In this document: piece by piece, positions 1-64,000 of the stretch
Layout of the letters: every line of letters begins with the position of its first letter
Numbering within the stretch: position 1 is the first letter of the stretch
DNA from: Acidobacteriota bacterium
GTDB lineage: Bacteria > Acidobacteriota > Blastocatellia > UBA7656
Assembly (NCBI GenBank): GCA_040754075.1
Contig: JBFMDH010000008.1
Span: forward strand, 135,410-199,409
DNA: 64,000 nucleotides
Direction of reading: 5' to 3'
The notes under the pieces: model-generated
Seen by the model: the letters and a program-made list of their open reading frames with translations, nothing else
Database searches by the model: none
What the model was told of the DNA's origin: nothing
Program-made: the position numbers and the translations under genes

Positions 1-84
1 ATTCAAAAAAACAAAACCACGAAGACTCGAAGGGCGCGAAGTTTCACAAAGACGATTGCATGTGGCGCTGCGCTTACCCGACAA
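1..84. other. Left edge, noncoding
   Basis: Noncoding sequence downstream of the amidase gene. It holds repetitive-looking words such as CACGAAGACTCGAAGG and GGCGCGAAG, which share a CGAAG core. No hairpin with a T-run is visible. It may be a degenerate intergenic repeat, but one copy cannot show that. Confidence 0.3.
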
Positions 85-1716
85 CTAACGCAGGTCAGCG
101 GTTGGCAGAAATTTCGGCGGCTTGCGCACCTTTGAAATCTGCTCAAAGGCATAGGCGATTTTGATTAACGTCGGTTCCGTATAGGCTCTACCCGCAAATG
201 AAATGCCGACCGGCAAACCGAAAATATAGCCGAGCGGCATCGTGATATGCGGATAACCGGCAACCGCCGGAGGACTGGATAATCCGCCCGAAAAATGATC
301 GCCATTGACTAAATCGGTCGTCCACGGCGGACCACCTGTCGGTGCAATCAAGGCGTCGAGTTTATGTTTCAACATCACCGCATCAATGCCTTCGGTGCGC
401 GACAGGCGCAAGTTTTTCGCAAGGGCTTTTAAATACGCGGGGCTTTTCAAATCGCCTTTGGCTTCCGACCGCATAAAAATCTCCTGTTCAAAATAGGGCA
501 TCTCGCGGTCGCGGTGTTTTTGGTTGTAATCAATCAATTCTTTCAGAGATTTTGCCGGAGCTTTTGCGCCAAGTCCGGCAAGGTAAGCATTCAAATCGGC
601 TTTGAATTCATACAACAGCACTTCAAATTCCGAATCGTCGTATTCGCCGACGTGCGGAATATTCGCCGGGTCAACGATGATTGCGCCGGCGCGTTTCATT
701 GCAGCAATCGCTTCGTTCATTAAAATATCGACCGCAGGATTAAAGCCAAACGATTTTCTGACGATGCCAAGCCGCGCGCCTTTGAGTCCATTGGCGTCTA
801 AAAATTTGGTGTAATCGGTTAAAGCTTTTCCGCGACTCTGCAAAGTGGTTTTATCGCGCGGGTCAATGCCGGTCAGCGCCCCCAAAACGATTGCCGCATC
901 GGTGACGGTTCGGCACATCGGGCCTGCGGTGTCCTGTGTATGCGAAATCGGAATGATGCCGGCGCGACTGACGAGACCGACTGTGGGTTTGATGCCAACC
1001 AGCGAATTCATATTTGAAGGGCAAACGATTGAGCCATCGGTTTCGGTGCCGATGGCGGCGGCGCAGAGGTTTGCTGCTGCGGCAACCCCCGAACCGGAAC
1101 TTGAGCCGCAAGGGTTGCGATCCAGCGCATAAGGATTTTTCGTCAGTCCGCCGCGTCCGCTCCAACCACTGGTCGAATGGGTCGAACGAAAATTTGCCCA
1201 TTCGCTCAAGTTGGTTTTGCCTAAAATAATTGCTCCCGCTTCTCTGAGTTTTTGTGCGACGAAAGCATCTTTTGCCGGAGTGGACTGGTCAAGCGCCAGG
1301 GAACCGGCAGAAGTGCGCATGCGGTCGGCGGTGTCGATGTTGTCTTTGATTAACATGGGGATGCCGTGTAATTGGCTACGGGAGCCGGTTTCACGTTGTT
1401 CTTTATCCAGAGCGTCGGCAATTGCCAGGGCGTCGGGGTTGAGTTCGATGACGGAATTGACGGCGGGACCATTTTTATCAATCGCTTCGATACGCGATAG
1501 GTATGATTCGACCAGTGACCGCGCCGTGTATTTTCCGGTTTTCATCCCCGCTTGCAGTTCCGCGATGGTTATCTCTTCGAGTTCAAAATCTCGAATGATA
1601 AAAGGCGGCTCGGCAGCGGCTTTCACCCTGGAGCCAACGAAGACCACGGCGCTCGCCTGAGCGGTGGTTTTGAGAAAACCTCTGCGACTATTTAGCAATT
1701 CTTTTTTAGGCTTCAT
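85..1716 (-). CDS. Exported amidase (amidase signature family)
   Basis: Hydrolase of the amidase signature family, which cleaves carbon-nitrogen amide bonds with a Ser-cisSer-Lys triad. Visible motifs are IPMLIKDNID with the catalytic Lys (about residue 124), the Gly/Ser block GSSSGSG (about 204-210) and GTETDGSIVCPS with the nucleophile Ser (about 229). The N-terminus carries SRRGFLKTT followed by a hydrophobic stretch, which fits a Tat-type signal, so the enzyme is probably periplasmic. The length (543 aa) is normal for exported members. The ATG at 1716 is chosen over an upstream GTG at 1725, which would sit on the AGAAAG ribosome-site-like sequence. The substrate cannot be read from the sequence. 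It is transcribed alone on the minus strand. Confidence 0.92.
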   Translation of the reverse strand: MKPKKELLNSRRGFLKTTAQASAVVFVGSRVKAAAEPPFIIRDFELEEITIAELQAGMKTGKYTARSLVESYLSRIEAIDKNGPAVNSVIELNPDALAIADALDKEQRETGSRSQLHGIPMLIKDNIDTADRMRTSAGSLALDQSTPAKDAFVAQKLREAGAIILGKTNLSEWANFRSTHSTSGWSGRGGLTKNPYALDRNPCGSSSGSGVAAAANLCAAAIGTETDGSIVCPSNMNSLVGIKPTVGLVSRAGIIPISHTQDTAGPMCRTVTDAAIVLGALTGIDPRDKTTLQSRGKALTDYTKFLDANGLKGARLGIVRKSFGFNPAVDILMNEAIAAMKRAGAIIVDPANIPHVGEYDDSEFEVLLYEFKADLNAYLAGLGAKAPAKSLKELIDYNQKHRDREMPYFEQEIFMRSEAKGDLKSPAYLKALAKNLRLSRTEGIDAVMLKHKLDALIAPTGGPPWTTDLVNGDHFSGGLSSPPAVAGYPHITMPLGYIFGLPVGISFAGRAYTEPTLIKIAYAFEQISKVRKPPKFLPTADLR

Positions 1717-1805
1717 GTAAATCACTTTCTGTCGGGTTGTTGATTGAGTGATGCAGAGGAAGGTTATTTTGAAATCCCCGGCTTGGCAAGTCGTGAAAAG
1801 TAAAT

Positions 1806-2021
1806 CTAGAGGTTAGGTTTTTTAGGCGGTTTGCATACTCCGCAGGTTCCGCGCTCTTCATTGCAGTGCTTGCATTTTGAGCAATTCTTACAGGCTGCAC
1901 ATGGCGTTCGACCTACACATTTGGCAAATAAGGGTGTCGCTTCACTGTGAGCATTGAGGTCATGGGGCAGAGCAAAGAGGGCTAGTGAAGTGATGCAAAA
2001 AACAAGGAGTAATTTGAGCAT
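1806..2021 (-). CDS. Small secreted cysteine-rich protein
   Basis: 71 aa with a clear signal peptide (residues 1-24, LLLVFCITSLALFAL core) and a compact cysteine-rich mature part. Eight Cys lie between residues 35 and 63; five of them (41, 44, 47, 50, 53) are spaced every third residue, and a further CxxC is at 60-63. The tail is PPKKPN-rich. The pattern suggests a metal-binding or disulfide-rich periplasmic peptide. I do not recognise a named family. It lies between the amidase and the M1-like gene on the same strand. That it is a real gene rests on the signal peptide plus the ordered Cys pattern. Confidence 0.6.
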   Translation of the reverse strand: MLKLLLVFCITSLALFALPHDLNAHSEATPLFAKCVGRTPCAACKNCSKCKHCNEERGTCGVCKPPKKPNL

Positions 2022-2088
2022 CTTTTAATTCCGAATCGCAGGTTAAGGTGTCCGCCTCCTGGTGACGAGCCATGAGGCGGATGAAATT

Positions 2089-4350
2089 TTAAGCGGTGGA
2101 TTTCGTTGAGCCGCGCTCGCGTTTATAGGGTTGCGCCAGATATTTTTCGACGGCTTGTTGCGCGTTGTTGTAATTGTTGCCATTGGCGCGGGCGCGTTCA
2201 TACTCTTTTACGGCGCGTTCACGCCCGTCCGGCCCTTCAGCATCATAGGCATTGCCTTTATAAATATAAGACCAGACTTCGACCCACGACGGTTCAAGGT
2301 CGCCATTCAACACCTGTGTAAACGCATCTCTGGCTTTTTCCCAGTTCTGTTGCGCCATATACACCAGACCGAGGTTGTACCAAGCCCACGAAGAACGCGG
2401 ATTAAGTTTGCGCGCGGCAATGAACTGCTCTTCGGCTTGCGCGTACTCTTCGCGATTGAAATGTTCGATGCCGCGACGCACGACCACAGCGGTTCTCAGG
2501 GTATCGGAAATTCGCATATAGCGATTATCCGGGTCAACGACGATTTCCAGCGGCTTGCCTTCGGATTCAATCTCGAAATCCGCCGATTGCCCGCGCAAAT
2601 CGATGGTGGTTTTCGACGTGCGCCCGCCTTCAGCTTCAAGCGCGACTTCGACCGGACCTCTAAAAGATTCGAGGGTTTGTCTGACTGTGCCGCGCACTTT
2701 GAATTTGCCGTCTTTGGTGCGAATGATGGTGTAATCAGAAGTAAATTCCGGTACGCCCGTCGAGTCTACCCAGAGACTGAAAAATCCTCGCATACTCGAA
2801 CCGGCGACTTTGTCGGTTAAGGCTTCAAAATCATCAATGCCGGTGGTTTGTCCTTTGTAGGTTGCGTAATAGTTTTTAATCAGGTTGAAAAACTTGTCAT
2901 CGCCGATGGTTGAGCGCAGCATATGAAAGACATAAGCGCCTTTGTAAAACACCACTGAACGATAAGCCGGTGATTGGTCGTTGAGTTGCGAAGGCGCTCT
3001 GGCGATAGAGGCTTCCTGTTCAAACGACAGACCGGATTCGAGAATTTCAGCGAGGGTGCTTTGAAATTCGGCGGCGCTTTGTTGTGATTCGCGATAGAGC
3101 ACAGATGAGTATTCACCCAAGCCATGCCAGAGCCAGGCATCGTCGAAATTTTTCAAACCGACAGCCTGCCCCCACCATTGATAGGCGACTTCGCGCGCCA
3201 GCAATTCAACCGGCAAAGCTCTTTCCGAAGTCAAAATACTGTGTGAGAGAAAGCCGATGCCCGCGGTGCTGTAAGTTTCCAGGGTTTCGTCATCGACCTC
3301 TGAAAACACATAGCGATTGCCGAACGGGTATTGCCCGAATTTGGCGTTATAAAAACTGATGATTTGGGCAATCTCTTTGCCGTATTCTTCGAGGCGGCTT
3401 TCGCTTCCGGGCAAAGCAAAAAGGTCAATCTGTATACCGCCGGAATTGATGGTGCGAGTGATAAATTGACCGGCGGCAAACGAGCCGACCAAGACCGGTT
3501 GTTTTTCCACGAAGGTGAAGGTCTGGCGTTTATCTTTGGGATTGGGTGCGCCGAATATCGATTTAGCCGGTTCCGTCAAGGGTTTACTGGTGGTTGTCGA
3601 TTTTTGCGCAACCGGCGTTGTGGTTGCGGGCGATGCAGATTTTTTTGCAGGGGTGGTCGGCGCTACCTGATTGCTCTTTGGCGGCGCAACCATCATTTGA
3701 GGTGGCGTGGTTGCCGCCTGTACTGCGGGTTTATTTTGCTGCATCTGAGTTTGAAATACATAGGTTGAAACAGGTGCCACGGGATTATCGCTATGGCCTG
3801 CGACGACCCAGTTTTCGGGAACCGTCAAACTGATTTCCGAAGTGGCGCGGTCGGAGACATAACCGTGAAAGGGAAACCAACGCGCCGCATAAAACAGATA
3901 TGAGCCTTCGGGTCCGACATAGGCGAGGCGTGTGTCATTGATGGGACCGCCTTCGGGCGTTGCAAGGGGACCTGAATATTCAAAGGTCAAAGTGATTTCC
4001 GAACCAGCGGAGTAGAGTTGCCCCAGATTGATTTTGACGTTCAATTCATTGACGCGGTCTTGAATGAATTGCAGTTCGGTTCGTCCATCGGGCGCTTTGA
4101 CGCTGGTGATGATTAACGAACCATTCATTTCAAAAACTGCCGATTGCGTCTGTTTGAGCGCCTTGAAGGTCACCGTGGTTTGCGCTTTTAAAATATGATT
4201 ATCCGGCTCTAATTCGGCATAAATTTTATAGTGAGAAATATCGATGGGGTCGCTTGCGGGGTTTTGCGCAGGGGTCAAACTCGTTAGCCCGAAAAGCAAG
4301 GCAATCGATAAAAGTAAACCCATCATTCTGTTCTTAAAAATCTTATTCAT
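2089..4350 (-). CDS. M1-peptidase-like exported protein lacking zinc ligands, TPR tail
   Basis: 753 aa with a signal peptide (MNKIFKNRMMGLLLSIALLFG). The layout is an M1 N-terminal beta-domain, a Pro/Thr/Ala/Lys-rich linker of about 55 residues (about 205-260), a gluzincin-like catalytic-type domain, and a C-terminal domain with two TPR-like repeats (about 630-720). In M1 enzymes zinc is held by HEXXH-X18-E. Here that stretch reads AREVAYQWWG and then WLWHGLGEY, so the ligands align to Arg386, Tyr390 and His409; only the general-base Glu387 remains. The upstream GxMEN-type exopeptidase motif is also absent (TAGIGFLSH). It is probably a pseudoenzyme or scaffold. The ATG at 4350 is preferred over 4380 because AAAGGATT lies upstream of it. 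Confidence 0.85.
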   Translation of the reverse strand: MNKIFKNRMMGLLLSIALLFGLTSLTPAQNPASDPIDISHYKIYAELEPDNHILKAQTTVTFKALKQTQSAVFEMNGSLIITSVKAPDGRTELQFIQDRVNELNVKINLGQLYSAGSEITLTFEYSGPLATPEGGPINDTRLAYVGPEGSYLFYAARWFPFHGYVSDRATSEISLTVPENWVVAGHSDNPVAPVSTYVFQTQMQQNKPAVQAATTPPQMMVAPPKSNQVAPTTPAKKSASPATTTPVAQKSTTTSKPLTEPAKSIFGAPNPKDKRQTFTFVEKQPVLVGSFAAGQFITRTINSGGIQIDLFALPGSESRLEEYGKEIAQIISFYNAKFGQYPFGNRYVFSEVDDETLETYSTAGIGFLSHSILTSERALPVELLAREVAYQWWGQAVGLKNFDDAWLWHGLGEYSSVLYRESQQSAAEFQSTLAEILESGLSFEQEASIARAPSQLNDQSPAYRSVVFYKGAYVFHMLRSTIGDDKFFNLIKNYYATYKGQTTGIDDFEALTDKVAGSSMRGFFSLWVDSTGVPEFTSDYTIIRTKDGKFKVRGTVRQTLESFRGPVEVALEAEGGRTSKTTIDLRGQSADFEIESEGKPLEIVVDPDNRYMRISDTLRTAVVVRRGIEHFNREEYAQAEEQFIAARKLNPRSSWAWYNLGLVYMAQQNWEKARDAFTQVLNGDLEPSWVEVWSYIYKGNAYDAEGPDGRERAVKEYERARANGNNYNNAQQAVEKYLAQPYKRERGSTKSTA

Positions 4351-4814
4351 ACTTCGTGAATCCTTTATGTTGAAAACCATTCGTTAGCCCTCTTCCGACG
4401 CAGAAATTATAACATCGTGATTTCAAGCCATACCAGTTTGGGAGACTACTCAGCATTCTTTAAGACGAATGATGCCCAAGTCAAAACTTGCGCGCCAATT
4501 ACCTTGCCAGTCCGCTTGCCAACCGGGAATCAGACTGCACAAATGCGTCATCAGGCTCATTAGGGCTTGCGGCAACCTCTCCATTTGGATTTTCAAAAGC
4601 TAAAAATATTTTTTCCAAAGCTTTCGCGCTTTGGCGGGTTTTTGAGGAATATATACTGACAGCACGCGGTACGATACCTTGCGCCGGGGAGACGGGTTTT
4701 AAGCAACAGCAATTCCGGTTGGAGAGTTATGAGTCTTATACCAGGCACTATTGCAATCTGAGGCTGTAATTTAAGCGGAAGCGAAATCCCGTACTTCGAG
4801 AGGCGAAACAGAGA
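4351..4814. other. Divergent intergenic region
   Basis: A 464-base divergent gap between the M1-like gene and the sigma-propeller gene. Apart from the minus-strand extended -10 at 4406-4414, I see only AT-rich stretches (for example AAAAATATTTTTTCC near 4604-4618). There is no convincing ORF, terminator or repeat pair. The plus-strand promoter for the sigma-propeller gene should lie in its right half. Confidence 0.4.
4406..4414 (-). promoter_or_regulatory. Extended -10 promoter for the M1-like gene
   Basis: On the minus strand the sequence reads TGTTATAAT, a perfect extended -10 (TGn plus TATAAT). It lies about 60 bases upstream of the chosen ATG at 4350. No good -35 is visible, as is usual for extended -10 promoters. 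Confidence 0.5.
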
Positions 4815-6746
4815 ATGCCGCTCAGTAAATCCGAACTCAAGCAATTGGGTGACACTTTACACGCGCGTTTACTTGAAGCGCGCGATGACGGCGTGGTGTC
4901 GGAAATTTCCGAGCATTTTCTTCAACTCCTGGTCAAAAGCCTGAGCCGGCGATTTTATAAACAGATTCACGACCCGCATATCATCGCTTCGGCGGCGATT
5001 GATGCGTTAATGAGTTTTTTGAAACAGCCGGAAAAATATGTGCCTGCCAGAAGTAAGAACGGATTGTTCGGTTATCTATTTATGATTGCTGCAAGAGATT
5101 TGTTCACCATATTAAATCGGCAAAAAGCTTTTGTGCCGGTCGAGGCAATCGACAGCGAAATCCTGTCGCGCAAACGCCGCAGCGATACGCCTGAGCGTAA
5201 GCTTTTAGAGGATGAATTGCTGCGCGAAATTCAATCGCCGCTCAATGAGGTGGATAAAAAAATCGTGGCATTGATGCTCGATGGGGTGCGCGGCACCGAG
5301 CATTACGTTGAGATTTTAGGTATTCAGGATAAACCGGCGATGGAACAGGCGGTCATTGTAAAAATGAATAAAGACCGCTTGAAAAAATCGTTGAAGAAGT
5401 TGATTAGAAAGCTTGGCTATATCAGCTTGCCCGGCGGTTTGATTCTGGTGGTGCAGCGTTGGGCGAAAGCCGCGACTCAAAAAGCCGTGCCGCATCTGGT
5501 TAATCTTTTGGCAATCGCCATTCTGGTTGCGACCAACGCGCTCATTCTGCACAAACATAACCGTGAAGTTCAGGCGGCACACACGACGAACGCTTTCAAT
5601 CAAGCGCCGCAACAGCGCCCTGCACCAAACGGAATGAAAGGGCGTTGGGTAGAAAAAATATTTTTTGCTTCAAACAGAGCCAAAGAGCAGGGAACCATTC
5701 AACGCCACATCTGGATGATTAACCCGGATGGTTCACAACCTGAACAAGTGACCTTTGGTGATGTGGCGGATGAGAGTGTCAAAGTTTCACCTGATGGAAC
5801 CCGTATCGCATTTACGCGACGGGAAAGGCCAAGGGCGATTGATGAAGGCAATGCCAGTTCAAGCATTTTCATTAAAGATTTACTTACCGGAGAGGAAATT
5901 CCTGTTACTGATAAGTTCGATTATCCAAATTCCGAGCATTATTCTTTCGGCCCCGGTTGGTCACCGGATGGGACGAAAATCGCATTTGCTCGAAAAAGCT
6001 CAATAGACCCTGATGGTCGCGGTAAATTCGGCAATCTCTGGATTATGGAAATTTCCCCTGCGATAGGTGAGCCTTATGAACCGCCGCAAGAAAAGGGTTG
6101 GGGTAAATATGCGCCATCGTGGTCTGCGGATGGCAAAACGATTTTGTTTATGAAGCACCTGTGGGTTGATGGGCAGCTAACCATTTTTCGGCTTGATTTG
6201 ACAACCGGACGTGAAGAAGAGGTGATTCCACTGGTTGAAAATGAATATCAGCCGAAGTATTCGCCTGATAGAAATAAAATTCTCTGGATAACCTATCGTC
6301 ACAGTTCAAATGGAGGAGATATTTATATTGCCGATGTTGCCGACCCGGTCAACACGCAATATCGCGTCACAACTTTTTCAGGGTGGGAAGAGTCGGATTG
6401 GTCGCCCGATGGAACCCGTGTTGTATCAGCCAGACATAGTTATCAATTAAACGAAACGTCGTATAAAACGATGCCGCTGGCGCATATTCCCGATGATGTG
6501 ATTGAAAAGCTGCAACCGCTAAAAGATCAAATCTTCTCGAAAGAAGAGGAGTTTTTAACTGCCGTTAGTGAGTTGCTCGGAGCAAACAGGACAAAAATAT
6601 ACAGCTACCGGATCACTCAACACGGTAACGTCGATGATGAAGATTTATGGATGATGGATATTGACGGCAGTAATCCCGTGCAAATCACCGCAGGCGCTGA
6701 TTCGGACGAAGCGCCCTGCTGGGCTTATATTTTTCAACCTGAGTAA
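4815..6746 (+). CDS. Sigma-70-like domain fused to a membrane helix and PD40/TolB-like propeller
   Basis: 643 aa. Residues 1-200 resemble a compact sigma-70 family factor: region 2-like HDPHIIASAAIDALMSFL plus YLFMIAARDLFTILNRQK, then region 4-like NEVDKKIVALMLDG and KDRLKKSLKKLIRKLG. A hydrophobic helix follows (about 226-245, NLLAIAILVATNALIL). Residues 278-643 form repeated WD40-like/PD40 blades with SPDGTRIAF, SPDGTKIAFAR, SADGKTILF and SPDGTRVVS. PD40 propellers usually bind peptides or sugars outside the cytoplasm. The order predicts a cytoplasmic sigma-like head tethered to a periplasmic sensor, which is inference. There is no signal peptide. An upstream GAGAGG could be the ribosome site. 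Confidence 0.8.
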   Translation: MPLSKSELKQLGDTLHARLLEARDDGVVSEISEHFLQLLVKSLSRRFYKQIHDPHIIASAAIDALMSFLKQPEKYVPARSKNGLFGYLFMIAARDLFTILNRQKAFVPVEAIDSEILSRKRRSDTPERKLLEDELLREIQSPLNEVDKKIVALMLDGVRGTEHYVEILGIQDKPAMEQAVIVKMNKDRLKKSLKKLIRKLGYISLPGGLILVVQRWAKAATQKAVPHLVNLLAIAILVATNALILHKHNREVQAAHTTNAFNQAPQQRPAPNGMKGRWVEKIFFASNRAKEQGTIQRHIWMINPDGSQPEQVTFGDVADESVKVSPDGTRIAFTRRERPRAIDEGNASSSIFIKDLLTGEEIPVTDKFDYPNSEHYSFGPGWSPDGTKIAFARKSSIDPDGRGKFGNLWIMEISPAIGEPYEPPQEKGWGKYAPSWSADGKTILFMKHLWVDGQLTIFRLDLTTGREEEVIPLVENEYQPKYSPDRNKILWITYRHSSNGGDIYIADVADPVNTQYRVTTFSGWEESDWSPDGTRVVSARHSYQLNETSYKTMPLAHIPDDVIEKLQPLKDQIFSKEEEFLTAVSELLGANRTKIYSYRITQHGNVDDEDLWMMDIDGSNPVQITAGADSDEAPCWAYIFQPE

Positions 6747-7025
6747 ATTCCTTATCGGGGAATGGCTCGCAATTGAATTATTGAGGAATAGATATAGACA
6801 CGCCTTCGACTGATGTATGTGCTTGTAAGGTGAGAGCTGGCACTCCACAAGGGGAGCATATTCAATAGTGGTTGAGAGCGTGTCTTCATTATCACTTAAT
6901 GTTCAGGAAAAAAATAATTCCACAATTGCAACTGAGATAGCGACCAATTCACAGTTGCCAAACAGTAGAAACCGTCTCAGATAAGGCTTACAAGCCTACA
7001 CTCAAATGAACCAAAAGGAGGGATT

Positions 7026-9443
7026 ATGGATATACGTGTGTTCAGTAAAAGCCTGTTAATGGTTTTAGTATTTTCTTTCACTGTCGTGTTGATTTGTGGC
7101 GTAATCAAACCAAGCAGCGCCTCAGCTTCCTTAACATTTACAGAAATTGGGGCAAGTGCAGGGATAACCGAACCAACTGATGCTAACGGGTCAAGCGTGG
7201 CAGATTTTGATAGCGATGGATTAGAAGACCTGATTTTGGTTGGGTATTTACCATCCGTCACCGGGAATACGTTAAAACTGTTTCATAACAACGGCGACGG
7301 CACCTTCAACGATGTAACGGATTTGTGGGTTGATCTATCGAGTGTGCAAGCGCAGGATGTTCGATTCAGCACTTGGGGCGATTTCGATAACGATGGCGAT
7401 TTAGATGCGGTTTTGGGAACCAGTAACCCAGCTAAACTGATCTTCTATCGCAATAATCAGGTTGGCTCAGGAAGCCCAATCCTTTCGGTGATGCAAACAA
7501 TTTCCGAGCCTATAAACTTATTCTATCTAGCGTCCTGGGCAGATTATGATAACGACGGCGATTTAGATTTGCTGGCTAATCGTTTTCCTGGCACTTTATT
7601 GCTTCTCAAAAACCATCTCAAGGAAACCGGTACCCCATTGTTTACAGATGTGTCTATCGTTGCAGGAATTGACCAGAATGCCATCACCGCTTCCAGTTTG
7701 CACTGGAGCGATGTTGATAACGACGGTGATGTAGACCTCTATGTGATCAATGACAAGAACTATACTTCTTATCATAACTTTTATCGAAATCTTCTCATCC
7801 CGACGGGCAATGCCGTTTTGCAGGATGAAACCGTGGCTGTAGGTTTGCCAAGATCGCTCTATCAAGCTACTCACGCGCAGTTTGCCGATTATGATGATGA
7901 CGGTGACATGGATATTTATTTCAATCTGGGATTCTTTACAGCAAATCTGCTTTACAAAAATAACTTTGTTGAAACTGGTGTGTTGAGTTTCACCGAACAA
8001 CCCAACGCTTTAGGCGCGACCAGCCCGATTGATGGGGGATATGAAATAGTTTGGAGTGATTATGACAACGATGGCGATATTGATCTACTCAATGGTGGTG
8101 GCAGTAATGACCCATCATTTTTGTACCAGAATCTATTGGTTGAAAATACTGTTCCTGGCTTTGCTGATATTACTACAACAGCGGGATTGTCGGGACAGAG
8201 TCACCGAAATTCAATGTTTGCCTTCGATCTGGAAAATGATGGCGACCGCGATATTTTCATGGGGTACAACGGCATTGGTGCTAATCGGCTCTATCGTAAC
8301 AACCTCACAGACAGCCATTGGCTATCTCTGAACCTGGTAGGGACGACAAGCAATCACGATGGCATAGGCGCGCGAATTATGTTGCGAACCGGAACCCACA
8401 GACAATATCGCCAACATAACATTCCAGGGTCGTGGACAACGGGAATTCAGAGTCATCGCCTGCATTTCGGACTCGACAGCGCCAATATCATTGATGAAAT
8501 TGAGATTCGCTGGACTTCGGGATGTACACAAACACTTACCAATGTTGCAGCCAATCAAATTTTGACTGTCGTCGAAAACTGCAATGACACCCAGCCCCCT
8601 TCAATCGTCTGTCCAGCAAACCTTGTCACCACTGCGGCTTCAGGGGAAAGTTCGTTGGCCGTAACCTACCCGCCGCCTACAGCCAATGATAACGCCGGTA
8701 TACCGACAGTGGTTTGTTCACCATCTTCCGGTTCAACATTTCCGTTAGGCATTACCACCGTCACTTGCACAGCAACCGATGGGGCAAATAATCAAACGAG
8801 TTGTACCTTCAAAATTGTAATCTCCGGCACGCTCCTCGCCGTTGCCGACAACTTCCTCAGAGATGGCGCGGACAATACCAATGAAGGCGCGAATGAACGA
8901 TTGCGGATTCAAAGTTCCGGGCATAATCGTGTGATTGTCAGGTTCAATCTATCAGGCATTTCAACCGATGGATTGCAATCTGCAAACCTCATCCTGAACA
9001 TCGCTGAAAACTCCGATAATTGGGGAACCACCGGACGTTTGGTGGATGCGCATCGGTTGCTTGCCGATTGGACGGAGGGCAACGGGCGCAATGATGTGAT
9101 GGTCGGTGGCGGTCAAGGTTTTCGCGGCACCGGCGAAGGCGCAACTTGGAAATGCGCCAAGGATAGCAACATCAACAATCAAAATGATGACTGCGTTTCG
9201 CCTTGGAACGGCGGCAGTTTTGCTTCGGCGACGGCTTCAAGCATTCTGCATATCAATAACCAAATGGGCGATGTGAGTTGGAATGTCCTGGCTGATATGC
9301 AAGCCGGAGCCGATTATGGATGGTTGATTAAAAAGCAAGCTGAAGGGCAAAACGGACAAGTGCGCTACTATTCGCGCGAAGGGGCGACACTTGCGGGCAA
9401 CGCCAATCTCGCTCCTCGACTGGTTTTAATTTATCAACCCTGA
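7026..9443 (+). CDS. Secreted FG-GAP/VCBS repeat protein with ASPIC, HYR and DNRLRE-type domains
   Basis: 805 aa with a signal peptide (about 1-37). Seven FG-GAP/VCBS blades follow, each with an acidic calcium-binding-like loop (DFDSDGLEDLI, DFDNDGDLDAV, DYDNDGDLDLL, DVDNDGDVDLY, DYDDDGDMDIY, DYDNDGDIDLL, DLENDGDRDIF). Next is an ASPIC/UnbV-like segment (about 435-520: GIGARIMLRTG, QSHRLHFGLD). Then comes a HYR domain (about 523-600, PPSIVCPANLV to TCTATDGANNQTSCTFKI). The C-terminal DNRLRE-like module spans about 605-805. This is a typical extracellular adhesin or surface-binding layout; the ligand is unknown. A strong AAGGAGG sits 5 bases before the ATG. Confidence 0.88.
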   Translation: MDIRVFSKSLLMVLVFSFTVVLICGVIKPSSASASLTFTEIGASAGITEPTDANGSSVADFDSDGLEDLILVGYLPSVTGNTLKLFHNNGDGTFNDVTDLWVDLSSVQAQDVRFSTWGDFDNDGDLDAVLGTSNPAKLIFYRNNQVGSGSPILSVMQTISEPINLFYLASWADYDNDGDLDLLANRFPGTLLLLKNHLKETGTPLFTDVSIVAGIDQNAITASSLHWSDVDNDGDVDLYVINDKNYTSYHNFYRNLLIPTGNAVLQDETVAVGLPRSLYQATHAQFADYDDDGDMDIYFNLGFFTANLLYKNNFVETGVLSFTEQPNALGATSPIDGGYEIVWSDYDNDGDIDLLNGGGSNDPSFLYQNLLVENTVPGFADITTTAGLSGQSHRNSMFAFDLENDGDRDIFMGYNGIGANRLYRNNLTDSHWLSLNLVGTTSNHDGIGARIMLRTGTHRQYRQHNIPGSWTTGIQSHRLHFGLDSANIIDEIEIRWTSGCTQTLTNVAANQILTVVENCNDTQPPSIVCPANLVTTAASGESSLAVTYPPPTANDNAGIPTVVCSPSSGSTFPLGITTVTCTATDGANNQTSCTFKIVISGTLLAVADNFLRDGADNTNEGANERLRIQSSGHNRVIVRFNLSGISTDGLQSANLILNIAENSDNWGTTGRLVDAHRLLADWTEGNGRNDVMVGGGQGFRGTGEGATWKCAKDSNINNQNDDCVSPWNGGSFASATASSILHINNQMGDVSWNVLADMQAGADYGWLIKKQAEGQNGQVRYYSREGATLAGNANLAPRLVLIYQP

Positions 9444-9527
9444 TGCTTGCTCGGAAAAAATGCGCAACCCAGAATATGCTGTAATAGAAAATGTAGGAAA
9501 ATCTCTGATTTGCCAATAAAGAGATGC

Positions 9528-9582
9528 CAACAAGCCAAAGGGCAAAGCCGCGTCATAAGTTGCTTCGCCCTTTGGCTTGTTG
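9528..9582. terminator. Bidirectional terminator between convergent genes
   Basis: A perfect 16-bp inverted repeat, CAACAAGCCAAAGGGC (9528-9543) with GCCCTTTGGCTTGTTG (9567-9582), separated by 23 bases. It lies between the convergent ends of the FG-GAP gene and the BMP lipoprotein gene. Neither side has a long T-run, so termination may be imperfect. Confidence 0.75.
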
Positions 9583-9597
9583 TTTGACGGGTTGATG

Positions 9598-10626
9598 CTA
9601 CTTCGCCATCGCATCGGTGACTTTGATTTTACCGGCGACGATGTCGCGTTTGGCTTGTTCGACTTCTTCGAGAACGGTTTTGGGAATCAACGGTTCATTA
9701 TATTGGTCGAGCGCGTAGCCGACGCCTTCGTTATCTAAGCCGTAGATGTGCAGCCCGCCGGTGAATTTGCCGTTCACCAAATCTTTCACAATCAAATACA
9801 CCGCGTTGTCGAGGCGTTTCATCATACTGGTTAAAATGAATCCCGGCTTGACCCAGTTCTGGTTGGCATCCACGCCGATGGCGAAATATTTCGCTTCGCC
9901 GCCAGTTTGTTTGCTGCGGTCTTCTGCCGCATCGAATACGCCAAGACCGGAATTGCCCGCCGCTTGAAACACAATATCCGCGCCGCGTTCAAATTGCGCG
10001 GTCGCCAGTTCCTTACCTTTGCCGGGATTGTTCCAGGCGCCATCATTGATGCCGACATAGTTTTCATAGACTTCGACTTTCGGATTGGCGTATTTCGCGC
10101 CCTCTTTGTAGCCTTCGGCAAAACGATGAATCAGCGGAATATCCATGCCGCCCACGAATCCGAGTTTGTTGGTTTTGGTAACTTTCCCGGCAATGACACC
10201 AACCAGAAAAGAGCCTTCGTGTTCTTTAAAAATCAACGAAGCGACATTCGGCGTATCAATCACCCCATCGATAATCGCGAACTTTAAATTGGGATAGTCT
10301 CTGGCGACATTCTCCATGATAGGGGCTTGCGCAAAGCCTACGCCGATAATCAAATCGTAACCGCGTTCGGCAAAAGCGCGCATCGACGGTTCAATCGAAG
10401 TCGGCTCTCCGGGTTCGACATCGCGCAAGAAGACATTATCAGGCATCTCTTCTTTGGCGCGTTTGACGCCTTCCCAGGCGGCGGCATTGAACGATTTGTC
10501 ATCTTTGCCGCCGATGTCGAAGACGATGCCGACGCGCAACTTGCCGCCCGCTTCATCGCGTGTGCCTTTGCATGCCGGAAGCAACAGACTCAAACCTAAA
10601 AAAATCGCAACGGTTATTTTTTTCAT
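9598..10626 (-). CDS. BMP-family (PnrA/Med-like) substrate-binding lipoprotein
   Basis: 342 aa. The start at 10626 gives a classical lipoprotein signal, MKKITVAIFLGLSLLLPAC, with Cys19 as the lipidation site; longer upstream starts would bury it. Family features include GGKDDKSFNAAAWEGVKRAKEE, an IIGVGFAQAPIMENVA segment, GFVGGMDIPLIHRFAEGY and QAAGNSGLGVFDAA. BMP proteins bind nucleosides or purines for ABC importers in the characterised cases. No ABC permease or ATPase is adjacent, but a pyrimidine-nucleoside phosphorylase gene lies 1.7 kb upstream on the same strand. It follows the coiled-coil gene by 16 bases, so the two are probably co-transcribed. Confidence 0.9.
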   Translation of the reverse strand: MKKITVAIFLGLSLLLPACKGTRDEAGGKLRVGIVFDIGGKDDKSFNAAAWEGVKRAKEEMPDNVFLRDVEPGEPTSIEPSMRAFAERGYDLIIGVGFAQAPIMENVARDYPNLKFAIIDGVIDTPNVASLIFKEHEGSFLVGVIAGKVTKTNKLGFVGGMDIPLIHRFAEGYKEGAKYANPKVEVYENYVGINDGAWNNPGKGKELATAQFERGADIVFQAAGNSGLGVFDAAEDRSKQTGGEAKYFAIGVDANQNWVKPGFILTSMMKRLDNAVYLIVKDLVNGKFTGGLHIYGLDNEGVGYALDQYNEPLIPKTVLEEVEQAKRDIVAGKIKVTDAMAK

Positions 10627-10642
10627 CGTGATTATTTTGAAT

Positions 10643-11026
10643 TTAAGAAGATGATTTTTCAATGCGGTCAACCCGCGTTTCCAAGGCTGCAATTCTGGGA
10701 AGTTCGTCTTCTTCGATGCGTTTGACTTTGCGACTGGTTTCAATCACCGCCTGGGAAATAGCTTTTACTTCAAAGTGTACACCATCAATCTTATCGTTCA
10801 GTTGCTGCTCAACCGAATCAATCTTATCGCTCAGTTGTTGTTCAACCAAATCAATCTTATCGTTCAATTGCTGTTGTACACCATCAATTTTGTCGTTGAG
10901 ACGTTGTTCGACGGAATCGATTTTGTCGTTGAGACGTTGTTCGACAGCCCTCAATTCATATCGAAAATCATCTTTAAAACCATCGAGCATTACTTTCATT
11001 GCCGTGATGATTTCTTCGTTCGCCAT
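10643..11026 (-). CDS. Small coiled-coil protein with five hendecad repeats
   Basis: 127 aa, with no signal peptide or membrane segment. Residues 28-82 are five consecutive 11-residue units of the form VEQRLNDKIDS or VEQQLNDKIDG, encoded by 33-bp tandem DNA units. A further coiled coil (AISQAVIETSRKVKRIEEDELPR) and RIAALETRVDRIEK close the protein. It should form a long right-handed or straight coiled coil and oligomerise. The ATG at 11026 is chosen because GGGAG lies 5 bases upstream; a TTG at 11038 would overlap that site. It sits between the asparaginase gene and the BMP gene on the same strand. The function is unknown. Confidence 0.75.
   Translation of the reverse strand: MANEEIITAMKVMLDGFKDDFRYELRAVEQRLNDKIDSVEQRLNDKIDGVQQQLNDKIDLVEQQLSDKIDSVEQQLNDKIDGVHFEVKAISQAVIETSRKVKRIEEDELPRIAALETRVDRIEKSSS
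10781..10945 (-). repeat. 33-bp tandem repeat (5 units) coding hendecads
   Basis: Five in-frame 33-bp units within the coiled-coil gene. Units differ by a few substitutions (GACGGAATCG, GATGGTGTACA and GATTTGGTTG type junctions on the coding strand). In-frame tandem units of this kind can change copy number by slippage. Confidence 0.75.
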
Positions 11027-11083
11027 AGGCTCTCCCAAGTGCTATCTTTGATTTACCCCCGCATCATTGGATTGTCGTAAAGG

Positions 11084-12208
11084 CTACTTTTCTGCAATTT
11101 CGTATACATATGCCAATTCATGCAAGCGGCTTTCTTTGCCGTCGTGAACTGCCATCGTGGCGCGACGACGTTCGCCTTTGCTGTTGATTGAATATCCCCA
11201 CAGCGTTGCGCCGCCGTATTCACCAGCTTTGTTAAGCGCATAAAAATTGATGCCGAATTTGCTGAGTTTCGCTTTGTTGTCGTTATAGCTTTTTGAAACC
11301 CGTTTGCAGGCTTCAAGGCAGGCATCCGTCGGCGACATCCCTTTACGCATCATCTCCACAATGGTGTGCGCGCCGCAGATTTTGATGTTCTCTTCGCCGC
11401 GACCTGTCGAACCCGCCGCGCCGACTTCGTTATCAACGAACAAACCCGCGCCAACGATTGGCGAATCACCGACGCGACCCGGTATCTTAAAAGCCAGACC
11501 GCTGGTCGTCGTCGTCCCCGAAATGTCGCCGCGTTCATTGACCGCCAAACAATTAATCGTGCCGGTTGGCGGATGGGCAATCATTTCGGTTGCCAGACCG
11601 ATTAAATCCGGGCGCGTCTCTTTTAAAATACTCATCTTTTCAGAATCGGGCGCGGCAAGCCCAGGTCCCCAGGCGTCTCTATCGCTCATCATCTCTTTCC
11701 ATTGCAACCAGATTAACCGCGCCTCTTCGGTGAGCAATTCTTCTTTTTTGAACCCGTGTTTAAAAGCAAAACGCCAGGCGCCTTCGCCGACCAACAACAT
11801 GTGGTCTGTGCGCTCCATCACCAGTTTCGCAACCTTGGAAGGATTCTTGATGTAACGAATCGAAGCTACCGCGCCGCCGCGTTTCGTCGGTCCGTGCATG
11901 ACGCTGGCATCCAATTCAACATCGCCTTCTTCGTTGGGAAGTCCGCCGTATCCGACAGACATATCTTTCGGGTCATCTTCAACGATGTTGACGGATGCGA
12001 TTACCGCATCGAGCGTGTCTTTTCCGGCTTTTAACATCTGCATGCCGGTTTTGATGGCTTCCAAGCCGTTTGTACTTGAAACAATGAGCGGACGAGTGCC
12101 TTTGCTTTGCGCATGCCCTGTAAGCATGAGATTCGGACTGAGGCTTGCGGCGGTGCCGATAACGGCGCTGGTTTTAATAAATTTTCTGCGATTAATTTTT
12201 GAGTTCAT
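11084..12208 (-). CDS. Exported N4-(beta-N-acetylglucosaminyl)-L-asparaginase / type 2 asparaginase
   Basis: 374 aa Ntn-hydrolase. The N-terminus NRRKFIKTSAVIGTAAS is a Tat-type signal. The autoprocessing site is most likely before Thr217 in PPTGTINCLAV, which aligns with the HDTIG block of aspartylglucosaminidases; here Asp at the minus-one position is Gly. The substrate-side motif GTTTTSGLAFKIPGRVGDSPIVGAG and the AAGSTGRGE loop are well kept. Characterised family members cleave the GlcNAc-Asn bond of glycoasparagines or act on isoaspartyl peptides. GGAGA lies 7 bases before the ATG. It is probably periplasmic and is followed by the coiled-coil and BMP genes. Confidence 0.9.
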   Translation of the reverse strand: MNSKINRRKFIKTSAVIGTAASLSPNLMLTGHAQSKGTRPLIVSSTNGLEAIKTGMQMLKAGKDTLDAVIASVNIVEDDPKDMSVGYGGLPNEEGDVELDASVMHGPTKRGGAVASIRYIKNPSKVAKLVMERTDHMLLVGEGAWRFAFKHGFKKEELLTEEARLIWLQWKEMMSDRDAWGPGLAAPDSEKMSILKETRPDLIGLATEMIAHPPTGTINCLAVNERGDISGTTTTSGLAFKIPGRVGDSPIVGAGLFVDNEVGAAGSTGRGEENIKICGAHTIVEMMRKGMSPTDACLEACKRVSKSYNDNKAKLSKFGINFYALNKAGEYGGATLWGYSINSKGERRRATMAVHDGKESRLHELAYVYEIAEK

Positions 12209-12319
12209 CGAATGTCTCCAAAAGATTGATTTCTTCCACTGAAGATAGGGTTGAGGGTTGATTGTATGAGCGATGGGCGCGTTTGTAAACTCGCGTCAAA
12301 TGCAGTTGAAATTATTACC

Positions 12320-13624
12320 TCAACGCAACACCTGTTTAATTAACACAGGTGGTTCAACGCGCGTTTCCCCGATGGTGTAAGCCTGTTGAATAATTCGCGT
12401 GACTTCGTCAATCATCGAACCATCGTTGTAATATAAGGTCACCAATGGCGAATCGGCATTTACTTCGTCGCCGATTTTCGCGTCCACTTTTAAGCCAACG
12501 CCCAAATCAATCGGCGTGTCCATCCTGAGACGCCCTGCGCCGAGCAGCATCGACGCATGACCGACAACGCGCGTGTCAATTGCCTGAACGAAGCCGCTGC
12601 GTTGCGCAACCGCCGGCTTTTGGTTTGTGGATTGCGGCAGCAATGAATAATCATCAACGGCTGCGGGGTTGCCGTTTTGAAAGGCAATAATCTCACGCAT
12701 CTTTTCCAAAGCTTTGCCCGATGAAATCATCTCATCGTAAATCGCTCGCCCGTTTTCCAAATCCGTCGCCACGCGCCCTAACAGCAACATCTCAGCCGAT
12801 AATTCGCGGCAAAGCGTGTTGAAATCTTCGGGAGCCTCGCCTTTCAAAGTATCGAACGATTCAATGACTTCCAATGAATTGCCGACCAATCGTCCGAGCG
12901 GTTGATTCATATCGGTGATTAAGGCGACCGCTTCTTTTTCCATACCCTTTGCCAGGTCAATCATCAGTCGTGCCAATGACACGGCTTCGGCTTCGGTCTT
13001 CATAAATGCGCCGCTTCCGGTTTTAACGTCCAGAACTAACCCGGTGATGCCTTCCGCCAGTTTCTTGCTCATAATCGAACCGGCAGCAAGCGGCTGGCAG
13101 GGAACCGTCGCCGTCACATCGCGCAAAGCATAAAGTTTTTTATCGGCAGGCGCTATCTCTGCGGTTTGTCCAATGAGGGCGCAGCCGACGCGCTCAAGCC
13201 CGCGTTTATATTCATCAAGCGACAAATTGACATTGAATCCGGGAATTGATTCGAGTTTATCGAGGGTGCCGCCGGAATGGGCAAGCGAACGTCCTGAAAT
13301 CATCGGCACAGGCACGCCCGCCGCTGCCACCACCGGGGCAATCACCAGCGAGGTTTTATCGCCTACGCCACCGGTTGAATGCTTATCTACGCGGGGGCGA
13401 CCCAAGAAAGATAAATCCACGACAATGCCCGAATAAAGCATTTCGTGGGTGAGCGCGACGGTTTCGGCTGTGGTCATGCCGCGCAGAAAAATTGCCATCA
13501 ATAAAGCGGAGACCTGATAATTGGGCACTTCTCCACGTGTGTAACCTTGAACGATGAAACTGATTTCTTCGCGTGAGAGTTCCATCCCATCACGCTTTTT
13601 TTCGATAATATCTACGGCTCTCAT
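12320..13624 (-). CDS. Pyrimidine-nucleoside / thymidine phosphorylase
   Basis: 434 aa, the usual length for the family. It splits pyrimidine nucleosides with phosphate into the base and (deoxy)ribose-1-phosphate. Seen here are the N-terminal helical domain (DIIEKKRDGMELSREEISF), KHSTGGVGDKTSLV (phosphate and substrate binding), the family signature SGRSLAHSGGTLDKLESIPG, and the C-terminal PYNP domain (about 340-434). AAGGAAA lies upstream of the ATG. It is cytoplasmic and involved in nucleoside salvage. With the BMP lipoprotein nearby it hints at nucleoside uptake and use. Thymidine versus broad pyrimidine specificity cannot be decided from sequence alone. Confidence 0.93.
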   Translation of the reverse strand: MRAVDIIEKKRDGMELSREEISFIVQGYTRGEVPNYQVSALLMAIFLRGMTTAETVALTHEMLYSGIVVDLSFLGRPRVDKHSTGGVGDKTSLVIAPVVAAAGVPVPMISGRSLAHSGGTLDKLESIPGFNVNLSLDEYKRGLERVGCALIGQTAEIAPADKKLYALRDVTATVPCQPLAAGSIMSKKLAEGITGLVLDVKTGSGAFMKTEAEAVSLARLMIDLAKGMEKEAVALITDMNQPLGRLVGNSLEVIESFDTLKGEAPEDFNTLCRELSAEMLLLGRVATDLENGRAIYDEMISSGKALEKMREIIAFQNGNPAAVDDYSLLPQSTNQKPAVAQRSGFVQAIDTRVVGHASMLLGAGRLRMDTPIDLGVGLKVDAKIGDEVNADSPLVTLYYNDGSMIDEVTRIIQQAYTIGETRVEPPVLIKQVLR

Positions 13625-13724
13625 GAATTTCCTTAACTGTATGATTTTTCCCGATGAATAAAGGAATACTGAGGCAATAGGATTTCATCCGATCAGACTA
13701 ACGTCAATCCGACAATGAAAAAAA

Positions 13725-14288
13725 TTAACGAATGCGGACGGTCTTCAGATAGTTGCGATAGACCAAATCCTGCTGGCGCACAGCCAGATGACAGGTGATA
13801 CATTTTTGCAGATTGCCCCGTTCAATCACTTGTTTTCCGTCGCCACTCAATACCAGAAATTCCCAATCATTGCTTGGCGGATTAAATCCCGCTTCACGTT
13901 TAATCATCGCGGTTAATAGTTCGGGTTGGGTGGTGGTTGCATCGGGCATTTTCTCTTTGACAATCATCGAACCTTGCGGAAACGACGCCGACCAGTCATT
14001 CAATAAAATTTGTTTGCCAGTGTTATTGACGAAGACATTGATATATTTTTCGGCGTGCAGGCTGATGTTGAGTTTTGCAGCCGATGCCGGGGCGCACATT
14101 ACGGCGATTTGCGCGTCGAGTTTTACGGGCTTGTCGGTGACGCGATGCCACTTCCGGTAGCCGGTGATTTCGGGAGCCTGCAAAGCGACGTTGGCAGATT
14201 CAATCGAATGAGTTTCAGGCAAGCTTAAAAAGAAAATCGCCAGGAACAGAGAAACAAGCAGGCTGAATATGAAAACTCTTTTTTTCAT
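13725..14288 (-). CDS. Cytochrome P460-like monohaem protein
   Basis: 187 aa with a signal peptide (1-24) and one CxxCH haem site (CITCH, residues 163-167) near the C-terminus. The ITGYRKWHRVTDKP start and the late haem motif match the cytochrome P460-like family; the Cys-His placement and KMPDATTTQPELLTAMIK are consistent. P460 proteins proper are periplasmic and oxidise hydroxylamine using a Lys-haem crosslink, but most homologues like this are uncharacterised. GGAG precedes the ATG. It follows the internally duplicated membrane protein gene by 18 bases, so the two probably share a transcript. Confidence 0.75.
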   Translation of the reverse strand: MKKRVFIFSLLVSLFLAIFFLSLPETHSIESANVALQAPEITGYRKWHRVTDKPVKLDAQIAVMCAPASAAKLNISLHAEKYINVFVNNTGKQILLNDWSASFPQGSMIVKEKMPDATTTQPELLTAMIKREAGFNPPSNDWEFLVLSGDGKQVIERGNLQKCITCHLAVRQQDLVYRNYLKTVRIR

Positions 14289-14306
14289 TGCTACTCCTTC
14301 GAGAAT

Positions 14307-15266
14307 TTATTGGTGGCGTTCGATAACCATCGGTTTATAACAGAGTGTGATGCCGACCAGAAAAGTTATCGCGCCAATCATCGCGGGAGCCAGATGAACA
14401 AAATCATTATAGCCGACGATTGGGTGAATGCCGATGGCGGTGGCAAACCCCACCGTCCCCGCAAGACAGAGCACCTGCCAGAGATTTCGCGAAGATTTGC
14501 CACACCAGACGCAAAATAAAACCGCGAGTCCGGTGGTACAGATGCCGCCGCCAAACCCTGCGCGGTCATGGGCAATAAGCGGCACCAGTCGCTCATTGAT
14601 GGCGCGTAACTCTTCGGCAGTGACCTTCATAAAGCTTAAATCCTGCGGCACGAATACCGCCGTCATTCCGACAATTAAAATCGTCGCTCCGGCGGCAATC
14701 ATTCCAAGCCCTGTAAACAGCAACAGCAAGCGTCCCATTCCTTCGCGGGTCTTCACATTGATTTTTATCGCGGGTTTAAAAATGGTTTTAAACATTTCAT
14801 CGCGTGGTAAGGTTGCGCGAGAGCGCAGCAAACCGGTTAGAAAAATCGGCAGTAGCGCAAGCGTCGCAACGCCATGCCAGGAATCAAGATAGCCATATCC
14901 GAGATAGGCGAGGAAACTCCCGAAACCGAGAATGCCAGTAATTAAAAACACCCACCAACTCCACGCCGCTTGTCTTTTCAAGGGAAAGCTGACCATCCAC
15001 ATATAAAGCGAACCGATAGCAACCAGCGACCCGCCCCACGAGACGCGGTCGTGAATCATAAAATGAACGATGCGACATTGATGCAGTTGGCAAAGCTCAC
15101 TTGCGGTCATACCGAGATATTGAACATCCTGGGGAAGGAAATGACCGGTGGCGGCAATAAAAATCGCGCCGATGCCCGAAAGCATCAACATCAAACCGGT
15201 GAACCAGAGTAACGGACGCCCATCGCCAATCAAGGGTGCAAAAATTCCTCGGTTGTTTTCGGTCAT
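14307..15266 (-). CDS. Internally duplicated multi-pass membrane protein
   Basis: 319 aa with about eight membrane helices. The two halves are similar: GRPLLWFTGLMLMLSGIG then FLPQDVQYLGMTASEL and HDRVSWGGSLVAIGSL match GRLLLLFTGLGMIAAGA then FVPQDLSFMKVTAEEL and HDRAGFGGGICTTGLAV. Each half has a conserved His-Asp-Arg before a helix. I do not recognise a named family. The ATG at 15266 is used rather than a TTG at 15269. It lies directly upstream of the P460-like gene, so a role in cytochrome maturation or a shared redox function is possible but unproved. Confidence 0.75.
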   Translation of the reverse strand: MTENNRGIFAPLIGDGRPLLWFTGLMLMLSGIGAIFIAATGHFLPQDVQYLGMTASELCQLHQCRIVHFMIHDRVSWGGSLVAIGSLYMWMVSFPLKRQAAWSWWVFLITGILGFGSFLAYLGYGYLDSWHGVATLALLPIFLTGLLRSRATLPRDEMFKTIFKPAIKINVKTREGMGRLLLLFTGLGMIAAGATILIVGMTAVFVPQDLSFMKVTAEELRAINERLVPLIAHDRAGFGGGICTTGLAVLFCVWCGKSSRNLWQVLCLAGTVGFATAIGIHPIVGYNDFVHLAPAMIGAITFLVGITLCYKPMVIERHQ

Positions 15267-15308
15267 CAAGCTGATTTTAACGAGGTTCGGAAAAAAACAA
15301 CAAAAATG

Positions 15309-15585
15309 CTAAGTTTTTTCTATTTCATCGCGTAAGACAGCAAATTCTAATTTTGCCCAGCTTCGATAATAGGAATCAACAAACCCAATTTGCTCGATAA
15401 ACTGATTTCAGCAAGCCGTTCTAAAGCCTCCGCCATTTTCATTCCGTTGGATTTTTTCGCTAAATCTGATTCTTTGAGAATAGTGACAAAACATCCACAG
15501 GGTTTTCTTTCTCCAGAAAGTCCGGAGCCTCGCCTTGCCATTCGATGTGTTTGCCGGTGAGCGTCGCTTTGTATGTATTAAACAT
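15309..15585 (-). pseudogene. Frameshifted small antitoxin-like gene
   Basis: Translation from an ATG at 15585, with GGAGG 5 bases upstream, gives MFNTYKATLTGKHIEWQGEA and runs into a stop after the AAAA run at 15488-15491. Adding one base there restores VFVTILKESDLAKKSNGMKM and then AEALERLAEI. This resembles small antitoxin-like proteins of the form MxxYxAxLxGxxIEWxxxAP. A second shift near 15412 would join a further open frame ending at 15309 (VDSYYRSWAKLEFAVLRDE). Either a decayed gene or sequencing error in a homopolymer fits. No toxin partner is adjacent. Confidence 0.5.
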
Positions 15586-15643
15586 TGCTTGCCTCCATTT
15601 TGCGATTGACTGATTCGCGTCTCATTATTATTTACTATCGCAC

Positions 15644-16117
15644 TCAAATCAACGCAATCAAGGCAACAGCCTGTGCCTGCATGGCTTCGCCGCGCCCCAC
15701 TGCATCAAGCTTTTCATTGGTTTTGGCTTTGACGCTGATTTGATGGAGTTCGATTTTTAAGACGGTGGCGAGTTGCTGGCGAATCGTTTGAATATAAGGC
15801 GCGAGTTTGGGTTTTTCCGCAATAATCGTTGAATCAATGTTCGCAATGCGATAGCCCAGTTGTGCAATTAAACTAACCACATGCGCCAGCATATCCAAAC
15901 TCGAAGCCCCCTTAAAGCGCGGGTCACTGTCGGGAAAATGCGAACCGATGTCACCAAGGGCTGCGGCTCCCAAAAGCGCATCACAAATCGCATGCGTCAA
16001 GACATCGGAATCCGAATGTCCGAGCAAGCCTTTGTCAAAAGGAATCTCGACGCCGCCTAAAATCAGCTTGCGTCCTTCAACCAGACGATGAATGTCGTAT
16101 CCGATGCCAATGCGCAT
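15644..16117 (-). CDS. ispF: 2-C-methyl-D-erythritol 2,4-cyclodiphosphate synthase
   Basis: 157 aa, the usual length. It cyclises CDP-methylerythritol 2-phosphate to the 2,4-cyclodiphosphate in the non-mevalonate isoprenoid pathway. The metal ligands are visible as GYDIHRL (Asp8, His10) and [26 protein letters not shown] with the zinc His. [14 protein letters not shown] forms the flexible loop, and [17 protein letters not shown] carries the C-terminal TNE substrate motif. It is a cytoplasmic homotrimer. ispD lies one small gene upstream on the same strand, giving the common yacL-ispD-ispF order with an insertion. Confidence 0.96.
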
Positions 16118-16133
16118 AATGTGAAAAAGAATT

Positions 16134-16161
16134 CAGAAGTCAGGAGTCAGAAGTCAGAATT
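16134..16161. repeat. Short tandem heptamer repeat
   Basis: Four consecutive heptamers, CAGAAGT, CAGGAGT, CAGAAGT and CAGAATT, lie in the 48-base gap between ispF and the small membrane gene. This is a classic short tandem repeat of 7 bp. Confidence 0.8.
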
Positions 16162-16165
16162 GCCG

Positions 16166-16477
16166 TTAAAAATCAGGCGTTCCTCCAAATAAACCCCGAA
16201 TAATAAACCAGTAAAGAATGAAGCATGTATAAAAAAAGCTTGCGGGAAGTGAGGCGATGAGCAGGGCAATTTTTATTTCGCCTGTATCTTCGCCTTGTTT
16301 ATATCCGTAAATAAAAACTGCAAATTCCAACAAGGTTATCAACATACTTAAAATAATTGCAGCCCCATAAGAACTGATTAAAACCGGAATATAAGGTAAA
16401 AACGATAAAACAAGAATAAGTTGAATGACGCTATCCCACGATGTCGTTTGCGTGAGATTTTTATTCAGGAAGCTCAT
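16166..16477 (-). CDS. Small membrane protein, unknown
   Basis: 103 aa with three to four hydrophobic helices (VIQLILVLSFLPYIPVLI, AAIILSMLITLLEFAVFIYGY, IALLIASLPASFFYTCFILYWFI). The ATG at 16477 has a perfect AAGGAGG 8 bases upstream; the longer ORF up to 16552 would overlap ispD and lacks a ribosome site. It sits between ispD and ispF. I do not recognise a family. The good ribosome site and membrane profile support a real gene. Confidence 0.65.
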   Translation of the reverse strand: MSFLNKNLTQTTSWDSVIQLILVLSFLPYIPVLISSYGAAIILSMLITLLEFAVFIYGYKQGEDTGEIKIALLIASLPASFFYTCFILYWFIIRGLFGGTPDF

Positions 16478-16517
16478 CGGTCGTCCTCCTTTTGCTGAAA
16501 TATCCGGTGAGATTTTA

Positions 16518-17219
16518 TCATCCGAAATATTCTCGATGAATGACTTCGGCAATCTTTAAATCAAAAGGTCGGGTGATTTTGATGTTGATTGGCGAGCCTT
16601 CAACAACCGATACCTTTTGTCCGATGCGTTCGACCAGTTGGGAATCATCCGTGCCGCGAAAGCCTTCAGCCTTGGCGCGTTCATGCGCTTCTTTGATAAT
16701 CGCATATTGAAACGCCTGCGGTGTTTGTGCCTGAAAGATATAGCGTCTATCCAATGTCCTGCGAATCGTTGATTGCTTGACCTGTTTGATGGTATCGACG
16801 CTGGCGGTTGCCAAAATGGCTGCGCCCTTCGATTCGGCTCGCTGAACGACCTGTTTAATCTCTTCGGGACGCACAAACGGACGGACGGCATCGTGAATGA
16901 GCACAATGCCGGCAGTGCTTTCGCGCACCACCTGCAAACCTTGATACACCGAATCCTGACGTTCGGCTCCGCCACCGACGACGCGGGCAATCTTTTTGAT
17001 GTTGTAACGCGAAAGCAAGGTGAGCACTTCGGAGGTCAGACTCGGTTGCAACACCAGAATAATCTGGTCAACCGCATCCGAGTCTTCAAAGCGTCTGAGG
17101 GTGTGAACCAGCAAAGGCACACCGACCAGTTCAAGCATCTGCTTGGCGCGGTCTGCATGCATGCGCGAACCGATACCGGCTGCCGGGATTATGACTGTGT
17201 TGATTTTGCGTTCACTCAC
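16518..17219 (-). CDS. ispD: 2-C-methyl-D-erythritol 4-phosphate cytidylyltransferase
   Basis: 233 aa. It transfers CMP to methylerythritol 4-phosphate in the non-mevalonate isoprenoid pathway. The nucleotide-binding start VIIPAAGIGSRMHADRAKQMLEL, the signature VLIHDAVRPFVRPEEI and the late TDDSQLVERIG and NIKITRPFDLKIAE are all present. The start is a GTG at 17219 that overlaps the stop of the upstream PIN-TRAM gene by 8 bases, which implies translational coupling. It is a cytoplasmic homodimer. Confidence 0.95.
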   Translation of the reverse strand: MSERKINTVIIPAAGIGSRMHADRAKQMLELVGVPLLVHTLRRFEDSDAVDQIILVLQPSLTSEVLTLLSRYNIKKIARVVGGGAERQDSVYQGLQVVRESTAGIVLIHDAVRPFVRPEEIKQVVQRAESKGAAILATASVDTIKQVKQSTIRRTLDRRYIFQAQTPQAFQYAIIKEAHERAKAEGFRGTDDSQLVERIGQKVSVVEGSPINIKITRPFDLKIAEVIHREYFG

Positions 17220-18276
17220 CTGTGCGAATTTGTTTCGGGACAGTCGGCGCTTTCACTTCTTCGCGAACCGTAGCGCGTCCATCTTCATTAAAGCGACCAA
17301 AAATCATTTTGCCTGCCGTGGTCTGCAAAACCGAGGTCACTGCGACATCAACGTTCTTGCCAATCATCCGGCGTGCGTTATCAATGACAACCATCGTGCC
17401 ATCATCCAAGTAGGCAACTCCTTGATTATACTCCTTGCCCTCTTTCATGACATAGACGCGCATGAGTTCGCCCGGCAGCACTACAGGCTTTAAGGCATTC
17501 GCCAGTTCGTTGATATTGAGCACCTGAACGCCCCTGAGTTGTGCGACTTTATTCAGGTTGAAATCGTTGGTGACGATTTTACCTTCAATCTGTTTGGCAA
17601 GCTCGATCAGTTTATGGTCAACTTCGCGAACATCCGGGTAATCGGCTTCACTGATGACAATTTCAAAGGTGCCTTTTTTCTTTTGCAGGCGTTGCAGAAT
17701 GTCGAGTCCGCGTCGCCCGCGATTGCGTTTATTGGAATCGGCGCTGTCGGCAATCTGCTGTAATTCTTTAAGGACGAATTGCGGAATAACCAGAGTGCCC
17801 GCCAGGAATCCTGTATCGGCAATGTCGGCGACCCGACCATCGATGATGACCGAGGTATCCAAAATCAAGGGCGCGGCTTTGCCCTGTCCCTTTTCAACAA
17901 AGATGCCGCCAAGCGCAGACAAATCGAGATAATCGCCTTTGACGGCTCCCACAACCAGACCGACATAAGCCATGATTAGGGTGATGGCAACGGTTAAAAA
18001 TGATTTGAACTCTTCGGAAATAGAATGTTGTAAGGAGATGATCCAGCAAATTAGAGTCGCACCCGCGATGCCGAGAATCGAACCCACTGCCCCTCCGATG
18101 AGTGTTTTCAAACTGGCTTTTCGGATACGGGCTTCAAAGAAAATAATCGCCAGCGCAATGATTGCGCCTGTGGCGACCGAAGAAGTCTGTGAGCCGTTAA
18201 TGGGTTTAAGAAAGTAGCCGGCGCCCACGAGTGCAACGATGAAGACGATACGAATAATAGTAACATCGAATCGCAT
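17212..18276 (-). CDS. YacL-type membrane PIN-TRAM domain protein
   Basis: 354 aa. Four N-terminal membrane helices (about 1-115) are followed by a PIN nuclease-like domain (LILDTSVIIDGRVADI with the first acidic site; VLKELQQIADSADS; VDHKLIELA; KIVTNDFNLNKVAQ) and a C-terminal TRAM domain (about 265-335, GVAYLDDGTMVVIDNARRMIG). This is the YacL family, commonly encoded beside ispD. PIN domains are metal-dependent RNases, and TRAM binds RNA. The true substrate is unknown. A strong GGAGGT lies 6 bases before the ATG. It heads the yacL-ispD-ispF cluster. Confidence 0.9.
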   Translation of the reverse strand: MRFDVTIIRIVFIVALVGAGYFLKPINGSQTSSVATGAIIALAIIFFEARIRKASLKTLIGGAVGSILGIAGATLICWIISLQHSISEEFKSFLTVAITLIMAYVGLVVGAVKGDYLDLSALGGIFVEKGQGKAAPLILDTSVIIDGRVADIADTGFLAGTLVIPQFVLKELQQIADSADSNKRNRGRRGLDILQRLQKKKGTFEIVISEADYPDVREVDHKLIELAKQIEGKIVTNDFNLNKVAQLRGVQVLNINELANALKPVVLPGELMRVYVMKEGKEYNQGVAYLDDGTMVVIDNARRMIGKNVDVAVTSVLQTTAGKMIFGRFNEDGRATVREEVKAPTVPKQIRTGE

Positions 18277-18819
18277 TGAGACCTCCGTTCGTCAAACAAC
18301 CGCCTTCGGACATTGAGGTTTTGTGCCCCAGAGCGGTAGTTGGGTGACAAGATGAAAATTTAGGGGTCGAAAGACAGAGGTCAGATTTATTTATGATGAG
18401 AAGTAATCCTGAAGGAATGAATATTACTTATGAGAAGTGAGGAATACTTTTCAAAGAACCTAAAAACAGAAATCTCCTAACCCCTGAATTCGTCATTACG
18501 TTATCTGTCACTGAAATTAAATTGTTAAAGAACCGGTGTGGTTCATAGACCACCATTTCTTCCACAGCAAAATTATCCTGAAGCGAACTGTCCTGCTTAG
18601 ATAAACCCAAATCCTTCAGGGTTCAGATAAAGACGCGCTTTTCAGCAGATAAGAATTTTTTCTGAAATCGCGTTGACGGGCTAAAACTGCCGGTTTTGTC
18701 GGAGCGTTTGGTCTCCAAACATCCCCATTATAGCCAAAAATAAAAGTTTTTCTATCTGATTTAAACATTGTCTGAAAACAATTTTCTGTCTGCTCCGGCA
18801 AGCCTGCAACTTTTTCAGT
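18277..18819. other. Intergenic region with no clear feature
   Basis: 543 bases upstream of the PIN-TRAM gene and downstream of the MocR gene. It is AT-rich with several short ORFs, none with a convincing protein or ribosome site. A weak hairpin (GGTGTGGTTCATAGACCACC near 18534) is visible. The promoter of the isp cluster should be here, but I cannot place it with confidence. Confidence 0.35.
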
Positions 18820-20340
18820 TTAATTGGATTTCCGAACGCTTTGCGGTTTGTTCGCCCGCGATAAAAGCTCTGCCAATTTTCTAACCGCGGCGCGCAGTTG
18901 TTTCTCATTGTATCCGGCATATCCCATCAATAACCCCGCGGGTCTTGGGTAGCGTAGGCAAAGCGAAGATAAAGATTGCGCGTAGATGCCCGCTTTAGCG
19001 ATGAAGTTTTCGACGGATTGGTCACTTAATCCGCCTTGCAACCAGCCAATCACATGCATTCCCGCATCGTGTGATTGGGCTTCAATCAACCCATTCAGAT
19101 TACGTTGAATGGCATCAAGAAGGATTTCCTGCCGTTCGCGATAGAGCATACGCATCCGCCGCAGATGTCTGTGAAAATGTCCTTCGTTGATAAAATCGGC
19201 AACCACTGCCTGATCAATCGATGGGGTAAACCGGCTCTGAATATTTCGTAAACGTGTGAAGGCATCAATCAGGTCGGGAGGCGCGACCACATAGCCAATC
19301 CTCAGCGCAGGGAATAACACTTTACTGAAGGTGCCAATATAAATCACCCGCCCCTCTTTATCCAACCCTTGCAAGGCAGCAAGCGGACGCCCGGCATAAC
19401 GGTATTCGCTATCGTAATCGTCTTCGATAATCCAGGCTCCTGCGCGTGAAGCCCATTCGAGAAGCGCCAGCCTGCGCGTCAAACTCATGGTGACGCCGAG
19501 CGGGTATTGATGCGAGGGCGAAACGTAAACCAGTTTGGCTTTCGCCGAAAGCTTGATGGCTTCATTGACATCAAAGCCTTCATCGTCAACCGGCACCGGA
19601 ACCAGTTTAGCCCCGGTACTGATTAATGCTGAACGCGCGCCCAGATAACCCGGGTCTTCAATCCAGGCGGTGTCTTCGGCATTGAGCAGTAATCGGGCGC
19701 TGATGTCCAAACCTTGTTGCGCTCCGGCGATGATAATCACCTGCTCGGGTTCACAACGAACCGCCCGTGACGCTCGCAGATAATCGGCAATCGCTTCTCT
19801 TAAAGGGCTGTAGCCGGCGGCATCGTTATAGGTCAACAGTTCAAGCGGCGGCTTGCGCCAATGTTTGGTTAATAAATTTGCCCATATTTTCTTGGGAAAT
19901 TCAGCAAGCGCAGGCGTCCCGTGACGAAACGGTTTAACGGTAGCTTGATTTGACAAAGCATCTGACGCCAACGGCTTGGTCAATTTTGCCCCGAAATCCG
20001 ATAATGCCCGCCCGCGTTTGGATACCGCTACAACCTTGGATTTTTTCTGCGTCGTAAACAGCATGTCATCGGGGAGCGAATGGGAAACAAAGGTGCCCGC
20101 GCCGACCTGCCCTTCGAGGTAACCTTCGGCAAGCAGTTGTTCAAAGGCATTCAAGACGGTGTTGCGCGACACGCCGAGTTCTGCGGCGAGTTCTCTGGTC
20201 GATTGCAAACGGGTTCCGGCTTGTAGTTGTCCCGAAAGGATGGCTTTTCGCAACCAATCATAAAGTTGCCGGTATAACGGAATTGGCGATTCGCTACTCA
20301 GTGCGAACGTGACCGGTAAGGCTGTGGCGCTTTTAGACAT
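18820..20340 (-). CDS. MocR/PdxR-type regulator (GntR plus aminotransferase fold)
   Basis: 506 aa. A GntR winged-helix domain (about 15-85: PLYRQLYDWLRKAILSGQL, STRELAAELGVSRNTVLNAF) is fused to a type I aminotransferase-like domain (about 125-490). The PLP-Lys region is GTFSKVLFPALRIGYVVAP, and IIEDDYDSEYRYAGRPLAAL is the family hallmark. MocR regulators sense PLP or amino-acid aldimines and often control the gene next to them. It is divergent from the flavin split-barrel gene, with a 106-base shared region that contains a direct repeat. Confidence 0.92.
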   Translation of the reverse strand: MSKSATALPVTFALSSESPIPLYRQLYDWLRKAILSGQLQAGTRLQSTRELAAELGVSRNTVLNAFEQLLAEGYLEGQVGAGTFVSHSLPDDMLFTTQKKSKVVAVSKRGRALSDFGAKLTKPLASDALSNQATVKPFRHGTPALAEFPKKIWANLLTKHWRKPPLELLTYNDAAGYSPLREAIADYLRASRAVRCEPEQVIIIAGAQQGLDISARLLLNAEDTAWIEDPGYLGARSALISTGAKLVPVPVDDEGFDVNEAIKLSAKAKLVYVSPSHQYPLGVTMSLTRRLALLEWASRAGAWIIEDDYDSEYRYAGRPLAALQGLDKEGRVIYIGTFSKVLFPALRIGYVVAPPDLIDAFTRLRNIQSRFTPSIDQAVVADFINEGHFHRHLRRMRMLYRERQEILLDAIQRNLNGLIEAQSHDAGMHVIGWLQGGLSDQSVENFIAKAGIYAQSLSSLCLRYPRPAGLLMGYAGYNEKQLRAAVRKLAELLSRANKPQSVRKSN

Positions 20341-20353
20341 GGAAATTTGACCT

Positions 20354-20388
20354 TGAAAATTGGCACCATCACTTTATCTGAAAATGGC
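20354..20388. promoter_or_regulatory. Possible MocR operator: direct repeat
   Basis: TGAAAATTGGC (20354-20364) and TGAAAATGGC (20379-20388) are direct repeats offset by 25 bases in the divergent MocR/flavin-protein region, just upstream of the plus-strand -35. MocR factors typically bind direct repeats at such distances, so this is a candidate operator. Confidence 0.4.
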
Positions 20389-20390
20389 TC

Positions 20391-20418
20391 TTGTCGCCAT
20401 ACCAATTTGTTTTACAAT
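20391..20418 (+). promoter_or_regulatory. Promoter of the flavin split-barrel gene
   Basis: TTGTCG (20391-20396) and TACAAT (20413-20418) are separated by 16 bases. The predicted start would lie about 20 bases before the ATG at 20447, and the ribosome site AAAGGAGAA is at 20431-20439. Confidence 0.5.
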
Positions 20419-20446
20419 CCATGCGTTTGCAAAGGAGAATTATTTG

Positions 20447-21103
20447 ATGGAACGAATAGAACCGACCTCAAGAACCACAGTAAAACGTCTGCCCAAACGC
20501 GGCGAATATGACCGGGAAAAGATTAATGCAATCCTTGATGAAGGGTTTGTCTGTCACGTCGGCTTCGTTGTTGAGGGGCAACCGTTCGTCATCCCGACGG
20601 GCTATGCGCGGGTTGATGACCAACTCTACATCCACGGTTCGGCGGCAAGCCGTATGCTCAAAAATTTAAGCGAAGGCATCGAGGTTTGTGTAACCGTGAC
20701 CTTGATAGACGGATTGGTATTGGCGCGTTCGGCATTTCATCATTCGTTCAATTATCGTTCGGTGGTAGTATTTGGCAAAGCCAGCCTTGTTGAAAACGAA
20801 AAGGAAAAGCTGGCAGCGTTGCGCGCCTTTACCAATCACATTGTGCCAAGTCGATGGGAAGCGGTTCGCGAACCCAATGAAAGCGAGATGCGAATCACCA
20901 CCGTACTGAGGATTCCATTAACCGAGGCGTCGGCAAAAATTCGCACGGGACCACCGATTGATGATGAAGCGGATTACGATTTGAATGTCTGGGCAGGGGT
21001 TGTGCCTTTAAGTTTACAAACCGGCGACCCAATCGTTGATGAACGCCTGAAATCGGGAATTGCCATTCCTGATGAAGTTCGTAATTACCATCGCGCCAAA
21101 TAA
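20447..21103 (+). CDS. Pyridoxamine 5'-phosphate oxidase-like flavin split-barrel protein
   Basis: 218 aa. The fold shows as VCHVGFVVEGQPFVIPTGYARVDDQLYIHGSAASRML followed by VCVTVTLIDGLVLARSAFHHSFNYRSVVVFG, which is typical of the NimA/PNPOx-like split barrel. Members bind FMN or F420 or haem and reduce or bind small molecules; the substrate here is unknown. The ATG at 20447 is fixed by AAAGGAGAA 8 bases upstream, whereas the longer ORF has none. It is divergent from a MocR regulator and followed 43 bases later by a GNAT gene, so the two likely form a PLP-regulated operon. Confidence 0.88.
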   Translation: MERIEPTSRTTVKRLPKRGEYDREKINAILDEGFVCHVGFVVEGQPFVIPTGYARVDDQLYIHGSAASRMLKNLSEGIEVCVTVTLIDGLVLARSAFHHSFNYRSVVVFGKASLVENEKEKLAALRAFTNHIVPSRWEAVREPNESEMRITTVLRIPLTEASAKIRTGPPIDDEADYDLNVWAGVVPLSLQTGDPIVDERLKSGIAIPDEVRNYHRAK

Positions 21104-21146
21104 GCAATGATGGAGTAAAGAAAAAAAATCGAAGGAGAGCCACACA

Positions 21147-21566
21147 ATGAGTCAGATCACCTATCGCTATGGTAATGATTTGAATGTTGATGAAGTGATT
21201 GAATTTTTGCAGGCTTCAACCCTGGGTGAGCGAAGACCGATTGATGACCAAGCGATTATCTCGGACATGATTCGACATGGAAATTTAACCGTGACCGCGT
21301 GGGATGGCGATTTGCTGGTCGGGTTTGCCCGCACGCTGACGGATTTTTCTTATTGTGGGTATATGTCGGATTTGGCAGTTCGTGAAAGTTATCAACGTTC
21401 AGGCATCGGTGTAGCGTTGATTCAAAAGACGCGAGAAAAAATGGGGGCGCGTTCAACCCTGATTTTGTTAGCTGCGCCGAAAGCCGTCAATTACTATCCG
21501 AAAATCGGGTTTACCCAACCCGATAGCGCCTGGATATTAAAAGCCAATGACCCATTTCCTCTATAG
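21147..21566 (+). CDS. GNAT-family N-acetyltransferase
   Basis: 139 aa. The GNAT core is clear: LLVGFARTLTDFSYCGYMSDLAV, the acetyl-CoA loop ESYQRSGIGVALI (motif A, R-x-x-G-I-G), and AAPKAVNYYPKIGF at the end. It transfers an acetyl group from acetyl-CoA to an unknown amine. GAAGGAGAG lies 8 bases before the ATG. It is downstream of the flavin protein and probably in the same transcript. Confidence 0.88.
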   Translation: MSQITYRYGNDLNVDEVIEFLQASTLGERRPIDDQAIISDMIRHGNLTVTAWDGDLLVGFARTLTDFSYCGYMSDLAVRESYQRSGIGVALIQKTREKMGARSTLILLAAPKAVNYYPKIGFTQPDSAWILKANDPFPL

Positions 21567-21729
21567 CGGTTTGCAATACGATTTAATAAGTTGAACAATC
21601 GCTCTTTGACCGCTCACTCAACAGAGGCTGAGTAAATTCATTGGCAAACTGCAATAAATAAAAACCTCTCACACCAGGAGTGCATGAATCGGTTGCTTCA
21701 TTCAATGCGAGTCATTGTAAAACCGACAT

Positions 21730-23016
21730 TCAGTTTGAACTCTCAAGTGATGCTGAAACCAGCGAGGGAATCGCCACAAACCACGCGCTTAGTCCTAAAA
21801 CCGCGACGATTGCTGCCAGGAGATAAAATATCATCGCGTATGAGCCGGTTTGCGTGACACATTTGGCAAGCAGTAAAGGACCGATTGCCGAAGCCAGTAC
21901 CGTGAGGGCTTGCGCTGCCCCTTGAATCTTTCCTAAATGCGCTCGCCCGTAAGTCTGGCTCCAGAAGGCAAAGAAGATGACGATGACAAATCCGCCTGCC
22001 ATGCCCATGACCAGCGCATAAAAAAAGACATGAGTTTGGCTTTGCAGATGTGGCAAAGCCAAAAGCGAACTTGCCAAAAGACCCATTGCTACGGCGAGCA
22101 GTCGCCGCATTGACCACTTTGATGTGAGCCAGCCGCCAAGAAAATTACCTGCCAGAGCCGTTAGTGCAGTAATCACCAGCGTGCGATAGTAGGTCGAAGC
22201 ATCAAATCCGCGCTCGGCAAGAATGGATTCGTTAAACAAGGCGATACCCGAAGCGATTAAACCATAAACCGAACTCGATAAAGCGAAGACCCAAAAGGCG
22301 GGCGTCGCCAGTGCTTCCCGTAAAGTAAAACCGGCTTTTTCATTTTCAACAGGGTTCTGATTTCTATTTTCGCCATCAAGTTTAAGCCCGATGGATTCCG
22401 GTGTGCGACGCACCAGTAACCAACTCGCAGGCGTCAGCGCCAGCAATAACGCCAGACCGATTTCTGCCCAGGCAACCCGCCAGCCATTGCGGCTAATGAC
22501 TGTACCGACGACCGGAAAAGCAATCATAAAACCGATGCTTAATAAAACCGTGTAAATCGCCATTGCCAGATTGATGCGGCGCACAAACCATTGTCCGACG
22601 ATGGTGATGCTCACAACCGAAAGCGCGCTCTGCCCGAAGCCGCGTGTCAAGGTAATCAAGACGGCGAGCAGAATTACACTTTGAATATTACTCATGGTGA
22701 GGACAACGGCGCTCAGGAATAGAGAAACGGTTGTCAGCACGACGCGGCTGCCGAACCGATCAACCAGTCGCCCGATGCCTATACAAAAAAGCGCGCCGAT
22801 GAGCGTTGCCCAGAGATTGATTTGCGCAAAAACCAGACGATCCAGGCGCAATTCGTTAAGCAACGGCTCGGTAATCAGTCCGAGTCCCTGCGTTCGCCCC
22901 GGAAGCGTGCCAACCATTGCGAGCGCGGCAACAGATAAATTCACCCAACCATAATAGAAGGGCAAGCGAGTGGGGCGAAGGGGTCGCGCGGAAAGTTCCG
23001 CCGGTAAAGAGTTCAT
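21730..23016 (-). CDS. MFS transporter
   Basis: 428 aa with twelve predicted helices. The start region FYYGWVNLSVAALAMVGTLPGRTQG resembles the oxalate/formate-antiporter-like group of MFS carriers. The motif A-type loop GRLVDRFGSR lies between helices 2 and 3, and a long central loop (LKLDGENRNQNPVENE) separates the halves. The substrate is unknown. The ATG at 23016 with AAGGAA is preferred to a TTG at 23019. The gene starts 32 bases after the stop of the membrane protein gene on the same strand, so an operon is likely. Confidence 0.88.
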   Translation of the reverse strand: MNSLPAELSARPLRPTRLPFYYGWVNLSVAALAMVGTLPGRTQGLGLITEPLLNELRLDRLVFAQINLWATLIGALFCIGIGRLVDRFGSRVVLTTVSLFLSAVVLTMSNIQSVILLAVLITLTRGFGQSALSVVSITIVGQWFVRRINLAMAIYTVLLSIGFMIAFPVVGTVISRNGWRVAWAEIGLALLLALTPASWLLVRRTPESIGLKLDGENRNQNPVENEKAGFTLREALATPAFWVFALSSSVYGLIASGIALFNESILAERGFDASTYYRTLVITALTALAGNFLGGWLTSKWSMRRLLAVAMGLLASSLLALPHLQSQTHVFFYALVMGMAGGFVIVIFFAFWSQTYGRAHLGKIQGAAQALTVLASAIGPLLLAKCVTQTGSYAMIFYLLAAIVAVLGLSAWFVAIPSLVSASLESSN

Positions 23017-23047
23017 CAAAACGATTCCTTAGATTTGGTGTCGGTAT

Positions 23048-23584
23048 TCAATGGTCACCTGTTTGGCGCATTGGCTGGTACGATGTTCGACTCGTTGAAG
23101 TCAACCACCACAGCAAGCATAACGTGAAGCAAAGCCCAAGTCCAAGCCAGCGCACGATGCCGCTCGCAAAAACCACCGTGGCATTGAAAATGATAAAGAG
23201 CAGAAAGACCTGCCAGACAACCGCTAAAAGTTTCGGGCGCGCGTGGTAAGTGTCAAGCCCGCGCCACCACCAGATTACATCAATCAGCCAGCCCAACATA
23301 AACGCATAGTTGACGTATAACCCGCCGCCCCAATTCCATCCAAAGATTTCTGCGGTCTGTCTGGCAGTCTCTTGATAAACCGCATCCTGACTCCAATGAT
23401 GATAAAGGTGATAGGCGAAGCCAACATGAACGACCAAAGTAATGAAGGCGAAGGTGTAGAGGTATCTGGCAAACCTATCCCATTTTTGCCTTCCGCGAGA
23501 GAGGCAATAGGTCGCGCCGCTCAGAGCAAATCCGCTGAGGGAAAGCCAAATCCATAGCTTGGTTAAAAATTCTTCTCGACTCAT
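23048..23584 (-). CDS. Five-helix membrane protein, unknown
   Basis: 178 aa with about five hydrophobic helices (LWIWLSLSGFALSGATYCL, TFAFITLVVHVGFAYHLYHHW, LYVNYAFMLGWLIDVIWWW, VFLLFIIFNATVVFASGIV, LGLCFTLCLLWWLT). His and Trp residues cluster at helix ends (FAYHLYHHW, IDVIWWWRG). I do not recognise a named family. It lies upstream of the MFS gene in the same orientation. Confidence 0.7.
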   Translation of the reverse strand: MSREEFLTKLWIWLSLSGFALSGATYCLSRGRQKWDRFARYLYTFAFITLVVHVGFAYHLYHHWSQDAVYQETARQTAEIFGWNWGGGLYVNYAFMLGWLIDVIWWWRGLDTYHARPKLLAVVWQVFLLFIIFNATVVFASGIVRWLGLGLCFTLCLLWWLTSTSRTSYQPMRQTGDH

Positions 23585-23691
23585 GAATCAGGTGAGTGGT
23601 TCGCTTTTGAATTCGCTCGGCTGGCGTCTTACGCAGAAAAGATTATTCCAAATACCGGAACCGAAAGAAAAGAAAAATGGGAGATTAATCA

Positions 23692-23725
23692 ACATAGGGA
23701 TGTCTTTTAAAAGACACCCCTATGT
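23692..23725. terminator. Loopless palindrome, probable terminator
   Basis: A 34-base near-perfect palindrome with one A/C mismatch pair: ACATAGGG, a mismatch, TGTCTTTT joined to AAAAGACA, a mismatch, CCCTATGT. It lies 35 bases downstream of the metallophosphoesterase stop on the minus strand. There is no clear T-run. Confidence 0.55.
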
Positions 23726-23759
23726 TCGCCGAAAAGGTGATTCGCGAAATTGATAAGGT

Positions 23760-24647
23760 TTATCCCTGCTGAATGATGCCGCTATCGATTAGCTGACCGG
23801 GTTCGCTGATTGCCTTAAAGCTGATTTGCTTATCGTCAATTTCCATGACCATGAAGTGATTGTCTTCGTCATAGCTGACTTCGCGAAACGGGCTTTTCAA
23901 ATCGACATCGCCGCGACGACATTTGCCGCCGGCTCCGGTAACGAAATATTGAATGCCTTGTTGGGTTTTGGTGCGTTCATAAATATGGTCGTGACCCGAT
24001 AACACGACGCTCACGCCGTAACGTGTAAACAACGGTTCGAGTTTTTTTCTAAGTCCGGTGTCCGACCCGTGACGTTTGCCGGAAGAATAAATCGGATGGT
24101 GAAGCGTGGCAATTTTCCATCGCGCTTTGGAATTGCGCAGCGAAGTTTCCAGCCAGTTGGCTTGCGTCGCATCGTAATCGGTTGAATCGATCATAAAAAA
24201 GTCCGCAAGCCCCGCGCCTTTTTCCAGCTTATAAAAATTCATCCCGCCCATATTGAACAGCGGATACTGGCATTGATCCTGGCGGCCTTCCCGAACATCG
24301 TGATTGCCGAGCACCGCGTAAAATTTGATTTTTTGTTTGACCAGTTCGGAAAAGGGTTGTTCAAAACATTTTGCGAAATAACGTCCGCTGCCGTTCGGGT
24401 AGACGTTATCGCCTGCTGAAATCACAAAATCGAGCGCCGAGCTTTGATGCGCCGTAATCAGTTGTTTTGCGGTATTAATCGCGTCTGTGTCACCGGTTCC
24501 CCAATCGCCGATAACTGCAAATCGCAGTTTATCCTTAACCGGCGAACAGAAAACCGATGAAGGTTTAATTAATGTTCCCGCCGAAAGTGCCGCAATGGAA
24601 AGCAAAGCCTGCCGTCGCGTCATTAGTCTGCTTTTATTGTCATTCAT
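23760..24647 (-). CDS. Exported metallophosphoesterase (purple-acid-phosphatase-like)
   Basis: 295 aa from the ATG at 24647, which has AGGATG just upstream. The N-terminus MTRRQALLSIAALSAGTL is a Tat-like signal. All five calcineurin-like metal motifs are present in order: IGDWG (Asp), SAGDNVYPNG, LGNHDVREG, LHHPIYSSGKRH and LSGHDHIYER. It hydrolyses phosphate esters with two metals, probably in the periplasm. The extended SGKRHG and HIYERT surroundings fit acid-phosphatase-like members. It follows the PepSY-like gene by 32 bases on the same strand. Confidence 0.9.
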   Translation of the reverse strand: MNDNKSRLMTRRQALLSIAALSAGTLIKPSSVFCSPVKDKLRFAVIGDWGTGDTDAINTAKQLITAHQSSALDFVISAGDNVYPNGSGRYFAKCFEQPFSELVKQKIKFYAVLGNHDVREGRQDQCQYPLFNMGGMNFYKLEKGAGLADFFMIDSTDYDATQANWLETSLRNSKARWKIATLHHPIYSSGKRHGSDTGLRKKLEPLFTRYGVSVVLSGHDHIYERTKTQQGIQYFVTGAGGKCRRGDVDLKSPFREVSYDEDNHFMVMEIDDKQISFKAISEPGQLIDSGIIQQG

Positions 24648-24679
24648 ATTACACATCCTATCTCTCATTATTTTGGTTT

Positions 24680-25156
24680 TTACTCCTTGATGATTTGGCC
24701 GTTGGTATCGACCTTGAACTCTTGCGATTTTTTGCCACTTTTGATGTGGGCTTCGTAGGCGACGAGCTGTCCGTTTTTGGTGATTGATTCGACCATAACG
24801 ATTTTGCCGCGTCCTGCCTGTTTTTCGATTTCGCTTTTAACTGCTGAGGGAAGTGAATCCAATGCCACCTCTTCTTCTATTTCAACAACTGCTCCGTTGG
24901 CATCAATCAACACATCTTTATGATGCCCGTCGATTTTCATGCCAACTTCATAAAATATCTGCCCATGCTCTTTTTCCTGCGATAGTTCAATGACGGTTGC
25001 GCCTTTGCTTTGTTCGGCAATGGTTTGTTGAACGGCTTTGGGCAGGTTCTTCATCTTGACGCGCTTTTCATCAGCCTGGGTCAATACCGATAAAGCCATC
25101 AGAAATGCCAGACAAAAACAGATGACCCCCATCAGGTTTTTTAAGCTGAGTTTCAT
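24680..25156 (-). CDS. PepSY-like exported protein
   Basis: 158 aa with a signal peptide (1-29). There are two PepSY-like units: MKNLPKAVQQTIAEQSKGA with IFYEVGMKIDGHHKDVLIDANGAV, and LDSLPSAVKSEIEKQAGRG with VAYEAHIKSGKKSQEFKVDTNGQI. Each ends in a (V/I)DxNG turn. Such periplasmic modules are thought to bind or inhibit partners. The partner is unknown. It lies upstream of the metallophosphoesterase gene. Confidence 0.82.
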   Translation of the reverse strand: MKLSLKNLMGVICFCLAFLMALSVLTQADEKRVKMKNLPKAVQQTIAEQSKGATVIELSQEKEHGQIFYEVGMKIDGHHKDVLIDANGAVVEIEEEVALDSLPSAVKSEIEKQAGRGKIVMVESITKNGQLVAYEAHIKSGKKSQEFKVDTNGQIIKE

Positions 25157-25539
25157 ATTCGTTCTCCGGTTGGTGAGGTTTGTTGTGCTCGCATCTATTC
25201 GCGGATAGCGCGCTTGATTTTATTGGTTACGATAAATGCACGGAAGATGAATAAAAATGTGTGACGGGCTTTGCGCCGCGCCGCATTCTTAATTTTGTTC
25301 GTTGAATTAAATTTTCACTGACGGTGAAAACTTGCTCTCCGAAATTATAAAATCTCAAAAATTTCAGGTGGTTGTCAAAGGCGATTATTAAATTCTTACA
25401 AGAAGCGGCACCTGCACTGACAAGATTTGTAAGTTGAAACGATCTTGTAAAAATGCAACGTTGAAATTAAAGCACTTATCTTGCTCACTCATCTGGCACA
25501 CGCATTGCCAATATCAACGGCGTAGCTTAGAAAGATACA
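25157..25539. other. Intergenic region upstream of the candidate small RNA
   Basis: A 383-base AT-rich gap. There is a 7-bp inverted repeat, ACAAGAT (25420-25426) with ATCTTGT (25442-25448), and a related TTACAAG at 25397-25403 that could pair alternatively with CTTGTAA. No ORF looks real. The promoter of the RNA at 25540 should be here; I cannot fix it. Confidence 0.35.
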
Positions 25540-25650
25540 CGGTGACCAAGGCAACGGGGGCTGCGTTGGTCATCGTAAATTTCTATAAGAAGCGACAGAC
25601 AGAAGAAAAAATAGGGATGATGCAACGGGGGCTGTGTCATCCCTTTTTTA
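25540..25650 (+). ncRNA. Candidate small RNA: two hairpins with one shared loop
   Basis: Hairpin 1: GGTGACCAA (25541-25549) pairs with TTGGTCATC (25566-25574). Inside it GCA pairs with TGC and leaves the loop ACGGGGGC (25554-25561). Hairpin 2: GGGATGA (25614-25620) pairs with TCATCCC (25637-25643). Its inner stem also presents the loop ACGGGGGC (25625-25632), and it is followed by six T. The outer stems differ completely in sequence but both pair, which is what a conserved structure shows. Hairpin 2 also works as an intrinsic terminator. It does not overlap a plausible ORF. No known RNA family is claimed. Confidence 0.6.
25614..25649 (+). terminator. Intrinsic terminator (second hairpin)
   Basis: A GC-rich 7-bp stem, GGGATGA with TCATCCC, is followed directly by TTTTTT. 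It ends the candidate RNA on the plus strand. No coding gene on the plus strand lies close upstream, which supports an independent short transcript. Confidence 0.7.
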
Positions 25651-25874
25651 ATTTCTCACCAATGATTTTTTCCCGCCGCAGGTGAACCATAAGCTCATAA
25701 AATGAAAATCAATTGAAACGGCAAATGAATGAGCAACCCGACCGGATTGAATCCAGGGAACAGTTGCGAACCGGCGCTCATATAAATGATTGACCCCGGA
25801 GCCAACTATAAAAAGGCAGCGCAGGTAATATGAAGGCAGTTTTGAGTTTGTTCATTTGGGCTTTGTCAGTTTGA

Positions 25875-25904
25875 TTGACAACTTCCTCAATTGTCTCGAA
25901 TAAT
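25875..25904 (+). promoter_or_regulatory. Promoter of the toxin-antitoxin pair
   Basis: TTGACA (25875-25880) and AATAAT (25899-25904) have an 18-base spacer. A small inverted repeat, GACAA (25877-25881) with TTGTC (25891-25895), overlaps it and could be an autoregulatory site. The leader to the ATG at 25923 would be only about 12 bases. Confidence 0.4.
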
Positions 25905-25922
25905 CTCTCACGGAGAAACTTT

Positions 25923-26240
25923 ATGAGCAATCAATATGTCGAACAAATCAACGGAGCCTACAGAGTCGCAGGCAGTCGGGTTTCTCTTGACTCGATAGTT
26001 TATGGCTTTTGGAACGGCGAATCGCCCGAAACGATTGCACAATCGTTTCCGACACTGACCCTCAAACAAGTTTATGGAGCCATAACGTTTTATCTGGAAC
26101 ATGAAGCCGAAATTGATGAATATATCAGCCAAGGCGAAATCGAATTTGAAAAATTGCGTGATAAAGCCCGCCAGTCTGACCCGATGTTTTATCAAAAACT
26201 CGCAAATGCCCGTAAAAATATGAAAACTCCTGCGCTATGA
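25923..26240 (+). CDS. DUF433 antitoxin
   Basis: 105 aa. The core GAYRVAGSRVSLDSIVYGFWNGESPETIAQSFPTLTLKQVYGAI matches the DUF433 family, a small helix-turn-helix-like domain that acts as the antitoxin partner of PIN-like DUF5615 proteins. GGAGAA lies upstream of the ATG. Its stop overlaps the toxin start as ATGA (26237-26240), the typical coupling of such pairs. The antitoxin frame is intact, while the toxin frame is split by a mobile element. Confidence 0.85.
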   Translation: MSNQYVEQINGAYRVAGSRVSLDSIVYGFWNGESPETIAQSFPTLTLKQVYGAITFYLEHEAEIDEYISQGEIEFEKLRDKARQSDPMFYQKLANARKNMKTPAL

Positions 26241-26747
26241 AGATTCGCTTTCAGGCAGATGCAGACCTCAAATACGCGATTGTTGCGGCTGTATTGCGCC
26301 GTGAACCCACGATTGATTTTCAAACCGCTACGGATGCTCACCTGGAAGGAGTGACGGATTTAGAAGCTGAGTCATGCCCAGTGGAAAAATGATACGATGA
26401 CGAAAAAGGCGCAAATCACGGGCACTTTGAGGCAAAACTTGGATTTCCGATTAATTCGGACACAGAAAGCTAAATTTCCGGCATTATTTGTGGCGCTTGA
26501 TTGCGAAAATGCCTGAAAAAAGGCTTTTACCAGTCTATCGCTCAAAAAGACTTCAAAAACTACTGGGCATGACTCAGATTTAGAAGTGCTTGACAAAGCC
26601 GCAAAAGAAGGGCGTGTATTGGTTTCTCATGATAAGCGAACCATGTCGCAGCACTTCTCTGAATTTATCAAAACAGAGACCAGTTCAGGGTTGCTTATTG
26701 TCTCTCAAGAAATGCCGATAGCTTCAGTTGTTGAAGAACTGTTGTGA
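26237..26747 (+). pseudogene. DUF5615 PIN-like toxin gene split by a MITE
   Basis: The frame starts MKIRFQADADLKYAIVAAVL and stops inside the inserted element. Removing bases 26367-26577 and one copy of the 9-bp target repeat gives 97 codons with no break: about 42 residues up to GVTDLE, then VLDKAAKEGRVLVSHDKRTM, ending in VVEELL. This is the normal DUF5615 layout, with the conserved Asp in (V/L)SHDKRTM. In the present state only about the first 43 residues plus a short element-encoded tail could be made. The insertion probably inactivates the toxin, leaving an orphan antitoxin. Confidence 0.88.
26367..26577. mobile_element. 211-bp MITE with 16-bp TIRs and 9-bp TSD
   Basis: Perfect terminal inverted repeats CTGAGTCATGCCCAGT (26367-26382) and ACTGGGCATGACTCAG (26562-26577) are flanked by the direct repeat ATTTAGAAG (26358-26366 and 26578-26586). 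There is no transposase frame inside. A CTGA terminus with a 9-bp duplication is the pattern of IS4-family elements such as IS10 and IS50, so this is probably a non-autonomous IS4-type derivative; the family placement is inference. It splits the DUF5615 gene exactly. Confidence 0.92.
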
Positions 26748-26819
26748 ATTTGGTTTGCGTCTGAACCTGATGAATGGAGCAACCGCGTCGCTTATTTACC
26801 GTTGTGAAGATAGGGCTGA

Positions 26820-28199
26820 TCAAAAAACCACATCCAGCGCATCCACCACATTACGAATGCCGATGACATCGATGCCGTCGTCGTATTCCAACCCGGTTAA
26901 ATTGCTTTGCGGAATCACGCACCGTTTAAAGCCCATCGCATAGGCTTCGCGCACGCGGACGCTGGCTTGACTGGTGGCGCGAATTTCACCTGCAAGTCCG
27001 ACTTCACCGAACACAGCGGTGTGTGCGTCGATTGGCAAATTGCGAAAACTCGAAGCAATTGCCACGACAATCCCTAAATCGGCAGCCGGTTCGTCAATCG
27101 CTATGCCGCCCGCGACATTGACGAACACATCATCGCCCAAAACATTCATTCCCACACGCTTTTCAATCATCGCCATCAACAACGCCACGCGGTTGGCATC
27201 CACGCCTTGCGTCATGCGCCTGCCGTTGCCGTAATGCGAAGTGGTAACCAATGCCTGAATTTCAACCAGCAATGGACGTGTGCCTTCCATGCAGGCGGTG
27301 ACCACCGAACCGGATGCGCCTTCGGGGCGTTCGCTTAAAAATAATCCCGATGGATTTTGTACAGGCACAAGTCCGCTGCCGGTCATCTCAAACACCCCGA
27401 GTTCATTGGCTGCGCCAAAGCGGTTTTTCACCGCGCGAATAATGCGGTGATTGTGATGGCGTTCGCCTTCAAAATATAAAACCGTATCGACGATGTGTTC
27501 TAAAGCTTTCGGTCCGGCGATGGCTCCTTCTTTGGTAACATGCCCGATGAGAAAGACCGGAATGGTGCGGTTTTTCGCAAGCATTAAAAACTGTCCGGCA
27601 ACTTCGCGAACCTGAGATACGGAACCGGGCGCGGATTCCAACTTCATGGAAAATACCGTCTGCACGGAATCGACAACAATGGCTTGCGGTTCGACGCGGT
27701 CTACCTCTTCAAAGATGCGTTCAAGACAAGTCTCTGCGAGCAGATAAAGATTTTGCGCCTGGATGCCGAGCCGTTCGCCGCGCAATTTGATTTGCCGGGC
27801 GCTCTCTTCGCCGGAAACGTAAAGAACCTTGCCGTAATTTTTCGAGAGTTTATCAGAGACCTCCAACAGCAATGTCGACTTTCCGATCCCTGGGTCTCCG
27901 CCGATTAAAACAATCGAACCCGGCACGATGCCGCCGCCGAGAACTCTATCGAATTCGCTGATGCCCGAAGGTTGCCGCGCATCATCCTGACTTTCGATTT
28001 CGCTATAGGCTTGAGTTCTGGCTTCTTGAAGTCGAAACATGCCGCCGCGCGGCGAGGTGGATGAACTGGCAAGTGCGGGTTTTTCTTCGGCAAACGAATT
28101 CCATTCGCCGCAATCGGGACATTTGCCCATCCACTTGGGCTGTTGCGCTCCACAATTTTGACAAACATAAACGGTTTTCGATGATTTGAATTTCGCCAT
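26820..28199 (-). CDS. radA: DNA repair protein RadA
   Basis: 459 aa, full length. The N-terminal zinc finger CQNCGAQQPKWMGKCPDCGEW has four Cys. Walker A is GGDPGIGKSTLLLEVS, and the RadA-specific KNRFGAANELGVFEM follows. The C-terminal Lon-like domain is present (SVRVREAYAMGFKRCVIPQSN near the end). RadA is a RecA-like ATPase that promotes branch migration during recombination. It is cytoplasmic. The lipid-kinase gene ends 12 bases upstream on the same strand. Confidence 0.95.
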   Translation of the reverse strand: MAKFKSSKTVYVCQNCGAQQPKWMGKCPDCGEWNSFAEEKPALASSSTSPRGGMFRLQEARTQAYSEIESQDDARQPSGISEFDRVLGGGIVPGSIVLIGGDPGIGKSTLLLEVSDKLSKNYGKVLYVSGEESARQIKLRGERLGIQAQNLYLLAETCLERIFEEVDRVEPQAIVVDSVQTVFSMKLESAPGSVSQVREVAGQFLMLAKNRTIPVFLIGHVTKEGAIAGPKALEHIVDTVLYFEGERHHNHRIIRAVKNRFGAANELGVFEMTGSGLVPVQNPSGLFLSERPEGASGSVVTACMEGTRPLLVEIQALVTTSHYGNGRRMTQGVDANRVALLMAMIEKRVGMNVLGDDVFVNVAGGIAIDEPAADLGIVVAIASSFRNLPIDAHTAVFGEVGLAGEIRATSQASVRVREAYAMGFKRCVIPQSNLTGLEYDDGIDVIGIRNVVDALDVVF

Positions 28200-28211
28200 G
28201 ATAATTAAATT

Positions 28212-29144
28212 TTAGCAGATGAATTTAATTATCGAAGGCAGCACGGAGATTTGCGCAGGGGCAAATCCGGCAGCTTCGCCGTCAATATCAATAGCAAGTT
28301 TTTCATTACAACGAATCGTCACCGCAGCGGTTTGATAATCACTGACTCTTGGATTTTTTAAATAGCCACCGTGAAAAATGCGCGGCAATTCTTTGACGAC
28401 GTCCCAACGCGAAGCGCAGTTGGTGAGAATGACATCAAGTAGTCCGTCATCAAGCTTGGCTTGCGGCGCAAACATCATGCCGCTTCCGGCAAAGCGCCCG
28501 TTGGCGACGATAATCAAATTGCTGTCGATTGGCATTTGTTCGCCGTTTTCAAAAATTACTTTAACCGGTTTGAGGCGGTATTGACCGAGCACGCCAATCG
28601 CCCCGGCAATAAAGCGAAGCTTGCCACCAACCCACGCCGGTAATTTATTTCGCCAGCCATTGACGAGGCTTACGACTTCGCCACCCAAACCGAAAGAAAC
28701 AATATTAATAGCAAAGCGTGAAACCGTTTTGCCTTGGCGGTCTTGATACGCCACCCGCATCGCATCAATTAAACGAGTGTTTGAGCGAAGAATGATGTTT
28801 ACTGCATCACGGGAGTTTAATAACCCGACCGAACGACGAAAATCCGAACCTGTGCCGCACGGGAGTAAGCCGATGCTCGCCTGTGGATTGATTGGACTGC
28901 CTGAATCATGCAAATAACCGTTGATGATTTCATTCAAAGTTCCATCACCGCCGACCGCAATGATTTTAGAAAATCCATTGGCGAGAGCTTGGCGGGTAAT
29001 TCGTGAGGCTTCGCCGGAATCGGAAGTCAAATATTCTTCAAACGTGATGCCTGCGTTAATGAATCGGGGTTTTAAAGATTGCCATTTTGAAAGGGTAGTG
29101 CCGCGACTGGCGATTGGATTGATGATAAAGAGGGTGTCGGGCAT
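28212..29144 (-). CDS. Diacylglycerol/lipid kinase family protein (YegS-like)
   Basis: 310 aa. The DAGK catalytic motif AVGGDGTLNEIINGYL, the start NPIASRGTTLSKWQ and the LLPCGTGSDFRRSVGL loop are well kept. The C-terminal beta domain is present (MMFAPQAKLDDGLLDVILTNC). Family members phosphorylate diacylglycerol, sphingosine or phosphatidylglycerol; the substrate is not readable here. The start ATG at 29144 lies three bases after the stop of the CorC/HlyC gene, so the two genes are tightly packed. Confidence 0.9.
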   Translation of the reverse strand: MPDTLFIINPIASRGTTLSKWQSLKPRFINAGITFEEYLTSDSGEASRITRQALANGFSKIIAVGGDGTLNEIINGYLHDSGSPINPQASIGLLPCGTGSDFRRSVGLLNSRDAVNIILRSNTRLIDAMRVAYQDRQGKTVSRFAINIVSFGLGGEVVSLVNGWRNKLPAWVGGKLRFIAGAIGVLGQYRLKPVKVIFENGEQMPIDSNLIIVANGRFAGSGMMFAPQAKLDDGLLDVILTNCASRWDVVKELPRIFHGGYLKNPRVSDYQTAAVTIRCNEKLAIDIDGEAAGFAPAQISVLPSIIKFIC

Positions 29145-29147
29145 TGA

Positions 29148-30485
29148 TTAGGATTTGGCTTCCTGGGTGAGGCGTTCGACGCGGGCTTCGGTGATGCGAT
29201 TGCGTGTGGTCGCATGTACGGTTAAACGCAAACCGTTGTATTCGATGGTCTCTCCATTGGATAAGAGTTTACCGGCACGCGCCATCATAAACCCGGCAAT
29301 CGTGTTGTAGTTGTCGGATTCCGGCAGATTTAAATGCAAGGCGCGATTGGCTTCTTTGATAGAAATACTGGCATTGACGGTTAAACTGCCATCGGATTGT
29401 TCGACAATCTGTTTGACCGCCATTTCGTCATGTTCATCGCTGATGTCGCCGACGATTTCTTCGAGCAGGTCTTCAATGGTCACCAACCCTTCAACGCCGC
29501 CGTGTTCATCGACAATCAACGCCATATGGGCGCTGGTTCGCCGCAGCGTGGCGAGCGCATCATTTAACTTCATCGAGTCGGGTAAAAAAACGGCGGGTCG
29601 TAATAGTTTTTCGAGGCGAACCATCTCGCCGATACGCGTCGCGCGGCTCAAATCTTTATAGAGCAGAATGCCAATCACGTTGTCGAGCGAATCGCGATAC
29701 ACGGGCATTCTCGAATAGCCGATGCGTTCAAAAGTGGCGAGCATATCAACCGGCGTCATTTTTTCATCCAATGCCTCGACTTCGGTGCGCGGTATCATAA
29801 TCGAATCCACTGTGGCTTCGGTGAATTCAAAAACGTTGTCAATCAAGGTGCGCTCTTCTTCGATAATGTGACCGCTTTTTTGACTGGCAGCAATCAGATG
29901 GCGCAATTCATCTTCGCTATAAGCTTTGGCGTGTTCATCCAGTTTATGCAATCCGAGCAGGCGCAAGGTCACATCGCCCGATTTATTGATCATCCAGATG
30001 GGCAGTTTGAATACTTTTTCAAATAGCGCCATCGGCAATGCCACGGCAATCGCAACCTTTTCGGCGCGTTCAAGGGCAATGGCTTTCGGGACATATTCGC
30101 CGAGCAAAAGATGAAAATAGGTGACAATGACCAATGCGAGGAACGTGGCAATTGAGTGCGCCGCAAGCAGGGTGGGGAAGCCAGCCGGAATGATTTTTTC
30201 GAGTTGTGGCGCAAGCAGATGAGCAAAGGTTTCTTCGCCCAACCAGCCAAGCACCAGGCTGGCGATGGTTACGCCGACCTGACAGGTCGAAATAAATGCG
30301 GTCAGATTATCAAGAAAATGTTGGACGGCTTTGGCGGATTTATTGCCTTCTTCAATAAGCGCGATGATACGCGACGGGCGAACCGTCACCATCGCGAATT
30401 CGGCAGCCACAAAATACCCGTTTGCTAATACCACCAGAAAGACAATGGCAATCTTGATTAAAATAGAACTCCAGGACTCATCCAT
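29148..30485 (-). CDS. CorC/HlyC-type membrane protein (CNNM, CBS and transporter-associated domains)
   Basis: 445 aa. An N-terminal DUF21/CNNM membrane domain with about four helices (1-190) is followed by two CBS domains (about 215-340: IMIPRTEVEALDEKMTPVDML, IGYSRMPVYRDSLDNVIGIL, HGGVEGLVTIEDLLEEIVGDI). The C-terminal CorC/HlyC domain covers about 355-440 (YNTIAGFMMARAGKLLSNGE). The family is linked to magnesium or other cation efflux and was historically annotated as hemolysin. It is an inner-membrane protein. Confidence 0.92.
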   Translation of the reverse strand: MDESWSSILIKIAIVFLVVLANGYFVAAEFAMVTVRPSRIIALIEEGNKSAKAVQHFLDNLTAFISTCQVGVTIASLVLGWLGEETFAHLLAPQLEKIIPAGFPTLLAAHSIATFLALVIVTYFHLLLGEYVPKAIALERAEKVAIAVALPMALFEKVFKLPIWMINKSGDVTLRLLGLHKLDEHAKAYSEDELRHLIAASQKSGHIIEEERTLIDNVFEFTEATVDSIMIPRTEVEALDEKMTPVDMLATFERIGYSRMPVYRDSLDNVIGILLYKDLSRATRIGEMVRLEKLLRPAVFLPDSMKLNDALATLRRTSAHMALIVDEHGGVEGLVTIEDLLEEIVGDISDEHDEMAVKQIVEQSDGSLTVNASISIKEANRALHLNLPESDNYNTIAGFMMARAGKLLSNGETIEYNGLRLTVHATTRNRITEARVERLTQEAKS

Positions 30486-30594
30486 AACCGAAAAAATAAT
30501 AGCACAGGCGAATGGATTAGGGGACTCACAAAACTGGTTCGCTAACCCCGAAGGTCAGGGCAACCGAATCCATTTCGGATGAAATGCAAAAGGC

Positions 30595-31053
30595 TCACAC
30601 TCCGAACTGGCGCAGGTGATGGTCCATATGCAAATAGCCCCAACGCAGCCATTCTTCGCGCGACATGTCACCAAAAATCGGATGAGGCAGCCAGTTGAAA
30701 TCAACCGCGATGCCGGAAAATCGTTCAACGGTATTTTCCAGTTCCTGAATATCACGGTTGAATTCGTCGGGTTTGGTGCCGCCGATTTCCTGATCCATTT
30801 CCGGCATGGTCTTTACGCCTTTGGGCCAGGTGAGCGGCACCTGCAAAGCAAACCATCGCATAAAGCTTCGACTGATGAAATTGCTGCGATTGGATACCGC
30901 CTTTTCGCCGGTTCCGGCTTTAAACGAATCGTTCAAATGACAAACCATCTGATGCGCATTCATCTTCCCCCATTGACGCGGACTGTCGGGGCGAACTTGT
31001 CTGAGTCGTTCCAGAACGGCTTGCTTATCACTTTGGTTCAGCAGGCTTTTCAT
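30595..31053 (-). CDS. DUF1569 / DinB-superfamily protein
   Basis: 152 aa, a four-helix-bundle DinB-like protein. The metal-site His residues are seen at GKMNAHQMVCHLNDS near the N-terminus and HMDHHLRQFGV at the end, as expected for the DinB superfamily. Such proteins often act as thiol-dependent transferases or remain unassigned. The start overlaps the stop of the upstream hydrolase-like gene by 4 bases (ATGA), so translation is coupled. Confidence 0.82.
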   Translation of the reverse strand: MKSLLNQSDKQAVLERLRQVRPDSPRQWGKMNAHQMVCHLNDSFKAGTGEKAVSNRSNFISRSFMRWFALQVPLTWPKGVKTMPEMDQEIGGTKPDEFNRDIQELENTVERFSGIAVDFNWLPHPIFGDMSREEWLRWGYLHMDHHLRQFGV

Positions 31054-31805
31054 CGTGCTTTTTTTATCCTCTCTATTTCACTCAAAATCAGTGCTTCTAC
31101 CTTAGCCCAAACTTCCGGGTCGTACTCCATCCTGGTATGAGCGACGCGAAATATTTTTTTCAGCCATGAAACTTCCGAAATATCGATGTTTTTGTTTCGA
31201 TAATCAAACTGATAATTGCCGATGATGGCGGTTTTGTCAGCAGCTTCGGGGCGAATAGCTTTTTCGCCTTTGATAAAAAGACCATTTCTTTGAAAGAGAT
31301 TTGCGGCGCGGCGGACGTTTGATGGAATGATGCGGTCACCTCTGCCTACACTATCAATTTGCACTGTGAGTAATATTGGAATATCCCACGCCTTTAACTG
31401 GCGTGCCAGTTTGACCACTGCTGCCCCGCCAAAACTCTGCCCGTAGAGAATCAGGCGTGTCGTTGCCCGTTCCTCAGCATCAAGTTGTCCATCTTGATTG
31501 CGATCAAACGCCTTGCGGATTAGTTGCAATGCCAATTCACGTTTCTGGTTTTCAACCGTTTCGATTTGAACCTGATGAAGGTTCATTGCCCGCAATTTTA
31601 ATGCGAGTTTGCGAACATTACGCGCATCATTATTCCAAGGCTCGCGCCCGCCCATAAATCCCAACACCAATATTTCTCTATCGGGAAGCGGGGTTCGGGT
31701 AGTGAAGTGGCGATACCGTTGTCCGTGAAGAAAGATGCAGCCGCCTTGCGTGCCAATCAATAGCGCGCCAAGGATGGCGTAACAAGTTAGGCGCTGTTTA
31801 GTCAT
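31050..31805 (-). CDS. Alpha/beta-hydrolase-like exported protein with an EF-hand loop
   Basis: 251 aa. The N-terminal hydrophobic stretch (6-24) ends in GGC, a weak lipobox-like site. A nucleophile elbow GQSFGGAAVVKLARQL fits an alpha/beta hydrolase. Just before it lies DRNQDGQLDAEE, a canonical EF-hand calcium loop inserted in the fold. Later landmarks are TVQIDSVGRGD and HTRMEYDPEVW. I cannot name the substrate. It lies 23 bases after glpK and overlaps the DUF1569 gene by 4 bases, so all three probably share a transcript. Confidence 0.7.
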   Translation of the reverse strand: MTKQRLTCYAILGALLIGTQGGCIFLHGQRYRHFTTRTPLPDREILVLGFMGGREPWNNDARNVRKLALKLRAMNLHQVQIETVENQKRELALQLIRKAFDRNQDGQLDAEERATTRLILYGQSFGGAAVVKLARQLKAWDIPILLTVQIDSVGRGDRIIPSNVRRAANLFQRNGLFIKGEKAIRPEAADKTAIIGNYQFDYRNKNIDISEVSWLKKIFRVAHTRMEYDPEVWAKVEALILSEIERIKKAR

Positions 31806-31828
31806 AAACTGCCCGCGCGAATGTCAAT

Positions 31829-33325
31829 TCACTTCATCCAATTGCTGGCGCGTTCAATAGCGCGATGCCAACCCGCCAGTAAAGTTTGACGCATATCATC
31901 GGACATTTGCGGTTCAAACACTTTATCGCGCGCCCACATCGCATCGAGTTCTTCTACACTCGTCCAGTAATCGACCGCAAGCCCTGCAAGAAAGGCTGCT
32001 CCGGCGGCGGTGGTTTCGGCATTGGCAGGGCGAACCACGGGAATGCCCAGAATATCAGCTTGAAATTGCATCAGGAAATTATTGCGCACCGCGCCGCCAT
32101 CGACGCGCAATTCGCTGAGGGCAATCCCCGAATCATCGTGCATACAATCGAGCACGTCATAGGTTTGATAGCAGATGGATTCAAGAGCCGCGCGCACAAG
32201 ATGTTCTCGCGTCGAACCGCGCGTAAGCCCCGCAATGATGCCGCGCGCGAATTGATCCCAGTGCGGCGCGCCAAGTCCAACGAAAGCGGGAACCAGATAA
32301 ACACCACCATTATCCGCGACGCTGGTCGCGAGCGCCTCGGTTTCGGAAGCGTCAGAAATAATTTTCAATCCGTCGCGCAACCATTGCACCGCCGCGCCGG
32401 CAATAAATACACTGCCTTCCAGAGCATATTCGGTCGCTTCATCGCCAATCTTCCAGGCTACGGTGGTGAGCAAATTGTTCTTTGATTTCACGGGCTGGGT
32501 GCCGGTATTGAGCAACATAAAACAGCCGGTTCCATAAGTGTTTTTTGACATGCCTTGCCTAGTGCAAACCTGCCCGAACAAGGCTGCTTGCTGATCACCG
32601 GCATTTCCGGCAATGGGAATCGCGCGACCAAAAAATGCCGGATCAGTTTCGCCGATGATGGCGCTCGAAGGCGTCACATGCGGTAAAACTTCACGCGGCA
32701 CATTGAGGATTTTAAGAAGTTCGTCATCCCAATCATTGGTCTTGATGTTGTAAAGCAATGTGCGGCTGGCGTTCGATGGATCGGTTGCATGCACACGCCC
32801 GCCCGTGAGTTTCCAAATCAACCATGAGTCAACCGTGCCGAAAGCGAGTTTGCCTTTGACAGCCAGTTCGCGCGCCCCCGCCACGTTATCGAGAATCCAT
32901 TTGACTTTGGTGCCGGAAAAGTAAGCGTCGAGAACCAAGCCGGTACGATCTTGAAAAAGTTGCGCCAAGCCATCGGTCTTCAACTTTTCGCAATCCTCAG
33001 CCGTTCTGCGGCATTGCCAGACGATGGCGTTATAGATGGGTTCACCGGTTTCGCGATTCCAGATGATGGTGGTTTCGCGTTGATTGGTTATGCCGATGGC
33101 GGCGATTTGATCGGGTTTCAGATTATTTTCAGATAAGACCTTTTGCGCAGCGTCAAGTTGTGACGACCAGATTTCCGCAGGGTTATGTTCGACCCAACCG
33201 GGTTGCGGATAAATTTGCTCGAATTCATGTTGAGCAATGCCGGCGGGTTTGCCTGTATGGTCAAATAAAATCGCGCGTGAACTGGTGGTGCCTTGGTCAA
33301 GGGCGAGAATGTAGGTTTGGCTCAT
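31829..33325 (-). CDS. glpK: Glycerol kinase
   Basis: 498 aa, close to the 500-odd residues of known enzymes. It phosphorylates glycerol to glycerol-3-phosphate with ATP. Seen are [17 protein letters not shown] (phosphate 1), the signature [25 protein letters not shown], and the late [21 protein letters not shown] and [17 protein letters not shown]. The ATG at 33325 has GGAG 8 bases upstream, and the longer ORF adds a tail without a ribosome site. It is cytoplasmic. It heads a likely operon with a hydrolase-like gene and a DUF1569 gene. Confidence 0.95.
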
Positions 33326-33663
33326 TAAGTTATCTCCGAACGGATTTGGATTTTTGAGAAGCGACATATTAGCATCTGTTTTATGAGTTGCCTAATGCCC
33401 TCCGCCAAACAGCAGTTGTTGAAAGCCTCACTTTTTTAACCGAAAACCGGCGGTTTTAATGGAAACCTCGCTCATGAATTTACCGAGGTTTTGAGAATTG
33501 AAATAAGCGCCTTGACTGCTTATGACAACCAAATAAATCATCTGGCAATCGTAGTTTGTTATAATCGCCAGCATTCAAATCGAGCGCACGAAAGTTTTGC
33601 CATTTGGGAGTTGCGATTGATTTATCTGGTTATCTGAAATGTTGATTGAGATGAGGTGGAGAA
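33326..33663. other. Divergent intergenic region with two hairpins
   Basis: A 338-base gap between glpK and the DUF4126 gene. It holds AAAACCGGCGGTTTT (33443-33457) and a hairpin AAACCTCG (33463-33470) with CGAGGTTT (33484-33491). A plus-strand extended -10 is at 33557-33565. The hairpins could be terminator or leader structures for the glpK side. Confidence 0.4.
33557..33565 (+). promoter_or_regulatory. Extended -10 promoter of the DUF4126 gene
   Basis: TGTTATAAT, a perfect extended -10, lies 99 bases before the ATG at 33664. No -35 is needed for this class. The leader would be about 90 bases. Confidence 0.55.
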
Positions 33664-34278
33664 ATGGATTTTATCAACACACTGGCTTTTGCGATGGGGT
33701 CTTCGTGGCTTTCGGGCATCAAGCTTTATGCGATGGTCGCAACCCTCGGATTGCTTGGACGGTTTGCCCATCTGCAACTTCCGGGTGAACTCGGCATTGT
33801 GACCAACTGGTGGGTGATTGGCGTTGCCGGCGGTCTGTTCGTCATTGAGTTTATCGCCGATAAAGTCGCTTATGTTGATAGCCTCTGGGATACGGTTCAC
33901 ACCTTCATTCGCATACCGGCAGGAGCGGCGCTTGCTGCGCTGGCTTTTGGCGATTACGACAAAGGCGTTCAAGTGATTGCATTATTATTGGGTGGCGGGA
34001 TTGCGCTCAGTTCACATGGAACCAAAGCAACTTCGCGAATGGCGATTAACACCAGTCCCGAACCGGTTACGAACATCGGTGCCAGTTTATTTGAAGATAT
34101 ACTGGCAATCGGCTCGACGTTTCTAACGGCTTACTTTCCATTTTTGATTATCGGATTGGTAGGTGTCGCGGTCATTATAGCGATAATCATCCTGCCTAAA
34201 ATCCTCAGATTTTTGCGACGGGTGATGAAAAAGGTTAGGGGTTGGTTTTCTGCAAGCGAAAAGCAGACCAGCCCATAA
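33664..34278 (+). CDS. DUF4126 membrane protein
   Basis: 204 aa with four to five helices (MATLGLLGRFAHL type amphipathic start, WVIGVAGGLFVIEFIADKV, FIRIPAGAALAALAFG, LLLGGGIALSSHGTKATSR, FLIIGLVGVAVIIAIIIL). The motif KVAYVDSLWDTVHTFIRIP and SHGTKATSRMAIN are family-typical for DUF4126. Its function is unknown. GAGGTGGAG lies just before the ATG. The C-terminus is basic and cytoplasmic. Confidence 0.85.
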   Translation: MDFINTLAFAMGSSWLSGIKLYAMVATLGLLGRFAHLQLPGELGIVTNWWVIGVAGGLFVIEFIADKVAYVDSLWDTVHTFIRIPAGAALAALAFGDYDKGVQVIALLLGGGIALSSHGTKATSRMAINTSPEPVTNIGASLFEDILAIGSTFLTAYFPFLIIGLVGVAVIIAIIILPKILRFLRRVMKKVRGWFSASEKQTSP

Positions 34279-34363
34279 AACGGAATTCGGGAACTTCTTA
34301 ACGCTTATTCTGTTAAATAAGCCAATTGCCAGGCAGATGGGAATTCAGTTTTGGAGAAGATAA

Positions 34364-34972
34364 ATGAAAAGAATGATTCTGCTGTTTGGCGTGCTTGTGG
34401 TGTTTTACTCGTCAACTGCATTTGCGCAAACCTCACAGCCCGTTGTCGGACGGAAAACCATTTTATTCGATGTTTTCATCATTGATTTAAAAAATCAGAC
34501 GATGGAAGAGTTGGAAAAAATCGCTAAGGAAAAGCGGCAATTGGATAAGGCGGTTGCCGACGGAAAGATTAAGATAATCGCCCACGAAAGATTACGATGT
34601 TTATCCGGTGAAGGGACGAACATCAAACTGGGGCAACGATTGCCTTTTCAATCCGGCAGCGCGCAAAACCTGCCGCAGATTCAATACGAAAACTTCGGAT
34701 TGACCCTAATCATCAATTTACAAAATATTTCGGATGGCAGCATTGAGGCGAAATATACGCTGGAGTTCTCTTATCAATTGGCGAACTTTTTAGATGCAGC
34801 GCCTGCATTTCTTCAACGCACGTTGGCAGGGATAACCAAACTGAAGCCTGATGACTTAACGCCGGTGATTGAAGTTCGCCAACGGGAACCTTTTTGGAAA
34901 GCCATGCAGGAGAAATCAGATGCCCCTACAGCCAATTTCTGGGTTGTATTTTCGGGGAAGTTTATTGATTGA
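34364..34972 (+). CDS. Secreted protein with secretin-like N0/N1-type region
   Basis: 202 aa with a signal peptide (MKRMILLFGVLVVFYSSTAFA, 1-21). The middle reads FDVFIIDLKNQTMEELEKIA, GTNIKLGQRLPFQSG and YENFGLTLIINLQNISDGSI, which resembles the strand pattern found in bacterial secretin domains (GQxxP, then a hydrophobic VGVxLxVxP-like strand). It lacks the pore-forming part. Its role is unknown. GGAGAAG precedes the ATG. It ends just before a bidirectional terminator. Confidence 0.65.
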   Translation: MKRMILLFGVLVVFYSSTAFAQTSQPVVGRKTILFDVFIIDLKNQTMEELEKIAKEKRQLDKAVADGKIKIIAHERLRCLSGEGTNIKLGQRLPFQSGSAQNLPQIQYENFGLTLIINLQNISDGSIEAKYTLEFSYQLANFLDAAPAFLQRTLAGITKLKPDDLTPVIEVRQREPFWKAMQEKSDAPTANFWVVFSGKFID

Positions 34973-34978
34973 AGGTGT

Positions 34979-35006
34979 AGGGCAATAAAGTAGGGTTTAT
35001 TGCCCT
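34979..35006. terminator. Bidirectional intrinsic terminator
   Basis: AGGGCAATAAA (34979-34989) pairs with TTTATTGCCCT (34996-35006), an 11-bp stem with a 6-base loop, between the convergent secreted-protein and phosphatase genes. AT-rich sequence follows on both sides. Confidence 0.75.
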
Positions 35007-35019
35007 TAAATTTTGCGCT

Positions 35020-35709
35020 TCACATTTCCAGACTGCTTAAACTGCGGGCTTGCAGCGGCAATGCTTTGGGATGGAATTTACGGGCGAAAGTATAAACATA
35101 GGTTCGCAAATTGTAGTAATAAGGGTTAAAGCCAAAATCATCGGCTTCTTTTAATGCCTGGGCAACCGACCATTTGCTTTCCGCTATGCGATAGATGGCG
35201 CTCATTTCACCCGAGCGATTCACTCCGTCTGCGCAAAACACATAAAACGGTCCCTGCGTTTTATCGCTTACCAGGGCAACGAAAGCTTTGGCTTCCTTAT
35301 CCGTGGGCGGATTCCAAACGCTTGTAGGCAACCAGCGATATTGCAAGCCGCTGCGTTCGGCAGCGATGCCCAGTTCGTCTGTATGGTCGTAAATCGAACG
35401 CAAATCAACAATAGTCTTGATACCCAGTCGTTTTATTGTTTCAATGCCACCATGAGCCGGTTCTGCCCCTCGCGTATAGTTTGCGTCCAATCGGTGAAAG
35501 AAAGGTAAGGTAGCTGAAACCTCCGCGCTGTCATCACGAAGGTAATTTGTTTGCTCTCCCGCAGTAGCATTTTTGGTTGAAACGATTGTCGGGTTGGATG
35601 AAGCATTTGCCTGAGTAGCAAAAATGGCATCACGTCTGACAACGACTAATCCAATAACTAAGACTACCGTGATAACGATAAGGGAAAAGATAAAACTTCT
35701 TTTTTGCAC
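35020..35709 (-). CDS. Membrane-anchored dual-specificity-phosphatase-like protein
   Basis: 229 aa. One N-terminal membrane helix (5-24) is followed by a cysteine-phosphatase fold. The P-loop reads VFCADGVNRSGEM: Cys-x5-Arg is intact, but the usual His before Cys is Phe. The general-acid region is near LPTSVWNPPTD, and RGAEPAHGGIETIKRLGIKTIVDLRS is typical of DSP-like proteins. It is probably periplasmic, so its substrate is unlikely to be a cytoplasmic phosphotyrosine. The start is GTG at 35709 with AAGGA upstream. Confidence 0.75.
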   Translation of the reverse strand: MQKRSFIFSLIVITVVLVIGLVVVRRDAIFATQANASSNPTIVSTKNATAGEQTNYLRDDSAEVSATLPFFHRLDANYTRGAEPAHGGIETIKRLGIKTIVDLRSIYDHTDELGIAAERSGLQYRWLPTSVWNPPTDKEAKAFVALVSDKTQGPFYVFCADGVNRSGEMSAIYRIAESKWSVAQALKEADDFGFNPYYYNLRTYVYTFARKFHPKALPLQARSLSSLEM

Positions 35710-35792
35710 TACTTTTCATTCCTTCTTGTCAGCTTTTGAGGGCTAACACGCTAAATTTATTTATAGCCGATTTTCATCACGCAAGCAAAGAA

Positions 35793-36026
35793 ATGATGAT
35801 TACGGAAAATCACAGCCGGCGGTTTGGTTTAATTACGAAGCAATTTGACCCTAAGAATTCAGTCATTTTGAACGAAGCGACTTTTATAAATTTACTAATG
35901 TCGGAAAGGCAGCAAGGAAACCATTCGGACAAATTAAAAAACCAACTGAACAAGTTTTATGGCACGAGGATAGCTTACTTTTTGCGGATTGGTTCGACTT
36001 GTATCCATTGCATACTGAATAGGTGA
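35793..36026 (+). CDS. Small ORF upstream of the c-di-GMP gene, uncertain
   Basis: A 77-aa frame beginning MMITENHSRRFGLITKQF and ending just before the HD-GYP gene (stop TGA at 36024-36026, next ATG at 36029). It has no clear ribosome site and no recognised domain. It could be a real coupled small gene or chance. The rest of the 319-base stretch 35710-36028 shows nothing else I can support. Confidence 0.3.
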   Translation: MMITENHSRRFGLITKQFDPKNSVILNEATFINLLMSERQQGNHSDKLKNQLNKFYGTRIAYFLRIGSTCIHCILNR

Positions 36027-36028
36027 GG

Positions 36029-38482
36029 ATGACGGCATCGGTCTATAAACAGAAACAACTTGCAGCCAACCTGTATGAAGGTCTGATCAGCCTTTTCGGG
36101 TTCGGGGTGTTTCTTTTTTCTCTCTATAGCACATTTATCAATTATGCAATGATCGGGATAGATTGGGATTGGGTAGTTTTAACCCTGATTACCATCTGTT
36201 TGATCTCGCGCATTGAAATGAAATTATTAAAAACGCCGGGAGCGTTGACTCTTGGCGATACGATTTTTTTTGCCGCGATATTATTGAATGGCATTTATCC
36301 GGCAGTGACGCTTGCGGGTATTGATAGCGTCATTCGAGCTTTTCAGAAAAAGAAATCCTATCGAGAGACGCTCTTTCGAGTTGCGCTGATGAGCCTCGCG
36401 CTGTTTTGTGCCGGACAGGCTTATCGGTTACATGACAATGGCACACCGCTGAGCAAGATGAACTGGGAATATCTGATCGTCGGGCTTGGCGTTATTGGTA
36501 CAGTGTTTTTAGTATTGAATTCCGGTCTGATGGTGGGGATGATTGGCTTACGAAGGGGATACCGATACCTTCAACGGTCTAAAGATACTGCGGTTTGGAC
36601 GGCTTTGTCATACTTCGTGGGGGCAGCCGTCGCCTGCATTATTATCAAACTAATTGCTACGGTTTCATTCATCGCATTTTTAACCACTGCGCCGATATTA
36701 ACGATTACCTACCTGACCTATAAAACTTACCTCGATAAAGTTGAAAATACCAACCAACACGCAGAAAAGGTGGCGAATCTGCACCTCAGAACCATTGAAG
36801 CGTTGGCGATTGCGATTGATGCCAAAGATGAAGTCACCCATGACCATGTGCGTCGGGTGCAAATCTATGCCACAGGGCTTGCGCGACTCTTTGGGCTATC
36901 TGACAGTGAGATTGAAGCCTTAAAAGCCGGTGCCTTATTGCATGACATCGGGAAGCTGGCGGTTCCCGATTACATCTTGAATAAGCCGGGACCGCTGACG
37001 CCTGCGGAATTTGACAAGATGAAAGTGCATACGATTGTTGGCTCAGAGATTTTGGAGCGCGTCGGCTTTCCTTATCCGGTTGCGCCTGTCGTTCGCCATC
37101 ATCATGAGCGCTGGGATGGTCGCGGCTACCCGGATGGACTTAAAGGGGACGCCATTCCGATTACGGCGCGCATCCTCTCGGTTGCCGATTGTTTCGATGC
37201 CGTGCGTGAAGAGCGGCAATATCGCAGAGCCATGACCCGCGAAGAAGCCATCACTTTACTGAAAGATAACAGCCAGGCGATGTTCGACCCGGCTATCGTT
37301 CAAGCCTTTTTAACTCACCTGGATGAATTTGAACAGGAAATCAGGGAGCAGGGAATTCAATTGCAATCCTTTACCGGATTGAAGGAGTTTAACGACCCGG
37401 CGACAGACTTGCGCCGGGAAAATGACGCTCAGGTATTTGAGAAAATTCGTAGCGCGCACAGGGAAGTCACGGCGCTATACAACATCGCGCAGACGATTGG
37501 CACCAGTCTGGATTTGCGCGATACCTTTGCGGTCTTTTCTGCGCGTTTACAGGATATTGTGAGTTACACCACCTGCGTTTTATATCTGGTGAGAAAAGAT
37601 TCGACAAAAATCGAAGCGGCGCATGTTGCCGGTCGCAATGCCGAGCTATTAAAAGGTAAAAAGATGCCCTCCGGGGGAGGGATTGCGGGATGGGTTGCGG
37701 CAAATAACCATCCGATGCATAACAGCGATCCCAATCTTGATTTTGAAGCCTTGCGCATCGAAATGCCGGATGATTATCGCGCCGTCCTGGTTGTGCCCAT
37801 GATGCGCGAAGGGCAGATGATTGGCGCGCTGGCGCTCTATTCGACTGAGATTTTGAATTATGACGCCGACCATTTGCGACTGGTCGAAGCCGTTGCCACC
37901 CTTTCGGCAGACGCGATTGCCAATGCCGTGCACCATGAGAAAACTCAGGAAAGCGCCCTGTCAGATTCGCTCACCGGGTTACCCAATAAGCGGGCATTGC
38001 GGTTGCGTTTCGAGGAAGACGCTGACCGCGCCCTGCGCCATAATGACCATTTTTGCGTGGTGATGATGGATTTGGATGGCTTCAAAAATGTCAATGATAT
38101 GTTGGGTCACCCGGTTGGTGATCATTTATTGCTGGAGATTTCTAAAATCATGATTCAGCAGGTGCGTTCGACCGATTTCATCTGCCGTTATGCCGGTGAT
38201 GAATTTGTGGCTATCTTGCAGGCTGATACTGAAGAAGCTCTGGAAATGATTTATCGTTTGCAAAAAGCCATTGAAAAGCATGATTTCCGTTTTGGCAGAT
38301 CAGACCTGCATATCGGAATCAGCGCCGGTCTTGCCTGCTTTGATTCGGATGGTTGTACGCTGGATGAATTATTATTGAATGCCGACCGGGCAATGTATTC
38401 CGATAAACTGACTCGCAAGACCAAAGTGTCACAAGCCTCATCGACCAAAACCGGTTCAATCAATCAGTTGAAAGTAATGTAA
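36029..38482 (+). CDS. Membrane HD-GYP, GAF and GGDEF protein
   Basis: About 817 aa. Six to eight membrane helices (1-235) precede an HD-GYP phosphodiesterase domain (HDIGKLAVPDYILNKPGPLT; HHHERWDGRGYPDGLKGD). Next come a GAF domain (about 470-630) and a GGDEF cyclase domain (about 640-800) whose signature reads RYAGDEFVAIL, so Gly1 is Ala. HD-GYP breaks cyclic di-GMP and GGDEF makes it, so both activities may be present in one membrane sensor. The ATG at 36029 is preferred to the GTG at 36023; the ribosome site is weak. A MITE sits nine bases after its stop. Confidence 0.92.
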   Translation: MTASVYKQKQLAANLYEGLISLFGFGVFLFSLYSTFINYAMIGIDWDWVVLTLITICLISRIEMKLLKTPGALTLGDTIFFAAILLNGIYPAVTLAGIDSVIRAFQKKKSYRETLFRVALMSLALFCAGQAYRLHDNGTPLSKMNWEYLIVGLGVIGTVFLVLNSGLMVGMIGLRRGYRYLQRSKDTAVWTALSYFVGAAVACIIIKLIATVSFIAFLTTAPILTITYLTYKTYLDKVENTNQHAEKVANLHLRTIEALAIAIDAKDEVTHDHVRRVQIYATGLARLFGLSDSEIEALKAGALLHDIGKLAVPDYILNKPGPLTPAEFDKMKVHTIVGSEILERVGFPYPVAPVVRHHHERWDGRGYPDGLKGDAIPITARILSVADCFDAVREERQYRRAMTREEAITLLKDNSQAMFDPAIVQAFLTHLDEFEQEIREQGIQLQSFTGLKEFNDPATDLRRENDAQVFEKIRSAHREVTALYNIAQTIGTSLDLRDTFAVFSARLQDIVSYTTCVLYLVRKDSTKIEAAHVAGRNAELLKGKKMPSGGGIAGWVAANNHPMHNSDPNLDFEALRIEMPDDYRAVLVVPMMREGQMIGALALYSTEILNYDADHLRLVEAVATLSADAIANAVHHEKTQESALSDSLTGLPNKRALRLRFEEDADRALRHNDHFCVVMMDLDGFKNVNDMLGHPVGDHLLLEISKIMIQQVRSTDFICRYAGDEFVAILQADTEEALEMIYRLQKAIEKHDFRFGRSDLHIGISAGLACFDSDGCTLDELLLNADRAMYSDKLTRKTKVSQASSTKTGSINQLKVM

Positions 38483-38491
38483 ATCAATCCT

Positions 38492-38634
38492 CAGCAATTC
38501 TCAGTTTGACCTGATCGCATCAGAATCAGAGTGAGTTTGGCGCAAGCGCCCTCGCTTCTTGAGCCTATTTTCAACAATTGCAGTCCAATCAATGGGCTGA
38601 CCGGCAGCGCCATTTTCCAAACTGAGAATTGCTG
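38492..38634. mobile_element. 143-bp MITE with 17-bp TIRs and 9-bp TSD
   Basis: CAGCAATTCTCAGTTTG (38492-38508) and its exact inverse CAAACTGAGAATTGCTG (38618-38634) bound the element. The direct repeat ATCAATCCT flanks it (38483-38491 and 38635-38643). There is no coding frame inside. It starts nine bases after the stop of the HD-GYP gene. The ends differ from the 26.4-kb element, so this is a second family. Confidence 0.9.
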
Positions 38635-38643
38635 ATCAATCCT

Positions 38644-38951
38644 TCACCGGTCAAAAAACTATTGAAGAGACGCTTCCATATGATATGCTCATCTACGAGT
38701 TTTTCAGTGTTTTTCGCCTCCTAATTCAAGATTTAACCAAATAGCCTAGCCGCACAATAACCCTGATAGTCTTTGGTAAACCGCCTTAGTGCTGTTAGCT
38801 ATTGCTATGGTGATCTCCAATGCACACAGAATGGTTAGAAAACGATTTCTTAACAGGTGATTTTGCTTCGAGGCGTAATCCGAAGTGAGCAAAATATTAC
38901 AGGCAGATTTATTTTCTGGTAAAAGCAGAGATAAAAGAATAGATAAAAACC
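38644..38951. other. Intergenic region after the MITE
   Basis: 308 bases before the glycosyltransferase gene. AT-rich, with short runs such as TAAAAGAATAGATAAAAA just before the start. I see no repeat, terminator or ORF I can support; the promoter of the next gene should be here. Confidence 0.3.
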
Positions 38952-41183
38952 ATGTCCAATAGAATTGCCGTTGAAAAAGTTGGTGATGTAAGTTCTCTCG
39001 GAATCGCACAGCCTAAAAAAACAGGTGAAGTTTCACGGATTACCAAAAGTATTGGCTTCTGGGTTTTTAACTTAACATTTATTGGGATTTTCACTCTGGC
39101 ACTTTATGCTCACCTCAAAGTTTCTAAGGTTGGGGATACCTATGTGGGGTGGCTGATGCCATTCGCGCTCTTTTTCAATTTAGTGTTTACGGTTATCGTT
39201 TTGGCAATCATTTATGCAGTAGGACGGAAAGTAACCGGTTATTTTTCAACGGTATTTATCAGCGTCGCCGAAGAAATTTCCTTCTCTACCATGTTAGGTT
39301 TGGGAATTGTTGGGTTAGTTTTATTTGTTTTTGGTATTTGGGGGCTATTTCGACTAACTCCTTTGATCCTCCTTTTATCCGGTTTAGCGATATTTTCCTA
39401 CAAGGAATTTGGTCGCCTAATAATTATGTCGAAAGGAATATTGAGAGCCTGCCGCTCTATACCTGGAATCCTCATTGCCTTGGGTTTAGGAAGTATAGTG
39501 ATTCTATTAGCGGTAAAATCATCAACCCCGCCTTATGCCGTTGATGATGCAATTTGTCATCTGGCGGTTCCGCAGGAATATATTAAGGCGGGAAAAATAA
39601 TCCCTCTTTTTGATAACTTCCCGAGCAATATGCCGCTGCTTGTTCATATGTTTTATGCCGTTTTTATTGCGGCGAAGGCAGATATTGCGGCGCGTTTTTT
39701 CAGTTTGGGGTTAGCAGTTATAACAGGCATCGCGGTTTATGCTTTTGGTCTCCGGTTTCTCAATCGTCTTGTGGCGACCCTTGCCATATTCATCTTTTTT
39801 AGTGCGGGCGTTGTCTTGGAAGTGGCAATCTCGAATCGCATAGATGTGACCGTTGCCGGAATGATGTTTCTTGCAAGTTATGCGATGGTGAATTATTTTG
39901 AATCCAATAGAATTCAATGGCTTTGGCAATCCGCACTTTTTTCCGGTTTTAGTTTAAGCATTAAATATACTGCCGCGATATGGATAGCTTCTCTTGGCGT
40001 TATGTTTCTTTACGAAGGGTTAGTTCGTAAGCGCGAACCTTTGTTGAACTGGGTGAAGAATGGGGCTTTCTTCACCCTCATTATGTGTGCTGCGGTCTCA
40101 CCCTGGTTAATAAAAAATGCAGTTTACTTTAAAAACCCTCTCTACCCGTTTATCACCGGAGAGGTGGCGGATTATGGCGCACAGGGAATTCGTTATTTCA
40201 CTGCTCCAGATGAAAAGCGAATGGATGATTATTTTATTCAAAGCAAACAGGAGGTAGGCGAAGAGTTTGATTATATCGAAAAAACAATGACACGGCGGGC
40301 AACAAAAAGGGAAGAACGTCACCCGTTAAGAGTTTGGGAGCATTTCACGAAACCCGAGTTGTATAGTATGGGCGATGCCGAAAAGTCACATTCGCCAAAT
40401 TATTTTTTTATGCTTTTACCTCTCTTCTTTTTAGTGCCGAAGCCCAGATGGTTAATCTGGCTGGGATTGTTTTCAATTGTTTTTTTTCTATTTGTGGCAT
40501 CATCCGCCTGGCTAGGTAGATATCTGGTGCCGATGTACCCCGCCCTCACTGTAATAATAGCTCACACAATTGTTGCCCTAGCGCAACGATGGCGGTTGCT
40601 TAACCGTTTAAAGATGGTTTTACCGATTGCGGTGGTAATCATCGGGTGGCTCTTTGCTATGTATGCCTTTGCCTCGCAACTCAATCAATTGCATGAAATA
40701 GACTTTATTGTCGGTAGGCTTTCGCGTAAAGATTTTCTAAGTCCGATGTATTATTATCCTGCCATGGATTACATCAATAACTATACGCCAACCGATGCCA
40801 AGGTGATGTTGATGGGCGTGCAGACCGGCTATCATCTGCAAAGAGATTATATCGCTGACCCGGCTTGGGATTCCGTAGAGTGGCAACGTTTAATGATTCG
40901 GAATAATTCAATGGCTGAAATTTACGAGGATGTGAAACAACAAGGCATCACTCATGTCCTTTTTCATCCTGGTTTATTCAATTTTATTGCCGAATATGGT
41001 CGAGCAGGAAGCGGCCCCTCTGGTGAAATGTATTCTGCCCAAAGGAATAAAAAAGGTGAAAAAGATTATGACGTGCAACTCAGGAACTATGCGACCTTTG
41101 AATTGTTTAGCAGTAAATACCTGGAAAATGTTCAAACCTTCAAAACCGGGAATATTGAATTCCGAATTCTGAAATTGAAATAA
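38952..41183 (+). CDS. GT-C type membrane glycosyltransferase (GT39/ArnT-like)
   Basis: 743 aa with about twelve helices and an Asp-rich loop after the first helix cluster (STPPYAVDDAICHLAVPQEYI). This is the acidic acceptor loop of PMT/ArnT-like GT-C enzymes, which use polyprenyl-phosphate sugars. A long C-terminal soluble part (about 570-743) follows. The acceptor is unknown. The next genes, an ABC-2 permease and a TPR protein, lie downstream on the same strand. The start region MSNRIAVEKVGDVSSLG has no strong ribosome site. Confidence 0.8.
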   Translation: MSNRIAVEKVGDVSSLGIAQPKKTGEVSRITKSIGFWVFNLTFIGIFTLALYAHLKVSKVGDTYVGWLMPFALFFNLVFTVIVLAIIYAVGRKVTGYFSTVFISVAEEISFSTMLGLGIVGLVLFVFGIWGLFRLTPLILLLSGLAIFSYKEFGRLIIMSKGILRACRSIPGILIALGLGSIVILLAVKSSTPPYAVDDAICHLAVPQEYIKAGKIIPLFDNFPSNMPLLVHMFYAVFIAAKADIAARFFSLGLAVITGIAVYAFGLRFLNRLVATLAIFIFFSAGVVLEVAISNRIDVTVAGMMFLASYAMVNYFESNRIQWLWQSALFSGFSLSIKYTAAIWIASLGVMFLYEGLVRKREPLLNWVKNGAFFTLIMCAAVSPWLIKNAVYFKNPLYPFITGEVADYGAQGIRYFTAPDEKRMDDYFIQSKQEVGEEFDYIEKTMTRRATKREERHPLRVWEHFTKPELYSMGDAEKSHSPNYFFMLLPLFFLVPKPRWLIWLGLFSIVFFLFVASSAWLGRYLVPMYPALTVIIAHTIVALAQRWRLLNRLKMVLPIAVVIIGWLFAMYAFASQLNQLHEIDFIVGRLSRKDFLSPMYYYPAMDYINNYTPTDAKVMLMGVQTGYHLQRDYIADPAWDSVEWQRLMIRNNSMAEIYEDVKQQGITHVLFHPGLFNFIAEYGRAGSGPSGEMYSAQRNKKGEKDYDVQLRNYATFELFSSKYLENVQTFKTGNIEFRILKLK

Positions 41184-41239
41184 ACCGGAACTGCATTTTG
41201 ATAGCCCTTGAAAAAAATTTTGAAGAATATCGGTGAGAT

Positions 41240-42082
41240 ATGGCAGCAAGTGAACTTGGAACCAGACAAGAGTTATCGATGACATCCTTGCGTAAACCGA
41301 ATAGTCTGACGCGGATTCGCGCGATTGCGGTGAATGCTTTTCGTGAATCGGTTCGCGACCGTGTGTTATATAACCTGATTTTGTTCGTCTTGATTTTAGT
41401 CGGCGCGTCAATTTTTATCAGTGAACTGTCAATCGATCAGGAAACCAAATTTATCGCTTCGCTCAGTCTAAGCCTGATGCTGGTATTCGGGGCGCTAATT
41501 GCCATCTTCATCGGCGTCGGTCTGGTCTATAAGGAAATTGACAAACGCACGATTTACAACCTGCTTTCCAAACCGGTTCATCGCCACGAATTCATTATCG
41601 GGAAATACCTGGGGCTTTGTTTGACTCTGCTTGTCAATCTGCTGGTAATGGTTGCCGGGACGGAACTGGCGCTTCTCTATGTGAGTAAAAGTTTCGGCGC
41701 GCTTCATCTGTCGATTCTGCCGACCGCGTATCTGATTTTCCTTGAACTGGCGGTGACGATTGCCGTGGCATTGATGTTTTCGAGTTTTTCAACGCCCATG
41801 CTGTCGGCACTGTTTTCGTTTGCCGTTTATGTCATTGGCAATTTCAGTAACGATTTGAAACTGGCTGCCGACCTGAGCGAATCGGCAGTCACCCGCGCGA
41901 TTTTAATCGGACTTTATTATGTAATGCCGAACTTTTCTAATTTCAGTTTTATTTCCCAGGCATCTTACGGACAATTGCCGCCCGCAAAGATGCTCTTAAC
42001 TTCAACCGTCTATGCGGTGATTTATATCAGTATCTTGATTTCAGCAGCAGTGTTGATTTTTCAGAAACGCAATTTTAAATAG
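41240..42082 (+). CDS. ABC-2 type permease without adjacent ATPase
   Basis: 280 aa with six helices. The N-terminal FRESVRDRVLYNLILFVLILV and ERT-like VYKEIDKRTIYNLLSKPVHRHEFIIGKYLG motif are typical of ABC-2 permeases of the NosY/GldF type. No ATP-binding gene is beside it. It starts 57 bases after the glycosyltransferase and its stop overlaps the GTG of the next gene, so a small operon is likely. Substrate unknown. Confidence 0.82.
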   Translation: MAASELGTRQELSMTSLRKPNSLTRIRAIAVNAFRESVRDRVLYNLILFVLILVGASIFISELSIDQETKFIASLSLSLMLVFGALIAIFIGVGLVYKEIDKRTIYNLLSKPVHRHEFIIGKYLGLCLTLLVNLLVMVAGTELALLYVSKSFGALHLSILPTAYLIFLELAVTIAVALMFSSFSTPMLSALFSFAVYVIGNFSNDLKLAADLSESAVTRAILIGLYYVMPNFSNFSFISQASYGQLPPAKMLLTSTVYAVIYISILISAAVLIFQKRNFK

Positions 42083-42093
42083 TGAGTCTTGAA

Positions 42094-42981
42094 ATGAACC
42101 GTTGGCTTCCTGCAATTTTTATTATTGTCGGTTTTGGCGTGCTCTATCCTTTGCAACGCTATATCGACACAGAAATGCCCAAATCATCCATCAGTGAAGA
42201 ATCGCTCTATTTTACTTCGGGCAAACAAATCAAACAGATGAGCCTTGGACTCGATGCCCTGACAGCCGACATTTACTGGATTCGCACGGTACAGTATTTC
42301 GGCAGAAAGGTGATTGAAAACGGTCAACCGCAAAGCTTTGGCAACACCGGAACCATCAAAATGCAACTGCTTGCGCCGCTTCTCAAAATCATCACCGAAC
42401 TCGACCCGCATCACATTCCGGCTTACCGCTTTGGCGCAATTTTTTTACCTGAACGTGATATGAACGCGGCAATTGAATTATTGAATAAAGGCATTGAGGA
42501 AAATCCCAATGAATGGCGACTCTATCAGGATTTGGGATACATCTACTGGCAAAATCAGGAATATCAAAAGGCGGCAGATGCTTATGAGCGCGGCAGTGAA
42601 CTTCCGCAAGCGCCCTGGTGGATGCGCGATTTGGTCGGCTATTTACGCATTAAAGGTGGCAGCCGCGAAGCCGCCCGGGCAATATTTGAACGTTATGTTG
42701 ACAGCGATGACCCGAAGATTCGCGAACAGGCGGTTGCCCGATTGAATCAACTGGTGTCGCTTGATGAACTCGACCTCATCAATCCGATTCTGGCGCGTTA
42801 TAAACAGGAAACCGGAACCTGCCCGGACACTTTGCGCATGTTTGCCGCAAAATTCAAAAGTCTGGGTTTGACTTTGAATAAAGATTACCTGCCGGTTGAC
42901 CCCTGGGGATTTGCTTATAAACTTGACCCGGTCAATTGCAAAGCGACCATCGCCGACGAATCGTGGGTGCCGAGAGAATAA
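42094..42981 (+). CDS. TPR protein with GspG-like C-terminal motif
   Basis: 295 aa from the ATG at 42094; a GTG at 42082 would overlap the previous stop. An N-terminal hydrophobic anchor (about 6-20) precedes three TPR-like helices (ELDPHHIPAYRFGAIFLPE, NPNEWRLYQDLGYIYWQNQEYQKAADAYERG). The end contains PVDPWGFAYKLDPVNC, resembling the DPWGxxY element of pseudopilin GspG. It may be a scaffold for the upstream permease or glycosyltransferase. No catalytic motif is visible. Confidence 0.75.
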   Translation: MNRWLPAIFIIVGFGVLYPLQRYIDTEMPKSSISEESLYFTSGKQIKQMSLGLDALTADIYWIRTVQYFGRKVIENGQPQSFGNTGTIKMQLLAPLLKIITELDPHHIPAYRFGAIFLPERDMNAAIELLNKGIEENPNEWRLYQDLGYIYWQNQEYQKAADAYERGSELPQAPWWMRDLVGYLRIKGGSREAARAIFERYVDSDDPKIREQAVARLNQLVSLDELDLINPILARYKQETGTCPDTLRMFAAKFKSLGLTLNKDYLPVDPWGFAYKLDPVNCKATIADESWVPRE

Positions 42982-42983
42982 GG

Positions 42984-43877
42984 TCAGCCTTGAATTTTTC
43001 GCAGTTCGATATTGACGGTTCCGTTTGACAGTTTGAGTTTGGTTTTGACGGGCAATTTTCGCGCATCATCGGAAAACCAGATATACATCTCGCCGCTTCG
43101 GCGCAAAAATAAGCCGCCGAAAATTTTTGCCTCGATCATGATGGCTTTAAATTTACCGGCATCGACTTTCACTTCTTCGCGTTTGCCAATCAGCACTTCA
43201 ATGTTACGAATCCGACCTTCATCGCAAACCGGAAATGATAAAGTCGTGCCTTCCTTTAATTCCTGAGTGCGGGTGAAATAAAAAATCGACAGAATATCTT
43301 GTACCCAAACCGGCGAGGTACTCTCTTTTTCCTGCGGCGCAAAATCGGGTTCCGAAAGATTCTTGAAGACATATTTCAATCGCCCTTTTTCACGATCAAT
43401 TTTCATGGTGTGTTGTTTGCGGGTCTTGCCATCATCAATCAGTTTTACGGCTTCAATGACGCTCAAATCCTCTGTGCTGATCAGTGAACTCAGGGTTTGC
43501 TCGAAATTCAATTTGAAAAGCGAGGTGAGAAACCCTTTGGAGACAATCTCACCTTTGAGTTGCAGCGTATTGGCATTGGCGGTTGGCTCGGTCTTTAAGG
43601 TCATTTCGCCGACTTTGCCGGAAAAAATCAATTTCTCAAAACTTACTTCATAAAACAGGGATTCTCCGGCTTGAAACGGTAGCGGGTGAGTAATTTTTGG
43701 CGCAGGTGGTCGGGTAGTTTCAGCCTCGCCGTTTTTTAATAAAAAATCCTGGTCGAAAGGGAAATTATTAAAACAGCAGGTTGAGGAAGCGGCAGGTTTT
43801 TCTCCGGCTTCGGTAGGGGGAGAAAAAATGATTGCCGGAGAAAAAATCAAAAACAGACTTAAAAAATATTTGTTCAT
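42984..43877 (-). CDS. DUF3108 exported protein
   Basis: 297 aa with a signal peptide (1-24) and the DUF3108 body (HPLPFQAGESLFYEVSFEKLIFSGKVGEMTL to the C-terminal MYIWFSDDARKLPVKTKLKLSNG). DUF3108 proteins are periplasmic and of unknown function, common in Gram-negatives. It ends the minus-strand set GT9, methyltransferase, DUF3108. Confidence 0.85.
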   Translation of the reverse strand: MNKYFLSLFLIFSPAIIFSPPTEAGEKPAASSTCCFNNFPFDQDFLLKNGEAETTRPPAPKITHPLPFQAGESLFYEVSFEKLIFSGKVGEMTLKTEPTANANTLQLKGEIVSKGFLTSLFKLNFEQTLSSLISTEDLSVIEAVKLIDDGKTRKQHTMKIDREKGRLKYVFKNLSEPDFAPQEKESTSPVWVQDILSIFYFTRTQELKEGTTLSFPVCDEGRIRNIEVLIGKREEVKVDAGKFKAIMIEAKIFGGLFLRRSGEMYIWFSDDARKLPVKTKLKLSNGTVNIELRKIQG

Positions 43878-43884
43878 AGGTTTA

Positions 43885-44466
43885 TTACATCAATACCATT
43901 TTTACTGCCAATAATCCATAAACCACAACCACCCCCAAAGCCGCGCGATACTCCCGATGTTTTTTATACTGCTGCAAAGAAAAGCCACTTTCACCTTCTC
44001 GAACAGGGGATTTTCTAAAAGGCGTCAAGCGTGGCAAAAACATCGGCACGCGCGAACGATAGGATGCATAGTCTGCCGGAAATAGATTATTCAAGGTTTC
44101 GGCTTCGGCAAGCATCACCGGAATATAAATCAATAAATACAAGCCGAGAAATACCGCGATAAACCACAGACTGTTCGTGCTCAATGCAATGCCCATCGCC
44201 ATGATGAACGTACCGAGATAAAGTGGATTGCGGGTAAATGCATAGGGTCCGCTGACCGTGAGTTCCTGATTTTTTTTCAAAAAACCGGATGCCCAGGCGC
44301 GAATCCCTAAACCTAAAACTGAAATCAGGAAACCGATGATTAAACCGCCGAGAGTTGGACGCGCGGCAATAAACAGTAACGGCACAATCACAAACCCCAA
44401 GGTGACGCGGAGTTTTTGCGCCAACCGGCGAAAGGTCAAACGATTTTCAACTTGAGCATTTTGCAT
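43885..44466 (-). CDS. Isoprenylcysteine-carboxyl/PEMT-type methyltransferase family membrane protein
   Basis: 193 aa with four to five helices. The SAM-binding motif of the family is GPYAFTRNPLYLGTFIMAMG, with the later EAETLNNLFPADYASYRSRVPMFLPRL. Members methylate isoprenylcysteine, phospholipid or unknown lipids in the membrane. The acceptor is not readable. It lies between GT9 (33-base gap) and DUF3108 (7-base gap) on the same strand. Confidence 0.85.
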   Translation of the reverse strand: MQNAQVENRLTFRRLAQKLRVTLGFVIVPLLFIAARPTLGGLIIGFLISVLGLGIRAWASGFLKKNQELTVSGPYAFTRNPLYLGTFIMAMGIALSTNSLWFIAVFLGLYLLIYIPVMLAEAETLNNLFPADYASYRSRVPMFLPRLTPFRKSPVREGESGFSLQQYKKHREYRAALGVVVVYGLLAVKMVLM

Positions 44467-44499
44467 AACAGTATCGATTATTGTCCGGTATCAGCCTGA

Positions 44500-45588
44500 T
44501 TACACGTTGAAAGCCAACGGTTGTTGCATCTTTTCATTTACAGTTTTGGCATTTTTTAGTCGCTTAACGACCGCTTCACAAACTTTTTCCAACGGAATTT
44601 CCATACATTGCCAATGCCAACAATGCCTGCGGTGACAATGTTCCCGACACCATAATTCCAATCCCAGGTTAATATCACACTTGGCGAATGCGCCATTGCG
44701 TTTGGCTTCGGTTGGCGCGAACAAGCCGACAATCGGCGTGCGACAGGCAGCCGCGAGATGCAGAGGTCCGGTATCGCCGCCGATAAAAATTTTTGCCTGA
44801 CGTGCCAGCGCCACAAATTGTTTGAGCGTTGACGGCAAGGGAATGGCTTTTTTTATCCGTGAGCTTTGCGCCACGCTTTGTGCCAATGCCTCTTCACCTG
44901 GCCCAAAGGTCACAAATGACATCAGTTGATAATTTTCCCAAAGAAAATCTGCGACCGCGCCAAAATTTTTCGCGTCCCAGAGTTTGGTCGTCCATCCGCC
45001 GCCGGGGTTGAGGATGGCAAATTGCAAAGTTTGATTTAAGGCGTGTTCATGGATGTACTGTTCATCTTCAAGTGAAATAGCAATCGGAAACTCATACCTG
45101 TCGGGTGAAGGCAACTCTAGGCTTCGATTAATTGCGGCGCGCGCCACGGCGAGATTTTTTTCAATCACATGAGCGAACCCTGCCGTGTGAATCTGTTCGG
45201 TTAAAAACCGGCGGCTGATTTTTTCTCTGAGGTCTGCATCTTCAAACCCGATACGGCGGTCGGCTTTCGAGGCTTTGGTCACCAGACCGGATTTCAACAA
45301 TCCTTGAAAATCAATTGCGACATCGAACGATGAGAATTTCTTTGGAGCAAATAATTGTTTCTCGATTTTTTGCGCCACTGAGCCGCTGAAAATATTTTTC
45401 TTTAGGCTTTTAGTGTCTAAAATTATCAGTTCATCAATAACCGGTGAGCCTTCCAGAATTGCTGCGGCTTTGGGTTCAACCGCCCAGGCAATTTCTGCAT
45501 CAGGCAGCGACCGTTTCAAAAAAGCCACTGCCGGAAGCGTATGAACCACATCCCCAATGGCGCTAAGTTTGATAATCAGAAATCGCAT
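44500..45588 (-). CDS. Glycosyltransferase family 9 (heptosyltransferase-like)
   Basis: 362 aa from the ATG at 45588, where MRFLIIKLSAIGDVVHTLPA gives the typical GT9 start. Other motifs are NPGGGWTTKLWDAKNFG and FIGGDTGPLHLAAACRTPIVGLF (nucleotide-sugar binding). A His/Cys-rich tail, CREHCHRRHCWHWQCM, resembles the end of LPS heptosyltransferases. It likely adds a core sugar to lipopolysaccharide in the cytoplasmic leaflet. Confidence 0.9.
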   Translation of the reverse strand: MRFLIIKLSAIGDVVHTLPAVAFLKRSLPDAEIAWAVEPKAAAILEGSPVIDELIILDTKSLKKNIFSGSVAQKIEKQLFAPKKFSSFDVAIDFQGLLKSGLVTKASKADRRIGFEDADLREKISRRFLTEQIHTAGFAHVIEKNLAVARAAINRSLELPSPDRYEFPIAISLEDEQYIHEHALNQTLQFAILNPGGGWTTKLWDAKNFGAVADFLWENYQLMSFVTFGPGEEALAQSVAQSSRIKKAIPLPSTLKQFVALARQAKIFIGGDTGPLHLAAACRTPIVGLFAPTEAKRNGAFAKCDINLGLELWCREHCHRRHCWHWQCMEIPLEKVCEAVVKRLKNAKTVNEKMQQPLAFNV

Positions 45589-45656
45589 CACAATGAGAGA
45601 AACGATTATAACATTTTGGCAGGTAATGAACGAACAACTGCTCAAATAAAGAAAAA

Positions 45657-45685
45657 GCCTGACGGAAAACCAGATTCCGTCAGGC
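45657..45685 (-). terminator. Intrinsic terminator of the ABC adaptor/ATPase transcript
   Basis: GCCTGACGGAA (45657-45667) pairs with TTCCGTCAGGC (45675-45685) across a 7-base loop. On the minus strand the stem is followed by TTTTTC, 29 bases after the ATPase stop. Confidence 0.85.
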
Positions 45686-45713
45686 AGAGGGTGAATAAGG
45701 AGAATAACTTTTC

Positions 45714-46493
45714 TTACTTGATGCGCTCGTCCCGATTAATTCGACCGTCAAGAATATGCAAAACGCGATGCGCGTGTTCAGCAATATCGTGTTCGTGGGT
45801 AACCAGAATGATGGTGTTACCCTGACGATGCAAGGCATCAAATAATGCCATGATTTCCTGCGAGGTTTGCGAATCGAGGTTTCCGGTCGGTTCATCCGCA
45901 AGAATAATTGACGGGTTATTAACCAGAGCGCGAGCGATGGCAACCCGTTGACGTTGACCACCGGAAAGCTCATTGGGTTTATGGTGCATACGGGGACCTA
46001 AATCTACCCGCTCAAGCGCCTGTTTTGCCATCTCAATGCGCTGACTGCGCGGCGTGCCATTATAGATTAACGGCAATTCGACATTGTGCAACGCTGTGGC
46101 TCGCGGCAACAGGTTAAAGGTTTGAAAAACGAAACCGATTTCCTTGTTACGAATGTAAGCCAGTTCGTCGTCATCCATCTCGGAAACCAGCTTGCCGTTT
46201 AACCAGTATTGACCCGACGATGGCGTATCGAGACAGCCAATCAGATTCATCAAGGTCGATTTGCCTGAACCCGAAGGACCCATAATCGCCAAGTATTCGC
46301 CGCGCTTCACTTCAAAAGAAACCCCGCGCAGCGCGTGTACTTCTTCGGTTCCCATTCGATAGGTTCGCCATAAATCATCCGTGCGAATCACCGTATCCGA
46401 ACCCGGAATGGTGTAGGCAAGGTCAACGGGTCTATCTAACACAGCTTCTTCAACAACCATATCTCCTCTTTCTTTCTTGTGGTTTTCTGCCAT
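45714..46493 (-). CDS. ABC transporter ATPase (MacB/LolD-type)
   Basis: 259 aa. Walker A is [12 protein letters not shown], the signature is [17 protein letters not shown], Walker B is [14 protein letters not shown], and the H-loop is [15 protein letters not shown]. The [22 protein letters not shown] start and [25 protein letters not shown] match MacB/LolD ATPases. It lies 12 bases after the MacA-like adaptor gene. No permease gene is in the set; the transcript ends at a clear terminator. Confidence 0.92.
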
Positions 46494-46505
46494 CACGCCG
46501 CCTGT

Positions 46506-47954
46506 CTATTTGGATTCAGGTGTTGCGGGTTTAACCTCTTTCTTTACCATATCGCCATCTTTCAGCGAGCGTAATGTTTTATAGGGACCGGTAATAATTT
46601 CGTCGCCTTCACTGATGCCACTGGTGATTTCAATATCCTGATCACCCTTGATGCCAGTGGTGACCTGTTGGAAACTGGCTTTGCCATTCTTGAATACGAA
46701 CACGCCTTCGACCTCTTTCTTCTTCGCGCCGTTGGTGGCGTTGGCGTTCGCTTGTTCACCTTGCGGTTTTTCGTCGCCCGGCAACTCACGTGGAACGATG
46801 GCTTGTAGCGGTGCAGTCAGTAAGTTTTCGCGGGTCGCGGTGGTGATGACCGCCGTTGTAGACATACCGGGACGCAGTTTCAAGCGAATTTCTTCCGATG
46901 GGTTCAAACGGATTTTGACAATAAAATCGCGGGCTTCCTGGGTGTTTGCCGTCGAAGAAGTGGTCGATTGACCGGAGCGCGTCACTGCCGATGCGCCTTT
47001 TTCAACGACTTCGCCTTCAATTTCGATTTCACCCAAAGCGTCAACTTTGACTTTGGCTTTCTGTCCGACCTGGACATCGGCAATGTCGGTTTCGTCAACC
47101 TTGATTTCAGCATTGATTTGCGCCATATCGGCGACCGTCATTAACGGTGAGGATGAAAAGTTGGCGACCACGAATTGACCGACCTTGACAGGTAAATAAG
47201 AAACCACACCATCAATCGGAGAATAACGGGTGGTCTTTTTCAATTGGTCAGCTTGGATGCTGAGTTGCGCCTGACTCTGTTTGACGCGGGCTTCGGCGGA
47301 ATGCAATCCGGCTTTGGCGCGGTCGACCGCAAGCTCTGCGTCCTTGATTTGCACCTTCAATTGATTGACGCGGGATTCATTGGCTCTCACTGTCGCTTTC
47401 TGTTGTTCATAACGCGACCGCGCCGAATCGAATTGCGATTTGGTCGTGAGTCCCTGTTCGACCAGTTGCTGATAACGATTGAATTCGACTTCGGCATATT
47501 GCAAATCAACTTTGCTGCGTTCAAGTTCAGCTTCGGCTTGCGCTAATGAGGCTTTGATTTGATTGATATTATTTTCGGCTTGTTGAATAGCGACCTGTTG
47601 ATTCTGCACATCGACCTGCGAGAGTTGGACACCGGCTTGGTTGACCTGTACTTGCCCGGATAATTGCGTCGGGTCTACGCGAACCAGGGGTTGCCCTTTT
47701 TTAACCGGGTCGCCTTCGACGACATAAATCTGTTGCACGGTGCCCGCGACTTCGGCGGTTAAATCATAGTAACGAACCGGGCGAATATCACCTGATGCCG
47801 TGACTTTGGATTCCAGTTTGGCGCGACGGGCTACGGTTCCGGTTTGAACCGCTTCACCTTCCTTGTTTTTCAAACGTGAAGAGAGCACCACGATTGCGAC
47901 AATGCCGACAAGGGCAGTGACAATCAGGATGATTTTCTTGCGACTTAGCTTCAT
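46506..47954 (-). CDS. HlyD/MacA-type periplasmic adaptor
   Basis: 482 aa. An N-terminal membrane anchor (about 7-25) is followed by biotinyl-lipoyl halves (SGDIRPVRYYDLTAEVAGTVQQIYVVEGDPVKKGQPLVRVD and RYSPIDGVVSYLPVKVGQFVV), and a long coiled-coil hairpin (about 80-230, AQAEAELERSKVDLQYAE and so on) lies between them. A beta-barrel and a C-terminal membrane-proximal domain (about 300-482) close it. It links an inner-membrane ABC exporter to an outer channel. Its ATPase is next, but the permease is not. Confidence 0.92.
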   Translation of the reverse strand: MKLSRKKIILIVTALVGIVAIVVLSSRLKNKEGEAVQTGTVARRAKLESKVTASGDIRPVRYYDLTAEVAGTVQQIYVVEGDPVKKGQPLVRVDPTQLSGQVQVNQAGVQLSQVDVQNQQVAIQQAENNINQIKASLAQAEAELERSKVDLQYAEVEFNRYQQLVEQGLTTKSQFDSARSRYEQQKATVRANESRVNQLKVQIKDAELAVDRAKAGLHSAEARVKQSQAQLSIQADQLKKTTRYSPIDGVVSYLPVKVGQFVVANFSSSPLMTVADMAQINAEIKVDETDIADVQVGQKAKVKVDALGEIEIEGEVVEKGASAVTRSGQSTTSSTANTQEARDFIVKIRLNPSEEIRLKLRPGMSTTAVITTATRENLLTAPLQAIVPRELPGDEKPQGEQANANATNGAKKKEVEGVFVFKNGKASFQQVTTGIKGDQDIEITSGISEGDEIITGPYKTLRSLKDGDMVKKEVKPATPESK

Positions 47955-48143
47955 TTCTTAAATTGTCCTCCGATGATTAAAGCGATTGTGGATAACCGCC
48001 TTCTTGTACGGCACTCCTCACGCCTAGGTTTCAATAATCTCAAATTATTTGATTAAACGAATTAAAATGATAACGGTCTTCAAGTATAGCCGTCAAAAGT
48101 TTCATACGCGCGGCAAGTCATTTGCGGGTGCAAAATAAACCTA

Positions 48144-48268
48144 CTGCTTTGGAGTGCGGTAACCGGTTATCGCTATTGTGTTCGGTAAAGCCAGTTAAAT
48201 GTTGTAAAGCCGCTCAAGCGCATTGTTTCAATCAAAAGCTGTGACAAGTCGCAGCGCTCCAAAGGCAG
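48144..48268. repeat. Palindromic intergenic repeat with two hairpin ends
   Basis: An imperfect inverted pair, CTGCTTTGGAGTGCG at the left end and CGCTCCAAAGGCAG at the right end. Inside each end is an 18-base palindrome, GCGGTAACCGGTTATCGC (48156-48173) and GCTGTGACAAGTCGCAGC (48238-48255). No target duplication is visible, so it may be an old or REP-like element. Confidence 0.55.
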
Positions 48269-48310
48269 CATCCATTTTAGCTAACTGAAAGAAATTGCCT
48301 GATAAAAAAT

Positions 48311-48340
48311 AAAGCCGGTTGTTTGATGGCAACCGGCTTT
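48311..48340 (-). terminator. Intrinsic terminator of the CxxCH-Reeler gene
   Basis: AAAGCCGGTTG (48311-48321) pairs with CAACCGGCTTT (48330-48340), an 11-bp stem with an 8-base loop. On the minus strand it is followed by ATTTTTTATC, 36 bases after the stop at 48376. Confidence 0.88.
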
Positions 48341-48375
48341 GAAGAGATAAAAATTGGTCAATCGAAAATCGGGTC

Positions 48376-49542
48376 TTATTCAGGTGGTCGGGTGTGCATC
48401 ATACCTTCAGAAATTTGCCCGTCGGGATTTTTAACCTTGATTTCAACCGTCTGACCGGGAGCGATATTTTTACCGGCTTTTTTACTGCGCAGGGCTTCGG
48501 TTGGCGGTTCCAGATTGAAAGAGGCGAATTCGCGATCATTGACCATGACGAGCGAACCGACCTGGAAATTGCTGCCAAAGACATTCAACTTGTTGCCCTT
48601 TTGCACGATGGATGTAATCACCGGCTTGGTCTGAGTTCCACCGCCACCACTGCCTTGAATCGTAAACCTGCCGCTGATGACTTCTGTTGCAAGATTGGAT
48701 TTATTGGTAGCTTGAATTCTAATTTTAGCCAGTGTGGTCGAAACATTTGGAACTACCCAATCAAAACTTGATACATTGGGATCGGTGGTGTTTATGATAA
48801 CCTGATTTGGCGCTCCTCCTGGGAAAGTCGCGCCATCGTCGGTTGAGTATCGCAATTCAATACTCGCAATGTTCGATTTTCCGGTGGTTGTCCAGTTAAT
48901 GCGAAATGTTGAACCCGCATTTAAAGTTTGTCCGGTAATTAACGGGTCAGCAAAAGCTACCGTGACATTTGAAGTGGCGGATTCTGAAAACACTTTTGCT
49001 GTGTAAATATAATCGCCCTGATTGGTGCCATCGCCGTTTGCCGCATTACCGGCAACGTTAAAAATAATCGTGCCAATATCGGTTGTCGGAGCCGTCCAAT
49101 TCACTTGCCAGGTTCGCGCATTTCCGGCATTCGGATTAGTTCCTGCTTGGGTGTGCTGAATATATTGTCTACCGCCGGGGCCAGTTTGAAAATTCAACTG
49201 AGTTTCGCTATTAACCGGAGCCAGTGTCCCTGCGCGATTGCGATTGCTATCGATTACTGTCATCTGAAAACCGAACTTTGCGCGTCCACTTTGCTGGACT
49301 CGAACAGTTAAGATGTATTGCTGACCGGGTTGATAAATCGCTGGAACACCTGTGATGGTGACGGTTCCGGGACCCACATCATGGTTGACGAACGTGTCAT
49401 GGCATTGAACGCAGCTATTAATATCACCCAGCGCATTGGTGTATCCTGGGTCCGGTCCCGTGACGCTTGCATAAGCAATAACTGAAATCGCCAATACCAG
49501 AATAAGGGTCTGTAGTTTTTGTTTGACTGATCGTTTCAACAT
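48376..49542 (-). CDS. Exported CxxCH plus Reeler-like plus IPT-type protein
   Basis: 388 aa with a signal peptide (1-26). A haem-type CVQCH site (44-48) is followed by a Reeler-like domain (about 60-195: PAIYQPGQQYILTVRVQQSGR, AKFGFQMTVIDSNRN, FNVAGNAANGDGTNQGD). Then comes an Ig-like repeat (about 200-295, FRINWTTTGKSNIASIELRYSTDDG) and a C-terminal IPT-type domain (about 305-388). CxxCH with Reeler is a pattern seen in exported choice-of-anchor cytochrome-like proteins. Its function is unknown. AAGGAAA precedes the ATG. Confidence 0.75.
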   Translation of the reverse strand: MLKRSVKQKLQTLILVLAISVIAYASVTGPDPGYTNALGDINSCVQCHDTFVNHDVGPGTVTITGVPAIYQPGQQYILTVRVQQSGRAKFGFQMTVIDSNRNRAGTLAPVNSETQLNFQTGPGGRQYIQHTQAGTNPNAGNARTWQVNWTAPTTDIGTIIFNVAGNAANGDGTNQGDYIYTAKVFSESATSNVTVAFADPLITGQTLNAGSTFRINWTTTGKSNIASIELRYSTDDGATFPGGAPNQVIINTTDPNVSSFDWVVPNVSTTLAKIRIQATNKSNLATEVISGRFTIQGSGGGGTQTKPVITSIVQKGNKLNVFGSNFQVGSLVMVNDREFASFNLEPPTEALRSKKAGKNIAPGQTVEIKVKNPDGQISEGMMHTRPPE

Positions 49543-49665
49543 CTTTGTTTTCCTTTCTCAATCCAGAGAATCTCTATGACAGATTAAAAAAATCCACACG
49601 TTTATTGATCAACTTTATGGTTTATTTCGTGTGGTGAGGATTGAAAAAGCTAAGCGTATACGAAA

Positions 49666-49696
49666 CGGGCAATCAATTTTATACACTGATTGCCCG
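49666..49696 (-). terminator. Terminator of the DUF1800/DUF1501 transcript
   Basis: CGGGCAATCA (49666-49675) pairs with TGATTGCCCG (49687-49696) across 11 bases, just after the DUF1501 stop at 49723. On the minus strand it is followed by TTTC. Confidence 0.7.
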
Positions 49697-49722
49697 GATT
49701 TTCACAATCACTTGCTTGAGGG

Positions 49723-51021
49723 TTACAAGAATCCCAGATGATTAAAGGTGCTGTTCAGCACACCCGGCGAATCGCCGTTTGGCAACCACTTGTCGAGGAT
49801 TTCGGCATAGACCTGGCGAAAATCCGTCGTAAAGACCGGATTTCCGGCGCGGCTCAAAGCGGTCGCTTCAAGCGACGGTTGCGCGCCAAAAAAGCCGCCT
49901 TTGATGGCATTGCCGATGACGAATAATTCCGAAGCCTCGCCGTGGTCTGTGCCTTTCGAGGCGTTTTCATTGGGACGGCGACCAAATTCCGAATAGGTCA
50001 AAACCACCACATTATCCGCCAATCCATGCTCCGCCATATCATCAAGGAAAGCTTTGACGCCTTGTGACAGGAACCTGAGCAAATTGGCGTGCGCGCCGAT
50101 GGCTTTATTGGTGAATTGGTCAGCCGTCGTGCCGATTTGCTGCGAGTGGTTATCAAACCCGCCATACCTGACGTGGAAGATATTGGCATCGCCAATCGTC
50201 GTCACCACCTGCGCCACCATCTTCAAGGGATTCGATAGCGGATTGCCTGCCGGATAGGTCACCGATGACTGATAGGTGTTGACCACATTAGCCAGAGTTC
50301 CCGCGCCGCTTTCGGCTTCCATTCCCGCATCGGCGATGGCTTCAACGAAACTGCCCACATCAAAAGCGCGGGTGCTGTTCGCCTTGAAGGTATTGAGTTG
50401 ATTGTTGCGGTCGCCTGTGTAGCGCCCGTCGGTTTGATAGGTATAGTTCGAGAACAGGTTATTGGCGTTGTTTGAAGGCGCAATGTTCGGCACCACGACT
50501 TTGTTGGCAAACATCACACGCGGTAAAACACTGCCAAAAGAGATTGCCGATAATCCCGACTTGCCGACCAGCGCGGTGTCCGCGTAACGACCAATCCACC
50601 CTGTCCCTGTGCGTTGCGTCGGGTCGGCGCTCATCCAGATGTCTGTCGATGAGAAGTGTGAAAGGTTGGCGCTCGGATAGCCCACGCCCAAAACGGCTGC
50701 GACTTTCCCCGCATCCCAGAAACCTTTGAGTTCAACAAGCGATGGATGGAATCCGAAATCATTATTGATGACGGTTGACACACCGTTGTTGACCATCTCT
50801 TCAGGTTTGAAATGCAGGAAGGGGCGCAAACTGATGTAACGGGAATTGCTATACGGAATAATCGTATTCAATCCGTCGTTCGCGCCTTCCATTTGAATCA
50901 TCACGAATATCCGACGATTGAGAGTCACCGGTGATTGACCCAAAATAATTTTGGGCATCACCATGCTGAGTGTCACGGCGCTGGCGCTTGTTTTGATAAA
51001 TTGTCTTCTGGTTGTTCGCAT
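49723..51021 (-). CDS. DUF1501 exported protein (copy A)
   Basis: 432 aa with a Tat-type start (RRQFIKTSASAVTLSMVMPK). The body has the sulfatase-like fold of DUF1501: QMEGANDGLNTIIPYSNSRY, GVGYPSANLSHFSSTDIWMSADP, GWIGRYADTALVG and NVVVLTYSEFGRRPNENASKGTDHG. These proteins usually sit beside DUF1800 and are exported; their substrate is unknown. AGGAGGAA precedes the ATG, and DUF1800 copy A ends 12 bases upstream. Confidence 0.92.
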   Translation of the reverse strand: MRTTRRQFIKTSASAVTLSMVMPKIILGQSPVTLNRRIFVMIQMEGANDGLNTIIPYSNSRYISLRPFLHFKPEEMVNNGVSTVINNDFGFHPSLVELKGFWDAGKVAAVLGVGYPSANLSHFSSTDIWMSADPTQRTGTGWIGRYADTALVGKSGLSAISFGSVLPRVMFANKVVVPNIAPSNNANNLFSNYTYQTDGRYTGDRNNQLNTFKANSTRAFDVGSFVEAIADAGMEAESGAGTLANVVNTYQSSVTYPAGNPLSNPLKMVAQVVTTIGDANIFHVRYGGFDNHSQQIGTTADQFTNKAIGAHANLLRFLSQGVKAFLDDMAEHGLADNVVVLTYSEFGRRPNENASKGTDHGEASELFVIGNAIKGGFFGAQPSLEATALSRAGNPVFTTDFRQVYAEILDKWLPNGDSPGVLNSTFNHLGFL

Positions 51022-51033
51022 GTTGGGTTCCTC

Positions 51034-52476
51034 CTAGTTCATCTGAAATTCGGGCAGACTCATAATCTGGTGAATGAGACCGCGAATCTTTTTGTCGATG
51101 GTTGTATCGTTGACCACCCAGGTCACTTGATTGCCGGCGTCATCGGCGCTCAGATACCTTCTCAACTCCTTATTCGTAGGCGGTGAGACCACCACTGGTC
51201 CCATAACATCAAGCATCACGCGGACGGTTTTCTTGGTCGAAGGTTTTGCCCAACTTCTGAGGTTATCGGTAGGAATCCAGAAACCAACCTGAGCGGTATT
51301 GTTTGGTTGTCTGGTGGTGGCTAACTGATTGGCGAAATTGAATCGCTCAAGCATGGTTGTGGTATTGATCCATCCCATATTGAAATCCCAACCTGCAACA
51401 TCAGGCGGATTGAACAGGTCTTCACCAATCAAACGCGAACGACCCTGCAATTGGTTATCGAATTGCCGGTTGCCGGCGATGCCCGGATTGTAAGTAGCTT
51501 TGAGACTGCGCAGCGCGCTGACTATCAGTTCAATCGGTTGTTTCACCAGCCCGTAGCGCGCGCGGTTGCTATAGAATTCATCCGAAGTCAGGATAGCGCG
51601 CATCAACTCTCTGATGGAGTGATTGGTTGACATATAGATGCTGGCGAATTTATCAATCGTCGATTTGTCGTTTTGGCTGTTGAGGTCAAGCGGATAGACA
51701 AAGAAGGTGAACATCTTATAAACCAGATAACGCGCCGTCGCGGGTTTCGCAGATACGATGCTGATGATGTCTTGCCCCGTATAGTTTGCGGTTTGTCCGT
51801 AAACGGTTTTCGGTCCGGCATCGAATTGATTGTTATCAACAAACCATAGATAGGAAAACGGATTGCTATCGCCCGGCGTGCGGCGGAAACGCCAACCGGT
51901 AAATGCTCTGGCAATCTGTTTAATATCATCTTCGGTGTAATTGGCTTGCCCGGTGACCACATCTTTAATGCCCATCGTGAAAAGCTCTTGCAGTTCACGG
52001 GCGAAATTTTCATTCGGACTGGTGCGCGTGCTGGTCGTAGTGTCGAGCCAGAGCAACATCGCCGGGTCTTGGGCTACTTTTAACAGCAGGTCATCGAATC
52101 TCGCCAGCGCATTCTGTCTGAGGGTCAGGTTTTGAATGTACATAAATCTATCCTGAACTTTTGAAAGCGCGGTGGCGAAATGGTTGTGCCAAAACAAAGT
52201 CATCTTCTCCTCGAATTGCCGTTTGCTAAAAACCATGCGGGCAACCCACCAGGTGCGGATGATGTTTTGATTGAAAGTGGCATTATCGGTCGGGTCAGTG
52301 AAATTGAATGAATTGGTTAAGACCTGCTCCATTGAACTGTTGTCAATTGAGGTGTAATTGAGCAGGTAATCGACAGCCGCTTGCGCCGTGCCTTTTTGCG
52401 CCAAAGCGTCTATCTCTTCCGTGCTACCGCCAAAGCCCGCCCGCCTGAGTAAATGGGCAGCATCTGCATATTCCAT
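51034..52476 (-). CDS. DUF1800 protein (copy A)
   Basis: 480 aa. DUF1800 hallmarks are HLLRRAGFGGSTEEID at the start, MTLFWHNHFATALSKVQD, ENFARELQELFTMGIKDVVTGQANYTEDDIKQIARAFTGW and NPPDVAGWDFNMGWINTTTMLERFNFA. There is no signal peptide. It is translated just before DUF1501 copy A with a 12-base gap; the pair is likely one functional unit. GGAGGAGA precedes the ATG. Confidence 0.93.
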   Translation of the reverse strand: MEYADAAHLLRRAGFGGSTEEIDALAQKGTAQAAVDYLLNYTSIDNSSMEQVLTNSFNFTDPTDNATFNQNIIRTWWVARMVFSKRQFEEKMTLFWHNHFATALSKVQDRFMYIQNLTLRQNALARFDDLLLKVAQDPAMLLWLDTTTSTRTSPNENFARELQELFTMGIKDVVTGQANYTEDDIKQIARAFTGWRFRRTPGDSNPFSYLWFVDNNQFDAGPKTVYGQTANYTGQDIISIVSAKPATARYLVYKMFTFFVYPLDLNSQNDKSTIDKFASIYMSTNHSIRELMRAILTSDEFYSNRARYGLVKQPIELIVSALRSLKATYNPGIAGNRQFDNQLQGRSRLIGEDLFNPPDVAGWDFNMGWINTTTMLERFNFANQLATTRQPNNTAQVGFWIPTDNLRSWAKPSTKKTVRVMLDVMGPVVVSPPTNKELRRYLSADDAGNQVTWVVNDTTIDKKIRGLIHQIMSLPEFQMN

Positions 52477-52633
52477 ACTTCGTTCTCCTCCAAGCGAAAA
52501 TCAACAGCGGTCGGTTACCGCCTGAGCAATTCGTCAGCCGGATGAATGAATTCCGATTTTGTCGAAATTACCTTCAAAGGTTCACATCCGGCTTCGATAT
52601 AAGTTTGATTGAACCAGGGGTGAGGTGCCCCAG

Positions 52634-52669
52634 TTGTCAGACAGTCATAGGGAGAAAAAAGTCTGACAA
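52634..52669. repeat. 9-bp inverted repeat hairpin after def
   Basis: TTGTCAGAC (52634-52642) pairs with GTCTGACAA (52661-52669) across 18 bases that include AAAAAA. It lies between the deformylase stop and the DUF1800-A start and may be a terminator or a regulatory hairpin. Confidence 0.45.
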
Positions 52670-52711
52670 TTTTTATCCGAGATATAAATGAATTGATGAC
52701 TCCCCTCAACT

Positions 52712-53239
52712 TCACAATCCTTGCGGGCTTTTATAGCGACGCTCCCACTCGCTTCGCGTTGAAAATGCCGTAGGATTGATTGCCCGTTCGACTGCCAGGA
52801 TGCCATCGAGATGATCGATTTCATGTTGTAATAATTCCGATAAATCGCCTTCGGCTTCAATGCTCTTTGGCAAACCGCTTTCATCTACATAATTCACCTT
52901 GATTTTTACGAACCGCTCAACCCTGACCAGCAAATCAGGAAAACTGAAACAGTCATCCCACAACTGCATCCGCTCATCGCTCGTCCAGATAATTTCGGGA
53001 TTGAGCAAAGCCGAGCAAAATCCCGTCGGTTGCATTTTGATAAAAATCGCTCGTTTTAAAATACCGATTTGCGGCGCGGCAATTCCGCGTCCATAACCTG
53101 TGGCTCGCCGAAACTCGGCAAGCGTATCACTCAAATCGTGAATCAAGGTCTGCATGTCCTGAGCGCGCGCATCAATGACCGGCGTAGACTTTTGCGCGAG
53201 CAAAGGATTGCCGAGTTGTAATATCGCTTTTCCTGGCAT
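52712..53239 (-). CDS. def: Peptide deformylase (variant motif 2)
   Basis: 175 aa. It removes the N-formyl group from new proteins. Motif 1 is GYGRGIAAPQIG, and motif 3 is QHEIDHLDG with the zinc HExxH. Motif 2, normally EGCLS, is DDCFSFPDL here: the Cys ligand is kept but flanking Gly and Leu are changed. It resembles the divergent type II/III deformylases. It lies between the two DUF1800/DUF1501 pairs on the same strand. No strong ribosome site is visible before the ATG. Confidence 0.85.
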   Translation of the reverse strand: MPGKAILQLGNPLLAQKSTPVIDARAQDMQTLIHDLSDTLAEFRRATGYGRGIAAPQIGILKRAIFIKMQPTGFCSALLNPEIIWTSDERMQLWDDCFSFPDLLVRVERFVKIKVNYVDESGLPKSIEAEGDLSELLQHEIDHLDGILAVERAINPTAFSTRSEWERRYKSPQGL

Positions 53240-53689
53240 GGCTTTATTGAAGGTGTTTTTTCAGCTTTTTGAGATTCCCTTAAAAACGTCGCTAATTATA
53301 CAACCTCGCGAGAGCCGGGAAAACATAAAGATAATTGTTGGGAGAAGAAATTTGTATGCAAACTTCGCAGCCTGATGAAAGACCTTAAATAAAATCAACA
53401 ACTACCGGTCACCGATTTAAACAATTGTTTGAACAACTCGCACAAGCCTCGAATGGCAATAGCATGAAGCGCGGATGTAGCGCAGGTTGTCTAACCTGCG
53501 GCAATCTTGGTCAAAGCCCCTTGAAATTTCAAGGACGGACTTGCCTCAATCGGCGCAGACTCGACAGTCTGCGCTACATTTTTCCTTTAACTTCATGCTA
53601 TTGGCATCGAAGAGGCACAACTCAATAATCTAACGGAGCGCCTTGGGTAGCAATCGGTCATCAATCATTGGCTAAGTTGAATTGTCGGG
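53240..53689. other. Intergenic region carrying a palindromic mobile repeat
   Basis: A 450-base gap. The element at 53459-53601 fills its middle. The remainder is AT-rich and shows no ORF or terminator I can support. Confidence 0.45.
53459..53601. mobile_element. 143-bp palindromic element with 5-bp TSD
   Basis: Perfect ends ATAGCATGAAG (53459-53469) and CTTCATGCTAT (53591-53601) are flanked by TGGCA direct repeats (53454-53458 and 53602-53606). Outside that, TCGAA also occurs on both sides. Inside are three hairpins: CGCAGGTT with AACCTGCG (53481-53500), the perfect palindrome CCTTGAAATTTCAAGG (53519-53534) and CGCAGACT with AGTCTGCG (53554-53573). An outer pair ATGTAGCGCAG with CTGCGCTACAT adds a fourth stem, giving a cloverleaf-like fold. 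Confidence 0.75.
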
Positions 53690-54988
53690 TTATGGAGTCA
53701 CTTGACTCAAAAAACCGACATCTTCATATTGCGCGCCGAGAATCGCGCGGGCATCCGCACCGAGCCAGCGATTTAAAATCGTCGAATAGACCGAACGAAA
53801 ATCGACGTGATGTTTGGGATTGCCACCCGCATCCAATTCCAAAGCCGCAAGCGATGGTTGTTGTCCGTAAAAACCGCCGCTCACCGGATCGCCGATGATG
53901 AACATATTCGACGTTGTTCCATGATCAGTGCCAAATGAAGCGTTTTCGCCGGGTCGCCGCCCGAACTCCGACCACTGCATCATCAAAGTTTTATCCGCGA
54001 GATTGTGCTCGGCTAAATCATCATAAAAAGATTTCACCGCTTCGGAAAACCATCTGAGCAGCAGATGGTGTTGTCCCGCGAATTTATTAGCTTGTCCGGT
54101 TGAATGGTCTACCTGGTCGGCATGATGGTCGAAGCCATGAATGGCGGCATACAATAAATTGGCTTCGGGCATGGTGACGAGAATTTGCGCCAGCATTTGC
54201 AAAGCCACCGCCAGCGGATTTTGTGAGTTATAGACCACCGATGATTGATAACTCGAAAGCGCAGCTTGAACTTTTTGCGCGCTGGTCAGCGCTTCAAATG
54301 CCGTGTGATTAATCGAACCTAAAAATTGCGAGGTTGAGAGATTGCGACTGGCGGCTTGATAAAAGGTATTGACCTGATTCCTCGCATCATTCGGATAAGC
54401 CGGGTCGGTCAGAAAATTATAGAACTGAAAACTGATGATGTTCGGGATAACCACGCGCTCTGCATAAAAAGTTTTCGGCAACTCGCCGGCGACGGCTGCC
54501 GCCGGTAACCCCGCTTGTCCGACCAATGCCACATCCGCGTATTTGCCCAACCATCCTTTACCGGCAAGCCCCGTGGTATCTGCCGTGTGCCAGACATCCA
54601 TTGCCAGAAAATGCGAGAGCGTTGAATTGGGATAGCCTACGCCTTGAACGATAGCGACTTTGCCTGCATCCCAAAGGTCTTTGATTTCTGTGAGCGCCGG
54701 ATGTAGTCCGATATTGCCCGACAACAACATCGAGCCTTTGGCGGTGTTAAGTTCCGATTCGCGGAAGGCGAGCTTTGGTCGCAACGCCAAATAGCGCGAA
54801 TCCGAAAAGGGAATGACCGTATTGAACCCATCATTGCCGCCGCTCATTTGAATCACTACAAGTTTTTTTGAATTTTGCGTGTCAGCAGTTTGTCCCAATG
54901 CTTCACTTAAAAATAGATTCGGCATCACGACGCCGAGTGAAACCGCTGTGGCGCTTCGTTGAATGAATTGTCGTCTGGTGGTCGCCAT
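53690..54988 (-). CDS. DUF1501 exported protein (copy B)
   Basis: 432 aa with a Tat-type start (RRQFIQRSATAVSLGVVMPN). The body is the same as copy A: QMSGGNDGFNTVIPFSDSRY, GVGYPNSTLSHFLAMDVWHTADT, GWLGKYADVALVGQAGL and LMMQWSEFGRRPGENASFGTDHG. It is clearly a paralogue. GAGGATAC precedes the ATG, and DUF1800 copy B ends 12 bases upstream. Confidence 0.92.
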   Translation of the reverse strand: MATTRRQFIQRSATAVSLGVVMPNLFLSEALGQTADTQNSKKLVVIQMSGGNDGFNTVIPFSDSRYLALRPKLAFRESELNTAKGSMLLSGNIGLHPALTEIKDLWDAGKVAIVQGVGYPNSTLSHFLAMDVWHTADTTGLAGKGWLGKYADVALVGQAGLPAAAVAGELPKTFYAERVVIPNIISFQFYNFLTDPAYPNDARNQVNTFYQAASRNLSTSQFLGSINHTAFEALTSAQKVQAALSSYQSSVVYNSQNPLAVALQMLAQILVTMPEANLLYAAIHGFDHHADQVDHSTGQANKFAGQHHLLLRWFSEAVKSFYDDLAEHNLADKTLMMQWSEFGRRPGENASFGTDHGTTSNMFIIGDPVSGGFYGQQPSLAALELDAGGNPKHHVDFRSVYSTILNRWLGADARAILGAQYEDVGFLSQVTP

Positions 54989-55000
54989 TTTTCGTATCCT

Positions 55001-56446
55001 CTAATTCAATTGAAATTCGGAAAGGCTCATCATCAAATGCACCAAGCCGCGCACTTTTTTATCGACGGTTAAATCATCTTTGACAAAGGTCACAGGATTT
55101 CCGTCATCGCCGGTCTGCAAATAATTTCTGAGTGCCAGATTCACCGAAGCATCAACCGGTAGTGGACCCAGCACCGATAAAAAATTTCTCACGGTCTTTT
55201 TCACATTGGCTTTGGTGTAGCGTTTAATCTGGTCGTGCGGAATCCACACGCCCGGCGCATTCAAATCAGCGGTGCGACTGATGGTCAGGAAATCTGCGAA
55301 GGTATAACGATTCAATAACCATGAGGTGTTAATCCATCCGAGTTGCAGACGCCAACCGGCAACGTCGGGCGGGTTGAATAATTCCTGCCCTAAAAATGAC
55401 ACGATTTGCGCCAGAATATTGGAACTGGTGCGCGGATTGTAATCACCGGGGTTGTATCGCGCGCCAAGCATTCGGACTGCGCCAACCACCAATTCCACAG
55501 GGGTTTTTACCAGTGCGAACCGCGCCCGTTCACTGAAAAATTCATCGGAGACAAATATCGCGCGCGCCAATTCTTTGATGGAATGGTTGCTGGCGAAATA
55601 GACATCGGCAAACTTTTCAATGGTGCTGCGGTCTGCGGCATTAGCGGTATCGAGCGGATAAACAAAAAAGTTAAAAAATTTATAGACCAGAAAACGTCCG
55701 GTCGCCCGTTTATTCGAGACGATGGAAATAATGTCCTGCCCTGTGAAGTTCGCAGTTTGCCCGTAAACCGTTTTCGGCAGTTCATCATGTTCAGCCGGAT
55801 TGACCAAGAACGGATAATTGAACGGGTCGCGTGTGCCGCGATTGAAAAAGAATTTCCAGCCCGTAAAGGCGCGGGCAATCTCCTGCACATCCTGTTCTGT
55901 GTAGTTCGCCTCTCCCGTAACCACATCTTTAATGCCCATCGTGAAAAGTTCTTGCAGTTCACGGGCGAAATTTTCGTTGGGTTTGCCTCTGACATTGACA
56001 ATGCCGTCGAGCCAGATGAGCATTGCCGGGTCTTGCGAAACGGTGAGCAGTAGATTATCGAAGCGATCCAATGCCTGTGCCCGCAGTTTGAGGTTTTGAA
56101 CGAACATGAAACGGTCATCAACTTTATTGGCGGCGGTGGCAAAATGGTTGTGCCAGAAAAGCGTCATCTTTTCTTCAAACGGGCGTTTGCTGTAAACCAT
56201 GCGGGTCATCCACCAGCGTTGCAGTTCGCCGCGATTGAATCGCTCGAATATATCGGGATTGGAAAAATCGAAACTCTGAGCAATCAAATCATCGAGAGCC
56301 GAGTTATCAGTTTGGGTATAATTGATGAGCGCATCAACCGCGCCTTCGCGACCCAGCGTCGTTAAAAATTCAAGCTCTTCGGGTGGGCCACCAAAGCCCA
56401 TGCGTCGAAGTAAATGAGCCGCTTCATCAAAATTCAGGCTTGCCAT
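55001..56446 (-). CDS. DUF1800 protein (copy B)
   Basis: 481 aa. The same markers as copy A: HLLRRMGFGGPPEELEFL, MTLFWHNHFATAANKVDD, ENFARELQELFTMGIKDVVTGEANYTEQDVQEIARAFTGW and NPPDVAGWRLQLGWINTSWLLNRYTFA. AAGGAGG precedes the ATG. It starts the B pair. The A and B pairs have equal lengths and spacing, so they arose by a segmental duplication. Confidence 0.93.
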   Translation of the reverse strand: MASLNFDEAAHLLRRMGFGGPPEELEFLTTLGREGAVDALINYTQTDNSALDDLIAQSFDFSNPDIFERFNRGELQRWWMTRMVYSKRPFEEKMTLFWHNHFATAANKVDDRFMFVQNLKLRAQALDRFDNLLLTVSQDPAMLIWLDGIVNVRGKPNENFARELQELFTMGIKDVVTGEANYTEQDVQEIARAFTGWKFFFNRGTRDPFNYPFLVNPAEHDELPKTVYGQTANFTGQDIISIVSNKRATGRFLVYKFFNFFVYPLDTANAADRSTIEKFADVYFASNHSIKELARAIFVSDEFFSERARFALVKTPVELVVGAVRMLGARYNPGDYNPRTSSNILAQIVSFLGQELFNPPDVAGWRLQLGWINTSWLLNRYTFADFLTISRTADLNAPGVWIPHDQIKRYTKANVKKTVRNFLSVLGPLPVDASVNLALRNYLQTGDDGNPVTFVKDDLTVDKKVRGLVHLMMSLSEFQLN

Positions 56447-56575
56447 CGGTGCTCGCCTCCTTTAAGCATTGTTGTGGGTATCTACAATCGGTTTCCTGAA
56501 AAAGCCTTCCCAACCAAACTCCGGCAGACAATGGAGCGTCGGGGTCTTGGAAAAAATACCGGCTATGAAAAAAAA

Positions 56576-57085
56576 TTAATCATTCGGACAATCCCTGGTC
56601 TGCTCAATCGCATTGAATATCACCCGTTTGTATTTATCGACTTCGATAATATGAAACGGTTGCGCAAGCATCATCGGGTGCAGACAATTATTTCCGGGTT
56701 GGGAAATCACATAGCTCACCCGCAAGGTTTTTTTATTGAGTTGCAGAGTTTCGCTGGCGGTTATTTCGTGACCCGGTGAAGGTTTCTCGCCGCCAAAAAT
56801 CGCAATCACCATCTTTTTCTCAAAATCGACATCGGGGAGTTCGGGCTTATCCGGTATATTTTTGAAAAAAACATTCCATAAACTTTTTAATTCTTCGCGA
56901 GATTTGATAACGAAATTATTCGCCTGGTGCTGGGCGCTGATTGAATTTTTCACCAGAGACTTGAATTCAATGCTCTTTTGTTTAATCGCCGGCTCATCCT
57001 GCGCAAAAGAATCATATTGAGAACCGCCAAGGGTGAGACTTAACCCAACCAGCACAACCGGAAAGAATCGAAGAAATTTATTCAT
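56576..57085 (-). CDS. PrcB-like exported protein
   Basis: 169 aa with a signal peptide (1-29). The PrcB C-terminal-like domain is seen: FVIKSREELKSLWNVFFKN, DFEKKMVIAIFGGEKPSPGHEITASETLQ and VSYVISQPGNNCLHPMMLAQPFHIIEVDK. Two Cys (in NNCLHP and TRDCPN) could form a disulfide. PrcB-type proteins were first noted as protease-complex subunits. It is the last gene of the ECF-sigma set. Confidence 0.78.
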   Translation of the reverse strand: MNKFLRFFPVVLVGLSLTLGGSQYDSFAQDEPAIKQKSIEFKSLVKNSISAQHQANNFVIKSREELKSLWNVFFKNIPDKPELPDVDFEKKMVIAIFGGEKPSPGHEITASETLQLNKKTLRVSYVISQPGNNCLHPMMLAQPFHIIEVDKYKRVIFNAIEQTRDCPND

Positions 57086-57221
57086 AAAGCTGCTCCTTTG
57101 AAAGTGTTTGTGAGAAGGGTTGCGATTATATCACGATGCCACTTTCAATAAATGGTTTGCGCGCCGGGCAATGGGTGAGCGGGAATAATTCTTCGCCCGG
57201 TTTTTAAATTCACTCCATCAT

Positions 57222-57662
57222 TTATTCCGGTTTCGGTTTAGCTTTACCCTTACCCTTCAACTGTTTTAATTGCGCCCGCTGCTCGGTCGTTAAATGGTTT
57301 TTAACTTTGATGAGCAGCGCGGTTTGGGCGCGTTTGATTGCCTGTTCGATGGACAACACTTTATCGAGTTGCGCGAGGGTAGTTTGTTCATTGACGTTTT
57401 CCTGTTTGATGAGCGTAACCAGTTTTTCCAGTTCATCCTGCAACTGCCATTGCAACTCGGTGAATTGTGTTTGCGCTTTGCGAAATTCGGTTTTAAAAAA
57501 ATTCTTTTGCTCTTCACTGAGACCGATGGCTTGTTGATGCTGCATCACCAGTTCGGGGGCAAAGAAATTTTCATCAAAGGGGTCGCCCGCAGGTTGTTGG
57601 GCATAAGCTGATTGCCAGTTAAAAAATAAAAATAGTGCAAGACACATCAATTTAATTTTCAT
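57222..57662 (-). CDS. Spy/CpxP-like periplasmic protein
   Basis: 146 aa with a signal peptide (1-21) and a helix-rich body (HQQAIGLSEEQKNFFKTEF, LQDELEKLVTLIKQENVNE, LSIEQAIKRAQTALLIKVK, LTTEQRAQLKQLKGKGKAK). The layout is of the heavy-metal/stress-sensing Spy-CpxP group, though LTxxQ boxes are partial. It lies between the anti-sigma and PrcB-like genes, so it may sense an envelope signal for the sigma factor. Confidence 0.78.
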   Translation of the reverse strand: MKIKLMCLALFLFFNWQSAYAQQPAGDPFDENFFAPELVMQHQQAIGLSEEQKNFFKTEFRKAQTQFTELQWQLQDELEKLVTLIKQENVNEQTTLAQLDKVLSIEQAIKRAQTALLIKVKNHLTTEQRAQLKQLKGKGKAKPKPE

Positions 57663-57673
57663 GTTGAACCTCT

Positions 57674-58201
57674 TTAATTTTTCTCGTTTGGAATGAGTTT
57701 ATTGAAATCAATTTTGGGACTTTCGATTCGCGGCAAGATTTTCAACCACTCGTCACCGGGAATTTTTAACAAAGCCGCCGTCGGCGAGTGCCAGGCGGTG
57801 AGGGTTTTCACATTCCATTCTTCGGGTCGCGAAATGCGGTGTCGGACTGGTTGCGGTTTTGTTGGTCTTTGAGCGGCAGTTATTTGCGGCGTCGTTTCAG
57901 GCTGCTTCATCTGGATAGCCATTTCCGGCGTTACCTGAATGATAATTTCTTTTGCCGATAGACCGGCGAGGAATTTTTCATTGAAGCCGTTCTGAAACGG
58001 ATTAAGCCAATAAATTCCACCGATAATCATCATCATCACACCGAGTGAAAAAGCGAGCCGCAACGCATAGGGTTTTGATGACGATGGCGTTCGCCTGGAC
58101 GGTGCAACAAAGGTCGAGAATGCCGGTGTGATTTTCTGCTCCTCTTCGCGTAACTTACGAAAGAGTTGCCTGATTTTCTGCTCTTGAAAATCCCGATTCA
58201 T
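57674..58201 (-). CDS. Membrane anti-sigma-like protein
   Basis: 175 aa. A cytoplasmic N-terminus (about 1-45) with the sigma-binding-like LFRKLREEEQKITPAF is followed by one helix (about 47-65, LRLAFSLGVMMMIIGGIYWL) and a periplasmic Pro/Thr/Gln-rich part. It lacks the zinc-finger His-Cys-Cys set. It overlaps the sigma gene stop by 47 bases, which is typical of coupled sigma/anti-sigma pairs. The partner sigma is directly upstream. Confidence 0.78.
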   Translation of the reverse strand: MNRDFQEQKIRQLFRKLREEEQKITPAFSTFVAPSRRTPSSSKPYALRLAFSLGVMMMIIGGIYWLNPFQNGFNEKFLAGLSAKEIIIQVTPEMAIQMKQPETTPQITAAQRPTKPQPVRHRISRPEEWNVKTLTAWHSPTAALLKIPGDEWLKILPRIESPKIDFNKLIPNEKN

Positions 58202-58712
58202 CGCTTACTCCCAATTCAATCAATTTCCGTCTCAGTTGGGCTTTTCCACGGTCGTAATGTTTACGCGCTGCGCCAAGCGTGATTTGCATCACCGCAGCGG
58301 CTTCTGCCAGACTCAACTCGTGATAAAAGACCAACTGTAAAATTTCCTGTTGCCTTTTGGGCAAAGTTAAAAGCGATTGTTTGAAAATTCCCTGAATTTC
58401 CGTGTGAAAAACCTCTTCATCAAAATGACCGTAAGTTGATTCGACCAAATTTTGCCGATGTCGAACCAGTAACAATCGCTTCAAGGTTTCGCGCCGGTGA
58501 TAATCAATCGCGGTTTTGCGAATGATTGCGAATAACCAGGTTTTAAATGATGACCGGTTATCAAACCGCGCTTTGCCTTCGAGAACTTTCACATAAGCCG
58601 ACTGCAAAACATTTTCGGCATCTGCCGGATTTCGTGAACAACAGGCTAACGCCCAGCCGAAGCTATCGCTGTGGTGGCGCTCCAATTCAACTCTTAAATC
58701 AATGCTGTTCAT
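58155..58712 (-). CDS. ECF-type RNA polymerase sigma factor
   Basis: 185 aa. Region 2 is RNPADAENVLQSAYVKVLEGKARFDNRSSFKTWLFAIIRKTAIDYHRRE, and region 4 is LTLPKRQQEILQLVFYHELSLAEAAAVMQITLGAARKHYDRGKAQLRRKL. The ATG at 58712 is preferred over a TTG at 58715. It directs RNA polymerase to stress-type promoters. It is held by the membrane anti-sigma encoded next, with a Spy-like and a PrcB-like gene in the same set. Confidence 0.93.
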   Translation of the reverse strand: MNSIDLRVELERHHSDSFGWALACCSRNPADAENVLQSAYVKVLEGKARFDNRSSFKTWLFAIIRKTAIDYHRRETLKRLLLVRHRQNLVESTYGHFDEEVFHTEIQGIFKQSLLTLPKRQQEILQLVFYHELSLAEAAAVMQITLGAARKHYDRGKAQLRRKLIELGVSDESGFSRAENQATLS

Positions 58713-58840
58713 CAATCAGCAGCTCGTATTTTCAGTTCGTTAGATTAGTCGATTCGGAGAAGCAACTATATGACAAGAAACCGGAGATTAGCAGAAAATT
58801 TTTATTTGCGGGATGGATGAAGGATTGATGCCACAAGAAA

Positions 58841-58882
58841 AAGCGCCTGACGATTAAATGAATCTTAAATCGTCAGGCGCTT
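58841..58882 (-). terminator. Intrinsic terminator of the EF-hand gene
   Basis: AAGCGCCTGACGATT (58841-58855) pairs with AATCGTCAGGCGCTT (58868-58882), a perfect 15-bp stem with a 12-base loop. On the minus strand the stem is followed by TTTTTC. It ends the EF-hand gene and separates it from the ECF sigma gene. Confidence 0.9.
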
Positions 58883-58902
58883 AAAAGTGCAAGCTTGATG
58901 GA

Positions 58903-59970
58903 TTAGTTTTGTGAAGAAGCGGCTTTCTTCCGTTCAGCCTGTTTCTTTAAGGCTTCGGTAGCCTCTTCTTTGGTAATTGAACCATCCCCGTTTAGGTCTA
59001 AGGCTTTGAAGGTTTTTTCACTGGTTAGTTCATCGGCGGTTATCTTACCATCTTTGTTTTTATCCAGATTGGTAAATAACTGCGTGACATCAACGCCGCC
59101 GGTCGCTTTATTGGCAACTTCAGAAGCCAGTTGGGTCAGCACGCGATTAAATTCATTACCTTCTTCTGCGGTGATTTCACCGTTTTTATCTTTGTCCAAC
59201 GCATTGAACGAAGAAACCATTTTCGCAAATTCATCTTTTGACAATTTGCTGTCGCCATTGGCATCGAGGAATTTAACTAAAGTTTCGCCAGTTCGCGGAC
59301 CTCTAAAGCTCTGCATCCCGGTGTTCCATTCCGCTTCATCAATAAAGCCATCTTTGTTGGTATCGAAACGCTCCATCATCATGGGATTGGGCAACTCATC
59401 TTTGCCTAATTTTTTATCCTTATTTTTATCCATATCCGCGAAGGTCGGCATTTGACGATTCATCTGTCCCTGAGGCGGAGCCGCCGGTCTGTTTGAGGCA
59501 TCGGTTTGATTCAATGCGCGGAAGAATTCATTGCCTTCATCAATCGTCAATTCGCCGTTTTTATCCTTATCCAGCGAATCGAACAGGACGAGAATTTTTG
59601 CGAACTCCGCTGTTGAAATATTACTGTCGCTATTGGCATCAAGAAATTTAACCAGGGTTTCACCGGTTCGCGGACCTCTAAATCCCCCCTGCGTTACAGC
59701 ATTCCATTCCGCTTCATCGAGGAAACCATCTTTATTGGTATCCAGGCGATCAAACCGATCAGCCATAAAAGATGGAACCTGCGCTTGAAATTCCTCTTTA
59801 CTGATTTTCTTATCCTTATTTTTGTCGAAATCAGCAAATGTTGGCATCGGGAATTGGCGCATCTGCATTCCCGGCGGAGGTCCTTGCGGAGGCATATCCT
59901 GCGCCGACGTCATCAGCGCGCCCCCGAAAACCAGAGCCAACAAAGTGATTAACTCAAATGTACTTTTCAT
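58903..59970 (-). CDS. Exported protein with ten EF-hand loops
   Basis: 355 aa with a signal peptide (1-23). Ten EF-hand loops are readable. Module 1 has DKNKDKKISKEE, DTNKDGFLDEAE, DANSDSNISTAE and DKDKNGELTIDE; module 2 has DKNKDKKLGKDE, DTNKDGFIDEAE, DANGDSKLSKDE and DKDKNGEITAEE; then DKNKDGKITADE and DLNGDGSITKEE follow. Modules 1 and 2 share SFRGPRTGETLVKFLDAN-like text, so the block is duplicated. It should bind many calcium ions outside the cell. It lies 29 bases after the Oar-like receptor on the same strand. Confidence 0.88.
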   Translation of the reverse strand: MKSTFELITLLALVFGGALMTSAQDMPPQGPPPGMQMRQFPMPTFADFDKNKDKKISKEEFQAQVPSFMADRFDRLDTNKDGFLDEAEWNAVTQGGFRGPRTGETLVKFLDANSDSNISTAEFAKILVLFDSLDKDKNGELTIDEGNEFFRALNQTDASNRPAAPPQGQMNRQMPTFADMDKNKDKKLGKDELPNPMMMERFDTNKDGFIDEAEWNTGMQSFRGPRTGETLVKFLDANGDSKLSKDEFAKMVSSFNALDKDKNGEITAEEGNEFNRVLTQLASEVANKATGGVDVTQLFTNLDKNKDGKITADELTSEKTFKALDLNGDGSITKEEATEALKKQAERKKAASSQN

Positions 59971-59999
59971 TTTTCACTCCACAATTTTACGGTTCCGAA

Positions 60000-62900
60000 T
60001 TAGAACCCGAATCTCAGTGAAAGTTCGATTCTTCGGGCATTATCAACATTGTTTGAACGACCAAAAAGCGGGGAGGTTAAAACGCCGTTGTAGAATCGAT
60101 AGTTGGTATGATTCAGGATATTGTTGATGTTGACATTAACCGTCAAACTATATTTTTGACGGACATCGCCAAAGGCACGCATCATGCCACCGCCGCCACC
60201 TTGACCGCCACCACCAGGTCCGCCGCCACCGGGTCCGCCGCCACCGCGCATCATCACTGACCCCATCTGATTCATCGCCTGTCCCATTGCGGAGTTGTTG
60301 TTGTTATTGCCGCGGTTGTTATTGCCACGATTGCCCCCCTGACGCTGGTTGTTCTGGGCATTTTGATTATTGTTTTGTCCGCCGCTTTGCGCTGACATTC
60401 CAGGGAAACCGCCGCCAATTGGCGGGCCAAACCCGAAGGATTTCGAGATACTCATATTCAAATTGAAACTACTTGGCCCATCGCCGTAGTTGCGCGGAAT
60501 CAGTTCTTCGCCGGGAAGCGGGTTCGGATTGAAAATGCCGAATCGGGTTTCAACGGCTCCGGGGGTGCCGGCAGCGGCAAATGATGGGCGATCCGAAAAG
60601 ACCGTATCGAGGTTGTTATCGCGACCGGTGGTGATGTTAAACGGACCTCCTGAGCGTATGTTCATAAACGGACTCAAGCGGAATCCATATTTTGTGGTAA
60701 ATGAACCGCCGAGAAAAACCGAATGGCGAACATCGTTACTGGAGCGCCCATATTCCGCCGCCAGGTCGTAGGGATTAGCCGGTGAAGTTCCCGCGCTATC
60801 GGTGTTGCTCTTGGTTGAAGCCAGGACGTAGTTACTGAAAATCGTGAAGGTGCGGCTGAATGCGGTTCTGAAACCGAAACGCAATTCGTGGCGGTTGGAC
60901 ATGCCATTGGATTGATATTCGAGAATCGCGCCTTGTGAGGGATTGGGTTTGACCAGATTATTGTCGGCATCACGCACCGGCGCATTGATGTTGACCGTCC
61001 TCAGCAAATTCACCCCGCGAGTATAGGTATAGGCAACCGTTCCAAACATGGTTTTGTTCAACTGTCTTTCATAACTCGCGGTTTGCAATATCTGGTAGGG
61101 CGCATTCAAACTTTCATCCTTGACGCGAATCGACACCACGCTGGTTGGCGCTGAACTGAAGGATGAAGGAATATTCGGGAAGAAATTGGGCTGTGCAATG
61201 ACGAAATTGCGCTGGCGAATGCCATCATTGCGGATGGTGTTAAAGGTAATTCCGGTATCCAGACGACTATAGAAGATGCCGCCGCCCGTGCGAATGGTGC
61301 TCCTTTTGGCTTTATCAGGAACCCACGCCAAACTGTAACGCGGCGCGAAATTGAATTTGTCATCGAGATGGGTTTGGAATTCCTGACGAATACCGTATGA
61401 AAAGCTCAAGGTCGGTTTGATTTTCCAGTCATCCTGAAAATACATACCGTATTCCCACTGCGTGAAGCCGATGAACGGGTCGCCGCGATTGATGGAAAAT
61501 TGCGAAGGCGCATAGCCCGGTGTATCGGTCAGCACTCGGCGATAAAGTTCCAGCGATGAAATCGGCACCGGCGCGCCGTCAACCAGAAGGCGATTGCCTT
61601 GCGCATCGCGTTCAAAATCGGAACCGAAAAGGAAGGTGCCGCCGAAATTTGATTGGTCGATATTGGAAAGTTTGGTGGCTTCGCCGCGGAATCCGAATTT
61701 GAGGATGTGTTTGCCTTTGGTATAGGTGATGTCGTTGGAAGCTTCCAACCCATCGGTGGTTCTATCGGAGAATAACTGCCCTTGATTGCCGCCCGATGTG
61801 AAGGCTTCACTGACGATGATGGCGGGCGCATCGGTTAAAGCGCGCGAGCCATTTGAACGACGATTGATTTGAAAACGGAATTCGTTGACCGCATGTTCGG
61901 AAGCAATCGTGGTCAATGAAAAACGCAAGGTATTATCTTTTGAAAATGAGGTCGAACCGGTTTCCGGCAAACTGAAATCGCCGCCATTTCGCGTGTTGTC
62001 CATTTTACTGAAGCGATACCATAGTCCCATGGTGTGCTTTTTGGTCAATAAATAATCGGTGCGAATCGACACATTAAGACTGCGCATCGGATTTACCAGA
62101 GTAGTGACGAACGGTGTGGGCGTCAGCGTGTCGGTCGGCAGAATAATCGCATTGATAAAAGCGTTGTCGTCATTTTCGCGACGATTGGCGTCAAAGAAAA
62201 AGCCCCAGCGATTACGAATGATGGGACCGCTGAAATAGCCGCCGTAGTTGCGCATCTGGGTCGGCGCTTTGAAATTTGCGGTGGCTTGACGCGCATTCAA
62301 TGATTCATCGTTGAAGTTCATATTGAAGCCGCCGTGAAAGGTATCGGTTCCCGGTTTGGTCACGATTTCAAATCGGGTGTGTCCCGGTTCGGAATATTCC
62401 GGGGCAAAGGGGTTCGAGTTGATGCGGATTTGTTGAATCGCTTCTTTGGAAGGCAACCGTCCACCTTCGCGGAATCCATTAACGTAGACCGTGGCATTAT
62501 CAACACCCGCCATCTGTTTTAAAGCGTCAAGCAGTTCATCCGGGTCATCCGGCAAAGCTGAGAGTTCGCGTTCAGTGATCACCGTGGCGGTTAAATTTTT
62601 GTCCGAATCAGTAGAAATTCCTGCCGAATCATTTTTGACTTCCACCTGTTCCTGAATGAAAACCTTTAAGGGAATATTCTGTTCGATGGATTTGCGGGAA
62701 GTGAGGTCGATTTCCTGGATGAATTTCGCGAAGCCTTCGAGTTCAACGCTTACCCGATAAATTCCCGGTTTAATATTGTTGAATCGGTAGCGCCCCTTTT
62801 CATCGGTGGTGGTGGTGGCGACTTTTTCACCCTGCGCGTTTTCAAGGGTTACGGTTACGGCAACCAGAAAGGCATTCTGTTCGTCGGTGACGACGCCGTG

Positions 62901-63017
62901 AATTTCTGAATTGTTGACGCTTTGGGTTTCGCCATCGCCGTCGTAGGCTTGGGCAATCGGGCTGATATTGGCAATTAATAAAAGGATGGTAAGCGTAATG
63001 GTGATAATTTTTTTCAT
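60000..63017 (-). CDS. Oar-like TonB-dependent receptor with Gly/Asn-rich insertion
   Basis: 1005 aa from the ATG at 63017, with AAGGAAG upstream and a signal peptide (1-26). A carboxypeptidase-regulatory domain (about 35-110, VVTDEQNAFLVAVTVTLENAQGE, GRYRFNNIKPGIYRVSVELEGF) is followed by a plug (DPDELLDALKQMAGVDNATVYVNGFREGG) and a long beta-barrel. Near the C-terminus (about 875-950) is a Gly/Asn/Gln-rich block (GGNRGNNNRGNNNNNS, then RGGGGPGGGGPGGGG). The family is the Oar-type outer-membrane receptor of Acidobacteriota and Myxococcota. No classical TonB box is seen. Confidence 0.93.
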   Translation of the reverse strand: MKKIITITLTILLLIANISPIAQAYDGDGETQSVNNSEIHGVVTDEQNAFLVAVTVTLENAQGEKVATTTTDEKGRYRFNNIKPGIYRVSVELEGFAKFIQEIDLTSRKSIEQNIPLKVFIQEQVEVKNDSAGISTDSDKNLTATVITERELSALPDDPDELLDALKQMAGVDNATVYVNGFREGGRLPSKEAIQQIRINSNPFAPEYSEPGHTRFEIVTKPGTDTFHGGFNMNFNDESLNARQATANFKAPTQMRNYGGYFSGPIIRNRWGFFFDANRRENDDNAFINAIILPTDTLTPTPFVTTLVNPMRSLNVSIRTDYLLTKKHTMGLWYRFSKMDNTRNGGDFSLPETGSTSFSKDNTLRFSLTTIASEHAVNEFRFQINRRSNGSRALTDAPAIIVSEAFTSGGNQGQLFSDRTTDGLEASNDITYTKGKHILKFGFRGEATKLSNIDQSNFGGTFLFGSDFERDAQGNRLLVDGAPVPISSLELYRRVLTDTPGYAPSQFSINRGDPFIGFTQWEYGMYFQDDWKIKPTLSFSYGIRQEFQTHLDDKFNFAPRYSLAWVPDKAKRSTIRTGGGIFYSRLDTGITFNTIRNDGIRQRNFVIAQPNFFPNIPSSFSSAPTSVVSIRVKDESLNAPYQILQTASYERQLNKTMFGTVAYTYTRGVNLLRTVNINAPVRDADNNLVKPNPSQGAILEYQSNGMSNRHELRFGFRTAFSRTFTIFSNYVLASTKSNTDSAGTSPANPYDLAAEYGRSSNDVRHSVFLGGSFTTKYGFRLSPFMNIRSGGPFNITTGRDNNLDTVFSDRPSFAAAGTPGAVETRFGIFNPNPLPGEELIPRNYGDGPSSFNLNMSISKSFGFGPPIGGGFPGMSAQSGGQNNNQNAQNNQRQGGNRGNNNRGNNNNNSAMGQAMNQMGSVMMRGGGGPGGGGPGGGGQGGGGGMMRAFGDVRQKYSLTVNVNINNILNHTNYRFYNGVLTSPLFGRSNNVDNARRIELSLRFGF

Positions 63018-63092
63018 TTTCAACTTCCTTGTCATCAACTGGGTCTCCTACTGTTTGGGTCCACTGTTTTTATCGGGAGCAGAGATCGGGAT

Positions 63093-63518
63093 TTATTTTT
63101 CCTGGCGTTGTTCCTCGCGCCGTTTTTCCATTTCCTGAATCATCTTTTCAAATTCCGGCAACTGATCGGAACTGAGCACCTCGCGAATCCTTTCGCGTTC
63201 CTTCTGGCGGACTTCATCGAATTTGCCTTCGTACACTTTGAGTTCCTTGATGTTTTCGCGCATGCTTTTTCTCAAGGTTTTGAACTGGTCAAAGGTTTCA
63301 TCAAGGATGGCGCGGATTTGCGTGTGCTGCTCTTTGGAAAGGTTCATCCGCTGATCCATGCGTTTGATAATGAACTCCTGCGGTTTGTGGTTTCCGGGAC
63401 TCTCGTCATTACTGGTCATGCGCTCATAAAGATTCATGGCGAGCGCGCCGGCAAAAAAGCCGATGGCGAAAATCGAAAAGATAATCAAACGGGCTTTGGT
63501 TTTGCTCTTACTTTCCAT
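63093..63518 (-). CDS. Spy/CpxP-like protein upstream of the Oar-like receptor
   Basis: 141 aa. An N-terminal helix (about 10-28) precedes RMDQRMNLSKEQHTQIRAIL, DETFDQFKTLRKSMRENIKEL and REVLSSDQLPEFEKMIQEME, which match the LSxEQ-type helices of periplasmic metal or stress sensor proteins. It is probably membrane-tethered in the periplasm. It overlaps the upstream zinc-finger anti-sigma gene by 11 bases. Confidence 0.8.
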   Translation of the reverse strand: MESKSKTKARLIIFSIFAIGFFAGALAMNLYERMTSNDESPGNHKPQEFIIKRMDQRMNLSKEQHTQIRAILDETFDQFKTLRKSMRENIKELKVYEGKFDEVRQKERERIREVLSSDQLPEFEKMIQEMEKRREEQRQEK

Positions 63519-64000
63519 GGTTCAACCTCTCTTCGGCAACAATAAATGTTGAGTCAATGACATCGTCTGCGGACGGTTCAGCAATTTCGATACGCGCCGC
63601 CGTGCCTTTTTCGGTTGACGCCGGATGACTCCATAATAAGGTTGCGCCGATGATTAACAGCAACAACAAAGCCATCGCCGGAAACATTTGTCTGGCGGTC
63701 AACCAAAGCATCGTCGCCATTGATTCGTCTGCACCGATTTGCGGCAAGCCAAAACTCTCCGGTCCACGGGCGATTCGCGCCCGCAGCGCCGCCATAAAAT
63801 CCTTATCCGGTTCGATGACTTCCGGCAATGCCGTTAAATCGAGAACCGTTTGTGACAGCGAAAACAGTCGATACTCCGCAGCGCAGGCGGAACAGGTCTC
63901 CAAATGTCCCTGCAAGGCTCTGCGCTCATCACTACCGAGGTTCTGAGCTTTCGCGTTTCCGCTTAGTGCCGGAAACGCTTTACGAACTTTTCTGCACCCC
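63508..64000 (-). CDS. Zinc-finger anti-sigma factor, truncated by window edge
   Basis: The frame stays open to 64000, so the start is outside the window; at least 163 residues are coded. The visible N-terminal part contains CRKVRKAFPALSG and then HLETCSACAAEY, the His-x3-Cys-x2-Cys of the zinc anti-sigma domain with an earlier Cys. One membrane helix (MFPAMALLLLLIIGATLLW) and a short periplasmic tail follow. It probably restrains an ECF sigma encoded just upstream, beyond the edge. Its 3' end overlaps the Spy-like gene by 11 bases. Confidence 0.88.
   Translation of the reverse strand, partial: GCRKVRKAFPALSGNAKAQNLGSDERRALQGHLETCSACAAEYRLFSLSQTVLDLTALPEVIEPDKDFMAALRARIARGPESFGLPQIGADESMATMLWLTARQMFPAMALLLLLIIGATLLWSHPASTEKGTAARIEIAEPSADDVIDSTFIVAEERLNHGK

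Follow-up and report, generated by a model that had tools for sequence, protein, structure and literature searches.

One gene in the window (the whole 64,000-nucleotide stretch of DNA that was analysed) encodes sigma-like regions 2 and 4, a membrane helix and a PD40 propeller in a single protein. This combination, put forward by a sequence-only reading, was borne out by structure, relatives, hydropathy and Pfam (Table 1). We regard it as somewhat probable that the protein is a membrane-tethered sigma-70-family (ECF-like) factor with its own sensor, silenced by its tether and released by propeller-triggered proteolysis. Sigma factors fused to a membrane sensor or to WD40-like repeats are already known; what is new is a TolB-propeller variant without an anti-sigma domain.

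Table 1. Features of the fused gene, in window coordinates.
Feature	Position	Strand	Basis
Whole fused gene, 643 aa	4815..6746	+	ATG start, intact ORF; full-length collinear ortholog, 40% identity
Sigma region 2, residues 5-106	4827..5132	+	Model helices, VIA superposition, hhalign of family
Sigma region 4 helix-turn-helix, residues 126-199	5190..5411	+	Model helices, sigma-E alignment, clade alignment, TIGR02937
Short hydrophobic/amphipathic helix beside region 4, basic distally, residues ~206-223	5430..5483	+	Model, low confidence, pLDDT ~50
Transmembrane helix, residues 227-245, N-in/C-out by charge	5493..5549	+	Hydropathy, flank charges
Linker, low confidence, residues 246-278	5550..5648	+	pLDDT 32-53
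PD40/TolB-like beta-propeller, presumed extracytoplasmic, residues ~279-643	5649..6743	+	Pfam PD40; Foldseek TolB 4r40_C

Identity and divergence of the sigma half

Pfam matches to the window protein were essentially PD40 repeats only (E 1.1e-19, 70.3 bits against a cut-off of 20.9), and no Pfam sigma match was obtained for the protein taken alone. When the N-terminal domain was scanned alone against NCBIfam, residues 34-200 matched TIGR02937 (sigma70-ECF; E 6e-4, 19.4 bits; 16.6 bits for the whole protein), which is below the curated cut-off of 42.9 bits, a recognition threshold and not a biological criterion. A PDB sequence search with residues 1-222 yielded no informative match, the best being an unrelated phosphocarrier at E 0.97. 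Because the window protein alone scores below curated cut-offs, the sigma assignment was based on relatives and structure. A fused ortholog (L012:5414-7489) passed Pfam Sigma70_r2 (24.3 against a cut-off of 24) and PD40 within one protein, and two free-standing relatives passed Sigma70_r2 at 29.0 bits (L017:3389-4015) and 27.8 bits. Alignment of the family with ordinary ECFs of the class by hhalign gave 97.9% (E 3.8e-13) across region 2.

Residues 1-250 were modelled from 19 aligned sequences with a pLDDT of 84.6, mostly >90 inside both sigma regions, and with helices at 5-22, 25-46, 54-70 and 83-105 (region 2) and at 126-140, 145-155, 161-168 and 175-199 (region 4). The best Foldseek matches of this model were nearly all sigma factors, at modest E values (best 0.01). 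Comparison of residues 1-200 with sigma regions 2 and 4, which the sequence-only reading had suggested, yielded a sigma fold: the top VIA-align match was E. coli sigma-E (Z 12.0, 161/164 residues, model 4-204), with a large rmsd that was read as a differing angle between the two predicted domains. Region 2 alone was superposed on SigW, SigK, SigC and sigma-E at VIA Z 10.7-11.4 and rmsd 2.1-2.9 Å. High scores can arise by chance with helical models; here the match list was near-uniform in family and spanned both domains. The window protein shares with ECFs the fold and sequence of region 2 (via the family and ortholog) and a region 4 helix-turn-helix that follows a short linker, without region 3. 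The sigma identity of the N-terminal half was confirmed, well beyond chance.

In region 2.2 the window protein has Ser59 where ECFs carry a near-invariant Asp and Ile62 where Gln/His is usual; Asp63 is retained. The clade is marked by a longer turn preceding the recognition helix and by the signature VKxHKDR[LI]K. The recognition-helix segment of the window protein (175-199) bears the clade motif VKxxKDRLKK and reads VKMNKDRLK at the signature, with M/N in place of the clade R184/H185. The sigma half was filed as a divergent member, sigma-70-family-like and not a typical ECF. Divergence at the polymerase-contact positions of region 2.2 is consistent with a protein that is no longer a polymerase subunit and acts as a sigma-derived DNA-binding regulator, or as a protein-protein adaptor or decoy. 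The same could be argued from the scores of the window protein alone, which lie below the curated sigma cut-offs, and from the sister clade's place in methyltransferase (MTase)/M78/HerA operons, where a sigma-like helix-turn-helix could serve otherwise. However, both sigma regions are retained in their order and some sisters reach 40.5 bits, near the TIGR02937 cut-off of 42.9, and we consider loss of the polymerase role quite unlikely.

Membrane topology, propeller and comparison with known fusions

The protein has one strong hydrophobic helix (Kyte-Doolittle mean 2.16), flanked by charges of +3/-0 before and +2/-1 after. A short hydrophobic helix occupies part of the ~27 residues that separate the end of the region 4 recognition helix from the membrane; in all three fusions found (see below), region 4 is followed by 12-14 hydrophobic residues and then by an R/K-rich stretch. 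The full-length model had a pLDDT of 69.8, and its C-terminal half was a propeller with best matches to TolB structures (Foldseek 4r40_C, E 6.1e-12). An N-in/C-out orientation, which would put the sigma half on the cytoplasmic side of the inner membrane and the propeller on its outer side, was inferred from the flanking charges, from the cytoplasmic setting of sigma domains and from a second fusion in the related genome G003, which carries an HYR domain. HYR domains are typical of exported proteins.

The genome of the window (G000) also encodes a winged helix-turn-helix (wHTH)-TM-PD40 protein (L082) and Ser/Thr kinase-TM-PD40 proteins. Like the fusion, these join a cytoplasmic output to one TM helix and PD40 repeats, but their output is not a sigma module. 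Their presence in the same genome suggests that the propeller half is a common sensor module carrying different outputs. Trans_reg_C gave 32 matches in G000, and some 20 of these fell in ORFs of 650-1160 aa, which suggests that the genome encodes a large repertoire of membrane-bound one-component regulators.

The sequence-only reading had called the one-protein design unusual, which as to its kind was overstated: descriptions exist of ECFs that carry membrane sensor parts (ECF48/52/53, IutY) or WD40-like repeats (ECF57; PMC8999054), and G003 encodes two further proteins of a sigma-TM-large-domain kind. These (L135:705-3596 and L136:460-3324; 963 and 954 aa) have an ordinary N-terminal ECF sigma, one TM helix near residue 450 and a large C-terminal domain, and represent another sigma-TM-sensor design in Acidobacteriota.

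ECF52 (SCO4117, Streptomyces), like the window protein, combines a sigma domain, a transmembrane region and an extracytoplasmic sensor (PMC5826349, PMC8999054), but differs in its zinc-finger anti-sigma domain, its carbohydrate-binding module and its restriction to Actinobacteria; the window protein has a TolB-like propeller. The window protein shares with ECF52/48/53 a TM helix C-terminal to the sigma domain and lacks their zinc-finger anti-sigma: residues 1-630 contain no Cys, the gap between region 4 and the TM helix is only ~27 residues, and no match to an anti-sigma domain was obtained between sigma and TM in Pfam or NCBIfam. ECF57 and the WD40-fused Planctomycetes ECFs likewise place WD40-like or propeller repeats C-terminal to sigma (PMC8999054, PMC8567305), but in ECF57 two conserved cysteines link sigma2 and sigma4, and the window sigma half has none. 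Neither the fused membrane anti-sigma domain of IutY nor its iron-siderophore cell-surface signalling is visible in the window protein. Since it has neither the zinc-finger anti-sigma nor the ECF57 cysteines, the window fusion is not assignable to ECF52 or ECF57.

The ECF57 WD40-like repeats are thought to mediate protein interactions (PMC8999054), and TolB-type propellers bind proteins such as Pal (from the titles of the structure matches), which would suit a propeller that is a docking surface and not a signal receptor, with the membrane helix for localisation only. The membrane helix between the sigma half and the propeller, however, separates the two sides, and binding of an outside protein would itself be a signal, so that the docking and receptor readings overlap. 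A docking role of this kind appears improbable.

Distribution of the fusion, free-standing sisters and the partner protein

The same fusion, which the sequence-only reading had proposed to look for in other genomes, was found as a collinear ortholog of the whole protein (L012, 40% identity) in Chloracidobacterium sp. UBA7656 (G003), of the same family and another genus, which speaks for conservation of the fusion. An assembly chimera was considered and rejected, as a full-length collinear ortholog exists in a related genome. In the second G003 fusion (L011:5459-8197) this sigma half and membrane segment are joined to a YVTN-type propeller with an HYR domain. In the tree the two UBA7656 fusions group together (96/97) and the window sequence lies in an open fork, not firmly placed.

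Fusions were rare, being present in only 2/162 genomes of the class (G000, G003). Among the matches listed for a sample of 396 phylum genomes (G003 not among them) there was no fusion besides the window's own, and no clade member with a long ORF was found in 392 Planctomycetota genomes. The N-terminal domain occurred as ten copies in seven genomes when 98 near genomes were searched, and at E <1e-59 in 8/162 class genomes; the next matches of the family profile in the class were ordinary ECF-sized ORFs (~200 aa, E 1e-9 and weaker). A search for relatives with the window sequence alone found none. An alignment-based locus search gave 18 loci, found through the motif K[RKQ]HKDR[LI]K, a motif that the window protein itself does not carry (KMNKDRLK), so that fusions diverged there could be missed.

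Gene neighbours were not conserved between the window and L012 fusions and were therefore not used as functional evidence. The next gene downstream in the window (7026-9443) codes for an FG-GAP/ASPIC-UnbV/HYR protein. Its C-terminal part, made up of HYR and a 'DNFLRDGADNTNEGANERLRIQSSGHNR' domain, is closely similar to the C-terminal end of the L011 YVTN fusion. A promoter/terminator scan around the window gene gave no clear excess over shuffles, no upstream motif common to the three fusions was apparent by eye, and PADLOC gave no match for the fused protein.

Apart from the fusions, the sigma clade is divergent and free-standing, with sisters 22-42% identical to the window domain. These sisters belong to the same clade as the window domain but are not membrane-bound and have a small partner. 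Most free-standing copies lie in a conserved operon of an N6/N4 DNA methylase, the sigma, a partner of ~120-170 aa, an M78 (ImmA/IrrE) peptidase, a ~400 aa protein and a HerA-type ATPase, which was found in Acidobacteriota, Chloroflexota, Thermodesulfobacteriota, Planctomycetota, Bacteroidota and a mycobacterial MAG. Loci of this operon (L017:2106-8575; L018; L019; L031-L034; L036-L042; L087) cover at least six phyla. PADLOC recognised in it generic MTase and HerA parts and only a weak capP-like peptidase, and no description of the operon was found in the literature searched; it resembles a genome-conflict (defence) system not yet catalogued.

The partner family was present in exactly those 6/162 class genomes that have a free-standing sigma, and absent from the fusion-only genomes G000 and G003. 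Such a split among eight genomes has a chance of 1 in 28, in a small sample with two fusion genomes and for a pattern noticed post hoc. Two free-standing copies in G001 (L014, L015) have no adjoining partner gene, and the partner is encoded elsewhere in that genome. At L013:4492-9704 and L016:1064-6283 the sigma clade adjoins a partner bearing a TM helix and an outer domain, in which respect the partner resembles a membrane anti-sigma; a long TPR-CHAT-type protein is also encoded at both loci, and at L013 it follows the sigma and TM partner. We infer that in the fusions the membrane anchor in cis replaces control by the partner in trans.

Proposed tethering and release

In the mechanism that we think somewhat probable, the tether, ~27 residues past the recognition helix, would keep the sigma half from promoters or from core polymerase. 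This inhibited state was deduced from tethering alone, because the stretch from region 4 to the membrane leaves no room for an anti-sigma domain. The propeller may bind an envelope ligand or protein and thereby open the stalk to attack by a site-1-type protease. Cleavage within the membrane would follow and free the sigma half, which could guide RNA polymerase to its target promoters. A dedicated partner would impose this restraint in trans on the free-standing sisters, and the fusion may have made that partner unnecessary.

Release by intramembrane proteolysis is plausible by analogy with IutY (ECF243, Pseudomonas putida), in which one protein serves as a membrane sigma factor and is switched on through proteolysis by Prc/RseP (PMC8999054), and with ECF48/52/53, for which a proteolytic release route has been proposed (PMC8999054; ECF52 also PMC5826349). 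M50 (site-2) proteases are present in the window genome and also in 14/14 control genomes, and their presence was therefore not counted as evidence for release.

The fusion might instead act uncut, from the membrane, with the signal shifting the orientation or oligomeric state of the sigma half and polymerase being recruited there. The CadC class works while membrane-bound, and about 20 long wHTH proteins in the same genome, one of them shown to be wHTH-TM-PD40 (L082), would favour action of this type. However, promoters are recognised by sigma only within the holoenzyme, which is harder from a ~27-residue tether, and release is the view taken of the TM-fused ECFs described so far (PMC8999054). 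We consider action from the membrane unlikely.

As to the origin of the tethered sigma factor, we suggest tentatively, as a reading that we think less likely than not, that a sigma clade of mobile, probably genome-conflict-related, partner-controlled operons was captured as an envelope sensor, that the partner became dispensable after fusion to a membrane helix and that the propeller has since been swapped (TolB, YVTN). If so, a sigma factor regulated in trans would have been converted naturally into a one-component membrane switch. If the mechanism of tethering and release is right, a sigma factor, its anchor and its receptor would form one chain lacking an anti-sigma domain, a compact natural example in which to ask directly whether attachment to the membrane is enough to silence a sigma factor. 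It would also link this poorly described clade to a partner family that behaves like its regulator.
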